Origin: a virus
Length of the DNA stretch: 40,186 nt
Strand: one strand, 5' to 3'
Virus record (IMG/VR): IMGVR_UViG_3300031749_000014
Location: 1-40,186 of that record
Part shown: positions 1 through 40,186 of the stretch, piece after piece
Layout: the number at the start of each line of letters is the position of its first letter
Position numbering within the stretch: the stretch's first letter is position 1
The notes under the pieces: model-generated
What the model saw: the letters and a program-made list of their open reading frames with translations, nothing else
What the model was told of the DNA's origin: nothing
Database searches by the model: none
Position numbers and translations under genes: made by a program

Positions 1-3000
1 TCAGCATTAATTGCTACAGCACCAAGATTCACCGCATTAGCACTATTAGCTATGAGTCTATCTACAGCGATATCACCAGCTGTTATCTTTTCTGCCGATA
101 AGTCAATAATTTTTGCATTATTGACAGCTAAGTCCTGTATATAAGCAGAACCTATTACCTGATTGGCTATGGCATTCCAAGCAAGGTCATGGTAACCATT
201 TATGTTCGTAGCTATTATAAAGGAGTTATCATCAAGTGTTGGATTTGTATTACTTGAACTATATGAGTTATTGGGATAAACCCAATATATGTATTTATTA
301 TTGGTGTTGCCTGAAGCAATATTATAAGCTGTGCCATTGTAATAAAGTGTATGTGCATTCCAAGAGACATAACCAGATGATGGTGAATTATCAGACCATG
401 AGTCACCAGTGACTATCGGTATCTTTGTCCATATCTTTGAAGCAGTTATCGCAAAGTCGTCTATATCAGCGTTCTTTATATTAGCAGTAGTAGCACTCAC
501 ATAACCTGCCTCGGATGAAGCATTATCTGAAGTGTCCCAGACCTTGACCCAATAATATCTTGTGACTCCATACACACCAATATTGTCTGCATAGAAACTT
601 GTCTTTACTTTGGCTATTGAAACAGCATTAGCTCTATTACTGTCATTACTTCTGAATATTTCTACATAATTGATGTCTTTATCTGCAGGCATTGTCCATG
701 ACAAGAAGATCGTTTTGAAAGCCGCTGTTGCTGTCAAATTGATCACTGGTGATGGTGGTGTTGTATCAGCAGATGTAGTAATTGACAAATCTGAAGTCCA
801 AGATGACTTATTACCAGATGTATCAACTGCTCTGACCCCTACATAATGGACAATATTACTTCTCAATGGTTTTATGATCATCGAATTCGTTCCAGTAGTA
901 CCATACATATAGTTTCCACCTGATTCTTTGCATCTATATTCATAGTAAGCAAGGTCAGGCTCTGTATTAGCATTCCATGTTGCATAAATATAGGCAAAAT
1001 CTGAACCATCATTATTTTTACCTATACCTGTTTGGAGTGATAATCCTGTCGGTGTATTTGGTGGTGTGGTATCTGGTGTACTAACATCAAGTGTTGTGAC
1101 CTGATATTGATTAGAATATAGCAAACCAGTCTTATCAAATGTATCATAGGCGGCGAGTTTTACATACCAAGTCCCACTAACACCAGTTACCAACAATGAG
1201 GTTTGTGGTGTATCTGCTATAAGGTTACTTGATGATGGCTCAAAGTTAGGAGTTGTGCTTGCATGTATCATATAACCAACCAAATCTGGGACATCGACTG
1301 GATAATACTTAACTTCAAAGGCATTATAATAAGCAGTCACACTAATTCCATCAGGGACAGGTGGTGGCGCATTATTGACCGTGAGTGACGCCTTTTGAGA
1401 AAGTCTTCCAAATTTGTCTCTTGCTCTTACTTCTATAGTGAACCCCCTCGTTGGTGAGCCATTATTATCGACATAGTTATACTCATATGTATATGTATAT
1501 TCTGGTGAAGGTGTATAATAAGTTCTCAATAGATTGCCAGAACTATCCAATATCTTTACTTCATAATCTCTAAACCATGTATTTGGACTTTGAGGGTTTG
1601 CACTATTGTCATCGGCTACATCTATTTGGGTCGAACTGATATCATTCCAAACAAACTTACAATCCTTACCCTCAAATGTTGTGTCATTACCCTTACCAAA
1701 TATTTGTAAACCAGAGACTTGCAAATTCAAAAACCAGTCGATTATACCGTATTGGTCAGTCGTTGTTATCTCTACTATTGGACATTGACTCCAATTTAGA
1801 GTATTACCATCATTACCAATGGTTATGAAAACTATCCTATATGTTGTGCTTGGATAAGGTGACTCTATGATTGCATAATCATCACCAACTTTGTCACAAT
1901 CAATCCAGTGGGGGTCTCTCATTGACCAATACATTACAATTATTCGCTGGAATACTGGATTTGGGTTCTGGAATCTAACCATTATCTTTCTCACAACATT
2001 ACCTGACTCATCAATGTAAAGTACTTCTTCAGCATATGTATTGGTAGCTGGTAATAATTCTACTGGTGATATTTGGTAATCTGGTATTTGAGGAGGCTGT
2101 GTATCTGAACCGTATATTTCATCATAATACTCTATTGCTGATATTGTTGCTTTTTGTTCTTGTGTCAATGATATATCAGTAATCCTAAACTTTTTCATAA
2201 CTTTGTTAACTTCACCAAAAGCATACATATCGTATTGCTGTGGAATTGTTGTAAATGATGTCGATACCGTCACTGTGTCATATTCTCCACTTTGAGAGGG
2301 ATTTACAATACTTTTTTCTACAAACGTATCATCTGAAAGTCTAATGATAATCTTATAAGATTTGCTTATATCGATATAAACTTTTCTATCAAGTGTTACT
2401 GTTGTCGCTCCAGCACTAACTATCCTTCCACCATACCCCCAATCTGGTATCCCATTTTGTTGAGGAATGTCATACTGAACCTCTATAACATCACCAAGAG
2501 TGCATGCGATAGCATCTACATCTGCTTGAAATTCTATGGTTCTTTTCAAATACTGATTACAATTCAACCTATACATAGCATACCGCCATGCCTCACTCGC
2601 TGACGTTACTCCCCTCAGAGTCACCATTGCCTTGTTAGAGTAGTCATTTATATTGTCATTTACAACAGTGATTGTGGTCTTCTCATACCCCAAGTCTTTA
2701 TCAATGTAGTCTATTTCGAGTTCATTAATCCTGTCATTGACACCCATAAACATCTCTTTGAATGAGTCCTTTATGATATTACCGACTGTAAATCTTTGAG
2801 TTACTGATGATTGTTTATCTATAGCAAATGTGAGCATAGACCCATTATATACTGGTATGCATCTACCCACTTGACAAACCTTCATAACTGCATCCCAAAG
2901 ATTTTCATCTTCATCAAATATCCCATTGAAAGTGCAACGCTTTTCCTGACCACCCTTACCATTTGGTACAAGTTCATCACAAAACTCTGCCCATTCAACA

Positions 3001-4658
3001 AGTTTGGTCAAATCAATGTTATTTGGACTCATACCATCATATCTAACAACATTCAAATTGTTATCAAAAACAGGTTGAGTCAGGATATGCAATGCAACCC
3101 ATGCTGGATTGTTTGAATATTTGACTACCCATTGAGAATTTTCATAAACCCTTACAAGAGAGCCTTTAACTATACAAGAGAATGAAAATGTACCAGATAG
3201 TTTTTTACTCGCAAGTGACTTTATACCTACAAGGACATTGCGAGGATAAGTAAAGCCTACGTTATAGCATTCGGTAATCTTAACCAACATTGATTTGGTG
3301 AAGATTTTTCTTACATTGTCTGTGTCTTCTGTAATTCGTTTAATCTTTATGTCATATTGTCCCTTACCAGAAAAGCAATTAAACTTTTCTGAGTAATACA
3401 TTTCTGAACTTCTTTTGTCATATATGTAAACTATGCCTTTTATATTCTCTACGCCATACTCAGAACTTAGTATATACTTTGTTTTTGATGTGAGCTTTGT
3501 CCAATAAGCAAGGGGATATCCATCATATGGCTTGCCTTCATAAAAGCCTGAGGGTTGTGTATCATACATCTCAAACGAGTACCAATATTTCTCTACAATG
3601 TATGAAGTAATTGTTCCAACGCTCTTTTTAAGGATTAGGGTCACATACATACCTGCAGAGTACTTATTTGCAGTTGCCTGATGAATCGTAACACTTTCTG
3701 TTATAGATGGCGATACAGGATACCAATCAGATGTTCCATGCTTTCTGGCATACATCTCAAACATAACTCTTTGACCCTCTCTATCACCATCACTCTCAAT
3801 CATGTAAAGTCCTAATGGAAAATAAAGAATAATCTCAACACTATCCCAACTACTACCAACAGTGGTGTAATTGTATTCCTGATTGCAAAGAAGTTCTGTA
3901 TTTATTGAGTAATCCACCTTTGTGATATCAAAACCTTCAATTAAGGTCTGATTAAGATAACCCTTTCTAACTTCTATCTTTGCTGGTGAGTCTGGGTCTG
4001 TAACATCGATTTCAATATCATTTATTTTAAAATCTGAGATGTCTTCTACAACACCAAGACCCAAACTGATTAAACAGTATAAATACTGTTTGTTCTTTAT
4101 GATTTCTGTATAGCTATTTATGATGTTACCCCTGCATTTAAACTCACCAAATATCATTGGGATAGGTAGACCTTGTGTTTGTCTTGTGACAGGTTGCCAT
4201 GAGTAAGAGGAACCACCCGCCTTATCTGGTGCCTCTGGTGGTGGTAAGAGTACATTGATAAGCAAAGCACCACCAGTCATTATCATCGTCGATAAAAAAA
4301 CAGCCCCCATAGTCATGGTCTTGACACCTAACATGTACATACTCAACTGGGGAGCCGCCACAGCCAGTGCTATCATAGCTAATTCTGCAATGACCGTTTT
4401 GCCTTCTCTATTCCCTCCACCATATATGAGGGGTATAAATGTTATGTAATCATCTTCTGCTGGTATAGTTAGAGCAAGTTCTTCTTCTCTTACGACTTGA
4501 CCGTTTAAGGAGACACATGCTTCATCTATGAAATATTTTTGTCTTATCAGATATAGATTATCGAGGTATCCAACATTAGTGGTCACTGTATCCCTATCAA
4601 ACCTCAAAGGGTTGAATACCCTTACTATGTTAATTTTTTTCGTAGGTATAATATCCAT
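1..4658 (-). CDS. J-like tail tip / host-specificity protein, 5' part (runs off left edge)
   Basis: The reading frame is open from an ATG at 4658 to base 1 (about 1552 codons) without a stop. It corresponds to the central tail-tip protein of lambda-type siphoviruses, which forms the distal tail hub and contacts the receptor. The N-terminal ~85 residues look like a tail-assembly I-type domain, followed by a hydrophobic segment (about residues 88-135), then the long J core. From about residue 1100 come fibronectin-III-like beta modules (about nt 500-1350), then repeats of the type ITA.KI typical of phage central fibres. The ATG overlaps the end of the K-like gene by 29 bp, as expected for coupled tail genes. 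The 3' end is outside the window, and the right edge probably carries it (see 38660-40186). Family assignment is firm from context and architecture; domain borders are estimates. Confidence 0.88.
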   Translation of the reverse strand, partial: MDIIPTKKINIVRVFNPLRFDRDTVTTNVGYLDNLYLIRQKYFIDEACVSLNGQVVREEELALTIPAEDDYITFIPLIYGGGNREGKTVIAELAMIALAVAAPQLSMYMLGVKTMTMGAVFLSTMIMTGGALLINVLLPPPEAPDKAGGSSYSWQPVTRQTQGLPIPMIFGEFKCRGNIINSYTEIIKNKQYLYCLISLGLGVVEDISDFKINDIEIDVTDPDSPAKIEVRKGYLNQTLIEGFDITKVDYSINTELLCNQEYNYTTVGSSWDSVEIILYFPLGLYMIESDGDREGQRVMFEMYARKHGTSDWYPVSPSITESVTIHQATANKYSAGMYVTLILKKSVGTITSYIVEKYWYSFEMYDTQPSGFYEGKPYDGYPLAYWTKLTSKTKYILSSEYGVENIKGIVYIYDKRSSEMYYSEKFNCFSGKGQYDIKIKRITEDTDNVRKIFTKSMLVKITECYNVGFTYPRNVLVGIKSLASKKLSGTFSFSCIVKGSLVRVYENSQWVVKYSNNPAWVALHILTQPVFDNNLNVVRYDGMSPNNIDLTKLVEWAEFCDELVPNGKGGQEKRCTFNGIFDEDENLWDAVMKVCQVGRCIPVYNGSMLTFAIDKQSSVTQRFTVGNIIKDSFKEMFMGVNDRINELEIDYIDKDLGYEKTTITVVNDNINDYSNKAMVTLRGVTSASEAWRYAMYRLNCNQYLKRTIEFQADVDAIACTLGDVIEVQYDIPQQNGIPDWGYGGRIVSAGATTVTLDRKVYIDISKSYKIIIRLSDDTFVEKSIVNPSQSGEYDTVTVSTSFTTIPQQYDMYAFGEVNKVMKKFRITDISLTQEQKATISAIEYYDEIYGSDTQPPQIPDYQISPVELLPATNTYAEEVLYIDESGNVVRKIMVRFQNPNPVFQRIIVMYWSMRDPHWIDCDKVGDDYAIIESPYPSTTYRIVFITIGNDGNTLNWSQCPIVEITTTDQYGIIDWFLNLQVSGLQIFGKGNDTTFEGKDCKFVWNDISSTQIDVADDNSANPQSPNTWFRDYEVKILDSSGNLLRTYYTPSPEYTYTYEYNYVDNNGSPTRGFTIEVRARDKFGRLSQKASLTVNNAPPPVPDGISVTAYYNAFEVKYYPVDVPDLVGYMIHASTTPNFEPSSSNLIADTPQTSLLVTGVSGTWYVKLAAYDTFDKTGLLYSNQYQVTTLDVSTPDTTPPNTPTGLSLQTGIGKNNDGSDFAYIYATWNANTEPDLAYYEYRCKESGGNYMYGTTGTNSMIIKPLRSNIVHYVGVRAVDTSGNKSSWTSDLSITTSADTTPPSPVINLTATAAFKTIFLSWTMPADKDINYVEIFRSNDSNRANAVSIAKVKTSFYADNIGVYGVTRYYWVKVWDTSDNASSEAGYVSATTANIKNADIDDFAITASKIWTKIPIVTGDSWSDNSPSSGYVSWNAHTLYYNGTAYNIASGNTNNKYIYWVYPNNSYSSSNTNPTLDDNSFIIATNINGYHDLAWNAIANQVIGSAYIQDLAVNNAKIIDLSAEKITAGDIAVDRLIANSANAVNLGAVAINA

Positions 4659-5010
4659 CTATCCTACCTTTCCATAGAAGACTATCCAGTCTTTCAATGC
4701 ATACATTTCGTTTTTGCATGACATGTATGAAGTATGGGTACTCAAGACAAACACCAAAGTGAGTTACAAATGGATATTTAACCTTTAGTGCAACTATTGA
4801 CAAAGACTGTGGTATCTCATGTCTTTTGAAGTATTTATTATATCTTATGTAAAGTTCATATACCCTTGTCTCATCTGCATTAAATTTGGGTATCTTAATG
4901 CCATTTCTCCCCAATATTTCAACACAAAGTGTGTAGCAATCATTGACCCCCCATTTAAATTCTTTACCCAAAAGATCTTCAATGTTGTATTTTTTAAGCA
5001 AGTTTGACAT
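4630..5010 (-). CDS. K-like tail assembly protein, NlpC/P60 peptidase fold
   Basis: This 126-residue protein has the NlpC/P60 pattern: WGVNDCYTL with the presumed catalytic Cys at residue 25, and later His-containing strands (VTHFGV and FIHV). Lambda gpK carries an extra N-terminal Mov34/JAB domain that is missing here, so this is the short form common in other phages. In the family it acts at the tail tip, in assembly or local peptidoglycan cleavage. It lies exactly where K should be: its start overlaps the L-like gene by 17 bp and its end overlaps the J-like gene by 29 bp. The weak point is the unusual spacing of the catalytic His; the alternative is an inactive structural relative. Confidence 0.82.
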   Translation of the reverse strand: MSNLLKKYNIEDLLGKEFKWGVNDCYTLCVEILGRNGIKIPKFNADETRVYELYIRYNKYFKRHEIPQSLSIVALKVKYPFVTHFGVCLEYPYFIHVMQKRNVCIERLDSLLWKGRIDGYYTYEKN

Positions 5011-5596
5011 TTCTCGTTCTCAATCCCAAAAAGCCACCATATCTTGATGTATTACCTAATTCTGAGCATCTTGAATACGTCCTGTTACAACTTGTTTCAG
5101 AGCCTGAGTAACCACATTCAACACTTTTGAACTCCCAATTGCAAAGGTCTGATATATATCTGTATTTTGGAAATCTCTTTCTTAATGGGGAGACAGCTCC
5201 CAATGTGAAGTAGATGAAGTAATTGTCAACAACAGTGTTCAAAATATCAAATGTCAATGATGGGTAGGTTTCACTTAAGTAATTTGAATTAACAACAGTT
5301 ATCTTGACTGTCCCACCCACACCACCATTATACGCCTCGAGGTATGGATGTAAGAGGTCTGTTACATTCGATACCCTCAACTCTATTGTTGGTATTTCGC
5401 CTCTTGAGGTCTCTTTTGTTGCATCCAACTCAAAATTGAAGGCTTGATATGTATGACCACCATAGCTTACATCTGAGGTATTTTTTGCGAGTCTGAAATT
5501 GTATTGGTCTATGGTGACCTCAAGCAATATTATCCATGCTGAGTCCCCTGCTATTTTATTTTTCTCTATTTTTACATCAAGTGGTAAATTTTTCAT
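4994..5596 (-). CDS. L-like minor tail protein (iron-sulfur type)
   Basis: This 200-residue protein matches the phage minor tail protein L family. The C-terminal third contains the signature CNWEFK, then CGYSG, a Cys before NRTYS, a Cys in SRCSEL, and the closing RYGGF. These four Cys correspond to the ones that bind a [4Fe-4S] cluster in lambda gpL. The protein plugs the tail tip between the M-like and J-like proteins. The ATG at 5596 overlaps the stop of the M-like gene (ATGA), so translation is coupled. All four ligands are kept, so a cluster is likely; its presence is an inference from the family. Confidence 0.9.
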   Translation of the reverse strand: MKNLPLDVKIEKNKIAGDSAWIILLEVTIDQYNFRLAKNTSDVSYGGHTYQAFNFELDATKETSRGEIPTIELRVSNVTDLLHPYLEAYNGGVGGTVKITVVNSNYLSETYPSLTFDILNTVVDNYFIYFTLGAVSPLRKRFPKYRYISDLCNWEFKSVECGYSGSETSCNRTYSRCSELGNTSRYGGFLGLRTRNVKLA

Positions 5597-5928
5597 ACTT
5601 CCTTCAACTTAAATGAAACATTATAGTATCCATAAGATACATATTCCGCATTTATTGGTTCTGCAAATCTTACATTATAAACCGTTGAGGTAACAGGACA
5701 CGTAAAATTAAATGATACCGTACATCTAACAGAGTTATAGAAATTATTCAATGTTGTAAAATCTGTAGAACTCATATATTTATAGTTAACATTTATAATC
5801 CTTCTAAACCTTGTATATCTATTCCTCGTTATCTCATAGCCACCTTCAAAATCAGACCTTATTGTTGAATCCTCATAAGTTATGACATAAGGGTATTCTG
5901 GATTTATACTTAATGTTGGATAATCCAT
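5593..5928 (-). CDS. M-like minor tail protein
   Basis: The 111-residue beta-rich protein has the length and position of the lambda M family of tail-tip proteins: directly after the tape measure and before L. Its pattern (FEGGYEITRNRYTRFRR near residue 30, then a central YNSVRCTVSFNF stretch and a final YNVSFKLKEV) fits the family. It probably forms the ring linking the tape-measure end to the L protein. It starts one base before the tape-measure stop region, with almost no intergenic DNA. No catalytic residues are expected. The assignment rests on the gene order and motif resemblance. Confidence 0.8.
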   Translation of the reverse strand: MDYPTLSINPEYPYVITYEDSTIRSDFEGGYEITRNRYTRFRRIINVNYKYMSSTDFTTLNNFYNSVRCTVSFNFTCPVTSTVYNVRFAEPINAEYVSYGYYNVSFKLKEV

Positions 5929-5929
5929 G

Positions 5930-8434
5930 TTATTTCACTCCTTTAATCATGTATCTCAAGGGGGAATTCTTGTCTATATTTTTCATAACAACATTGACAA
6001 TGTAGTTCTCACTGTCAAATGTCGTTGAGACATTCTCACTGGTCATTCTATAAGGTGTATTATTATGAATGTTCACAGTCACCTTTGGTGAGGGTTTGGA
6101 AGCAAATCCTACTTCAGGGGGTGGAATTGTAACTGGTACAGATGTCGCTGGTTGTGCTGGAGCCATCATAGGCATCATCACGATCCCCTTAAGCCCTTGT
6201 ATAAAGGGAGCAATTATAAATGTTCTCAACAGTTCTATGTAAATCTGATGAAGTATGTCCAATATCAAATCTCTCCAACTTAGAAACCTTTCTGATGTGT
6301 AATCAAAGAACTCTTCTAAACCTCTTTGCATTGCAGATATTATTGAGTTTGTGGTTGAATAAGCTTGTCTAAATCCTGATAAAGACCTTTCATACTCTTC
6401 AAATGCTCTTCTAATACCCATAGACCAATTATCTGAGCTTTCAAGAAGTTCTTCATCTATATTCCTTATCTTTGTTGCGACATCTTTGATTTGATTAGCT
6501 GTCTCAAACCAAGCCTCTGGTGCCACATCCCTAATCTCAGATAAGACCTTGTATTCCTGAAATAGTATATTTAAAAGGTTTTGATACTCAGTTCTTTGTT
6601 TTTCAAGCAATGCTATTCTTTCTTTGTTATCGAAAATGAATGGTTCCTGCATTTCATATTCAGCTATTCTATACCTTGAACTCGCCTCTGCAAGTCTGTT
6701 TTCATTCTTTATTTTTTCTATCATCAATTCATTATCAAGCCTTTTAATAATATTAGTCCTTGCTTGTTCTTTGGCTACTTCATCATCAATAAACTTTGTT
6801 TTATCTTCCAGCTCTTTCAACTCGATATACTTTTTGTATTCATATTCAGCGTCCAGAGTACCTTTAGCTTGTGCAAGGAGCCATTTCATGGTATCCTCAT
6901 CTTGTTCCGCATATTTCTTATCTATCTCACTTAATGCATGTGCCATTTGTTCATGAAGCAACTTACGAAGACTATTATGACCTTCAAGTTTATTAATCTC
7001 ATCTACGTACCTCTGTTCCAATTGATATTTCTCATATTCTCTTTCATTAAGAACCAACTTCATTCTCTCATCCATATAGAACTTAAAGACTCTGAGATAT
7101 TCTTCTAAGACTTTGTTGTCTATTGCTGGTTCTTCCTCTCCAAAGGGTTTTAATTTAGGTATCTCTGGTGGTTTTATTGGTTTTTGAATCTGACCCTTGA
7201 ATTCATCATAGCGTTTCAGAAAATTACCCATTATATCATCCCCTGCTTTATCAGCCCATTTAGTGAGGTCATCCCAGTAATTCTCCACATCTTTTTTGAA
7301 AACCTTTAAGTCATCTAATCCCTGCTTGAAACTTCCTGTCATAAGGTCATACATTGCGACCGCTAATGTCTGTAATGGTACTCTCACCATAACTATCTTA
7401 TTGACAAAATCAGAAAATGATTTAGTGATGGTTGGGATTATGGTATAAGCTATGAGTCCGAGACCTTCTAAAATCTTCTCAATTATTGTAAGAACCCATG
7501 AGAAGGGTTTGAATAGATTGTAAGCATTCTCAAGGACCCCATAAACCGATAATGCAATCTTGTTGATTGACCCCGCTAACTTATCTGAGATACTTTTATT
7601 TTTACTTATCCCCTCGCTTATAGATGAGAGTAGCGATTTTATCTTTTCAAATGTAACACTTATACCAGCTCTCAAAACTTTCTGGTGTAAGGTATCAAGT
7701 GTTGATGTTATAGCGGTCCAAGTTGTATTCACATGTTTTGACATCTCGAGATAACCAGAAAACATTTGGAGAATTATCCGTTTCTTTTTCTCAATATCCG
7801 TTTCATGCAACATCTGTTCATAGAGTTCAGCATTAGTTGCTTTCGCCACCATGGCTAATGTGGAACCTACTCTTGCTGTGCCTTCAAGAAATGCTCTAAC
7901 CTCTTGGTAGAGCTGTTTTTGTTTATTTATGTCCTGCGTTAACACCTTAGCCGCTGTAGATATTGCAAGCCATAAATTTAGGTCTTCACGCCTTAAGACA
8001 TTTATCAGGACACCTCTCGAGGCCATTGCCTCATAGGTATCAAGAAGCTCTTTTGCTGTTCCAATAAATTGGGGGTCTAATTCAAGTGCCTTTTCATATA
8101 CAAGCGATGACCAATGATAAGCATTCTCAAATACCTTTCCAAGATTTTCTTTCTCACCAGACATTGATGTGAGAAGACCAGCTATTCTCATCATCTGGTC
8201 TTCAAAATCCTTTGAGTAAAGGAATGCATTCCTCACCTCATTTGAGATAGCTCTCATAACAGAAAGTATCGAAACAACCGAAGCATAACCCAATGCAAAC
8301 ACAACAACAGTATCTTTCCAGTTTTTAATCATTCTTGAGATAAAACTATCAGTCTCTTTTATTTGAGACTTCAATGTCTCATCTTTAGAGGATAGTTTGA
8401 CATTTATAGATACATCAAAATTAGCCTCTGCCAT
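5930..8434 (-). CDS. Tail tape-measure protein
   Basis: This 834-residue protein is nearly the same length as lambda H (853), implying a tail of roughly lambda length by the usual length rule. It has an early hydrophobic helix (about residues 40-65), a hydrophobic middle section (about 310-345), long charged coiled-coil sections (about 440-720), and a C-terminal block with hydrophobic helices followed by beta-like sequence, as in lambda-type tape measures. It sits between the frameshifted tail chaperone and the M-like gene, the standard place. The ATG is two bases after the stop of the frameshift product. No peptidase or lysozyme domain was recognised in it. Confidence 0.93.
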   Translation of the reverse strand: MAEANFDVSINVKLSSKDETLKSQIKETDSFISRMIKNWKDTVVVFALGYASVVSILSVMRAISNEVRNAFLYSKDFEDQMMRIAGLLTSMSGEKENLGKVFENAYHWSSLVYEKALELDPQFIGTAKELLDTYEAMASRGVLINVLRREDLNLWLAISTAAKVLTQDINKQKQLYQEVRAFLEGTARVGSTLAMVAKATNAELYEQMLHETDIEKKKRIILQMFSGYLEMSKHVNTTWTAITSTLDTLHQKVLRAGISVTFEKIKSLLSSISEGISKNKSISDKLAGSINKIALSVYGVLENAYNLFKPFSWVLTIIEKILEGLGLIAYTIIPTITKSFSDFVNKIVMVRVPLQTLAVAMYDLMTGSFKQGLDDLKVFKKDVENYWDDLTKWADKAGDDIMGNFLKRYDEFKGQIQKPIKPPEIPKLKPFGEEEPAIDNKVLEEYLRVFKFYMDERMKLVLNEREYEKYQLEQRYVDEINKLEGHNSLRKLLHEQMAHALSEIDKKYAEQDEDTMKWLLAQAKGTLDAEYEYKKYIELKELEDKTKFIDDEVAKEQARTNIIKRLDNELMIEKIKNENRLAEASSRYRIAEYEMQEPFIFDNKERIALLEKQRTEYQNLLNILFQEYKVLSEIRDVAPEAWFETANQIKDVATKIRNIDEELLESSDNWSMGIRRAFEEYERSLSGFRQAYSTTNSIISAMQRGLEEFFDYTSERFLSWRDLILDILHQIYIELLRTFIIAPFIQGLKGIVMMPMMAPAQPATSVPVTIPPPEVGFASKPSPKVTVNIHNNTPYRMTSENVSTTFDSENYIVNVVMKNIDKNSPLRYMIKGVK

Positions 8435-8435
8435 T

Positions 8436-9088
8436 CTATTTATCCTTTAGGTTTTTACTCAAATTCCTATTAATTTCTTCTTTTGCTATAACCATCCCTA
8501 ATATTTCCGCCCTTGTAAGTTCATCATATCTTATAGACAATATCTCAGACATTATATACAGCTCGAGACAATAGAATGCAAAATTGTACATGGGTGTAAA
8601 CATCTCAGGTTCATATGAGTCTGGACATGTCTTACATAACTCAGGATTGATTTTATAAGCATCACAATATTCTGCCCCAGAGCACTTATTTGATATTATT
8701 GTTCTGAGGCACTTTCTGAGTTTTTTGACAATTCACCCTCATACGAATATATCCTTGCCATATCCATTATCACTTGTTGCTTGTGACTCGCTGGTATCTT
8801 CGATTTCCAACCATCATTACTCATATCAAGTGGTACACCCTTGTCACAGTATCCCTCGACCCTGAGACATATCTTGTCATATAGCCAGTTTCTTGCTGAA
8901 AAAGAGTTATCCTCCAAATCCAATTTACGACCTCTTATTACTGTTCTCCAACTCATCCTCTGGAATTCTTTCCACTCTTCGGCTGTTGGTTCTCTAACAA
9001 TATGTTTAAGGATATATTCAACTCCTTCTCTTTCGACCCTAATTATTACTTCTTGCTCTGTCTTAGAGACATCGAAGTCTAAATTCAT
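8436..9088 (-). CDS. Tail assembly chaperone GT-type fusion made by -1 frameshift
   Basis: In the zero frame the G-like protein ends at 8696. The -1 frame is open across the slippery site at 8720-8726 and continues to a TAG at 8438-8436, two bases before the tape-measure ATG. Slipping on A AAA AAC would give 123 G-codons plus 94 extension codons, about 217 residues. The extension contains several Cys (ECD-type AEYC, LCKTC) and helical sequence. In lambda, the G/GT ratio is set by exactly this kind of slip, and the GT form recruits tail tube subunits to the tape measure. Position, phase and length all agree with a programmed site. The extension has no good start codon of its own at its beginning, which supports recoding. 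Confidence 0.82.
8696..9088 (-). CDS. Tail assembly chaperone, G-like (unshifted form)
   Basis: This 130-residue acidic/helical protein lies between the tail tube gene and the tape measure. It begins at an ATG at 9088 behind a GGGGG-type ribosome site and ends at a TAA at 8696. The sequence begins with a short beta section (residues 1-30) and continues as helices with EPTAEEWKEFQRMSW, a pattern often seen in phage tail chaperones. In this class the protein binds the tape measure during tail assembly and is absent from the virion. The slippery heptamer lies eight codons before the stop (the TAA), so both short and long forms should be made. Confidence 0.82.
   Translation of the reverse strand: MNLDFDVSKTEQEVIIRVEREGVEYILKHIVREPTAEEWKEFQRMSWRTVIRGRKLDLEDNSFSARNWLYDKICLRVEGYCDKGVPLDMSNDGWKSKIPASHKQQVIMDMARIYSYEGELSKNSESASEQ
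8720..8726 (-). promoter_or_regulatory. -1 ribosomal frameshift site, A AAA AAC
   Basis: On the minus strand the zero-frame codons are TCA AAA AAC, giving the canonical X XXY YYZ heptamer A-AAA-AAC. The alternative frame stays open for 94 codons from here. Gene position is exactly that of the lambda G/GT switch. Confidence 0.82.
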
Positions 9089-9100
9089 AAAACCCCCTTT

Positions 9101-10033
9101 TTACATAAATTTTATTACAAACTCATCATCACTTCCTGCAAAGGTAAGACCCGCATCAAACACCCTTAATCCATTTCTATCCGCATACTTTAAAGAACTA
9201 AATGTCACCTTTGATGATGTGATTTGAAATTTGTTTCCATTAGCTGTTCCAACAACAAAAGATAATGATTGTTCTGTTGCATTCTCCCACTTTGACCAAA
9301 ATTCATAAGTAGCATTAGTAACAGCCTCTGGGTCAATGCTACCTTTTGGGTCTCTTGATGTAATCATTATCTCTTTCAACCCCTTTGGAGAATTGAGGTC
9401 TTCTCTTTCAGCAAGAGTATTGTCAAGTGAAAACTTGAAATCCTTTGCCACTGGAGAAAATGTGCCTATAGTGAGGTTAAGATTTTCAAGTATGGGTGGT
9501 TTTGAAGTCTGATACACACCACTAATCATAGATGCGTCTGTAGGTGTTTGATAGAGACCCCTCATAGTCCAATTGAATTTTCCATACTCACCCGCAACCA
9601 TCTCACAATCAAAGGTCCCACGACAACCAGTTATTTTGTGTAGCAAGCCATCATAGTAGATATAAATTGTAGCACTCTCAAAATTGGTTGATATGGGTGC
9701 GTATAAAGCTGTGTATGGTGCAGCAGCTCCCTGAATAGTTTGGGATAATCCGCATGCTCTTAACAGAGGTGCTACTTCTGGAATTATAGAGGTTGAACTA
9801 CCCGCATCACCTGAACCCTTCATTTCAGTCGTAAACTTTACATCGACTAATATACGCCCTATCGAGTGAGGCATTCTTGATATAGTGTCTCTAACGTAAT
9901 CCCTTGTTAGTATCTTACCATCAGCAGTAAGCTCTGGATTGGTGCAAAGTATCGCATTAGATGTCGTAGGCGATGCGTCTTGACCATAAGTAGTCTCAAC
10001 CTTTGCTAATAGAACTGTTCTCCTTGTTAACAT
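9101..10033 (-). CDS. Major tail tube protein
   Basis: The 310-residue protein opens with RRTVLLAKVETTYG, an N-terminal pattern common in long-type phage tail tube proteins (residues 4-20), followed by beta-rich sequence over its whole length. Size, beta content and position right before the tail chaperone make it the tube subunit, which polymerises into hexameric rings around the tape measure. The ATG at 10033 follows a strong GAGGAGG site and lies inside the end of the small upstream gene. The C-terminal ~80 residues could be a separate Ig-like or surface domain, but I cannot show this from sequence alone. Confidence 0.85.
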   Translation of the reverse strand: MLTRRTVLLAKVETTYGQDASPTTSNAILCTNPELTADGKILTRDYVRDTISRMPHSIGRILVDVKFTTEMKGSGDAGSSTSIIPEVAPLLRACGLSQTIQGAAAPYTALYAPISTNFESATIYIYYDGLLHKITGCRGTFDCEMVAGEYGKFNWTMRGLYQTPTDASMISGVYQTSKPPILENLNLTIGTFSPVAKDFKFSLDNTLAEREDLNSPKGLKEIMITSRDPKGSIDPEAVTNATYEFWSKWENATEQSLSFVVGTANGNKFQITSSKVTFSSLKYADRNGLRVFDAGLTFAGSDDEFVIKFM

Positions 10034-10196
10034 CTTTTATATCCTCCTCTTTACCCTGTTTTTTCTGTTTATTGAGGTCTTTCATAAAGTCCTCAACTTT
10101 GACCTTTTTACCTCCAACTAATACTTCACCCGTTTCATCATCAAACGGATAATATTTGCCATTTATCTCATAATAAGAACCACCAACTCTTATCAT
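9996..10196 (-). CDS. Small phage protein, unknown (tail module)
   Basis: This gives a 66-residue protein beginning MIRVGGSYYEINGKYYPF. I chose the ATG at 10196 because AAAGGAGG lies just upstream and the ATG overlaps the preceding stop as ATGA; a longer frame from 10247 would lie wholly inside the preceding gene. The first 35 residues look like small beta-strands with Gly-Gly turns; the remainder is a Lys/Glu-rich helix. It overlaps the tail tube start by 38 bp, so it is translated as part of the neck/tail set. No family was recognised. Confidence 0.65.
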   Translation of the reverse strand: MIRVGGSYYEINGKYYPFDDETGEVLVGGKKVKVEDFMKDLNKQKKQGKEEDIKDVNKENSSISKG

Positions 10197-10633
10197 GCCA
10201 CTGACCTCCTTTCCCAACAAGTTAATTCTAATTCTGCAAAGTGACATAGTATGTCACCAAATTCCCTTAACTCTACAGATAATACTTGAACTGGATTTGA
10301 ATCTATTACCTTTCCACCAAGGGTGGGGTCTCCCCTAAATTTATCACATATAGACTCGATCATTGACTGAAATGTCTTTTCAGACATTTCGTCATCTTTG
10401 AGGGAGTAAAATCCATAGATTTTAAAGGTATATTCCCTTTTATGATAGGGGTATGACTCTGGTTCTTCCAAAGTCTTTGTTCTTGTAACCATCCAACCAG
10501 AAATTTTCTTACCATATTTGAAGAGTGAGAGAAATGAAGACCAATTGGTCGACCAACGCATATAATCATAGACATTGCCTATGTTAAGACTATCTATCGA
10601 TAGCCTAACATATTCAAGTATTTCCTTATACAT
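10193..10633 (-). CDS. Probable tail terminator / neck protein
   Basis: The 146-residue protein lies between an HK97 gp10-like protein and the tail tube, where tail terminator (tail-completion) proteins are usually encoded. It begins with a helix (MYKEILEYVRLSIDSLN) and continues with alternating strands including YTFKIYGFYS and QVLSVELREFGDILCHFAELELTC, an alpha-beta arrangement seen in tail terminators. It overlaps the gp10-like gene by 40 bp. The sequence alone does not show a decisive motif; the function is inferred from place, size and fold pattern. Confidence 0.6.
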   Translation of the reverse strand: MYKEILEYVRLSIDSLNIGNVYDYMRWSTNWSSFLSLFKYGKKISGWMVTRTKTLEEPESYPYHKREYTFKIYGFYSLKDDEMSEKTFQSMIESICDKFRGDPTLGGKVIDSNPVQVLSVELREFGDILCHFAELELTCWERRSVA

Positions 10634-11088
10634 TCTCTAATATCCCTTGTTAGTTTTGTATGCAATTCCTTAACAAATTCTTTCCATACATTGAAGAAAA
10701 CATGTTTGCCTGGAATTCCTCTTTTAGCTATAGCAAGAGCGATATTTCTAACAACTCGTAAATCATCAGTCCCTAATACCATAATCACCCATCTTCTAAG
10801 TCTTGAATTTTTACCATGAGGTGGCACTTTTGGTGATGTTCTTCCAAATTCCACTGCTTGAGAGTATATTGCTCTTGAGACTACTCTTCCGATAGAGACC
10901 TCATTACCTAAGATTATGTCTTTACCAATCTTATCAATAAGCTCACCAGTGACTTTTGGTGCTTTTTGAGTGATTTGGGAATAAATATATTGGGTATACT
11001 TATTTGCAAGTGCTGATTTAGTGACCCGAAGTGCTTTCAGTAATACAGATGTGATATCGGTAAGAGCAGTGCTTTGTCCAATAGCCAA
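10594..11088 (-). CDS. HK97 gp10-like neck/tail completion protein
   Basis: This 164-residue protein shows the gp10-like pattern: an N-terminal helical half, the central AIYSQAVEFGR (about residue 90) and the C-terminal PGKHVFFNVWKE, close to the family's 'Y...vEfGt ... pP.pFl..a'. Such proteins sit at the head-tail junction and are needed for tail attachment. The start used is a TTG at 11088 behind AGAGGTGG. No ATG lies nearby in frame, so the exact N-terminus is uncertain. It follows a 64-bp gap after the beta-rich gene at 11153. Confidence 0.75.
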   Translation of the reverse strand: MAIGQSTALTDITSVLLKALRVTKSALANKYTQYIYSQITQKAPKVTGELIDKIGKDIILGNEVSIGRVVSRAIYSQAVEFGRTSPKVPPHGKNSRLRRWVIMVLGTDDLRVVRNIALAIAKRGIPGKHVFFNVWKEFVKELHTKLTRDIRECIRKYLNMLGYR

Positions 11089-11152
11089 CCTGCCACCTCT
11101 TTATATAGAGTAGGGAAGCCTTCCCCATGAGAGAAAGACTTCCCCACTTAAA

Positions 11153-11554
11153 TTATTTGTATTTATAAGTTATCTGTAGCCTATGTTTTGGATAAGTCAT
11201 ACCAGTACCAACAAGAGAAAGAACCTCACCAAGAACCTCGCCTTGACTAACATCAGTGCTTGAAAGTGAAAGAGCAAGCGGAACTCTTGCACCAGCATTT
11301 TTACCCGATGTGAAAGTATATGACGCCAGGTCCGCTGTTCCAGTTCCAGAGGCTCCATAGTTTCTCAATGATATAGTAATCGTGTTTGTATCTTGACCAG
11401 TGATAGCGGAATCCGCAACCAAATAGACAGAGGTAATGACTATATCTTTGGGTGCTACAAAACCACCAGCTGTCTGAGCTGTATTTGCACCCGCAACATC
11501 AGGTAAGCAAACAGTATCTATTAACCCTGCATCTGCAAAAAGATATTTAGACAT
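11153..11554 (-). CDS. Beta-rich capsid-associated protein (decoration or head fibre)
   Basis: This gives a 133-residue protein rich in Thr, Ser, Gly and Ala with alternating hydrophobic strands and almost no helix. It lies directly after the capsid gene, where phages place decoration or head-fibre proteins. The ATG at 11554 has a strong AGGAGG site. The phrase 'ITSVYLVADSAITGQDTNTITISL' corresponds to a strand-turn-strand pattern also seen in the small beta-rich protein at 29979-30323, so the two may be related folds. No enzymatic motif is visible. Capsid decoration is inferred from location and composition. Confidence 0.6.
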   Translation of the reverse strand: MSKYLFADAGLIDTVCLPDVAGANTAQTAGGFVAPKDIVITSVYLVADSAITGQDTNTITISLRNYGASGTGTADLASYTFTSGKNAGARVPLALSLSSTDVSQGEVLGEVLSLVGTGMTYPKHRLQITYKYK

Positions 11555-11564
11555 ATTTCACCTC

Positions 11565-13754
11565 CTATGCTGTTGATTTGACCATGCCACGATAATCAGC
11601 CACAGTGACACCCCATACATGGTCAACCCTATAAGCAATCTTATCCGCATAGAACATTGAACCTGATTCTGGGTTATCTGCTCTCAAAACCCTTGGATTC
11701 TCATTACCATCCAAGAAACCTACAATGATCGTTGGACAATCCTTGGGGTCACACACTGCATACCAAGTTGTTGATGCGATATCCCAATAGCTAACTATGA
11801 TGTAGTCAGTTCCATACTTCTTAGCTATGATGTTTGGAGTTGTTGCATTCTCATCAGTAGCCTTTACAAATACAGTTGAGTTACAAAGCTTGAATGCAGT
11901 ATCTTCTAACCCTTCTGGAATTACCAACCATTTGGGATATAAACCTAATGGGTCTGATGTCGTACCATATGCCTTTTGAGATGACATTGCCCTTTTAACC
12001 GACATAAACCCCGATGCTGATATTGCATTAGAGGCTAAGAGGTTATTATGATTGGCGTGGAAAAGTGAGGTACCATCAGCATATGTTGGATTGCTCACAA
12101 AAATACCATTAAATATAGCCTTGTGAAGTGTCAAAGCCGCCGCCCTTGCAAGTTTAACTGGTATTCTCCTTAAGGCAAGCAAGTCATCATTCCTAATCAT
12201 CTCAATAGTCACAGTCTCAATCAAACCCCTCTTTGTTGCCTTTAAGGTAACGGCCTCTTCAGTTCCAGAAGTACCAACCTCGGGGTAATTTTCTCTTTCC
12301 TTGACTTCGGGTAATTCATCATAACCCGAAGTCTTTATCCATTTGTACTCCTTGAAATCCGTAAGTGGTACTATATCACTTACAACGAGTTTCCACTCCT
12401 GAAGCTTAGGCATTGCATACTCTTTTAAGACAGCCCTATGAATAGCATCTCTTAAAGCTACTGGAAAATCTGAAGATGATAAAGATTCTGTCATCCTCCT
12501 TTGACCCTTCTGATGACAGCTACTTATTTCACCAGTTATCTTACTATCTCCAGTAAACTTGATATATGCTTCCTTAAGAGATGCCTTGCCCTCAATGACA
12601 TCATCAAGCATCTTATACAAGGACTCACCTTCTGACTCGGTTATCTCAACACGAGGCGAGAACCCCCAATCCTGCTTAAATGATGCCTCAATCCTTACCA
12701 ACTCATCAATCTTCTTGTCAATTTCCTCAGTAGAATTATACTTGCCAGCCATAACAACTTCTTTAGATGCCGATGATAATTTGGTCTTTGATAACGCAGA
12801 CTCAAGATACTCCTTAAGTCTCATATCCTTAATCAATGATTCCAATTCAGAAAGTTTTTGCCTTACATCATCATCAGTTGATTCCTTATCAGGTTTCGGA
12901 TAATCAGGATAATTAGGATACTCAGGGTAACCCTTTTTCTTTTTCTTTTTCTCCTCAATGAGATTAACAAGAGCTTGCAGTATCTCCTTACAATGCTCAA
13001 CATTCGACAACTGAGAAATACACTCCGAAATAGCAGATTTTATAGCATCCATATCTGCTTGGTCAAAATCTTCGACAGACTCACCAATAGCTGAGAGAAA
13101 AAGTTTGGCATGAGTATCCCCAATCTCTTCACCTGAAAATCCCTTTACAAGATAATAGAGTTTGTCCATTTTGCTCTCCTTTACTTGTATTTTAAACAAA
13201 ACCGAAGTAGCAACCCTCAAAAACCTACCCCCCGCCGCTGGATATGTGACCAAATCAACAGAATTAATATCATCTAAACTCTTACAAACAATCCCTTCAC
13301 TGGTTCTCTCAGTATCACCATAGGCATCAATAGAAAAACCAAACATGTTATTAAGTGCATTGATACCATCTTCAACTATAGAAGAAATCGTCTTCTTTAA
13401 CCAATCCGCAGTCACCTTGAAGGTCGCTACAATACCCCTAACTATCGAACCGTCAGGTTTTCTAAACTCCGTAAATCTTGGATTCTTAAAATAACCCACA
13501 AAATTTTTAGCAAAACCTTGTGGAAACCTGCGCTTAACATCATCAGGTAAGTGGTCAAATACCTTACCCAAAAATTCATACGCAAAACATTTAGCATATT
13601 GGAATTTGTCTTTTGCATTCTTAAGAGTATCATCTGGAAATACAACACCATTAAGAGATTTGCCAGACTCAATAATAACAACATCAAATTCATCAGGAGT
13701 CGGAGATTTTGCCTCCATTATCTTCCCAAACCCTAACTGAATCCTACCAAACAT
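11565..13754 (-). CDS. Prohead protease - scaffold - major capsid fusion
   Basis: One 729-residue protein holds three parts. Residues ~10-185 resemble phage prohead serine proteases: a His at about 68 (FDHLP), a FGFSIDAYG strand with the presumed catalytic Ser at about 141, and the closing SVDLVTYPAAGG that is typical of the family. Residues ~190-430 are charged and helical, scaffold-like, with a KKKKKK and repeated Tyr-Pro linker (about 269-287). Residues ~435-729 form a Mu T-like/HK97-fold capsid protein with LFHANHNNLL. The capsid protein would be released by its own protease. I start at the ATG at 13754; a TTG at 13763 lies at the predicted -10 and is unlikely. There is no ribosome site, so the mRNA may be nearly leaderless. 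Confidence 0.88.
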   Translation of the reverse strand: MFGRIQLGFGKIMEAKSPTPDEFDVVIIESGKSLNGVVFPDDTLKNAKDKFQYAKCFAYEFLGKVFDHLPDDVKRRFPQGFAKNFVGYFKNPRFTEFRKPDGSIVRGIVATFKVTADWLKKTISSIVEDGINALNNMFGFSIDAYGDTERTSEGIVCKSLDDINSVDLVTYPAAGGRFLRVATSVLFKIQVKESKMDKLYYLVKGFSGEEIGDTHAKLFLSAIGESVEDFDQADMDAIKSAISECISQLSNVEHCKEILQALVNLIEEKKKKKKGYPEYPNYPDYPKPDKESTDDDVRQKLSELESLIKDMRLKEYLESALSKTKLSSASKEVVMAGKYNSTEEIDKKIDELVRIEASFKQDWGFSPRVEITESEGESLYKMLDDVIEGKASLKEAYIKFTGDSKITGEISSCHQKGQRRMTESLSSSDFPVALRDAIHRAVLKEYAMPKLQEWKLVVSDIVPLTDFKEYKWIKTSGYDELPEVKERENYPEVGTSGTEEAVTLKATKRGLIETVTIEMIRNDDLLALRRIPVKLARAAALTLHKAIFNGIFVSNPTYADGTSLFHANHNNLLASNAISASGFMSVKRAMSSQKAYGTTSDPLGLYPKWLVIPEGLEDTAFKLCNSTVFVKATDENATTPNIIAKKYGTDYIIVSYWDIASTTWYAVCDPKDCPTIIVGFLDGNENPRVLRADNPESGSMFYADKIAYRVDHVWGVTVADYRGMVKSTA

Positions 13755-13760
13755 GTTTAA

Positions 13761-13789
13761 CAATTAACAAATCAAAAAGTTAATGTCAA
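13761..13789 (-). promoter_or_regulatory. Capsid-operon promoter with late-type operator
   Basis: On the minus strand TTGACA (13789-13784) is followed after 17 bp by TAATTG (13766-13761), then TTAAAC and the ATG at 13754. The layout and several exact stretches match the upstream regions of the lysis and terminase genes. The dyad GTTAA/TTAAAC overlaps the -10. The -10 itself is weak, so an activator may be required. Confidence 0.55.
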
Positions 13790-13818
13790 GTGAAGTTAAA
13801 TAATTGATAAGAAAAATA

Positions 13819-13940
13819 AGGGATAAAATCGAGGAGGGTAAAACAAAGGGGGGTAAAATAATGAGGAGGGTAAAATAACAAGAAGAGGGCAAAAATAACA
13901 AGAAGGCTAAAATAACAAAGAGGTTAAGATAACAAGAAGG
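13819..13940. repeat. Degenerate ~17-bp tandem repeat upstream of the capsid promoter
   Basis: About seven imperfect units based on GGGTAAAATAACAAGAAG begin near 13819, 13836, 13851, 13868, 13887, 13905 and 13922. Purines dominate the plus strand. The array ends about 30 bp upstream of the capsid promoter's -35 box, so it may be a set of binding sites for an activator of the capsid operon. No coding frame is implied. Confidence 0.7.
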
Positions 13941-14330
13941 GTATGCTAACCCCTTGCTTGCCTTCCTGCATTAATCTTGTCAAGCTTATCTGGTATATTT
14001 TAGCCTTGCTAAACAGAATTGCTTAAATTTTTGATACTGGAAAGTATTTACCCGAGGATTTTTGATACCCAATTTAAGCAAAAGATTGAATCAGACTATG
14101 GGGGTATAATGCAAGAATTAGGGAATGACGTAAGCAAAAGGCAAAAGTAAAGGCTGAATAACATAGCCTCTCACATATCTCGGACCTAACACCTACGATC
14201 TTGCTTGGGATAAAAACAAAGAGTTCACATCAGAATAAAGACTGGATAGAGAATCACTAATCAAAAGGCCACTACAAAAGAAGTTCCATTGGATACACTT
14301 TCAGGATAGTAAGTTTCAAATGGATAACAG

Positions 14331-14492
14331 TGGAAAGGATACCAAAAAACAACAAAATATCCAGTAAACATTGCGTGTGCAATAGTGGTTGGGAAGGCTA
14401 TACCCCTCTTTTTCGAGCCTACCTATAAGGATGTTATTAGGCTTAAGGCTGAAGAAAAACAAGCATTCTATGAAATAAACCTTTGCTTATAA
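14331..14492 (+). pseudogene. Transposase-like remnant (uncertain)
   Basis: A 53-codon stretch without a start codon reads WKGYQKTTKYPVNIACAIV and then GKAIPLFFEPTYKDVIRLK before a TAA at 14490. The pattern (strand of small hydrophobics, then G.AIPLF) resembles the core strands of IS4-type DDE transposases, but I cannot identify the catalytic residues. Upstream codons in other frames also look protein-like (about 14190-14330), as expected for a frameshifted remnant. The function is unproven; random open sequence remains possible. Confidence 0.3.
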
Positions 14493-14703
14493 CTCAAAGC
14501 TTTTTATTATCCTTCAGCCTTCGGCCTATGGCCTATTTTTCATTGCGAGCCTACCTATAATTTTTTCTTTCCTACTTTTTTTGCATTCAATGTCCCAAAT
14601 CAAAACCGTATGATATTTCATACATTTTTGGGGGGTATTTATCGGTGCAAAGGCAATTATTTTTTGTTACTTTGACTTTCAAATTGAAGGCTTGGTGGTT
14701 CAT

Positions 14704-14727
14704 ACCACTATATATTGTGGTTTTTTT
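14704..14727 (+). terminator. Terminator-like hairpin
   Basis: ACCAC at 14704-14708 pairs with GTGGT at 14717-14721 and is followed by a run of seven T (14721-14727). The stem is short and AT-rich in the loop, so termination strength is doubtful. Confidence 0.35.
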
Positions 14728-14763
14728 GAGATTTTTTGATATTTAATACAAGATATATTGATG

Positions 14764-14853
14764 GCGTAGAATGCCCAAATTTCGCATTTCTCACCTTGGT
14801 CAATATGATAAGTCATGTGTACCCAAAAAAATCGAAATATGACGATTCTACGC
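14764..14853. repeat. Palindromic element A (left flank of cassette)
   Basis: Arms of 21 bp at 14764-14784 and 14833-14853 are inverted repeats with 17 of 21 positions matching, starting and ending GCGTAGAAT/ATTCTACGC. The left arm plus 6 bp (14764-14790) is a 25/27 match to 16088-16114. The interior (48 bp) is not coding. It resembles a small hairpin mobile element or an end sequence of a larger one. Confidence 0.65.
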
Positions 14854-14864
14854 AATCGTTTTTT
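14842..14864 (+). terminator. Short hairpin followed by T-run
   Basis: ACGATT (14842-14847) pairs with AATCGT (14854-14859) across a 6-nt loop, with T continuing to 14864. It overlaps the right arm of element A. It could end transcription from the decayed region before the cassette. Confidence 0.4.
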
Positions 14865-15139
14865 CCAGTCTTTTTTGAAAAATACTAACTGAAGCAAGAG
14901 GTATGCCATATCTGAAAATGTAATGTTGCAAATATCACACACACTATGAAATACATTACATAATAAAAAATGTTATTTATCAAGCACTTATCCCATTTAT
15001 GTAATTCATTTCACAGTTGCAATTTTACAATACTATATGTAGTGGTTTTTGCTGGTATCAATACTGATAAAATGTATGATAAAATATTTGATATTGGTAT
15101 AGGAATTGCTTTATATATATTTAGAAAGGAGGTGAAAAA

Positions 15140-15337
15140 ATGAGAAAGTATGAAATCCAAATTGATAGAGACAATATCTATATATCCAGGGATTTTCCCG
15201 AGCTGAAACGCAGAATTTCCAGACGGGTTCTGAATTGCAGCGATCGGGAATCCCTGATCCGCTGGGCCAAAAGAGACATACTTAGGGAAGCTCAGGAAGT
15301 TTGGGGCTTCCCTAAAAAAAGAAAGGAGGCAAAATAG
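15140..15337 (+). CDS. Small cassette protein 1, unknown
   Basis: This 65-residue basic, helix-rich protein starts at an ATG behind AAAGGAGGTG, the best ribosome site in this part of the window. The middle reads ELKRRISRRVLNCSDRESL, and the C-terminal end is Lys/Arg-rich, which would suit RNA or DNA binding; no family was recognised. GC content is visibly higher than in the phage genes around it. Two strong hairpins lie inside the gene (15238-15264 and 15282-15315, the latter a perfect 10-bp stem), so structure continues into the coding sequence. It is followed 7 bp later by a 15-bp stem. It is likely co-transcribed with the gene at 15472. Confidence 0.6.
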   Translation: MRKYEIQIDRDNIYISRDFPELKRRISRRVLNCSDRESLIRWAKRDILREAQEVWGFPKKRKEAK

Positions 15338-15343
15338 ACAAGA

Positions 15344-15385
15344 GGGGGAATCGTGAAGAAATAGATGCACTTCACGATTTCCCCC
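15344..15385 (+). ncRNA. 15-bp hairpin in the leader between the two cassette genes
   Basis: GGGGG plus AATCGTGAAG (15344-15358) pairs with the complementary arm at 15370-15385, with a single extra T bulged and an 11-nt loop. It begins 7 nt after the stop of the first gene. No T-run follows, so it is not a standard terminator; mRNA stabilisation, processing or protein binding are possible roles. Confidence 0.65.
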
Positions 15386-15393
15386 AATTGACA

Positions 15394-15457
15394 TAAGGCT
15401 TGATACAAGCCTTGGGTCTCCCACCTTTGGTGGGGTAAGGGCAGTAAGCAAGCCTTA
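15394..15457 (+). promoter_or_regulatory. Mutually exclusive stems before the second cassette gene
   Basis: TAAGGCTTG (15394-15402) can pair with CAAGCCTT at 15406-15413 (3-nt loop) or with CAAGCCTTA at 15449-15457. A third hairpin, CCCACC/GGTGGG, sits at 15420-15434. The second copy ends directly before the GGAGGG ribosome site (15459-15464), so switching could change access to the start at 15472. This is the geometry of a translational switch; no ligand or known class was recognised. Confidence 0.5.
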
Positions 15458-15471
15458 TGGAGGGTGAAAGA

Positions 15472-15969
15472 ATGAAACAAGAAATTCAAAAAAATGAGAG
15501 GGGCTTTTTCTTCTTCGAGCTCCGCTCAGGAGCTCATAACTATATTCGCACCCGCATCTGGGTGCATCGGGATCTGGTCAACGAGGAGGAAACTCTTGAT
15601 TTCCCCCTTGTGGGGGCCAAGGTCGTCAAAACCCCCAAGGGGGGGCTCGTTCTCCGCCCAGCGGAGAACGAGCATTGGGTTGCCTTGATCACTGAAAGAT
15701 CAGGGTATAGAGGCACAGCCTCAATCTCAGTTGAGGCTGTGGAAGGAGGAGAAGTTGAGGTTATAACCTCTGGGAGAGAGTTTCATTCTCCCAGGGGGAG
15801 CCTGGGCGAAACGGCCTGGGCTTTAATCAATGTAAGAGGCAAAATCAGAGTCCGCGCCCACATTACGGGGCGTAGGATTTCCAAAAATGATTTTTCCTAT
15901 ACACTCTCTCCCACTGGGGAGAAAGTGGAAGAAATATGTGAAGAGGTAGAAAAATTCCTCACTCAGTAG
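15472..15969 (+). CDS. Hairpin-packed cassette protein 2, unknown, beta-rich
   Basis: The start is the ATG at 15472, 7 nt after GGAGGG; an in-frame ATG at 15457 overlaps the switch stem and lacks a site. It encodes 165 residues, mostly alternating hydrophobic strands: GFFFFELRSG near the start, LVGAKVVKTPKGGLVLRPAEN in the middle, and TASISVEAVEGG further on, ending in a Glu-rich helix. No family was recognised; a small beta-barrel or jelly-roll, for example a virion or nucleic-acid-binding protein, is plausible. GC content and codon choice differ from the phage. Almost the whole coding sequence folds into successive hairpins, so its codons are constrained at RNA level. A terminator follows at 15997. 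Confidence 0.6.
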   Translation: MKQEIQKNERGFFFFELRSGAHNYIRTRIWVHRDLVNEEETLDFPLVGAKVVKTPKGGLVLRPAENEHWVALITERSGYRGTASISVEAVEGGEVEVITSGREFHSPRGSLGETAWALINVRGKIRVRAHITGRRISKNDFSYTLSPTGEKVEEICEEVEKFLTQ

Positions 15970-15996
15970 GATTCCTAGGTGGAAAATCAAATATTC

Positions 15997-16022
15997 AGCC
16001 CGCCATAAAGGCGGGCTTTTTT
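15997..16022 (+). terminator. Intrinsic terminator of the cassette
   Basis: AGCCCGCC (15997-16004) pairs perfectly with GGCGGGCT (16010-16017) over a 5-nt loop, followed by T to 16022. It lies 28 nt after the stop of the second cassette gene and closes the transcript. Confidence 0.9.
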
Positions 16023-16087
16023 ACTCAAATCGTTATAGCCTTTTTTGTAACATCAGACCTACCCCCCAAAAAATAGTATCTGTAATT

Positions 16088-16172
16088 GCGTAGAATCTCC
16101 AAATTTCGCATTTCGAAACCAAAGACGATATTTATATCGCATTTTGCAAAAAAAACGAAATTTGGGGATTAC
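16088..16172. repeat. Palindromic element B (right flank of cassette)
   Basis: The 15-nt arms 16094-16108 and 16156-16170 pair with a single G-T type wobble. An internal CGATAT/ATATCG hairpin lies at 16126-16139. The outer left side (16088-16114) repeats 14764-14790 in the same orientation with 25 of 27 bases equal. It lies 11 bp from the stop of the minus-strand gene ending at 16184, so it might also serve that gene as a 3' hairpin. Confidence 0.65.
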
Positions 16173-16183
16173 AGAAAGAATTC

Positions 16184-16435
16184 TCATATTTGCCTTTGCC
16201 TCACATCGACTATTTCACCACCAAACAACTCGCAGACAAACTTGATGAATTCTTTATCCCTTTTCTGCAAGTTAGACAGACCCCACAATGTGAGTTCCTC
16301 TTCAAAGTTATTGACTGGGGTTAAAATTCCTTGGGATATGAGTTGCGATGCGACATCATCAGGCATGTCTACTAAATCACCAACACAAGCTTTCCAACCT
16401 ATTACTGGTTTGTTAAATCTCACCAACATCAACAT
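16184..16435 (-). CDS. Small protein with a Gly-Asp-Leu-Pro-Asp-Asp phage motif
   Basis: This 83-residue protein starts with a short strand followed by GWKACVGDLVDMPDDVASQLISQGIL. This pattern (strand, aromatic, G-D-hydrophobic, pro-acidic, then a small helix ending before a short strand) is common in small phage proteins of unknown role, often near head genes. The rest is helical. It lies downstream of the primase on the same strand, beyond the iteron region, and ends next to hairpin element B. The start at 16435 has no strong ribosome site. Function unknown; the gene is probably real because the pattern is conserved in phages. Confidence 0.55.
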   Translation of the reverse strand: MLMLVRFNKPVIGWKACVGDLVDMPDDVASQLISQGILTPVNNFEEELTLWGLSNLQKRDKEFIKFVCELFGGEIVDVRQRQI

Positions 16436-16479
16436 CTACCTCAATCGTAGCGTTATAGTAACGTATGGTATTAGTATCA

Positions 16480-16825
16480 CATAACAATATAGTAAGAGTA
16501 TACTTTTACTAATACGTATCTTTAAATTCAATAAAAGAATATAATATATTTTATATACTAGTACTAGTACTAGATACCGGTTACCAGGAAAATACCAAAG
16601 AATTTGAGTAACAAAGGCGTATTTTGAGTAACAGCAAAGTAACACCAAAAGTAACAAGATGAGTAACATGTAATTGGTATAAATAGCTAATATTATTACG
16701 TTTAGTACCATAAGTAACACTTTCTCTATATAGGGCAGGTTATAAAAAAAATGACTGTTACTCATGGTGTTACTCACCTGTTACTTACCTGTTACTCATG
16801 TGTTACTCACCTGTTACTCATCCTC
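16480..16825. other. Presumed replication origin with 12 AGTAAC iterons
   Basis: Six AGTAAC copies on the plus strand start at 16607, 16627, 16638, 16650, 16662 and 16713. Six copies in the opposite orientation start at 16757, 16769, 16780, 16791, 16802 and 16813, spaced 12, 11, 11, 11 and 11 bp, about one helical turn. The last overlaps the stop codon of the primase-helicase gene. A very AT-rich stretch at 16480-16560 lies beside the array, with TACTAG repeated three times at 16556-16573. Iterons plus an AT-rich region next to the replication gene is the usual layout of an origin. Function is inferred. Confidence 0.7.
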
Positions 16826-18685
16826 GATGATTGACCACAAACCATTTTCGGACCTGATCTGGTTTCTTTTTTTTAATCTATTAAGATAAGTAGTTAGCTT
16901 ATTAGTATTTACGCTTGGTAGTTCTTTTTTAAGTTGTGCAAAGGTTTTTGGTTCTTCTGAAAGTGCAAGTAATATGAGGTCAGTGATTGTTCCATAATCT
17001 TCTATACTTTTCTGTTCTATGTGTATTTTTTTATCCTCATATCTAAATTCAAAGATGGTAGATGGAAACAGTTTTGTGAAATTTGATTTCTTGTGAATAA
17101 GTTGAATGATATTATTTTCATGATTGGTAATTCTTTTTGCAAACCAGACATTTCTTGCATCGTTAAAGAAGAATACGCTTCCATACGGGTCTCCATCGGG
17201 TGTATTTTTAGCGACATGTGAAATTAATAGCCATGTAACAGGAATTTTAAATAATGATGTGGTATAAAGGGATACTGCTTCAGGGTCAAAGACATCCGCA
17301 ACCATACTTTTAATAACACTATCAACTATTATTACGTCAATTTCATGTTTTTTTACATCTTCGTATAATCTTTCAATAGTATTAATTAGTTTTGTTTTTG
17401 GACATAAAACATAAGTGTGATTAACATCTGAAGATATTTTTAGGATTAATCGTTCAATCTCAACTGGTGTGGGATTCTCATAATCAAGATATAAGACTTT
17501 GTATCCTCTTTTATCAAGTAAACATGCAAGATAGCATGCAAATGTACTTTTACCAGTGGCTCCAAGACCATATACCAAATTTATATTACCTTTAATGACA
17601 AAGGGTTGTAATAAAAATTCAACTTCGTAACTTGCAATATTGCTGTTTTCTATTTTTTTGACATTACTGGTGGAATAGCATTTTTTAAATTCTTTTTTAA
17701 AACTTTCTATTAATTGTGTAGGGTTAGCTAAAAAAGGTAAGTTTGCTGATAAAACTTTTGCAAGTTCTTGAGTTCCTCTGGATGAGTGAAAATTAAAATT
17801 AGCACTGTAAATATCTTTTGCTATAGCTCTATCATCTTCACATCTAATCTCAAGATAACACCTTAGCCCTTCTTTGTCCTGAGAAATATTCTTGATTTTG
17901 AAATACAGCTTGCTTTGTGGGTTAAACATTTCATATCCGAATGGCACTTCCACATTTTCAAATACTGGTGGGAGTATATCAATTTTTCTATGCCTTTCAA
18001 ATATGCTCTTTACCGTTGAGGTAACTTCTTTTTCTGGTAATGGCGGATCATTCTTTTCATTCCAGAGTAATGCATTCTCAAGACATTCCTCAAATGATAA
18101 ACCATCGGATACCCATGAACCTACAAGCCTTGTCAATGTTTCATTTCTCTGTCCTTTAGAAACACCTTTGTAAAGTTCTTTCAAATTGTTACTCACAGAT
18201 GGTTTTTGTAATATGATTTCAGGTAGCTCCGCATAATCGACCTCACCTACAACTATTTTCCACTCGTACTTGATTTTTGTATCTGGATGTATACTTGGTG
18301 GTGCTACAATGTAACCACCATCAGCTCGTAAATCGATGTCTTTCAAATCAGGTCTCTTTTGGAAATTTCGAACGCCATTTTGATATTTGAAATAGAGATG
18401 ATAACCTTTTGAGGTCTTAACACATGGAGTTTTAGGAAACTTATTTAGTTTCGAAAACTCTATGGCTTCTCTGCTATCCAAATCAATGACTGCAATTCCT
18501 GAAATAGCACCAGTGACAATTCCGATATTGTAGTTGTTTTCCACAAACCATTTTTTGATTTCTTCTTCCGTAGGTTTTCTTTTTTGATATTCTTTCCACT
18601 CTATGGCGGGTTTTTTACCAATGAGGGGAATAACAGAAAAACCAAGAACGTTGACATAAAATTTAGCATACTCATATGTCTCCAT
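16814..18685 (-). CDS. Primase-polymerase / RecA-fold helicase, replication initiator
   Basis: This 623-residue protein has four parts. Residues 1-160 form a bifunctional primase-polymerase domain with VIDLD (acidic pair D68/D70), SKGYHLYF (92-99) and DLRADGGYIVAPPS (118-131). Residues ~175-232 form a primase C-terminal helical domain. Residues ~350-550 form a RecA/RepA-type ATPase with Walker A GLGATGKST (373-381), Walker B VIIVDS (451-456) and a LLISH sensor segment (487-491). Residues ~563-620 form a winged helix. It would open the origin, unwind DNA and make primers. It follows the AbrB-like gene by 14 bp, and the iterons start at its own 3' end. Confidence 0.92.
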   Translation of the reverse strand: METYEYAKFYVNVLGFSVIPLIGKKPAIEWKEYQKRKPTEEEIKKWFVENNYNIGIVTGAISGIAVIDLDSREAIEFSKLNKFPKTPCVKTSKGYHLYFKYQNGVRNFQKRPDLKDIDLRADGGYIVAPPSIHPDTKIKYEWKIVVGEVDYAELPEIILQKPSVSNNLKELYKGVSKGQRNETLTRLVGSWVSDGLSFEECLENALLWNEKNDPPLPEKEVTSTVKSIFERHRKIDILPPVFENVEVPFGYEMFNPQSKLYFKIKNISQDKEGLRCYLEIRCEDDRAIAKDIYSANFNFHSSRGTQELAKVLSANLPFLANPTQLIESFKKEFKKCYSTSNVKKIENSNIASYEVEFLLQPFVIKGNINLVYGLGATGKSTFACYLACLLDKRGYKVLYLDYENPTPVEIERLILKISSDVNHTYVLCPKTKLINTIERLYEDVKKHEIDVIIVDSVIKSMVADVFDPEAVSLYTTSLFKIPVTWLLISHVAKNTPDGDPYGSVFFFNDARNVWFAKRITNHENNIIQLIHKKSNFTKLFPSTIFEFRYEDKKIHIEQKSIEDYGTITDLILLALSEEPKTFAQLKKELPSVNTNKLTTYLNRLKKRNQIRSENGLWSIIEDE

Positions 18686-18699
18686 CTCTCCCCCAAATC

Positions 18700-18879
18700 T
18701 TATTCTGAAGTTTCTTTTTTTCTAATTATGACTTCATTTGGTGAAATAGTTATCTCTAAATCCCTGTCCCTCTCCCATCCGTATGCCTGCATTATGTGGG
18801 TAGGCAAGCATATGGTGTACATCGAACCACCACTTTTGAAAAACCCTTTTTTTAATAAGTGAAATTGTAGTTTTTTCAT
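18700..18879 (-). CDS. AbrB/MazE-like small DNA-binding regulator
   Basis: This 59-residue protein starts at the ATG at 18879 behind AAAGGAGG. The segment GSMYTICLPTHIMQAYGW followed by RDRDLEITISPNEVIIRKK is the swapped-hairpin beta pattern of AbrB/SpoVT and MazE antitoxin-type DNA-binding domains. It is the first gene of the replication operon, under a strong promoter, and faces the early operon. An auto-regulator or a control protein of the divergent promoters is the natural reading. No toxin gene is adjacent, so a toxin-antitoxin role is less likely. Confidence 0.7.
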   Translation of the reverse strand: MKKLQFHLLKKGFFKSGGSMYTICLPTHIMQAYGWERDRDLEITISPNEVIIRKKETSE

Positions 18880-18914
18880 AGTCTTAGCCTCCTTTCTGAT
18901 TTTTGATTCTTAAA

Positions 18915-18944
18915 AGTATAATAAATATTCAAATGTTTTGTCAA
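18915..18944 (-). promoter_or_regulatory. Promoter of the regulator-primase operon
   Basis: On the minus strand TTGACA (18944-18939) and TATACT (18920-18915) are separated by 18 bp. The ribosome site and ATG follow about 30 bp later. It is divergent from the early promoter at 19005. Confidence 0.8.
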
Positions 18945-19004
18945 GATATTTGGTGGTATTAATTTTAATTATAGTTAGATAAGAATTTTCAATTGAAAAA
19001 AATA

Positions 19005-19034
19005 TTGACAAACATAATGATAAAATGATATATT
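19005..19034 (+). promoter_or_regulatory. Early operon promoter
   Basis: TTGACA (19005-19010), an 18-bp spacer and TATATT (19029-19034), followed by a GGAGGG ribosome site and ATG at 19072. Together with the opposing promoter it leaves about 60 bp of AT-rich DNA where a regulator could sit. Confidence 0.8.
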
Positions 19035-19071
19035 GTTACAAAAATCTAAACAAAACGAAGGAGGGTAAGAA

Positions 19072-19704
19072 ATGTTAGAGGAAGGAAAGAGTAAAAATGA
19101 AAGGATCGAAGAAAAAGGGGAGATGATTCAACCAAAAGATATAATTATAGCGATGGCTCAGGTTGCAGTTGAAAAAGCTGATGTAGGAACACTTGAAAGG
19201 CTTGTAGAGTTGAGAAAGCAAATGAAAGAAGAGAGAGCAAAAGAAGAATTTTACCACGCATTATCAAGCTTTCAATCAGAACTCAAACCAATCAAAAAGT
19301 CAAGAATAGTCAAAAATAAAGATGGCACTGTGAGATACAGTTACGCTACTTTCGATGACATTATAGAGGCAATCCAACCTTTGCTTGAAAAATATGGGTT
19401 GTCGTACAGATTTGAGACAGAGTTTGAGAATAAATCTGTTAATGTGAAATGCATTATTACCCACCACATGGGGCATCAAGAAACGACTTCATTTAAAACA
19501 ATCGTAGAGTACTCAGGAAGAATGCTCCCAATTCAAGAATGGGGGTCTGCTCTAACTTATGCAAAGAGATACTCTTTATCCCTTGCACTTGGATTAGCAA
19601 CAGAAGAGGACACTGATGCCATTGTAAGAGAAATCTCAAAATTGAACGAAATAACAAAAGATGAGGCTAAAAAAGTGATAATTAATTTAAAAAAGGAGGT
19701 CTAA
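19072..19704 (+). CDS. ERF-family single-strand annealing protein
   Basis: This 210-residue protein matches the ERF recombinase superfamily. A charged helical N-terminal part is followed by the family core: FQSELKPIKKSRIVKNKDG and then YSYATFDDIIEAIQPLLEKYGLSYRF, VKCIITHHMGHQETTSF, and the conserved WGSALTYAKRYSLSLALGL. ERF proteins form rings that anneal complementary single strands during recombination and genome circularisation. It is first in the early operon with an AGGAGGGT site 8 bp upstream of the ATG. The exonuclease at 20469 is its likely partner. Confidence 0.93.
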   Translation: MLEEGKSKNERIEEKGEMIQPKDIIIAMAQVAVEKADVGTLERLVELRKQMKEERAKEEFYHALSSFQSELKPIKKSRIVKNKDGTVRYSYATFDDIIEAIQPLLEKYGLSYRFETEFENKSVNVKCIITHHMGHQETTSFKTIVEYSGRMLPIQEWGSALTYAKRYSLSLALGLATEEDTDAIVREISKLNEITKDEAKKVIINLKKEV

Positions 19705-19705
19705 G

Positions 19706-20107
19706 ATGGCATCAATATTCACAATTTTCATTCATGATATTCCTTTGGAATTTTTTAAAAAACTTGAAGATGCTGGATTTGAGGTCGAATCGAGAGTTTC
19801 AAAAGATGGTGTAATTGAGAGGTATCATTACACCTCTGATTTTAATGTAAGATCAATAGAAATATTCTTTTTCTCAAAGAGTTTTACAATCGATAAACAA
19901 AGTCTAACACTTAAGGTCGAGGAAAGTGAATACACAATACCAAAGGTATCCAATATTCATATTCGGAATATTCCTCTTGAGTTCCTTGAAAGACTCAAAC
20001 AAGCGGGCTTAGTAACTCATTGTGAAGATGGCTCATACGCTATTACTATTGATGATGATATTAAATTGAGTTTTCAAGAAACTCCAAAAGAATCAAAGGA
20101 GAGATAA
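19706..20107 (+). CDS. Two-repeat small protein of a local family
   Basis: This 133-residue protein has two similar halves: IHDIPLEFFKKLEDAGFEV (about residues 8-27) and IHIRNIPLEFLERLKQAGL (about 84-103), each followed by strands. The gene at 20266 has a single copy of the same pattern (ISIDGLPESFFIALDNAGLDV). Each unit looks like a strand, a helix and a beta meander. The start follows an AAAGGAGG site that lies inside the end of the ERF gene. I do not recognise the family. Its place between recombination genes suggests an accessory role to DNA handling or host takeover; this is an inference only. Confidence 0.75.
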   Translation: MASIFTIFIHDIPLEFFKKLEDAGFEVESRVSKDGVIERYHYTSDFNVRSIEIFFFSKSFTIDKQSLTLKVEESEYTIPKVSNIHIRNIPLEFLERLKQAGLVTHCEDGSYAITIDDDIKLSFQETPKESKER

Positions 20108-20108
20108 A

Positions 20109-20255
20109 ATGTGGACATTATCAGAGTTGAAGCTCTTAAAAAGAATTAAAGAACTTATTGAAGCAGAAAACTTGACTGAGATTTCAAAACTGGTTGATAC
20201 CAGAATAGTTGAGATTGAACAGGAAATGCAAAGAGAAGCTGAAGAGTATTTTTAG
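20109..20255 (+). CDS. 48-residue helical protein, unknown
   Basis: A short reading frame begins MWTLSELKLLKRIKELIEAE and ends REAEEYF. It is almost wholly amphipathic helix with heptad-like hydrophobics, so it may be a coiled coil. It starts two bases after the stop of the preceding gene. Its 3' end carries the AGGAGG site of the next gene. The preceding AAGGAGAG gives it its own ribosome site. Size makes the call less certain, but spacing fits a real operon gene. Confidence 0.6.
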   Translation: MWTLSELKLLKRIKELIEAENLTEISKLVDTRIVEIEQEMQREAEEYF

Positions 20256-20265
20256 GAGGTATAAG

Positions 20266-20466
20266 ATGAAAATTTACATATCCATTGATGGATTACCAGA
20301 AAGTTTTTTTATCGCATTAGATAATGCAGGTTTGGATGTAAGAAGGGAAATTCTTGATGGTGGGCATTATTATAAATTTGGTATCACAGCAAAAGACACA
20401 GAGCTACGTTTATATTCAGACTTAGTATACGTAACAGAAGAAAAAAGAGAAGAGAAAGGAGAATAA
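20266..20466 (+). CDS. Single-repeat relative of the protein at 19706
   Basis: This 66-residue protein begins KIYISIDGLPESFFIALDNA, matching each half of the protein at 19706. I chose the ATG at 20266 because AGGAGG is 6 bp upstream; a longer frame from 20209 would overlap the helical gene and lacks a site. The C-terminal end is Lys/Glu-rich. It ends 2 bp before the exonuclease gene. Function unknown; gene duplication within the operon is clear from the shared pattern. Confidence 0.72.
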   Translation: MKIYISIDGLPESFFIALDNAGLDVRREILDGGHYYKFGITAKDTELRLYSDLVYVTEEKREEKGE

Positions 20467-20468
20467 AG

Positions 20469-21422
20469 ATGGAAAGATGGAGTTTCAGTAAGATAGAATC
20501 CACAAGGGGTTGTAAGATTGCTTATGAAAAAAGATATATTCAAAACCTACCACCAGATACAGAAGTTCCTGAGTATACAGAAGCCAAGAAAATTCATGAA
20601 GAGATACAGACAAAGTTTCTCAAAAGACAAATAGATCATCTCGAACTCTATCTCAAACCTTATCTTGAAGGCAATATATACATCGAAAAAGCTTACAAAC
20701 ACTATTTTCAGTCTGATGATATAGAATACACTGCATATGCTGATGTGGTTTTGGAAAATGAAAACAGTAGGTTAATACTTGATATTAAATGTCGCTATAA
20801 CTCAAATATCAACGAAAGAGATAGACTGCAACTCCTATCTTATCTCGCACTTGCTAACCAAGAAAAACCTGTCAAAAAAAATAAAATAGGGATACTTGCA
20901 ACATATAATCAGTTCATGCCAGTAACATTGATTGATACAGAACCACCATCAATTGATTTTGTTTTAGAGGAGATAGAAAAAGCTAAAAGAAGAGTTCTGA
21001 GAATGGCTACCAAGACTTCTGAATGCGCTTATTGTGAGTACAAACGCAGTTGCGATTATGGATTGAAAGAAGTAGACAATAATGATATGCGAGCCATTGC
21101 CGAGAAGTATCTATATTTAAAAGCACAAGTTGATTTGTATGAGGAGATGTTGAGGAAGCATGTGGAATTGACTGGTGAAAGAATAGAGGTTGGAGACAAA
21201 GAGATTGGCTACTTTGAAAAGATTTATACAGTAGTCAATACTCCTGAGTTTATCATGTTATGTAAAGATGCTGATATTTCTTATATAAATGCAATCAAAA
21301 TCGATACAATGAAAGCTAAGCAACTTGCAAAGAGGTATGATATTCTTACTCAGGCAATTGGAAAAGAGATCAAATATGTATTTGCGACAAAAAAAATAGA
21401 GAGGGCAAATGAAAAAGAATAA
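20469..21422 (+). CDS. Cas4/RecB-like PD-(D/E)XK exonuclease with Fe-S cysteines
   Basis: This 317-residue protein has the nuclease core: His at 43 (IHEEI), TAYADVVLE (Asp 92), LILDIKCRY (Asp 105, Lys 107) and QLLSY (Gln 121 to Tyr 125). Four Cys at 15, 186, 189 and 195 match the split iron-sulfur motif of Cas4 and AddB-type nucleases. In phages with ERF-like proteins this nuclease resects DNA ends to make single strands for annealing. A helical C-terminal extension (about 200-317) is not recognised. It lies in the operon directly with the annealing protein; CRISPR use is unlikely because no cas or repeat array is here. Confidence 0.88.
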   Translation: MERWSFSKIESTRGCKIAYEKRYIQNLPPDTEVPEYTEAKKIHEEIQTKFLKRQIDHLELYLKPYLEGNIYIEKAYKHYFQSDDIEYTAYADVVLENENSRLILDIKCRYNSNINERDRLQLLSYLALANQEKPVKKNKIGILATYNQFMPVTLIDTEPPSIDFVLEEIEKAKRRVLRMATKTSECAYCEYKRSCDYGLKEVDNNDMRAIAEKYLYLKAQVDLYEEMLRKHVELTGERIEVGDKEIGYFEKIYTVVNTPEFIMLCKDADISYINAIKIDTMKAKQLAKRYDILTQAIGKEIKYVFATKKIERANEKE

Positions 21423-21424
21423 AT

Positions 21425-21482
21425 TGGCTTGAATGGAAACAAAGAGAGTACACCATAAGGGATTTTATTTTAAGAAGAAAAG
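21425..21482 (+). pseudogene. Duplicated tail end of the gene at 21691
   Basis: The region repeats about 22016-22084 with few substitutions and one small internal deletion (near 21456). In the intact gene this is the part coding ALMETKRIYHADIRDFILRR. Here the reading is broken and no start is available. It seems to be the remnant of a tandem duplication, with the 61-residue gene now between the two copies. Confidence 0.7.
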
Positions 21483-21491
21483 AGGAACAAA

Positions 21492-21677
21492 ATGAAAAAT
21501 AAAATTGACGTTTATAGAGCCGACCAAATTCTGGGACTCTTAGTGAATCCCGGACCAGAACAAGAGATACCGCCAGAAGCGAAATATATTGGGAGCATTG
21601 AGGTTCAGGATGGGCAATGGATACTTATTCAAACTGATAAGTTGATGGTTGTAGATGAAAAGGGAGGAATAAAATGA
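21492..21677 (+). CDS. 61-residue protein, unknown
   Basis: The sequence reads as a short helix (DQILGLLVNPG), a Pro/Glu-rich loop and three strands (YIGSIEVQDGQWILIQTDKLMVV). AGAGG upstream of the ATG is a fair ribosome site. The gene follows the duplicated remnant at 21425 and precedes the 136-residue gene by 13 bp. No family was recognised. The compact all-beta end suggests a small stable domain. Confidence 0.65.
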   Translation: MKNKIDVYRADQILGLLVNPGPEQEIPPEAKYIGSIEVQDGQWILIQTDKLMVVDEKGGIK

Positions 21678-21690
21678 AAGGAGCAAAAAA

Positions 21691-22101
21691 ATGACATGTG
21701 TTATTATTGGTTTTGGAAAAAAAGAGGAAGATTTTGAGGAGCAAGAACTTGATTTTGTTGAACAATTTTTGAGGGATAAGTTTAACGCTTGTAAATATAA
21801 ATTTAATTTTAGCGACGAACTCGTAATCGAATTAAAGTCAAAATTAACGGAGCGACAAGAACATTACGACAAATTAAGTAAACAATATGAAACAGCAACC
21901 GATTTTCCTGAAAGGTATACAACCTATAGTTTTGATATACTCACTGATAGAGCAGACTTATGTGTAATATTTAAATTTTCTCACATAAACCGCAGACATC
22001 CTATGTCACCTGATGGATGGGCTTTAATGGAAACAAAGAGAATATACCACGCAGACATAAGGGATTTTATTTTAAGAAGAAAGGAAAGGTTAGCCAAATG
22101 A
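21691..22101 (+). CDS. 136-residue protein, unknown
   Basis: The start has a GGAG site about 9 bp upstream. The protein is acidic at first (EDFEEQELDF), helical through about 75, then has strands TYSFDILTDRADLCVIFKFSH and a closing basic helix DIRDFILRRKERLAK. The end overlaps the resolvase-like gene by 4 bp (ATGA). A broken second copy of its last part lies at 21425-21482. I see no catalytic motif. Confidence 0.65.
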   Translation: MTCVIIGFGKKEEDFEEQELDFVEQFLRDKFNACKYKFNFSDELVIELKSKLTERQEHYDKLSKQYETATDFPERYTTYSFDILTDRADLCVIFKFSHINRRHPMSPDGWALMETKRIYHADIRDFILRRKERLAK

Positions 22102-22424
22102 TAGTGAATCCCAATAAGAATAGACAACGGGGTAAAAGAACAGAAAAAGCAATAGCTAAAAGATTAGGTGGAAGAAGAATTGGAATACTCGGGAAAAGTG
22201 ACGTAGAGCACAAACTATTTAGCTTTGAGTGCAAAAGCAGATTAAAATTTGTTGGTGAAAAATGGTTTTTACAAGCTGTAAGAAACTGCGAAGGTAAAAT
22301 ACCAGCGGTAATAGTGCACATAACAGGTCAACATCACTCTAATGATTATGTGATTTTGAAACTAAGAGATTTTGAAGATTTGTTAGGAGAGATAAAGCAT
22401 GGATATACATCAAATCTTGAATAA
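22098..22424 (+). CDS. Holliday-junction-resolvase-like PD-(D/E)XK nuclease
   Basis: This 108-residue protein begins MIVNPNKNRQRGKRTEKAIA. The family pattern of archaeal-type Hjc resolvases is present: RGKRTEKAIAKRL with its Glu, GKSDVEHKLFSFECKSR with the Asp and the E-x-K pair. The length also fits. It would cut branched DNA from recombination and replication so that genomes can be packaged. The ATG at 22098 overlaps the previous stop; a longer frame from 22017 would run inside the preceding gene and lacks a ribosome site. Its 3' end overlaps the Cys-rich gene by 26 bp. Confidence 0.82.
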   Translation: MIVNPNKNRQRGKRTEKAIAKRLGGRRIGILGKSDVEHKLFSFECKSRLKFVGEKWFLQAVRNCEGKIPAVIVHITGQHHSNDYVILKLRDFEDLLGEIKHGYTSNLE

Positions 22425-22605
22425 GTTACAAAAGAAATCTAATAGACATAGTTGCATGAATTGCTATAATCTCAGGATACGTGAGGGTGTGATCTGGTGC
22501 AAAGTTGGTCTTGTGGAGAAGTGTGATATATTGGATTTGGATACAAAGATGTCAAAAAAGATAACCAAACAAAACAGGTGTGTGTACAATGATACGTCTG
22601 AGTAA
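22399..22605 (+). CDS. Small Cys-rich, probably zinc-binding protein
   Basis: This 68-residue protein has Cys in the arrangement SCMNCYNLRIREGVIWCK, then EKC and finally NRCVY. Two early Cys (C-x2-C) and later Cys spaced as in small zinc ribbons or knuckles suggest one bound metal. The middle looks like beta strands. AGGAGAG lies upstream inside the resolvase gene. Function unknown; adaptor, transcription or DNA-binding roles are all possible. Its C-terminus overlaps the following gene by 17 bp. Confidence 0.65.
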   Translation: MDIHQILNKLQKKSNRHSCMNCYNLRIREGVIWCKVGLVEKCDILDLDTKMSKKITKQNRCVYNDTSE

Positions 22606-22807
22606 ACCAATGATTCATGTTAAAATAACCGATAGTAAGCAAAATAAACTTGAGTCGAAACTATTTGTCCCTGATAAAGACTTTTACATCACAATCAAGA
22701 AACCAGCAAAAGATACATGGTGTGTAGAAATCTCAGACCTTTCAAAAGAGATAATAGCATCGATAATATTATCGAGTGAAAAACCCAAAACCAGAAAGGA
22801 GGCGTAA
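22589..22807 (+). CDS. 72-residue beta-rich protein, unknown
   Basis: I use the ATG at 22589, behind AGGTG; a GTG at 22580 is possible. The protein reads as a run of strands (PMIHVKITDS, FYITIKKPAKDTWCVEISDL) and one helix (KEIIASIILSS). It ends in a Lys-rich tail that contains the GGAGG site of the next gene. No family was recognised. Overlap with the Cys-rich gene suggests coupled translation. Confidence 0.6.
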   Translation: MIRLSKPMIHVKITDSKQNKLESKLFVPDKDFYITIKKPAKDTWCVEISDLSKEIIASIILSSEKPKTRKEA

Positions 22808-22809
22808 TT

Positions 22810-22965
22810 ATGTTAATTGGTTGGTGTGGAACTGTATGCTGTGATATGGATTGTAGGTATTGTCCTCTTTTCGATAGAGATGACTACGATGATTATGAGG
22901 ACTACCAAGAGAAAATTTATGAAGAGCTCAAAGGATTAGATTCTGGAAATTCTGAGGATAGTTAG
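22810..22965 (+). CDS. Very small Cys-rich acidic protein
   Basis: This 51-residue frame begins MLIGWCGTVCCDMDCRYCPL, with five Cys in the first 18 residues, followed by an Asp/Tyr-rich stretch (DRDDYDDYEDYQ) and an acidic helix. GGAGG lies 6-8 bp before the ATG. The Cys set could hold zinc; the acidic half could mimic DNA or bind a basic partner. Neither is proven. It follows the previous stop by two bases. Confidence 0.6.
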   Translation: MLIGWCGTVCCDMDCRYCPLFDRDDYDDYEDYQEKIYEELKGLDSGNSEDS

Positions 22966-22986
22966 AAACACAATCAAGGAGGTTAC

Positions 22987-23223
22987 ATGAGTAAGGGTCC
23001 AGGTCAAAGTAAAAAACTGGTGTTACCACCAAAACAGGAGAAGATAAGTGATGTCAAGAGGTTAATCTCAAGAATAATCAAGTTGATTGCTCAAGGTAGG
23101 GTGACACCAGAACAGGGCAAGGTAATGCTCTTAGGGGCATCAGAACTTGCTAAAACAATTAAACTGGAAGAAGAAATCAAATTACTCGAAACAGGGATAA
23201 AGGAGGAACATGATGAGACTTAA
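22987..23223 (+). CDS. 78-residue helical protein, unknown
   Basis: A basic N-terminal tail (MSKGPGQSKKLVLPPKQ) leads into two long helices, about residues 20-45 and 48-75. AAGGAGG lies 5 bp before the ATG. The last part is acidic and overlaps the next gene by 14 bp. Phages often carry similar small two-helix proteins in early operons, but I do not recognise this one. Confidence 0.65.
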   Translation: MSKGPGQSKKLVLPPKQEKISDVKRLISRIIKLIAQGRVTPEQGKVMLLGASELAKTIKLEEEIKLLETGIKEEHDET

Positions 23224-23479
23224 AAAATTAACCGATGATGAGTTTTCTGGATACGTAGGGGGTATATCCAGAAGGGTATTGCTAAATGAACTTGCCGAAA
23301 ATAGATACTCATTTCAAACAAAATGGCACAAATTTGTAAAATATCTCCAATATGGAATACTTGCTATATTTTTATTATTCATGGCTTTCATATCTGGGTA
23401 TACCATAGGGGACACAATTGCATTTGATAAGGGGTATAAGGCATGCATATTAAATATCATGAAAGAGCACAATAAATGA
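23210..23479 (+). CDS. Small membrane protein, unknown
   Basis: This 89-residue protein has a basic N-terminal region and a single predicted membrane segment (about residues 45-70; YGILAIFLLFMAFISGYTIG). AAAGGAGG lies 6 bp before the start. Its place in the early operon, away from the lysis genes, suggests a role in the infected host membrane, for example exclusion of other phages. This is only a possibility. The stop overlaps the XRE regulator start (ATGA). Confidence 0.6.
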   Translation: MMRLKKLTDDEFSGYVGGISRRVLLNELAENRYSFQTKWHKFVKYLQYGILAIFLLFMAFISGYTIGDTIAFDKGYKACILNIMKEHNK

Positions 23480-23670
23480 AATATAACCCAAGGAAAATTA
23501 AGCAAAGGAGAAAGGCGGTAAATATTAGCCAAGATTTATTGGCTAAAGCCATCGGGACATCGAGACCCCATATTGCACATCTGGAAAAGGGGAGTCATCA
23601 ACCTAACTTGAGAACTCTCATCAAGATTGCAAGGGTTTTGAATGTCCCAATAAGTTTCTTTTTTGATTAA
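23476..23670 (+). CDS. XRE-family helix-turn-helix regulator
   Basis: This 64-residue protein is a single Cro/CI-type DNA-binding domain: an N-terminal helix, SQDLLAKAIGTSRPHIAHLE (helices 2 and 3), then PNLRTLIKIARVLNVPI. No oligomerisation or peptidase domain is attached. In an early operon it would be a repressor or timing switch. The short, lone domain is more Cro-like than CI-like, and no integrase was found in the window, so lysogeny is not indicated here. A likely target is the divergent promoter region at 18915-19034. Confidence 0.88.
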   Translation: MKYNPRKIKQRRKAVNISQDLLAKAIGTSRPHIAHLEKGSHQPNLRTLIKIARVLNVPISFFFD

Positions 23671-23686
23671 AAAAAAGGAGGTAGAT

Positions 23687-23884
23687 ATGTTAGCAATGAT
23701 TTATCAAAGAAGTGGCAGGTATTATCTTATGCTTTACGGAAATGACAAAAAACTATCAGATACCTATGAAATGAGCGGATTTGTCCTTGCTTCCACAGGT
23801 TCTCATATCAAAATTGGAAAGGTAAATGAAAAAGACGAGTGGATAAAAAAAGAACTAAAAAAGATAGAAAAACTAATAAAATAA
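23687..23884 (+). CDS. Small beta-rich protein; possible N-terminal part of a frameshift fusion
   Basis: The start is the ATG at 23687, 6 bp after AGGAGG. The 65 residues read as strands (MIYQRSGRYYLMLYG, SGFVLASTGSHIKIGKV) and a Lys-rich helical tail. The tail contains two slippery runs in phase: A AAA AAA at 23845-23851 and A AAA AAG at 23857-23863. A -1 slip there enters the glycosyltransferase frame without a stop. As a separate protein it has no recognised function. Confidence 0.65.
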   Translation: MLAMIYQRSGRYYLMLYGNDKKLSDTYEMSGFVLASTGSHIKIGKVNEKDEWIKKELKKIEKLIK

Positions 23885-24897
23885 GAAAAGCTCTTATAGT
23901 TAGAGGTAGGGCATTAGGGGATTTGATATGGTGCACTGAGATACCAGAGTTTCTTGCAAATGACGGTTACAAGGTAGACTTCCTTGCCTTCAAGTCCAAT
24001 GCTCAAATATTACAGAATAACCCTCATCTAAATATCATAAATCTCCATGAAGGCATGCCAGATACCAAACAAGCATATGATGAGATTCTTAAAAAATATG
24101 AAGGATTCTATGACCTCATTGTTAATCTTCTTTTCAGTGTAGAGGGTAGATTTTTATGGAGAACGGATATGAATTATGGCGTTATTCCATCTGAAGAACA
24201 ACGGAGACAAATCCCAAGGAATAAGAACTACTTTATTGAAACGGTGAAAATAGCAGGTTATCTAAGTAGAGGATATGGGAAAATCTATTTTTCAAAAGAA
24301 GAAGAGGATAAAATTAAAAAGTGGAAGGAATCGCTTAAAGGTTACAAAGTGATATTGTGGCAACCAGAAGGTTCGACAATGAATAAGAGACTTCCAAAGG
24401 TCTTCAAGTGGATTAAGGCAGTCCTTGATTATGTCCCCAAGTCTTACCATATAGTTGTCTCAAATACAATCACAAATGAAGCTTTGAAGGGTTATATAGA
24501 TGATGAGCGAGTACTCACAACATGTGGTTCATGGAACATAAGGACTATAATTGGAGCTACGAAATATGCGGACCTGGTGGTAGGAGCTACCTCTTTTTTA
24601 GTAAATGTCGCATCTTGTTTTGAGACACCTAATGTGGTGATATTCAGTGCAGAAGAAAAAGAAAACCTTACCGAATATTGGAAAAATTCTTACTTCATCT
24701 ATCCCAAATGCAAGTGTTTCCCTTGCTATCTTATTCCAGTATATCCTGAGATTGTTAGTGACCCTGAAAAGAAGGCTATCGCACAAAAATACCATAACTC
24801 TTGTATGGGTGTATATAATTACAAATGCATGGAGTCCGTTGATACGGAAGAGGTTTTATCTGCTATCTTTAGAGCTTTGGGAGTTATAATCATCTAA
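23839..24897 (+). CDS. GT9 (heptosyltransferase-like) glycosyltransferase
   Basis: This ~350-residue protein has the GT-B fold pattern of GT9 enzymes. The first Rossmann strand is KALIVRGRALGDLIW, and the second domain has VILWQPEGSTMNKRLPKVF. The C-terminal signature GATSFLVNVASCFETPNVVIF corresponds to the family's donor-site loop. A Cys-rich stretch (KCKCFPCYL) is close to the end. GT9 enzymes transfer heptose to lipopolysaccharide. A phage could use one to alter host surface sugars or decorate its own proteins. The only in-frame start upstream is a GTG at 23839 without a ribosome site, inside the previous gene; frameshifting from that gene is an alternative. The 3' end overlaps the opposing gene by 42 bp. 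Confidence 0.8.
   Translation: MDKKRTKKDRKTNKIRKALIVRGRALGDLIWCTEIPEFLANDGYKVDFLAFKSNAQILQNNPHLNIINLHEGMPDTKQAYDEILKKYEGFYDLIVNLLFSVEGRFLWRTDMNYGVIPSEEQRRQIPRNKNYFIETVKIAGYLSRGYGKIYFSKEEEDKIKKWKESLKGYKVILWQPEGSTMNKRLPKVFKWIKAVLDYVPKSYHIVVSNTITNEALKGYIDDERVLTTCGSWNIRTIIGATKYADLVVGATSFLVNVASCFETPNVVIFSAEEKENLTEYWKNSYFIYPKCKCFPCYLIPVYPEIVSDPEKKAIAQKYHNSCMGVYNYKCMESVDTEEVLSAIFRALGVIII
23857..23863 (+). promoter_or_regulatory. Possible -1 frameshift site, A AAA AAG
   Basis: In the frame of the gene at 23687 the codons are CTA AAA AAG, giving the same heptamer used by E. coli dnaX. A -1 slip continues into the glycosyltransferase frame. A second, A AAA AAA, lies at 23845-23851. I see no strong stem just downstream. 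Confidence 0.45.
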
Positions 24898-25053
24898 TAG
24901 CTCTTGAATAACCCTGTACAACCTTGTTGAGAGCTTGTCTTTGCTTACTGTCCCTGACATAGTAAGCAATTGATAAAGATTGTCTATCTTTACTGCTTTT
25001 GCTTTTATAATTTCTTTAATCTTTTTATCTACTTGACCAGAAGATATACCCAT
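24856..25053 (-). CDS. 65-residue helical protein at the end of the terminase-portal operon
   Basis: The sequence is helix-rich, with VDKKIKEIIKAKAVKIDNLYQLL and then LSTRLYRVIQELLDDY. Its start overlaps the connector-like gene by 29 bp, so it belongs to that operon. Its last 42 bp overlap the oppositely oriented glycosyltransferase gene, which makes the two transcripts antisense at their 3' ends. No family was recognised. Its position last in the operon and after a connector suggests a minor virion or assembly factor, but this is weak. Confidence 0.55.
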   Translation of the reverse strand: MGISSGQVDKKIKEIIKAKAVKIDNLYQLLTMSGTVSKDKLSTRLYRVIQELLDDYNSQSSKDSR

Positions 25054-25627
25054 AACTTCTAAATTTAATATCCGAACTTGATGGTTTTGTTATCTTATCT
25101 TTATACATCTTCATCATATCCTTACACATCTGATGTGCTATCTCAGCCTTGCCCTTATAATTAACTGAGTCTGCTTCTATAGTAGATTCACTTGAGGTTA
25201 GTGATTTGTTTGCTATTACTCGATATGCATTCGCCTGAGCAAGGTAAAAAAAGGCATCTAATTGGTCAGAGTTTAACATTGAGTATGTCGGTTTGATATA
25301 GTAATGAATTCTTACTTTCTCATTTGTATCAGTAGTCAAAAACCGAACTTTATAACCATTGTAGTAATAGATTTCATAGTCTTGATTTGGTATGAGATAT
25401 GATGGTGAGATATCCGATATGGGATATTCTATTATAAGTGGTTTATCGGGTAGGTAATCAGAAGATAGTGACAATGGATTACTAAAGTCATACTCTACAG
25501 TGTTTTCTATTGGTTCCATACCATCAAGAGTTCCATCGAGTATTGAAACTATTGTGTCCTCAGTAAGATACTCAATCAAATCACTTAAAATATTACAAAA
25601 TCTGGAATATATTTCTTCGTATGTCAT
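25025..25627 (-). CDS. Probable head-tail connector / virion protein
   Basis: This 200-residue protein starts at the ATG at 25627, which overlaps the stop of the giant gene as ATGA; a TTG at 25648 is a weaker choice. The N-terminal half contains Ser/Pro/Tyr-rich strands, and about residues 125-180 form helices (SDQLDAFFYLAQANAYRVIA, GKAEIAHQMCKDMMKMY), similar to the helical bundles of phage head-completion proteins. The place, downstream of portal and the giant protein, supports a connector or minor head role. I cannot assign a named family. Confidence 0.5.
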   Translation of the reverse strand: MTYEEIYSRFCNILSDLIEYLTEDTIVSILDGTLDGMEPIENTVEYDFSNPLSLSSDYLPDKPLIIEYPISDISPSYLIPNQDYEIYYYNGYKVRFLTTDTNEKVRIHYYIKPTYSMLNSDQLDAFFYLAQANAYRVIANKSLTSSESTIEADSVNYKGKAEIAHQMCKDMMKMYKDKITKPSSSDIKFRSYGYIFWSSR

Positions 25628-28600
25628 AGTTGTCTCCCGAACTCCCAAATATCTGTATTTTTATCAGTTCTTTTCATTATATACCTACCTTTCATCTTTT
25701 TACCTTTAAAATCAAATCTTACCTCAGTCTCTTGCTCAACTTGTGTTTCACTTATTACGACTGAGCCTTTATCCACCATCCTAATATAACCTGCACTCTC
25801 TCCATAGCTTGCAGAACCTGAGGTAAACTTCTCAGCACCATTTTCACCAGCATGGAACCAATCTGTTTTACCCTCAAACCTTTTTTCTCTTCTTATTATA
25901 CAAGAAGTATTCGAGTCCAGTGGATTCATTTCCATGACCATTGTGAGCAATTCCTCATCCTTAATTGCAATTCTAAGTAGGTACTCATAGTTCGCTGGTA
26001 CGCCAATTCTTTTGACTGACCTTGATGGCTCAGAGTAATGAAATTGTAAAACAAAGTTCGTATTCATTTCACCAGCTTTGACATGTTGACTCAATATGTC
26101 CTTAATATTCTCAACAAGTCTATTTCTTACACTAATCCTCTCTTTCTCGTCCCTTATTTTCCAATACTGGTATTCTGGTGGTACACGTTCTCTCATATAT
26201 TTGGGTATCCCAGAATACCCATAAGGTGGTATCCTATTATTTTTAACTGCTCTTGGTTTTAGATAATATGGCAATCCCTCATCGAATATACATATCCATA
26301 TTGGTCTATCAATCATAATCCGTCTTATCATCCAGTGCCAACGGAAGTTACCAAAGTCAAGGAAATACTCTTTGGCATAACTTGTCATGTATCCTGTTTC
26401 TATTATTCCTTTTCTCACAATACGCATTACTGAATGACCATCTTTTGTGGATGGTATATCGTTGGGTTTGAATACACCTTCTACATCTAACCACTCTGGA
26501 GGAATAAATGGTTTCTTTTCAACCTCAATTTCTTTTGAGACAATCTTGCCTTTATTCAAATCAATCTTCCAATTATCAGGGTCTTTGTCATATGCTTCTG
26601 CAGAATATTTGCCATCTCCTACCTCCAAAGGAGGGACTCTTATTGTGCCCTCTCTTTGTGTCAATAATGTCCAACCACTTAAGAAATTATTATCATTTTC
26701 ATATCTAAGGTCATTATGCACTGAAGGTGAGTGCTTATAATTTGGATGTGAGTCAAAGTATTTTTCTAATTCTTCTTTAACCTCATTCCATTTATCCCAA
26801 TTGCTTTCTAATTCATTCCATAATTCTGATTTGCCAATCTCATTTAGAATATCCTTTAATGCACAACGATAATGCGATTGTATTACAAATCTATGCTCTT
26901 TATCCTCTCTTATTGGTTGATATGGGTCTTCTGATTCAGTTAAATTGACCTCATCATTTATCAAGTCATAAAGGTCTTTGTCTGTGGTATCAACCTCAAC
27001 TCCATTTTTATGAAATGTTTTTGTATACTCTTCTGACATAGACTTTGCATAAAGTTTTCTGATATTCATATTTATAATCTCCCTACAAGCATCAAGGTCT
27101 GTGAAGTCGGTTAGATTTCTCCTGAGGATATGCCCAGACTGGTCTATTACCCAGACCTCTTTTGATTCTGGAAATGATGATATTTTTGAATCCTTAACGA
27201 TGATACCAACTAACTCTCTGGATTCATAAATGACACCTTCTGAGGTAATCTTCTTTATGCAAAGAACATGGTTCTCTTTCATGGATTTTCTGATAACATC
27301 ATCCATGGAATCAATCTTATTAGTTTTTCTAAGAAATCTCGGACCGTAATATCTTATATCTATCCCCTTATCAGAATAAATTACATTTACACCCTCAGAC
27401 TCTATTTCAACAGGTGTCCATTTCTCCACATATGGTGCATTGAATGTCTTACCTACAATAAGTATATTTCCTTTAGGACTTTCGATGACATTATCATGAT
27501 TAGCATTCTCATTGGCAATGCAACCGACAACCAAATTATATATTCCTTTCTTACTCGTTTCTATTACATCAACAACAATGAGATTGGTCACAACATTATT
27601 ATGCAGTTTGACCCACTCATTATCTCTTGGTCTTCCATTCAGTGTGTAGATGGAGTTCTTGAGTTTTACAACAACACCTTCGGAACCATATTCCTTTCGT
27701 TTTTTATCCACCTCTGGAGCAAGCTCCTTTTCATTATTGCATAACTCATGAGTGACTATCCTTAAGACATCACTTGAGAAAGAGGTATCAGACCCTATGG
27801 ATTTTAGAATTTCATATCTTTCATTATATGGCTTATTATGAATGTCCTCTTCATAGAATAAGCAATCAAATATACTTGCGATAAAAGAACTGTCATCACA
27901 ATCTTTTGAATGTATCTGACCTATAATGTATTCTCTTGGATAGTGTTTGCCATTGTGCCATGACTCAATCTCACAATCAAAACATAACTTGTTAACCTTT
28001 AATTTTTTAACAGCTTCTACAATCCTTGGAACCTTATTTGTTATAGTGCTACCGTCTTCAGAATAAACTATAACTTTATCACCATCTTTATGAATGACTC
28101 CTCTCATACCGTCTTTTTTGGTCGAGACATAACAAGGGTATTTAACTAATGCAAGAAGTGATTTAACAGTCTGCCTCTCTTTTTGAGTGCGTTTAGGTAT
28201 AACTGGTTTCATAGGTATAAAAAATCTACCTATTTCAATCCTATCTTCTTTTTCGCTCATTTCTGCCATCTTCTCAAAATCTTTATTCTCGACCCTTAAG
28301 TTGACACTGAGACCCTCTTTAAAGTCCATATCATATATCTTTTGTGCATATTCTTCCTCTTCAGTGTCCCTTATCTGTGGGGTTGCAGGAACAAGTTTGA
28401 GATGGTATATGGGGATATATGAAGCATTTGCACCCATAAGAGCAGGCGGTGGAAAATCAGGTTTAATCATCTTACCTAAAGCCGATTTAGTTGCATACTG
28501 GATGACCCTTTCCAGTTTATGCAACAAACTTGTATCCACTGGAAGATACCATTTTCCATTTATCTCTGTAGCCTTTACAATTACATCTATATCTCTTGGT

Positions 28601-29787
28601 TCATGTGATCTTGCATGGACTAATGAACCACCAATAGATACAAATTCAGGACACCATGTGAAAGTAGGTAAGTATTTGGAGATGTTTAAAACATCTCTAT
28701 TTAACTCAATAACCATGCCATCATGAGCAAATGTAATATCCTTTTCAGGATATGACTCTACAAGCTTGAGGTAATAATGGTTTTCGTTTTTTATCATAGA
28801 ACTCCCAAAGCCAGTGATAATAACCCTAATCTCATTTGGTATCATTTGAATAATTTCTGTAAGTGGATAACGTTGCTCATACATGGTGTCAAATGAGTAA
28901 CCTTCTACAATACATGTATCACAGTTATCAAATACACTGGGATCTATTGAACTTGTTATTTCTGGTGCATAAATAAGATTGTTAACCTTGTAGATTATAT
29001 TATCATTCTTTGACACTGAGCATTTGATTTCTTCAGTTTCAAAATTAGACTCCAATGATTCGAGTTTTTCTTTTGTGAGTATCAAACTGTTAAAGACGAT
29101 TTTGAAGTCATTTGATACCATGTGTCTTTTTGAGTAACTTTCAGTTTCACCCTTTGTACCAATAAATTTGATAAATGGTCTTCTCACTGATTCCTGAACG
29201 TTATTGATTCTTACAAATAAACAAGAGTCTTTTGGTATCTTTACATCTTTGGGTTCGTCATATCTGTAAAACCTATCTACTTCAAAATCATGACCATTGT
29301 CACTGTTTTTGAAACTAATGAGCCCATAACATTTGTCTGAGTCCACAAGATATCTGGTTTCAAGAAGTGAAAAGAAATCTTTATTTACGGTTACCTTGTT
29401 TATTTTACCCTCATAGATATCCTTTGCTTCTTTTATGTTTACCGCACCATTTGGTAATCCCATACCGATAATCTTTCTTCTTTTTTCTTTCCATTCTGCT
29501 ATCTCGTCGCCACTTGGAGGCTCAGTCTTTATATAGCCTTTTTGTTTTGCGGATTTGTAACACTCCCAAAATGATGAGTTATCATCTTTTGGTCTCAATT
29601 CGAAGTAACATTCATTTCTTAAGACATCTACTACCTCACCAAACTTTTGTAGTAAACCATCAAGAGTCCAATCACCCCAATCCTTGCCATCTTTGAGTCT
29701 TGGGTAACCCACATTGCCCATGAATCTCAATGCTGATAGTAGTTCTCTCCAATACTTTTTTGGATTCTTTAAATCTCTCTCAAGCAT
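25624..29787 (-). CDS. Giant nucleotidyltransferase - ATP-dependent DNA ligase - phosphoesterase-like protein
   Basis: This 1387-residue protein is a chain of DNA-end enzymes. The N-terminal ~370 residues are not recognised. A nucleotidyltransferase core follows with GGSLVHARS (386-394) and Asp 399/Asp 401. Residues ~530-830 are an ATP-dependent DNA ligase: KKDGMR with nucleophile Lys 557, FDCEIE (Glu 606), FDCLFY (640-645), EGVVVK (703-708) and WVKLH (725-729). Two C-terminal sections resemble the LigD 3'-phosphoesterase fold: FVIQSHY (967-973), HNDLRYE (1024-1030) and EGV (Glu 1103); then FVLQFHY (1245-1251) and a closing KGRYIMKRT (about 1366). It sits between portal and connector genes, so it may act in or on the virion DNA ends. 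The ligase call is strong; the phosphoesterase call is pattern-based. Confidence 0.85.
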   Translation of the reverse strand: MLERDLKNPKKYWRELLSALRFMGNVGYPRLKDGKDWGDWTLDGLLQKFGEVVDVLRNECYFELRPKDDNSSFWECYKSAKQKGYIKTEPPSGDEIAEWKEKRRKIIGMGLPNGAVNIKEAKDIYEGKINKVTVNKDFFSLLETRYLVDSDKCYGLISFKNSDNGHDFEVDRFYRYDEPKDVKIPKDSCLFVRINNVQESVRRPFIKFIGTKGETESYSKRHMVSNDFKIVFNSLILTKEKLESLESNFETEEIKCSVSKNDNIIYKVNNLIYAPEITSSIDPSVFDNCDTCIVEGYSFDTMYEQRYPLTEIIQMIPNEIRVIITGFGSSMIKNENHYYLKLVESYPEKDITFAHDGMVIELNRDVLNISKYLPTFTWCPEFVSIGGSLVHARSHEPRDIDVIVKATEINGKWYLPVDTSLLHKLERVIQYATKSALGKMIKPDFPPPALMGANASYIPIYHLKLVPATPQIRDTEEEEYAQKIYDMDFKEGLSVNLRVENKDFEKMAEMSEKEDRIEIGRFFIPMKPVIPKRTQKERQTVKSLLALVKYPCYVSTKKDGMRGVIHKDGDKVIVYSEDGSTITNKVPRIVEAVKKLKVNKLCFDCEIESWHNGKHYPREYIIGQIHSKDCDDSSFIASIFDCLFYEEDIHNKPYNERYEILKSIGSDTSFSSDVLRIVTHELCNNEKELAPEVDKKRKEYGSEGVVVKLKNSIYTLNGRPRDNEWVKLHNNVVTNLIVVDVIETSKKGIYNLVVGCIANENANHDNVIESPKGNILIVGKTFNAPYVEKWTPVEIESEGVNVIYSDKGIDIRYYGPRFLRKTNKIDSMDDVIRKSMKENHVLCIKKITSEGVIYESRELVGIIVKDSKISSFPESKEVWVIDQSGHILRRNLTDFTDLDACREIINMNIRKLYAKSMSEEYTKTFHKNGVEVDTTDKDLYDLINDEVNLTESEDPYQPIREDKEHRFVIQSHYRCALKDILNEIGKSELWNELESNWDKWNEVKEELEKYFDSHPNYKHSPSVHNDLRYENDNNFLSGWTLLTQREGTIRVPPLEVGDGKYSAEAYDKDPDNWKIDLNKGKIVSKEIEVEKKPFIPPEWLDVEGVFKPNDIPSTKDGHSVMRIVRKGIIETGYMTSYAKEYFLDFGNFRWHWMIRRIMIDRPIWICIFDEGLPYYLKPRAVKNNRIPPYGYSGIPKYMRERVPPEYQYWKIRDEKERISVRNRLVENIKDILSQHVKAGEMNTNFVLQFHYSEPSRSVKRIGVPANYEYLLRIAIKDEELLTMVMEMNPLDSNTSCIIRREKRFEGKTDWFHAGENGAEKFTSGSASYGESAGYIRMVDKGSVVISETQVEQETEVRFDFKGKKMKGRYIMKRTDKNTDIWEFGRQL

Positions 29788-29788
29788 A

Positions 29789-29977
29789 TTAAAAATCTTC
29801 TCTTACTTGTCTTAACCATTGTTTTAAAGCTTGATAAGAAATCTTACAGTCGAACTCTTTCTCTAAAATTCCAACTGAATCAATGAATTTTATACCCTGA
29901 GACTTATACCATATAGCTCTTTTAGCTATTCTAACCCTCTTGCTTTTGGGTATTTGGGGATTTTGCCATACGCCCAT
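29789..29977 (-). CDS. Small HTH-like protein, candidate terminase small subunit
   Basis: This 62-residue basic protein ends in a segment of helix-turn-helix type: FIDSVGILEKEFDCKISYQALKQWLRQ. The first 25 residues are Lys/Arg-rich. It lies one base before the giant ligase gene and after the beta-rich gene. Phage terminase small subunits have an N-terminal HTH and a separate oligomerisation domain; this one would lack the latter. No other small subunit was found. A transcription-factor role is also possible. Confidence 0.5.
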   Translation of the reverse strand: MGVWQNPQIPKSKRVRIAKRAIWYKSQGIKFIDSVGILEKEFDCKISYQALKQWLRQVREDF

Positions 29978-29978
29978 C

Positions 29979-30323
29979 TTAAATCAAATATATCTCCATT
30001 AAGATGTCACCAGCGCTGGTTGGCTGTCCAGATAGGGTAAGAGTAACTGTGTAATCTCCAGATATTGAAAATGCGTCATAGTTTGTGTAATTTGAATTCT
30101 TTGGTATATTTGAATCTGATTTGACAACGCAACCAAATGCTGATTTTATCTCATAAGATAGGGTAACATTGGCTGTGAAGTCTGGTACCTTTATTGCGAT
30201 ATTTCTCACCAATCCTGAACCTGATAATGTATATGATTTCGAAGTATCCGTTGCTCCAAACGATATGGTTGCTTGTATTTTCTCTACCACCCTTTGTCTT
30301 GTTGTTACATAAAAGTCTGCCAT
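29979..30323 (-). CDS. Small beta-rich virion-type protein
   Basis: This 114-residue protein is nearly all beta: ATISFGATDTSKSYTLSGSG, ANVTLSYEIKSAFG and GDYTVTLTLSGQ. AGGAGG precedes the ATG. It follows portal with no gap and shows the same composition (Thr, Ser, Gly) as the protein at 11153-11554. A capsid decoration, head fibre or connector accessory is likely. It has no cysteine pattern or active site. The evidence is location and composition. Confidence 0.6.
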   Translation of the reverse strand: MADFYVTTRQRVVEKIQATISFGATDTSKSYTLSGSGLVRNIAIKVPDFTANVTLSYEIKSAFGCVVKSDSNIPKNSNYTNYDAFSISGDYTVTLTLSGQPTSAGDILMEIYLI

Positions 30324-31610
30324 TTAATCACCTCCTCCTGATTTTTTTCTAACCTCTATGCCTAATTGTGCGATTAGAGATTTCATTACCCTTCTCGCAT
30401 CATCATCAGTTATCCAACCTTCTGATTTAGCTGTTATCATTGCATTTGTTATCTTATCCACTGCCTCTGCAATTCTTTGAGTATCTCTAATAGAGATTTC
30501 AGGTAGTATAACGCTGAAATTTCTATTAATATTTGGTTTTAACTGTCCATGTATGATTGCTTGATCTATAACAAAGTTTATCACCTCTTCAAACATGCAC
30601 TTGACGACCTTTTGCTTTGCAACCAATGTCTTTTCTGTAGGATATCCCATTTCATAAGCTACAGCTCTTGCACCTTCACCATCAGAAAACCAATGAGGTG
30701 GAAAACCAGCACCAATTAAGATGTGATTTTTGAAAAGTTTGACATCATTGGATATATCAGTTTTAGGCGCCTTGGACTCTATAAGATTCCACTTCACCTT
30801 TTCATTATGAACTCTTGCAACCCCAGATTCTATAGGTTTGAGTTCTTGAATATATGCCTTTATATCAGCTTTTGTAGCTCCTTCTAATGTTACATCCCAT
30901 ATGAATTTTTCAGTTTCATTAATCTTATAAAATCTATCCTTTAACATCTCATCATAAAAAATAATCCAATCTATTATGGGGATTAACTCACTTCTACCCC
31001 TATTTGCCATTACTGGCTTGTTTATCATGAATACAAAGACCTCACCTACTCTCATTCCATATGTCTTTGATTGTGGGTCTAAGTCCACATTGATTACTTT
31101 GAGTGTCTTCGTAGAATTCAATTCAGGATTTGTAATGACCTCAATAGAATCGATGATTATGCTATTACTCTTATTTCTATTAATCTTTGTGACATTGAGT
31201 GGGTCGATGTAACCCATCCTTACAAAACCATCTTTCTCATTCACAGAAGCTGTCCAATATGCCTCACCAAAAAGAAAAAGGTCTTTTATCTTATCATCTT
31301 GCCATTTCTTCCAGTTATTGATGGGGTCATTCCAATATCTTGAGACAATTTTATCGACTTCAGGGTCTTCACACTCGACATAAATACCCTCACCTATTAT
31401 GTAGTTTTTGTAGTACTCAATGATTCTCTTTGCATTTGGAGATAAGTCATACTGTCTCGACACCTCTCTTAATGCTCTTATATACACTTGTGGGGGAATA
31501 TCTCTTACAGTATACTCACCAAAGATTGAACGCCAGCTTTGGAAATCGGGATTATGTTCAGGAATTGAGTTTTTTATAACTGCTTCTGTAAACCTTTTTC
31601 TTTTGGTCAT
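30324..31610 (-). CDS. Portal protein
   Basis: The 428-residue protein shows the portal core: an N-terminal region with helix ALREVSRQYDLSPNAKRIIEYYKNYIIGEGI, the wing/stem transition around GYIDPLNVTKI and MRVGEVFVFMINKP, then helices YDEMLKDRFYKIN and KLFKNHILIGAGFPPHWFSDGEGA. This order of strands and helices is the phage portal pattern. Portal forms the 12-mer through which terminase pumps DNA. A GGAG site is upstream. It is separated from terminase by the lysis genes and a large fibre gene, which is unusual. Length fits the family. Confidence 0.85.
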   Translation of the reverse strand: MTKRKRFTEAVIKNSIPEHNPDFQSWRSIFGEYTVRDIPPQVYIRALREVSRQYDLSPNAKRIIEYYKNYIIGEGIYVECEDPEVDKIVSRYWNDPINNWKKWQDDKIKDLFLFGEAYWTASVNEKDGFVRMGYIDPLNVTKINRNKSNSIIIDSIEVITNPELNSTKTLKVINVDLDPQSKTYGMRVGEVFVFMINKPVMANRGRSELIPIIDWIIFYDEMLKDRFYKINETEKFIWDVTLEGATKADIKAYIQELKPIESGVARVHNEKVKWNLIESKAPKTDISNDVKLFKNHILIGAGFPPHWFSDGEGARAVAYEMGYPTEKTLVAKQKVVKCMFEEVINFVIDQAIIHGQLKPNINRNFSVILPEISIRDTQRIAEAVDKITNAMITAKSEGWITDDDARRVMKSLIAQLGIEVRKKSGGGD

Positions 31611-31612
31611 AT

Positions 31613-33841
31613 CTAACTCCTAACAATAGATGGGACAACATACAGATTACCCATCATTAAGGTTACAATTTCTGTTCCAGTATTGTCTTTGATTTCATAG
31701 ACATAAGTATTGGAATCTGATTCTATATTCCTACCACTTGCGGGGATACTTATATTTGCTGTCTCACTCATATATATCTCATAAGTACTCTCATTTTTAA
31801 TAGTAATATCAAAGCTCCATTTATCCTCTGAGTTAGCAGTTTTTCGAACTTGACCAGACAAAATATGACCCGTCAAATCGAGGTCTGTTTCCACTGTGAG
31901 TCTCCAAGTACTACCCTGATAACCTATCAAGTCAATCATACCATCAGACCTTTTTCTATACACTGAAAGCCCCTTTTTGGACTCTGTGGATTGTGGTACC
32001 ACATTACCTATCCACTCTGAATAATTCATTACAAGATGACTTTCACCTTCAGACCATATTGCTTCTTTTTTAAGATTTCCAGAATAAAGTGCATTATCAA
32101 TGTATATCTTACTTGCGCTCTGGTAGGTTTTTATATAAGCTTGATAAACCACTTTACCCTCTTGTGCGGGTGTAAATGTGATTGGAAAATCAAACCAATC
32201 TGTATTGTTTGTCAAAACCGCTGTTGATTGGACTGTTGTTGTATGTGAACCTGTTGTCTCATCAAAATATTCAGCTGTAAAATAAAGTTGTTCTGCTGTT
32301 GGGAATGTTGTCCAACCCTCACCTTTTATTTTTATACTTCGTATTTGTTGTGAAGGAGGTACATTATTTTCTACCCATTTGCCAAGAATCTGTACAGGTC
32401 TATCTTCTGAGCAGTATGAAAGTGGCACTACCTCAATTGATGTTTGAGCTCCCCTACTTCTTAAGATAGAAGTGTTTTTTATTATGTCTCCAAATGTGTC
32501 ATATTTGGCATGAGTATCTTTGATTTGATTTATATGCTCTACAAGGATGTAAGAGTTTGCGGAAACATTTAAAGCATTTCTGCCAGTCAAACTTAATCCT
32601 GTTGGTTTTAGCTTTGCATTTTTAATAAGAGGACCGTTACCTGCTGAATATGACCCCAATTGTCCTACTTGAATATCATATGTATTTGAACAGGTATTTC
32701 CTAAATGATTTATTCCAAGTTTGGCCTTTGAGACACCGCTTGAAAGGCATATTGCTGCATTATTAGAATATATATATGTATCATCATCTGTATCAATGGC
32801 ATCACAAGTATATGTAAAATTTATATTTGAGTATATCTTTGAGTTTTGAACTTTTAAATTTTTGGTTTCCATAAACGAAGAGTAACAAGAGAATATTTTT
32901 GAATTTTTAACTATTATGTTTGATGATAAGTGAGTATAACTATATATAGATACAATGTTACAATTATCAAAGCTATTTGGATAGGATTGGCGATATAAAA
33001 CATAATTACCATTTCTGAAAGAACAATTTATAAAGGTGGTCAGACATAAATTTATTCTGAAAAATCCTGTAAAAATTGCATCTTCTATATTTGAATGTTT
33101 AACGGTGGTATAATTATCCAAAAACCTTGGTCTGTTAGAATTGCAGTTTCCTATTGTGGTATTAGCCCCCAATTTCTGAAGTATCACATTTCTTGATACA
33201 TTTACCACCATACCACCTGCGTAGAATATCCCCCCTGGGAATGATTCAACTATAGTCATTGTAGTCTTAGTTCCATCATAAATTGGGGTTCCTGAAATGG
33301 TTGCTTTAAATACATCTGTATTATAATCAGAATAGTTAGTACCTTTATGAATATAAATTTCTTGACCATTTTTCCAACTTGAGAAATCACCTACTACATA
33401 TATCACTGAACCCGAAGTCCAATTAGAATATAGATATGTGTTATCAACACCGCCATAGAAATTGGGGTCTCCACATATATTTAAAGTTCCACCTGAATTT
33501 ACTATCAACCCATAAGCATCATCAACTGTTGTATTCCAAAGCATTGATGCGGTATAATTTGCATTAATTGGATTGGTCAATGTACCTATTCTTAATTCTC
33601 CACCACTATTTATAGTCAGTGAAGCATTTCCAAACCTTAATCCAGTATTAGTGGTTGGAGAAAAATTTAAAATACCATTTATTGTGCCAGCTCCAAGTTC
33701 TGCTGTGTAAACATCATTAACCGTGACTGTATGACCTGCTGATACTGTAAACGTATCCCCTGCTTGAGAAGGGTAACCAGAACCTCCCCATGTAGCAGGG
33801 TCGTTAAAATTGCCCGATTTCGTTGATGTATAATTTGCCAT
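31613..33841 (-). CDS. Large surface protein: G8-like + beta-helix + fibre end
   Basis: This 742-residue protein has three parts. Residues 1-45 contain the G8/Gly-rich opening TSTKSGNFNDPATWGGSGYP followed by GDTFTVSAGHTVTVN, common in phage adhesins. Residues ~50-400 form successive short strands with Asn/Gly turns (for example FINCSFRNGNYVLY, VKNSKIFSC, VQNSKIYSN) as in right-handed beta-helices. The C-terminal ~120 residues have a fibre-attachment-like pattern (LDLTGHILSGQVRKT). It would be a receptor-binding or carbohydrate-degrading spike. The ATG overlaps the upstream gene and has only a weak ribosome site. No catalytic residue set is clear. Confidence 0.7.
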   Translation of the reverse strand: MANYTSTKSGNFNDPATWGGSGYPSQAGDTFTVSAGHTVTVNDVYTAELGAGTINGILNFSPTTNTGLRFGNASLTINSGGELRIGTLTNPINANYTASMLWNTTVDDAYGLIVNSGGTLNICGDPNFYGGVDNTYLYSNWTSGSVIYVVGDFSSWKNGQEIYIHKGTNYSDYNTDVFKATISGTPIYDGTKTTMTIVESFPGGIFYAGGMVVNVSRNVILQKLGANTTIGNCNSNRPRFLDNYTTVKHSNIEDAIFTGFFRINLCLTTFINCSFRNGNYVLYRQSYPNSFDNCNIVSIYSYTHLSSNIIVKNSKIFSCYSSFMETKNLKVQNSKIYSNINFTYTCDAIDTDDDTYIYSNNAAICLSSGVSKAKLGINHLGNTCSNTYDIQVGQLGSYSAGNGPLIKNAKLKPTGLSLTGRNALNVSANSYILVEHINQIKDTHAKYDTFGDIIKNTSILRSRGAQTSIEVVPLSYCSEDRPVQILGKWVENNVPPSQQIRSIKIKGEGWTTFPTAEQLYFTAEYFDETTGSHTTTVQSTAVLTNNTDWFDFPITFTPAQEGKVVYQAYIKTYQSASKIYIDNALYSGNLKKEAIWSEGESHLVMNYSEWIGNVVPQSTESKKGLSVYRKRSDGMIDLIGYQGSTWRLTVETDLDLTGHILSGQVRKTANSEDKWSFDITIKNESTYEIYMSETANISIPASGRNIESDSNTYVYEIKDNTGTEIVTLMMGNLYVVPSIVRS

Positions 33842-34013
33842 TTTCTATAGTTTGTTTCCTTCTTTCAATTTCATTATTTAGTTCTTCTTCAGTTGGTTCA
33901 TTTGAAAATATTAAACATTCATTATATATGCTCCCATCTTTATCTTCAAAATCTACTCTTATCTCATATCCCCACTCTCTCATTACTTTGCCCCAAATGC
34001 ATTTTACTTTCAT
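33804..34013 (-). CDS. 69-residue protein, unknown
   Basis: This gene encodes a short protein with strands (VKCIWGKV, YEIRVDFED, IYNECLIFS) and a Glu/Lys helix (TEEELNNEIERRKQTIENG). It overlaps the end of the signal-peptide protein by 4 bp (ATGA) and the start of the large fibre by 38 bp, so it links the lysis cluster and fibre in translation. It may be a chaperone or attachment factor for the fibre. No family was recognised. Confidence 0.6.
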   Translation of the reverse strand: MKVKCIWGKVMREWGYEIRVDFEDKDGSIYNECLIFSNEPTEEELNNEIERRKQTIENGKLYINEIGQF

Positions 34014-34384
34014 AACAAAGCTCCTATAACTATACCAACACCTAAAAAACCCATACCTCTTAATAGTTGTTCAAAGAATGAAGGTTGGGTCTTTTTCTGC
34101 TCCTTTAATAGAATGTCTTTTTGTTTGATAATCTCATCGGAATTTTTAATGACTTCTTTCTGAAGTTCTATGACTTCTTTTTGTTTTTCAATTTGCTCTT
34201 CAAGTAGAGAAATTGCAGTCTCATAGTCTTTGACCTGTTCCTTGATTATTCTACATTGTTTGATTTCGACAATCATTTGGGAGACCATGGAGTCAACAAA
34301 ACAGTACTCCACTGGTATATTTTCACTTGCTAAAGTGATGTTTGACATTACAATGCATATCAGGCTAATGATTATTGCTCTCAC
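34010..34384 (-). CDS. Exported coiled-coil protein with C-terminal membrane segment (lysis cluster)
   Basis: This 124-residue protein has a signal-peptide-like start (MRAIIISLICIVMSNITLAS), a Cys at about 28, a long coiled coil (about 55-100) and a hydrophobic C-terminus (GFLGVGIVIGALL). The start is a GTG inside the end of the upstream gene. With the anchored coiled-coil protein encoded just before, it may form an envelope-spanning complex, as a spanin would. A classical outer-membrane spanin would have a lipobox, and I see none, so this is not a standard Rz1. Membrane topology is an inference. Confidence 0.6.
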   Translation of the reverse strand: MRAIIISLICIVMSNITLASENIPVEYCFVDSMVSQMIVEIKQCRIIKEQVKDYETAISLLEEQIEKQKEVIELQKEVIKNSDEIIKQKDILLKEQKKTQPSFFEQLLRGMGFLGVGIVIGALL

Positions 34385-34808
34385 TTTTAATTATCCTTGA
34401 TGGTTTGTATCCAAGATTATTTAATTCTTGCTGGATTGCTTTGCCATGAGGAGGGGTTATATTCTCGATCTCCCTCTTCTTTTCCATTATCTTTGAAACC
34501 AAATCTTTGTACTTTTTCCTCAACTGTTTTAGCTCATTATCCTTATCCATTGTCACTTTTAGAATTTCTTCATATCTTTGTTTCCAGTATTCATTAAGCC
34601 TTTTATTTTCCGCATCTATTAGACTTTTCGTTGTATGATTACTGCCATATTTCATACCAGCTAAGAATGCGATGACCACAAAAACTATAATTGCTAGTAT
34701 AAGTTTCATATTGTCCCTAATCCATGTTTTATAATCCTTAACCAAGCCTAACTTACCTGTAACCCATGTTTTGTACTCAACCCTTAATCTTTTGTTTGAT
34801 ACATTCAT
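34365..34808 (-). CDS. i-spanin-like anchored coiled-coil protein
   Basis: This 147-residue protein has one membrane segment (about residues 35-55; LILAIIVFVVIAFLAGM) and then a long Lys/Glu coiled coil (about 60-125), ending in basic residues. This is the architecture of Rz-type inner-membrane spanins, which help disrupt the outer membrane after the wall is cut. The cytoplasmic N-terminus (about 33 residues) is longer than usual. It overlaps genes on both sides by 20 and 32 bp, fitting a lysis cluster. No sequence family was recognised. Confidence 0.6.
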   Translation of the reverse strand: MNVSNKRLRVEYKTWVTGKLGLVKDYKTWIRDNMKLILAIIVFVVIAFLAGMKYGSNHTTKSLIDAENKRLNEYWKQRYEEILKVTMDKDNELKQLRKKYKDLVSKIMEKKREIENITPPHGKAIQQELNNLGYKPSRIIKSESNNH

Positions 34809-35091
34809 TTAATGCCTTTTCAAGTTTCTCCGCCAATTTGTTGATATTTTCAATAACAATTTCATATCTTTCAGAAAGTATAGCTATTGTTTTTTGAATC
34901 TCGGGTAACTTATTTTCCCTCAACTCTTCTTGCCTTTTTAACATAGCCTTAATCTCATTCTCATATTTACAAACCTCACTATGATTATCCAGTAATTTTT
35001 TTGCAGTCTTATCTGCAAGATTCCATACTATTCTCGAAGCAAACAGCGTTACAATTATCAACGCTGGATATATCCAATACTCTAATTGCAA
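34777..35091 (-). CDS. Small membrane/coiled-coil protein (holin- or spanin-type)
   Basis: This 104-residue protein begins with a membrane segment (YWIYPALIIVTLFASRIVW, about 5-23) followed by a helical coiled coil to the end. The start is a TTG at 35091 with AAGGAG 9 bp upstream; no ATG is available in frame. The layout (one transmembrane helix, long cytoplasmic or periplasmic tail) fits several phage lysis accessory proteins. Whether it is a holin cannot be judged; the lysozyme already carries membrane segments. Confidence 0.55.
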   Translation of the reverse strand: MQLEYWIYPALIIVTLFASRIVWNLADKTAKKLLDNHSEVCKYENEIKAMLKRQEELRENKLPEIQKTIAILSERYEIVIENINKLAEKLEKALNECIKQKIKG

Positions 35092-36035
35092 ATACCATGC
35101 TCCTTATATTCTTCCGAGTATTTGAATATCTTTACAGGATACTCACGGTTAATCTTAAAAGCACGCCAAGACCTCCTTGAGAAATACTCTACATTACCAA
35201 ACCACTTATTTTTGTCAAAACCGAATTCTGAGGTTAATTTCCTATCCCTTTTTAACCAACCATACCCACCATTATAAGCAGAAAACATAAAAGCGTACCT
35301 CTCATTGCCCTGAGTCCAATTGCAAAGATTCCAAAGGAATTTGTCATATGTAAGACCAGCTATTATAGAATACTTTGCCACTAACATCATTTCTGGTGTA
35401 ATCTTATCTTTTATGATTGATTTTTTAATCATATCATTCAAAGTGACATCAAGAACTTGCATAAGACCATAACTGGTTACTCCTGATGGTTCAATTCGTT
35501 TAGCTTTTTCTTTAAAATTACTCTCCGTTTTTATCTGTCCCAAAATATGACATGTATTCACACCAACCCATACCCTTTGTTTTTCTTGTTCAATTATCTT
35601 GATGATGTGAGAAGGTGGGACTGCATCACTGGGTAATGCAGTCCCTCGAAGAAGGAAGGAGGTTAACATCGCCGAGACCAAGATTGTGGCGATATAAATG
35701 GTCGCTCTAACAATAAGCATAGCTATTGCAAGAGCAACCTTATGCGAAGGAGGAGAAGGCTCTTTCCAAAGTCTATTAAGTCTTAATCCTACGTCCCATT
35801 TATATTTCTTGAAAAGTAATTTTGTTGATACATGTGAAAAGATTATGAAACTTGATATGAAAAACATCAGAAGACAAATTGCACCCAAGGACTCATGAAA
35901 ACCATAGTATAGAGAACCAAGTATGAATAAGATTAGTGAAGGTAGAAGTCTAAATAACTCTTGATAAAGTATTCTTAGAGAGCATTTCTTATAGATTTTG
36001 TAAGCTATTTCTTTGACTCCCCCTTTATTTATCAT
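35082..36035 (-). CDS. Membrane-anchored lytic transglycosylase (endolysin)
   Basis: This 317-residue protein has hydrophobic segments at about 30-46, 50-68 and 100-129, then an SLT domain: ILGQIKTESNF with catalytic Glu at about 171, SYGLMQV (188-194) and FSAYNGGYGW (about 251-260). It cleaves glycan strands of peptidoglycan. A multi-span membrane front on a phage lysozyme suggests a built-in export or holin-like part. I start at the ATG at 36035; a TTG at 36071 is the T-T-G of the presumed promoter. The gene lacks a ribosome site, like the terminase and capsid genes. Confidence 0.82.
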   Translation of the reverse strand: MINKGGVKEIAYKIYKKCSLRILYQELFRLLPSLILFILGSLYYGFHESLGAICLLMFFISSFIIFSHVSTKLLFKKYKWDVGLRLNRLWKEPSPPSHKVALAIAMLIVRATIYIATILVSAMLTSFLLRGTALPSDAVPPSHIIKIIEQEKQRVWVGVNTCHILGQIKTESNFKEKAKRIEPSGVTSYGLMQVLDVTLNDMIKKSIIKDKITPEMMLVAKYSIIAGLTYDKFLWNLCNWTQGNERYAFMFSAYNGGYGWLKRDRKLTSEFGFDKNKWFGNVEYFSRRSWRAFKINREYPVKIFKYSEEYKEHGICN

Positions 36036-36071
36036 GTTATAACGATTAACAAAAGATACGGTTAATGTCAA
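36035..36071 (-). promoter_or_regulatory. Lysis-operon promoter/operator candidate
   Basis: Minus strand: TTGACA (36071-36066), a 17-bp spacer and TAATCG (36048-36043), then TTATAAC and the ATG. It overlaps the terminase stop. Stretches TTTTGTTA and ATCGTT are shared with the terminase promoter, and GTTAATGTCAAG (plus strand, 36061-36072) is identical to the capsid one. The -10 is poor, so this could also be an operator. Confidence 0.45.
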
Positions 36072-37555
36072 GATGGAATTCTTTTTTTGGGATGATCAAA
36101 GAGTATTGGGATGCTTTTTCGAAATATGGGTCTTTCTTTCTCGATGACATCTAATTTGACCTCGAATTCACAGTATGGTTTTGGAGTCCTGAATTTTCTC
36201 CTCTCAGCTTCATAATCTGTGACAAAAGTCAAAAGTGTTGCATCAAATAAATCTGGAGAACTACCTGTCCTCTTCATTATCCTATATTTGGTCTCAAGAA
36301 ACTTTCTACCTCTCTCATCAGACATAACCTTAGGAATACATACCTGTTGTTTCCACTCATTTGCATATTTTCTTGCTTCACCCATAAGGCATAACCCTTT
36401 GTTACATGCATTGCGTAGCCTTATTGCACACTCAGCCCTTAAGTTCTTGAAAGATTCTTCATCTTCAGCGGCTGATGACATATGAATCAGGTATGTCTTG
36501 TCGAACTCCGCTTTTACTTTCTCAAATATCCCCTTACCCCACGAACCATCAAAATAAACTTCATCGACAACGTATTTCCTTATGAGTTCAAGTGTTGTAT
36601 TTGCAATATTCTCATCAGTATCAGTTCTTATCTTTCCAATATAGATGATATTCAAACCCTGCCTTATCACCCATGCATTATAAGACTCACCAAAACCTGA
36701 CACATCAATACCCATGATAACCTTATTCTTTGTAATCTTGTCATCAGGAATTCTTCTTATAACCTCTTCTCCGAGTTCGTCTGGAATTAATTGAGGTTCA
36801 TCTGAAGAGCTGTATTCGTAAAATTCACCCAATACCCTCGTTATGTAAAATTCTGACTCTATGCCATGTTTTAGCTCCATCTGTTTATGCCAGTCATAAG
36901 ACATCAAGCCAGGGACTATGTTTTTACCTGCCTTGACATTTGGTGTATCAAATGCACTTATAGTTATAACATTCCCCGCACCTGCCTTAACATTTCTATA
37001 AAACTGGTTGTCAATAGATACTGGGTTAGCTATTGCAAGAAATTTTGAGTTTTCTGATGATAGAATTGTATCCGCTGATTCCCAAAGTGGTTTAGCTATT
37101 GCAGTTGCTTCATCAAATATTATCAATATATTGGGTGAATGATAACTTTGAAAACCTTCTGTTGTGTAGTCTGCGGGTCTAATACCTATGGCAAAATGAT
37201 TGTCCGCAAGCTGTATTTCTGTTGATGTGGGTTTTATATTTGCGAGTTTGATCCTTGAGTTTAACCAAAGTGTTCTGATTTCAGACCAAACAGTCTTTCT
37301 GATTTGTGTTTTGATGGCTGAGGTGGTTATGACTTTAGAAGGGTGATGACAAAAAAGGAACCAAAGAGCTATTATAGCGGATACAAATGTCTTACCCGAG
37401 TTATTACAGGATTGGACATATGTTGAGCGATTATCTCTAACAGAAAAAAGTATTTCTATTTGTTTGTCATAAAGATATTTGACACCAAGAATATGCTTTG
37501 CAAAGAGGTCTGGCCTTTGCAGAAGAATCCGTTTGACAGCATCTATTTCAATCAT
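36068..37555 (-). CDS. Terminase large subunit
   Basis: The 495-residue protein has the packaging ATPase/nuclease layout. Walker A is QSCNNSGKT (48-56); Walker B is ILIIFDEA, with Asp 148 and Glu 149. The nuclease has IMGIDVSGFG (Asp about 284), YFDGSWGKG (Asp about 336) and SSPDLFDA (Asp about 435 and 438). It pumps DNA through the portal and cuts concatemers. I start at the ATG at 37555, because a TTG at 37564 falls at or upstream of the likely transcription start. The gene opens the lysis-portal operon. A small subunit is not next to it, which is unusual. Confidence 0.92.
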   Translation of the reverse strand: MIEIDAVKRILLQRPDLFAKHILGVKYLYDKQIEILFSVRDNRSTYVQSCNNSGKTFVSAIIALWFLFCHHPSKVITTSAIKTQIRKTVWSEIRTLWLNSRIKLANIKPTSTEIQLADNHFAIGIRPADYTTEGFQSYHSPNILIIFDEATAIAKPLWESADTILSSENSKFLAIANPVSIDNQFYRNVKAGAGNVITISAFDTPNVKAGKNIVPGLMSYDWHKQMELKHGIESEFYITRVLGEFYEYSSSDEPQLIPDELGEEVIRRIPDDKITKNKVIMGIDVSGFGESYNAWVIRQGLNIIYIGKIRTDTDENIANTTLELIRKYVVDEVYFDGSWGKGIFEKVKAEFDKTYLIHMSSAAEDEESFKNLRAECAIRLRNACNKGLCLMGEARKYANEWKQQVCIPKVMSDERGRKFLETKYRIMKRTGSSPDLFDATLLTFVTDYEAERRKFRTPKPYCEFEVKLDVIEKERPIFRKSIPILFDHPKKRIPS

Positions 37556-37566
37556 TGTTATCAACG

Positions 37567-37595
37567 ATTATAACAAAAACTATTGACATTATCAA
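37567..37595 (-). promoter_or_regulatory. Terminase-operon promoter
   Basis: Minus strand: TTGATA (37595-37590), 17 bp, TATAAT (37572-37567). The ATG is 11 bp after the -10, so the mRNA start would leave only about five bases of leader. The dyad GTTAT/ATAAC surrounds the -10 and start point. It overlaps the opposing fibre promoter. Confidence 0.8.
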
Positions 37596-37610
37596 AATAT
37601 TCCATATAAT
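37583..37610 (+). promoter_or_regulatory. Fibre-gene promoter
   Basis: TTGACA (37583-37588), 16 bp, TATAAT (37605-37610). The ATG at 37618 is 7 bp after the -10, the usual position of the first transcribed base, so the mRNA is predicted to be leaderless. No ribosome site is present. Confidence 0.8.
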
Positions 37611-37617
37611 AATCTTA

Positions 37618-38262
37618 ATGCAATACACTCAGGGGACAGTGTCCGTTACGAACGGCTCAGCGACAGTGACAGGGAGTAATACCGAGTGGCTTTCCAATGT
37701 TTCATCAGGTCATAGTTTCAAAGTTCAAGGTGAATCTGTAATCTATACCATAGCTTCTGTGAATTCAAATACTCAATTGACTCTAAGTGCTAATTATGCT
37801 GGGACAACAAAGTCTGGGGTAGGATATCAAATTACAAGGGATTTCACACCAACACTAAATCTTGCTGAAATCTATGCAAACGATAAAGACTGGACTTCAC
37901 ACCTCACCATAGAAACAATCAGAAGGATAGATGAGAAATTGGGGACTGATTCCCAACCAAGGTTTAAGAACCTATTTCTTAATATTCAACTAATAACCTC
38001 AACGAAGACACTCGAAAGAGATTCGTTTTTCGGTCTAATCAACTCCTCTGGTGGTTCAATAACAATCAATCTCCCAACGGCAAGTGGTTATAATGGTGAG
38101 ATACACTTCTTTAAGAAAATCTCATCAGATTCTAATACCATAACAATAGACCCTTATGGGACTGAGTTGATAGATGGGTCATCAACTTATCAATTCAGTG
38201 CCCAGAATACGAGTTTTGGAATCATCGCCTATAATGGCGCATGGTATAAATTTGCGACATGA
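37618..38262 (+). CDS. Phage fibre/adaptor protein
   Basis: This 214-residue protein begins MQYTQGTVSVTNGSATVTGS, a beta opening seen in tail-fibre and adaptor proteins of many phages (TQG.V.V.nGs..V.G). Strand-rich sequence continues, a middle helix (IRRIDEKLG) follows, and the end resembles trimeric fibre strands with GGSITINLP and NTITIDPYG. The start is the ATG at 37618 directly behind the promoter; a longer frame from 37555 would run back through the promoter. It probably attaches to the tail or the J-like tip and helps bind the host. Confidence 0.78.
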   Translation: MQYTQGTVSVTNGSATVTGSNTEWLSNVSSGHSFKVQGESVIYTIASVNSNTQLTLSANYAGTTKSGVGYQITRDFTPTLNLAEIYANDKDWTSHLTIETIRRIDEKLGTDSQPRFKNLFLNIQLITSTKTLERDSFFGLINSSGGSITINLPTASGYNGEIHFFKKISSDSNTITIDPYGTELIDGSSTYQFSAQNTSFGIIAYNGAWYKFAT

Positions 38263-38648
38263 TTAAGTTAAAAGAAGGAAGAAAGATAGCAGTATTAGTC
38301 AATGATGAGCCCAAAGCAATCATTGAAGACACATTGAGAATCTCTAACATCAATATTGACTATATCAGAAGGAGCATTAGAATTGTATTTCATAGAGGAT
38401 ACGTAAGTGATGACAAGTCATTCAATATAACTGGTGAACCAGTAATAATTGAGCTTAATGATGACAATTACTATTCAGCAGAACTAAACAAAATTGTCCA
38501 AGGAAACTCATTTTCACAGATAACCACGCCATTACCTGAGCATACAACCAGATGGCATGGTGACTTTAGAAAGTTTGACATTGAGCATTATATAGTAAGC
38601 AGTAATTTGTTGCCAGTCGAAGTGGTAGGAATAGTTGAGGAAAAATAA
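38259..38648 (+). CDS. Fibre-associated protein, unknown
   Basis: This 129-residue protein overlaps the fibre gene stop (ATGA), so the two are co-translated. It shows strands (KIAVLVNDEPKAIIEDTLRI, SIRIVFHRGYV, PVIIELNDDNYY) and no cysteines or enzyme motif. It may be a chaperone or a minor fibre subunit. It converges with the J-like gene, with 11 bp between stops and no clear terminator. Confidence 0.6.
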   Translation: MIKLKEGRKIAVLVNDEPKAIIEDTLRISNINIDYIRRSIRIVFHRGYVSDDKSFNITGEPVIIELNDDNYYSAELNKIVQGNSFSQITTPLPEHTTRWHGDFRKFDIEHYIVSSNLLPVEVVGIVEEK

Positions 38649-38659
38649 TCAGACTATCA

Positions 38660-40186
38660 TTAGCTCTGAGTTCCAACCTTAACCCAACCAGTTGTAGTAT
38701 AAATCCATAAGATACCGCTATTATCAACCCATAAGGCACCCACACTTGTGACATCTGATGGTGGTGTTGACCCTGAATCTGGAATCAAAAGTAATGGACA
38801 TTTACCAGAAAACCTCCCACCAAATTTTCCACCCACACCAGTTACTCCTGCACAATAATCTTGAGTTGAGGGGTTATATCCCTGAATTGCGGTTGTCCAA
38901 GTTTGGCTTGTGTTGGTATTTTCTGCTGTCAGACCCATAGATTTGCCTCTTACATACATGCCATCCCTGTTGGCATTGTCACCAGTAACCGCTATCACAT
39001 AGGCATAACCGCCTTGTGAAGAATATCCTATCGCTGCTATCTGATTTCCGCTTGTATCATAAAAATAAGCTAAACCATCCCTATTGCCATTTATATCCCC
39101 TCCAAATGAACTTCTGCAAGAAGTGCCATCTGTTATCCTCAAAACACCCGCTGTTAACTTATCGCATGTCAAGTCACTTATAGCAGAACTATTAGCCTGA
39201 AAGAATAAAAACACATCATCTATATAAGCAGTCCCACCAGAAAGACCAGATGAATTAAACGAGACAAGAAATTCACAGTATCTTGCAGAACTCGGCACTG
39301 CTTTACTATACTCCTGATACACCCAAGCCCCAGTTGTTACATCTCCAGAAGTCCATATATAATCAACCGCATTACCAGAGGCATCATACACATTCACACC
39401 TACTTGAGGTTTGACTTGGTTATTTGACCTATAAACCCATGCACCAACTATTATTTTTTCTGTGTATTGGGTATTTGAATCGGCCTTTAGATAAAATCTT
39501 CTCGCATTTGTACCACTGGCTCCCCTTTGAGTAATATTGAGAGTCTCACCAGAAGATGTTGTTGCTGTGATTGCATAACCACCTGAATGTTTATTGGAAG
39601 TTGTCAATGTAATCTTTGATGTCCATTCTGTGGTCCACTCTTTTGATAAGTTACCAAGTTCAAAACCAGGGTCTGATATTAAATTAAACCCTCTTGGATT
39701 AAGGATTAGTTTCGAAGTCTCTATGGACTCAAACTTACAATGTAATCCTTCTATAGTTTGAGTCTGGATATGTGTTCCAACTATCTCACCAGCCTTTATC
39801 TTATTACCAGTTATTGTGTTGGTGACTATATCATCACCATCTATAATCGTTCTACCATAGTTTACTACAAGGTCGGTTCCACCTCTATACGTTGCTAATA
39901 CAACAGTATTCGATGTAAAGGCTTGACTCGCATCAGTTGTTACAGATAAATACCCATTACCCTTACCCCAATAGAGATACAATGTACCAGATGACCATGC
40001 TTGACTACCAGAAGATATATTTACATTTTGAGGTACCCCATTATCATCGATGTAAGTTATGACTCCAGATGTCCAATACAGTGTGTTAGTGTTAGGATAA
40101 TTTGCACTTATCTCTATCCCCTGAATTGACAAATTCCTTGAGCCTATTACTATCTTATTTGCTGTTATCGTATTGGTGGCTATGTC
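38660..40186 (-). CDS. J-like tail fibre tip, 3' part (open to right edge)
   Basis: The frame is open to base 40186 without a start, about 508 codons. An apparent TTG start at 40132 is not needed, because the frame continues upstream. The product holds ITANKI-type repeats, a carbohydrate-binding-like jelly roll (about nt 39200-39690; beginning FNLISDPGFELGNLSKEW), and a C-terminal Gly/Thr/Tyr-rich end with GALWVDNSG near the stop, all usual in central fibres. It matches the strand and gene family of the gene running off the left edge and has a module that resembles the last module there. Probably it is the same gene split by how the sequence was opened. Confidence 0.85.
   Translation of the reverse strand, partial: DIATNTITANKIVIGSRNLSIQGIEISANYPNTNTLYWTSGVITYIDDNGVPQNVNISSGSQAWSSGTLYLYWGKGNGYLSVTTDASQAFTSNTVVLATYRGGTDLVVNYGRTIIDGDDIVTNTITGNKIKAGEIVGTHIQTQTIEGLHCKFESIETSKLILNPRGFNLISDPGFELGNLSKEWTTEWTSKITLTTSNKHSGGYAITATTSSGETLNITQRGASGTNARRFYLKADSNTQYTEKIIVGAWVYRSNNQVKPQVGVNVYDASGNAVDYIWTSGDVTTGAWVYQEYSKAVPSSARYCEFLVSFNSSGLSGGTAYIDDVFLFFQANSSAISDLTCDKLTAGVLRITDGTSCRSSFGGDINGNRDGLAYFYDTSGNQIAAIGYSSQGGYAYVIAVTGDNANRDGMYVRGKSMGLTAENTNTSQTWTTAIQGYNPSTQDYCAGVTGVGGKFGGRFSGKCPLLLIPDSGSTPPSDVTSVGALWVDNSGILWIYTTTGWVKVGTQS

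What the first reader, a model, noticed from the sequence alone, without database searches (positions are those of the whole stretch)
15189..16017. Two-gene cassette whose coding RNA is a near-continuous chain of hairpins
Seen in sequence: about twenty stems in 830 nt, several perfect and long (13 bp at 15645-15673, 11 bp at 15714-15741, 10 bp at 15282-15315, 15 bp with one bulge at 15344-15385). Most lie inside open reading frames with good ribosome sites, and their loops are only 3-14 nt. Ordinary genes do not show this, and the rest of the window does not. Inference: the transcript is selected as a folded RNA and as mRNA at the same time, as in single-stranded RNA phage genomes or packaged/satellite RNAs. 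The cassette's GC content differs from the phage. It could be a parasite of the phage, a packaged RNA, or a defence or counter-defence module.
Basis: partly seen in the sequence, partly recalled or inferred. Interest (0 to 1): 0.85.

Follow-up and report, generated by a model that had tools for sequence, protein, structure and literature searches.

The report
Hairpin-chain mRNA in a phage
A small gene pair in a DNA phage, probably from a hot environment, is written so that its messenger RNA folds into an almost unbroken chain of long perfect hairpins, more excess folding per base than in the RNA-genome phages MS2 and Qβ, although relatives of its main protein in other viruses lack the hairpins.

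Summary
The unit 15186-16024 folds far better than chance: dinucleotide-shuffle z -11.6; codon-preserving z about -8.4 for ORF2 (none of 200 shuffles came near) and -3.0 for ORF1. ORF2's excess folding energy, 0.123 kcal/mol per nt, is 7.8 SD above 125 viral genes and exceeds MS2 and Qβ genes (0.063-0.085). It is confined to one + strand transcription unit ending at an intrinsic terminator. ORF2 is a genuine protein gene: it belongs to phrog_13554, known from Yellowstone Sulfolobus rudiviruses, and I found relatives in several tailed-phage-like contigs. Those relatives keep the protein but not the stems, so the hairpins arose in this lineage. In six of nine ORF2 stems one arm encodes family-conserved residues and the other encodes variable or inserted residues. 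The architecture is not levivirus-like: no RdRp, no more pairing than MS2, but longer, perfect, local hairpins. My best reading: inverted (template-switch) copying built the hairpins, and they were kept because they give a heat- and RNase-stable 'superfolder' mRNA. The retention step is inferred. Purely mutational origin without function remains a serious rival.

The parts
15125..16024 (+). Inferred transcription unit: weak promoter-like site at 15094-15121, two ORFs, intrinsic terminator
   Evidence: Strong SD AGAAAGGAGGTGA at 15123-15135 and terminator. The promoter match is no better than shuffles, so the 5' end is inferred.
15140..15337 (+). ORF1, 65 aa, basic/acidic; first ~45 nt weakly structured, the rest folded
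   Evidence: codon z -3.0; no relatives in viral contigs, phages or related records
15282..15315 (+). 10-bp perfect hairpin in ORF1
15344..15385 (+). 15-bp hairpin (one bulge/mismatch) in the spacer
15392..15459 (+). Bistable spacer element: CATAAGGCTTG (15392-15402) can pair with 15449-15459 (11 bp) or with 15406-15413 (8 bp); inner CCCACC/GGTGGG hairpin
   Evidence: model probability 0.85 distal, 0.15 proximal at 37 C
15472..15969 (+). ORF2, 165 aa from ATG 15472 (SD GGAGGG 15459-15464; alternative ATG 15457), phrog_13554 family protein
   Evidence: phrog_13554 E 4e-6; 37% identical relative L026, E 3e-16
15517..15535 (+). 7-bp hairpin; L026 has a stem at the same codons with different base pairs
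   Evidence: isolated case, may be chance
15645..15673 (+). 13-bp perfect hairpin, loop 3; 5' arm encodes conserved LVLR, 3' arm variable AENE
15714..15741 (+). 11-bp perfect hairpin
15767..15797 (+). 11-bp hairpin; 3' arm encodes the conserved SPRG motif, 5' arm lies in a residue insertion unique to this copy (TSGR)
15798..15823 (+). 10-bp hairpin; 5' arm encodes conserved GSLG
15997..16024 (+). Intrinsic terminator, 8-bp GC-rich stem then T run
14764..14856 (.). Left flanking palindromic element, about 93 bp, GCGTAGAAT...ATTCTACGC ends
16088..16175 (.). Right flanking palindromic element sharing GCGTAGAATnnCCAAATTTCGCATTT with the left one; the only two copies in the window

Best explanation
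A viral accessory gene of the phrog_13554 family, with a small upstream ORF, is expressed from its own + strand unit in a tailed dsDNA phage of a probably thermophilic host. In this lineage its message was secondarily rebuilt into a chain of long perfect hairpins. Inferred: the hairpins arose by inverted copying of codon blocks into neighbouring tolerant codons (DNA template switching). Inferred: they were kept because the RNA stays folded at growth temperature, which protects it from heat hydrolysis and RNases and gives a long-lived, still translatable mRNA, a natural 'superfolder' mRNA. Shown here: excess folding, its confinement to the unit, the protein family, absence of the stems in relatives, asymmetric arm conservation, and predicted retention of pairing at 70 C. 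Not shown: transcript lifetime, origin mechanism, selection, protein function.
For: Codon-preserving z -8.4, excess 0.123 kcal/mol per nt, beyond MS2/Qbeta and 7.8 SD above 125 viral genes. High + strand z begins at ORF1 and ends at the terminator; flanks are near 0 on +. The unit keeps 57% of bases paired at 70 C (-0.193 kcal/mol per nt) against 31% (-0.038) for another window gene. In a full-unit fold the ORF2 SD is 18% unpaired at 37 C and 66% at 70 C. Window proteins have IVYWREL 0.414, nearer a Thermus phage (0.423) and a rudivirus (0.435) than T7 (0.381). Arm asymmetry: in six of nine stems one arm encodes clearly more conserved residues, including an insertion complementary to the conserved SPRG codons. 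Codon-on-codon register 57% against 36 +/- 8%. Template switching can create perfect stems in one event (PMC8794818). Highly structured coding regions raise mRNA stability and can still be translated (PMC8940940).
Against: No relative shows the stems, so there is no covariation to prove selection (homologues pair at about 0.40, equal to slid controls; L031 slightly higher at 0.55). Sense-strand preference is only about 2 SD. Inverted repeats are also enriched in the non-coding flanks, 1.8/kb against 0.19/kb elsewhere and 7.2/kb in the unit, which suggests a partly locus-wide DNA process. No RNA data; host and temperature are not established.
Confidence: 0.4

Rival explanations
1. Mutational only: repeated template switching (quasi-palindrome correction) at a fragile, transcribed locus made perfect hairpins wherever the protein tolerated it; the folded RNA has no function.
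For: Stems are unusually long, perfect, local and small-looped: 8.4 perfect stems of 8 bp or more per kb against 0-3.6 in MS2/Qbeta, mean stack 6.2 against 4.2-5.1, while total pairing is not higher. Flanks also carry extra inverted repeats. Arm asymmetry and the inverted insertion fit templated overwriting. In yeast such mutations were seen only under high transcription (PMC3820800), which would explain confinement to the unit.
Against: G-U excess and sense-strand energy preference (about 2 SD), and region 15739-15933 folds well only as sense RNA (z -3.8 against -1.2; segment chosen after seeing the scan). Needs many events in one 840-nt unit while spacing, SDs and terminator stay intact.
Confidence: 0.3
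2. The folded transcript is itself an active RNA (decoy, scaffold, packaged or regulatory RNA) besides coding ORF2.
For: The whole unit including the spacer is folded; the spacer has a bistable element.
Against: No Rfam match at gathering level; only weak chance-level matches below it. Relatives lack the stems. No repeated motif among the stems.
Confidence: 0.13
3. Translation control: stems bury the ORF2 start and slow ribosomes, working as a temperature-sensitive or bistable switch that keeps a harmful product low.
For: ORF2 SD unpaired 0.18 at 37 C and 0.66 at 70 C in the full unit; two mutually exclusive pairings in the spacer.
Against: In the local fold the SD is already open at 60 C and above. 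Control of initiation does not need stems throughout the coding region.
Confidence: 0.1
4. The unit is a DNA copy of, or a parasite derived from, an RNA virus or satellite RNA, or an assembly chimera.
For: RNA-phage-like excess folding, foreign GC, flanking repeat elements.
Against: ORF2's relatives lie in dsDNA viruses of bacteria and archaea. No RdRp was found among the window proteins scanned. The gene is also GC-rich in unrelated contigs, for example L047 0.53 against 0.36. Chimerism cannot be excluded because no near-identical contig spans the unit.
Confidence: 0.05

Closest known systems
phrog_13554 proteins of Usarudivirus (Sulfolobus islandicus rod-shaped viruses 4-7, 9-11 and isolate V3)
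   Same: ORF2 matches the family (E 4e-6), shares SPRGSLGE, GYRG and the TxKG block, about 30% identity; AlphaFold model best viral hit is SIRV11 (E 5e-8)
   Different: Their genes are AT-rich (GC 0.29-0.32) and show no excess folding, z +0.3 to -0.9; archaeal hosts
ssRNA phage genomes (MS2, Qbeta; Leviviricetes)
   Same: Coding RNA with strong codon-level folding excess, about 0.06-0.085 kcal/mol per nt
   Different: No replicase or coat; fewer pairs but longer, perfect, local hairpins; carried in a dsDNA phage
Template-switch-made RNA hairpins (PMC8794818) and transcription-associated quasi-palindrome mutation (PMC3820800)
   Same: Perfect inverted repeats with short loops; inverted copy beside a conserved block
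   Different: Described for rRNA genes and yeast reporters; here about a dozen stems packed in one phage coding unit, and no ancestor is available to show the events
Designed 'superfolder' mRNAs (PMC8940940)
   Same: Synonymous choices give a strongly folded coding region with open start sites
   Different: Those are engineered; here natural, stability untested

Membership tests
phrog_13554 (viral protein family, unknown function) | Profile match over the conserved core | tested here: met
   E 4.1e-6, residues 47-148; relatives through alignments A1, A2, A4
phrog_13554 (viral protein family, unknown function) | Conserved SPxGSLG, GYRG and KT.KG motifs | tested here: met
   Alignments
ssRNA phage / satellite RNA | RNA-dependent RNA polymerase or levivirus coat/maturation gene | tested here: not met
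   No Pfam or NCBIfam match for either ORF; only phrog_13554 at E below 0.01 in PHROGs
ssRNA phage / satellite RNA | Coding RNA with folding excess over codon-preserving shuffles | tested here: met
Structured RNA family conserved by covariation | Homologues keep the pairs through compensatory change | tested here: not met
   Pairs kept in about 40% of cells, equal to slid controls, in 8 of 9 homologues; L031 0.55 against about 0.41
Known Rfam RNA family | Match at gathering score | tested here: not met
   weak matches only
Template-switch hairpins | Reverse-complement copy beside an ancestral template, shown against an ancestor | tested here: inconclusive
   Arm asymmetry and unique inverted insertion TSGR opposite SPRG, but no close ancestor
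Superfolder mRNA | Longer RNA lifetime because of coding-region structure | not testable with these tools
   Needs RNA half-life data

The most novel reading that the evidence does not exclude
A dsDNA phage keeps one accessory gene under direct selection for RNA-genome-grade folding: a natural superfolder mRNA, made by inverted self-copying of its own codons, adapted to survive heat, RNases or RNA-targeting immunity and possibly acting as an RNA in its own right.
Probability: 0.25. Interest if true: 0.82.

Novelty: new variant of a known kind. Interest (0 to 1): 0.6.

Why it matters
It is a natural case in which a protein gene was rewritten into long hairpins while staying within its family, at a level beyond classical RNA phages. 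If selection keeps it, it shows how mRNA can be stabilised by its coding sequence at high temperature, something so far pursued by design. If mutation alone made it, it is a striking record of template switching writing protein sequence. Reads from the source environment can tell these apart.

Tried and rejected
Close relatives of ORF2 or ORF1 by exact peptide patterns in viral and (ORF2) genome collections: none. ORF2 and ORF1 against phages, and ORF2 against plasmids, at E up to 1: none; only the ORF2 core at E up to 10 led to the rudiviruses. Host through terminase in genome contigs: none. Window relatives through primase and capsid: no ORF2 gene in those records. Solved structures by sequence or fold: no usable match; the model is weak (pLDDT 63.5) and PDB hits are meaningless immunoglobulins. 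The flanking palindrome motif in viral contigs: one hit checked, L016, is a lone 16-mer in an unrelated place; none of those records has the gene. The two-stem pattern in L026 looked like conserved structure at first, but its overall z is only -1.5 and pairs are not kept. An initial whole-window z scan and one shuffle script timed out and one script failed; all were replaced.

Full report
What was checked. The window is a 40,186-base virus record coding a tailed phage: terminase, portal, capsid/protease, prim-pol, Erf. The cassette sits in a roughly 3 kb interval between the capsid gene (starts 13763, - strand) and the primase gene (ends 16814, - strand), on the opposite strand. ORF1 (65 aa, 15140-15337) has a full Shine-Dalgarno. 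ORF2 (165 aa) most likely starts at ATG 15472 behind GGAGGG. A GC-rich hairpin with a T run at 15997-16024 ends the unit. The promoter is not settled.

Is the folding real? Yes. MFE of 15120-16030 is -387.8 against -280.5 +/- 9.3 (z -11.6). With codon-preserving shuffles ORF2 has z -8.4 and the best of 200 shuffles is 41 kcal/mol short; ORF1 has z -3.0. Calibration matters, since ordinary genes scatter: T7 genes average about -0.75, the Thermus phage P23-45 about -2.5 with one gene at -6.1, and MS2/Qbeta genes -3.7 to -11.6 (averages computed from its table). In energy per base ORF2 (0.123) exceeds MS2/Qbeta (0.063-0.085) and the best P23-45 gene (0.075). Against 125 genes from related and unrelated viral contigs, mean 0.008 and maximum 0.045, it is 7.8 SD out. 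The signal starts in ORF1 near 15186, covers the spacer and ORF2 and ends with the terminator; + strand flanks are near zero.

RNA or DNA level? Most stems are perfect, so both strands fold. Codon-preserving z is -8.4 for sense and -8.3 for antisense. The sense strand has an extra energy advantage of -29.6 against -17.1 +/- 6.0 in shuffles and an extra G-U share of 0.085 against 0.030 +/- 0.028, each about 2 SD. One stretch, 15739-15933, folds well only as sense RNA (z -3.8 against -1.2), but I picked it after seeing the scan. This favours RNA-level selection modestly and does not settle it.

What the protein is. ORF2 matches phrog_13554 at E 4e-6. A tblastn of its core led, at a non-significant E of 8, to a 185-aa hypothetical protein of Yellowstone Sulfolobus rod-shaped viruses; that protein matches the same profile at E 7.5e-110, which makes the link firm, and is present in 16 rudivirus records. 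Using alignments I then found relatives in contigs that look like bacterial tailed phages or large phages: L026, L031/L046, L045 (next to a terminase), L047 (next to a TROVE/Ro60-type protein), L048, L049; and in L039, a 50 kb contig with a rudivirus-like copy. Shared motifs are KT.KG, GYRG and SPRGSLG. The family therefore appears to cross the bacteria-archaea line among viruses. Its function is unknown; an AlphaFold model of modest quality is beta-rich and matches only the SIRV11 relative.

Do relatives fold? No. Codon z: SIRV10 +0.3, SIRV6 -0.4, SIRV4 -0.9; L026 -1.5; L031 +0.6, L039 0.0, L032 0.0; L045 +2.0, L047 +0.1, L048 -1.0, L049 -2.4. Pairs of the window structure mapped on a codon alignment are met in 38-45% of cells, equal to slid controls; L031 is 55%. 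So the stems were most likely acquired in this lineage.

How they were acquired. In ORF2 one arm of most stems encodes family-conserved residues and the other variable ones: LVLR opposite AENE, RSGY opposite VALI, GSLG opposite AWAL, WVH opposite RTR, and most tellingly conserved SPRG opposite TSGR, which lies in an insertion seen in no relative. Pairing is enriched in codon-on-codon register, 57% against 36 +/- 8%. This is what inverted copying of a conserved block into a tolerant neighbour would leave, and also what selection for stems under protein constraint would leave. Compared with MS2/Qbeta, total pairing is not higher (0.63 against 0.65-0.72), but stacks are longer (6.2 against 4.2-5.1) and perfect small-loop stems of 8 bp or more far denser (8.4 against 0-3.6 per kb). 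Template switching is documented to create such stems (PMC8794818), and in yeast to act on highly transcribed DNA (PMC3820800). Inverted repeats are also enriched in the flanking non-coding DNA, which a locus-wide DNA process would explain.

Why they might be kept. Predicted pairing of the unit at 70 C is 57%, close to that at 37 C, while another window gene drops from 50% to 31%. ORF1's start is open, and ORF2's start opens with temperature in the full-unit fold. Structured coding regions protect mRNA from hydrolysis and can still be translated (PMC8940940). The phage proteome has an IVYWREL share of 0.414, closer to thermophile viruses than to T7 (the link of that index to growth temperature is from my own knowledge). 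I therefore favour a naturally stabilised mRNA, created by template switching, at 0.4; mutation without function is close behind at 0.3.

Limits. One sequence, no RNA data, no close variants, host unknown, assembly chimera not excluded. My literature searches found no report of a dsDNA-phage gene of this kind, but the library is partial.

Noticed in passing
window 10193-10633 (-), 5930-8434 (-), 19706-20107 (+): Three other genes with codon-preserving folding z of -5.1, -4.1 (first 630 nt) and -3.2, well above the rest of the phage though far below ORF2.
   Followed up: partly
window 13814-13956: Array of about 17-nt direct repeats (AACAAGAAGGnTAAAATAA) upstream of the capsid gene; looks like iterons or operator sites.
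   Followed up: no
window 16625-16820: Cluster of direct and inverted AGTAACA/TGTTACT repeats with 11-nt spacing next to the end of the primase gene.
   Followed up: no
window 14764-14856 and 16088-16175: Two palindromic elements sharing a 26-base motif (24 specified bases) flank the cassette and occur nowhere else in the window; a composite mobile unit is possible.
   Followed up: partly
L047 4989-5522, L026 3953-4486, L049 4977-5519, L021 3170-3727, L032 3953-4507: The phrog_13554 gene is GC-richer than every 500-nt window of its 3.5 kb flanks in six of ten loci (window included), in unrelated viruses.
   Followed up: partly
L047 3053-4606 (-): A phage-like contig encodes a TROVE/Ro60-type protein (Pfam E 7e-36) near the ORF2 relative; Ro60 proteins bind structured RNAs.
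   Followed up: no
L043 (Thermus phage P23-45): Genes of this thermophilic phage have clearly negative folding z on average (about -2.5) while T7 genes do not (about -0.75); a general thermophile trend is worth testing.
   Followed up: no
window 25624-29787 (-): 1387-aa protein with an ATP-dependent DNA ligase domain in its middle, in the structural gene region.
   Followed up: no
L031 878-3610: SNF2-type helicase with an intein-like insert containing a LAGLIDADG domain, beside the ORF2 relative.
   Followed up: no
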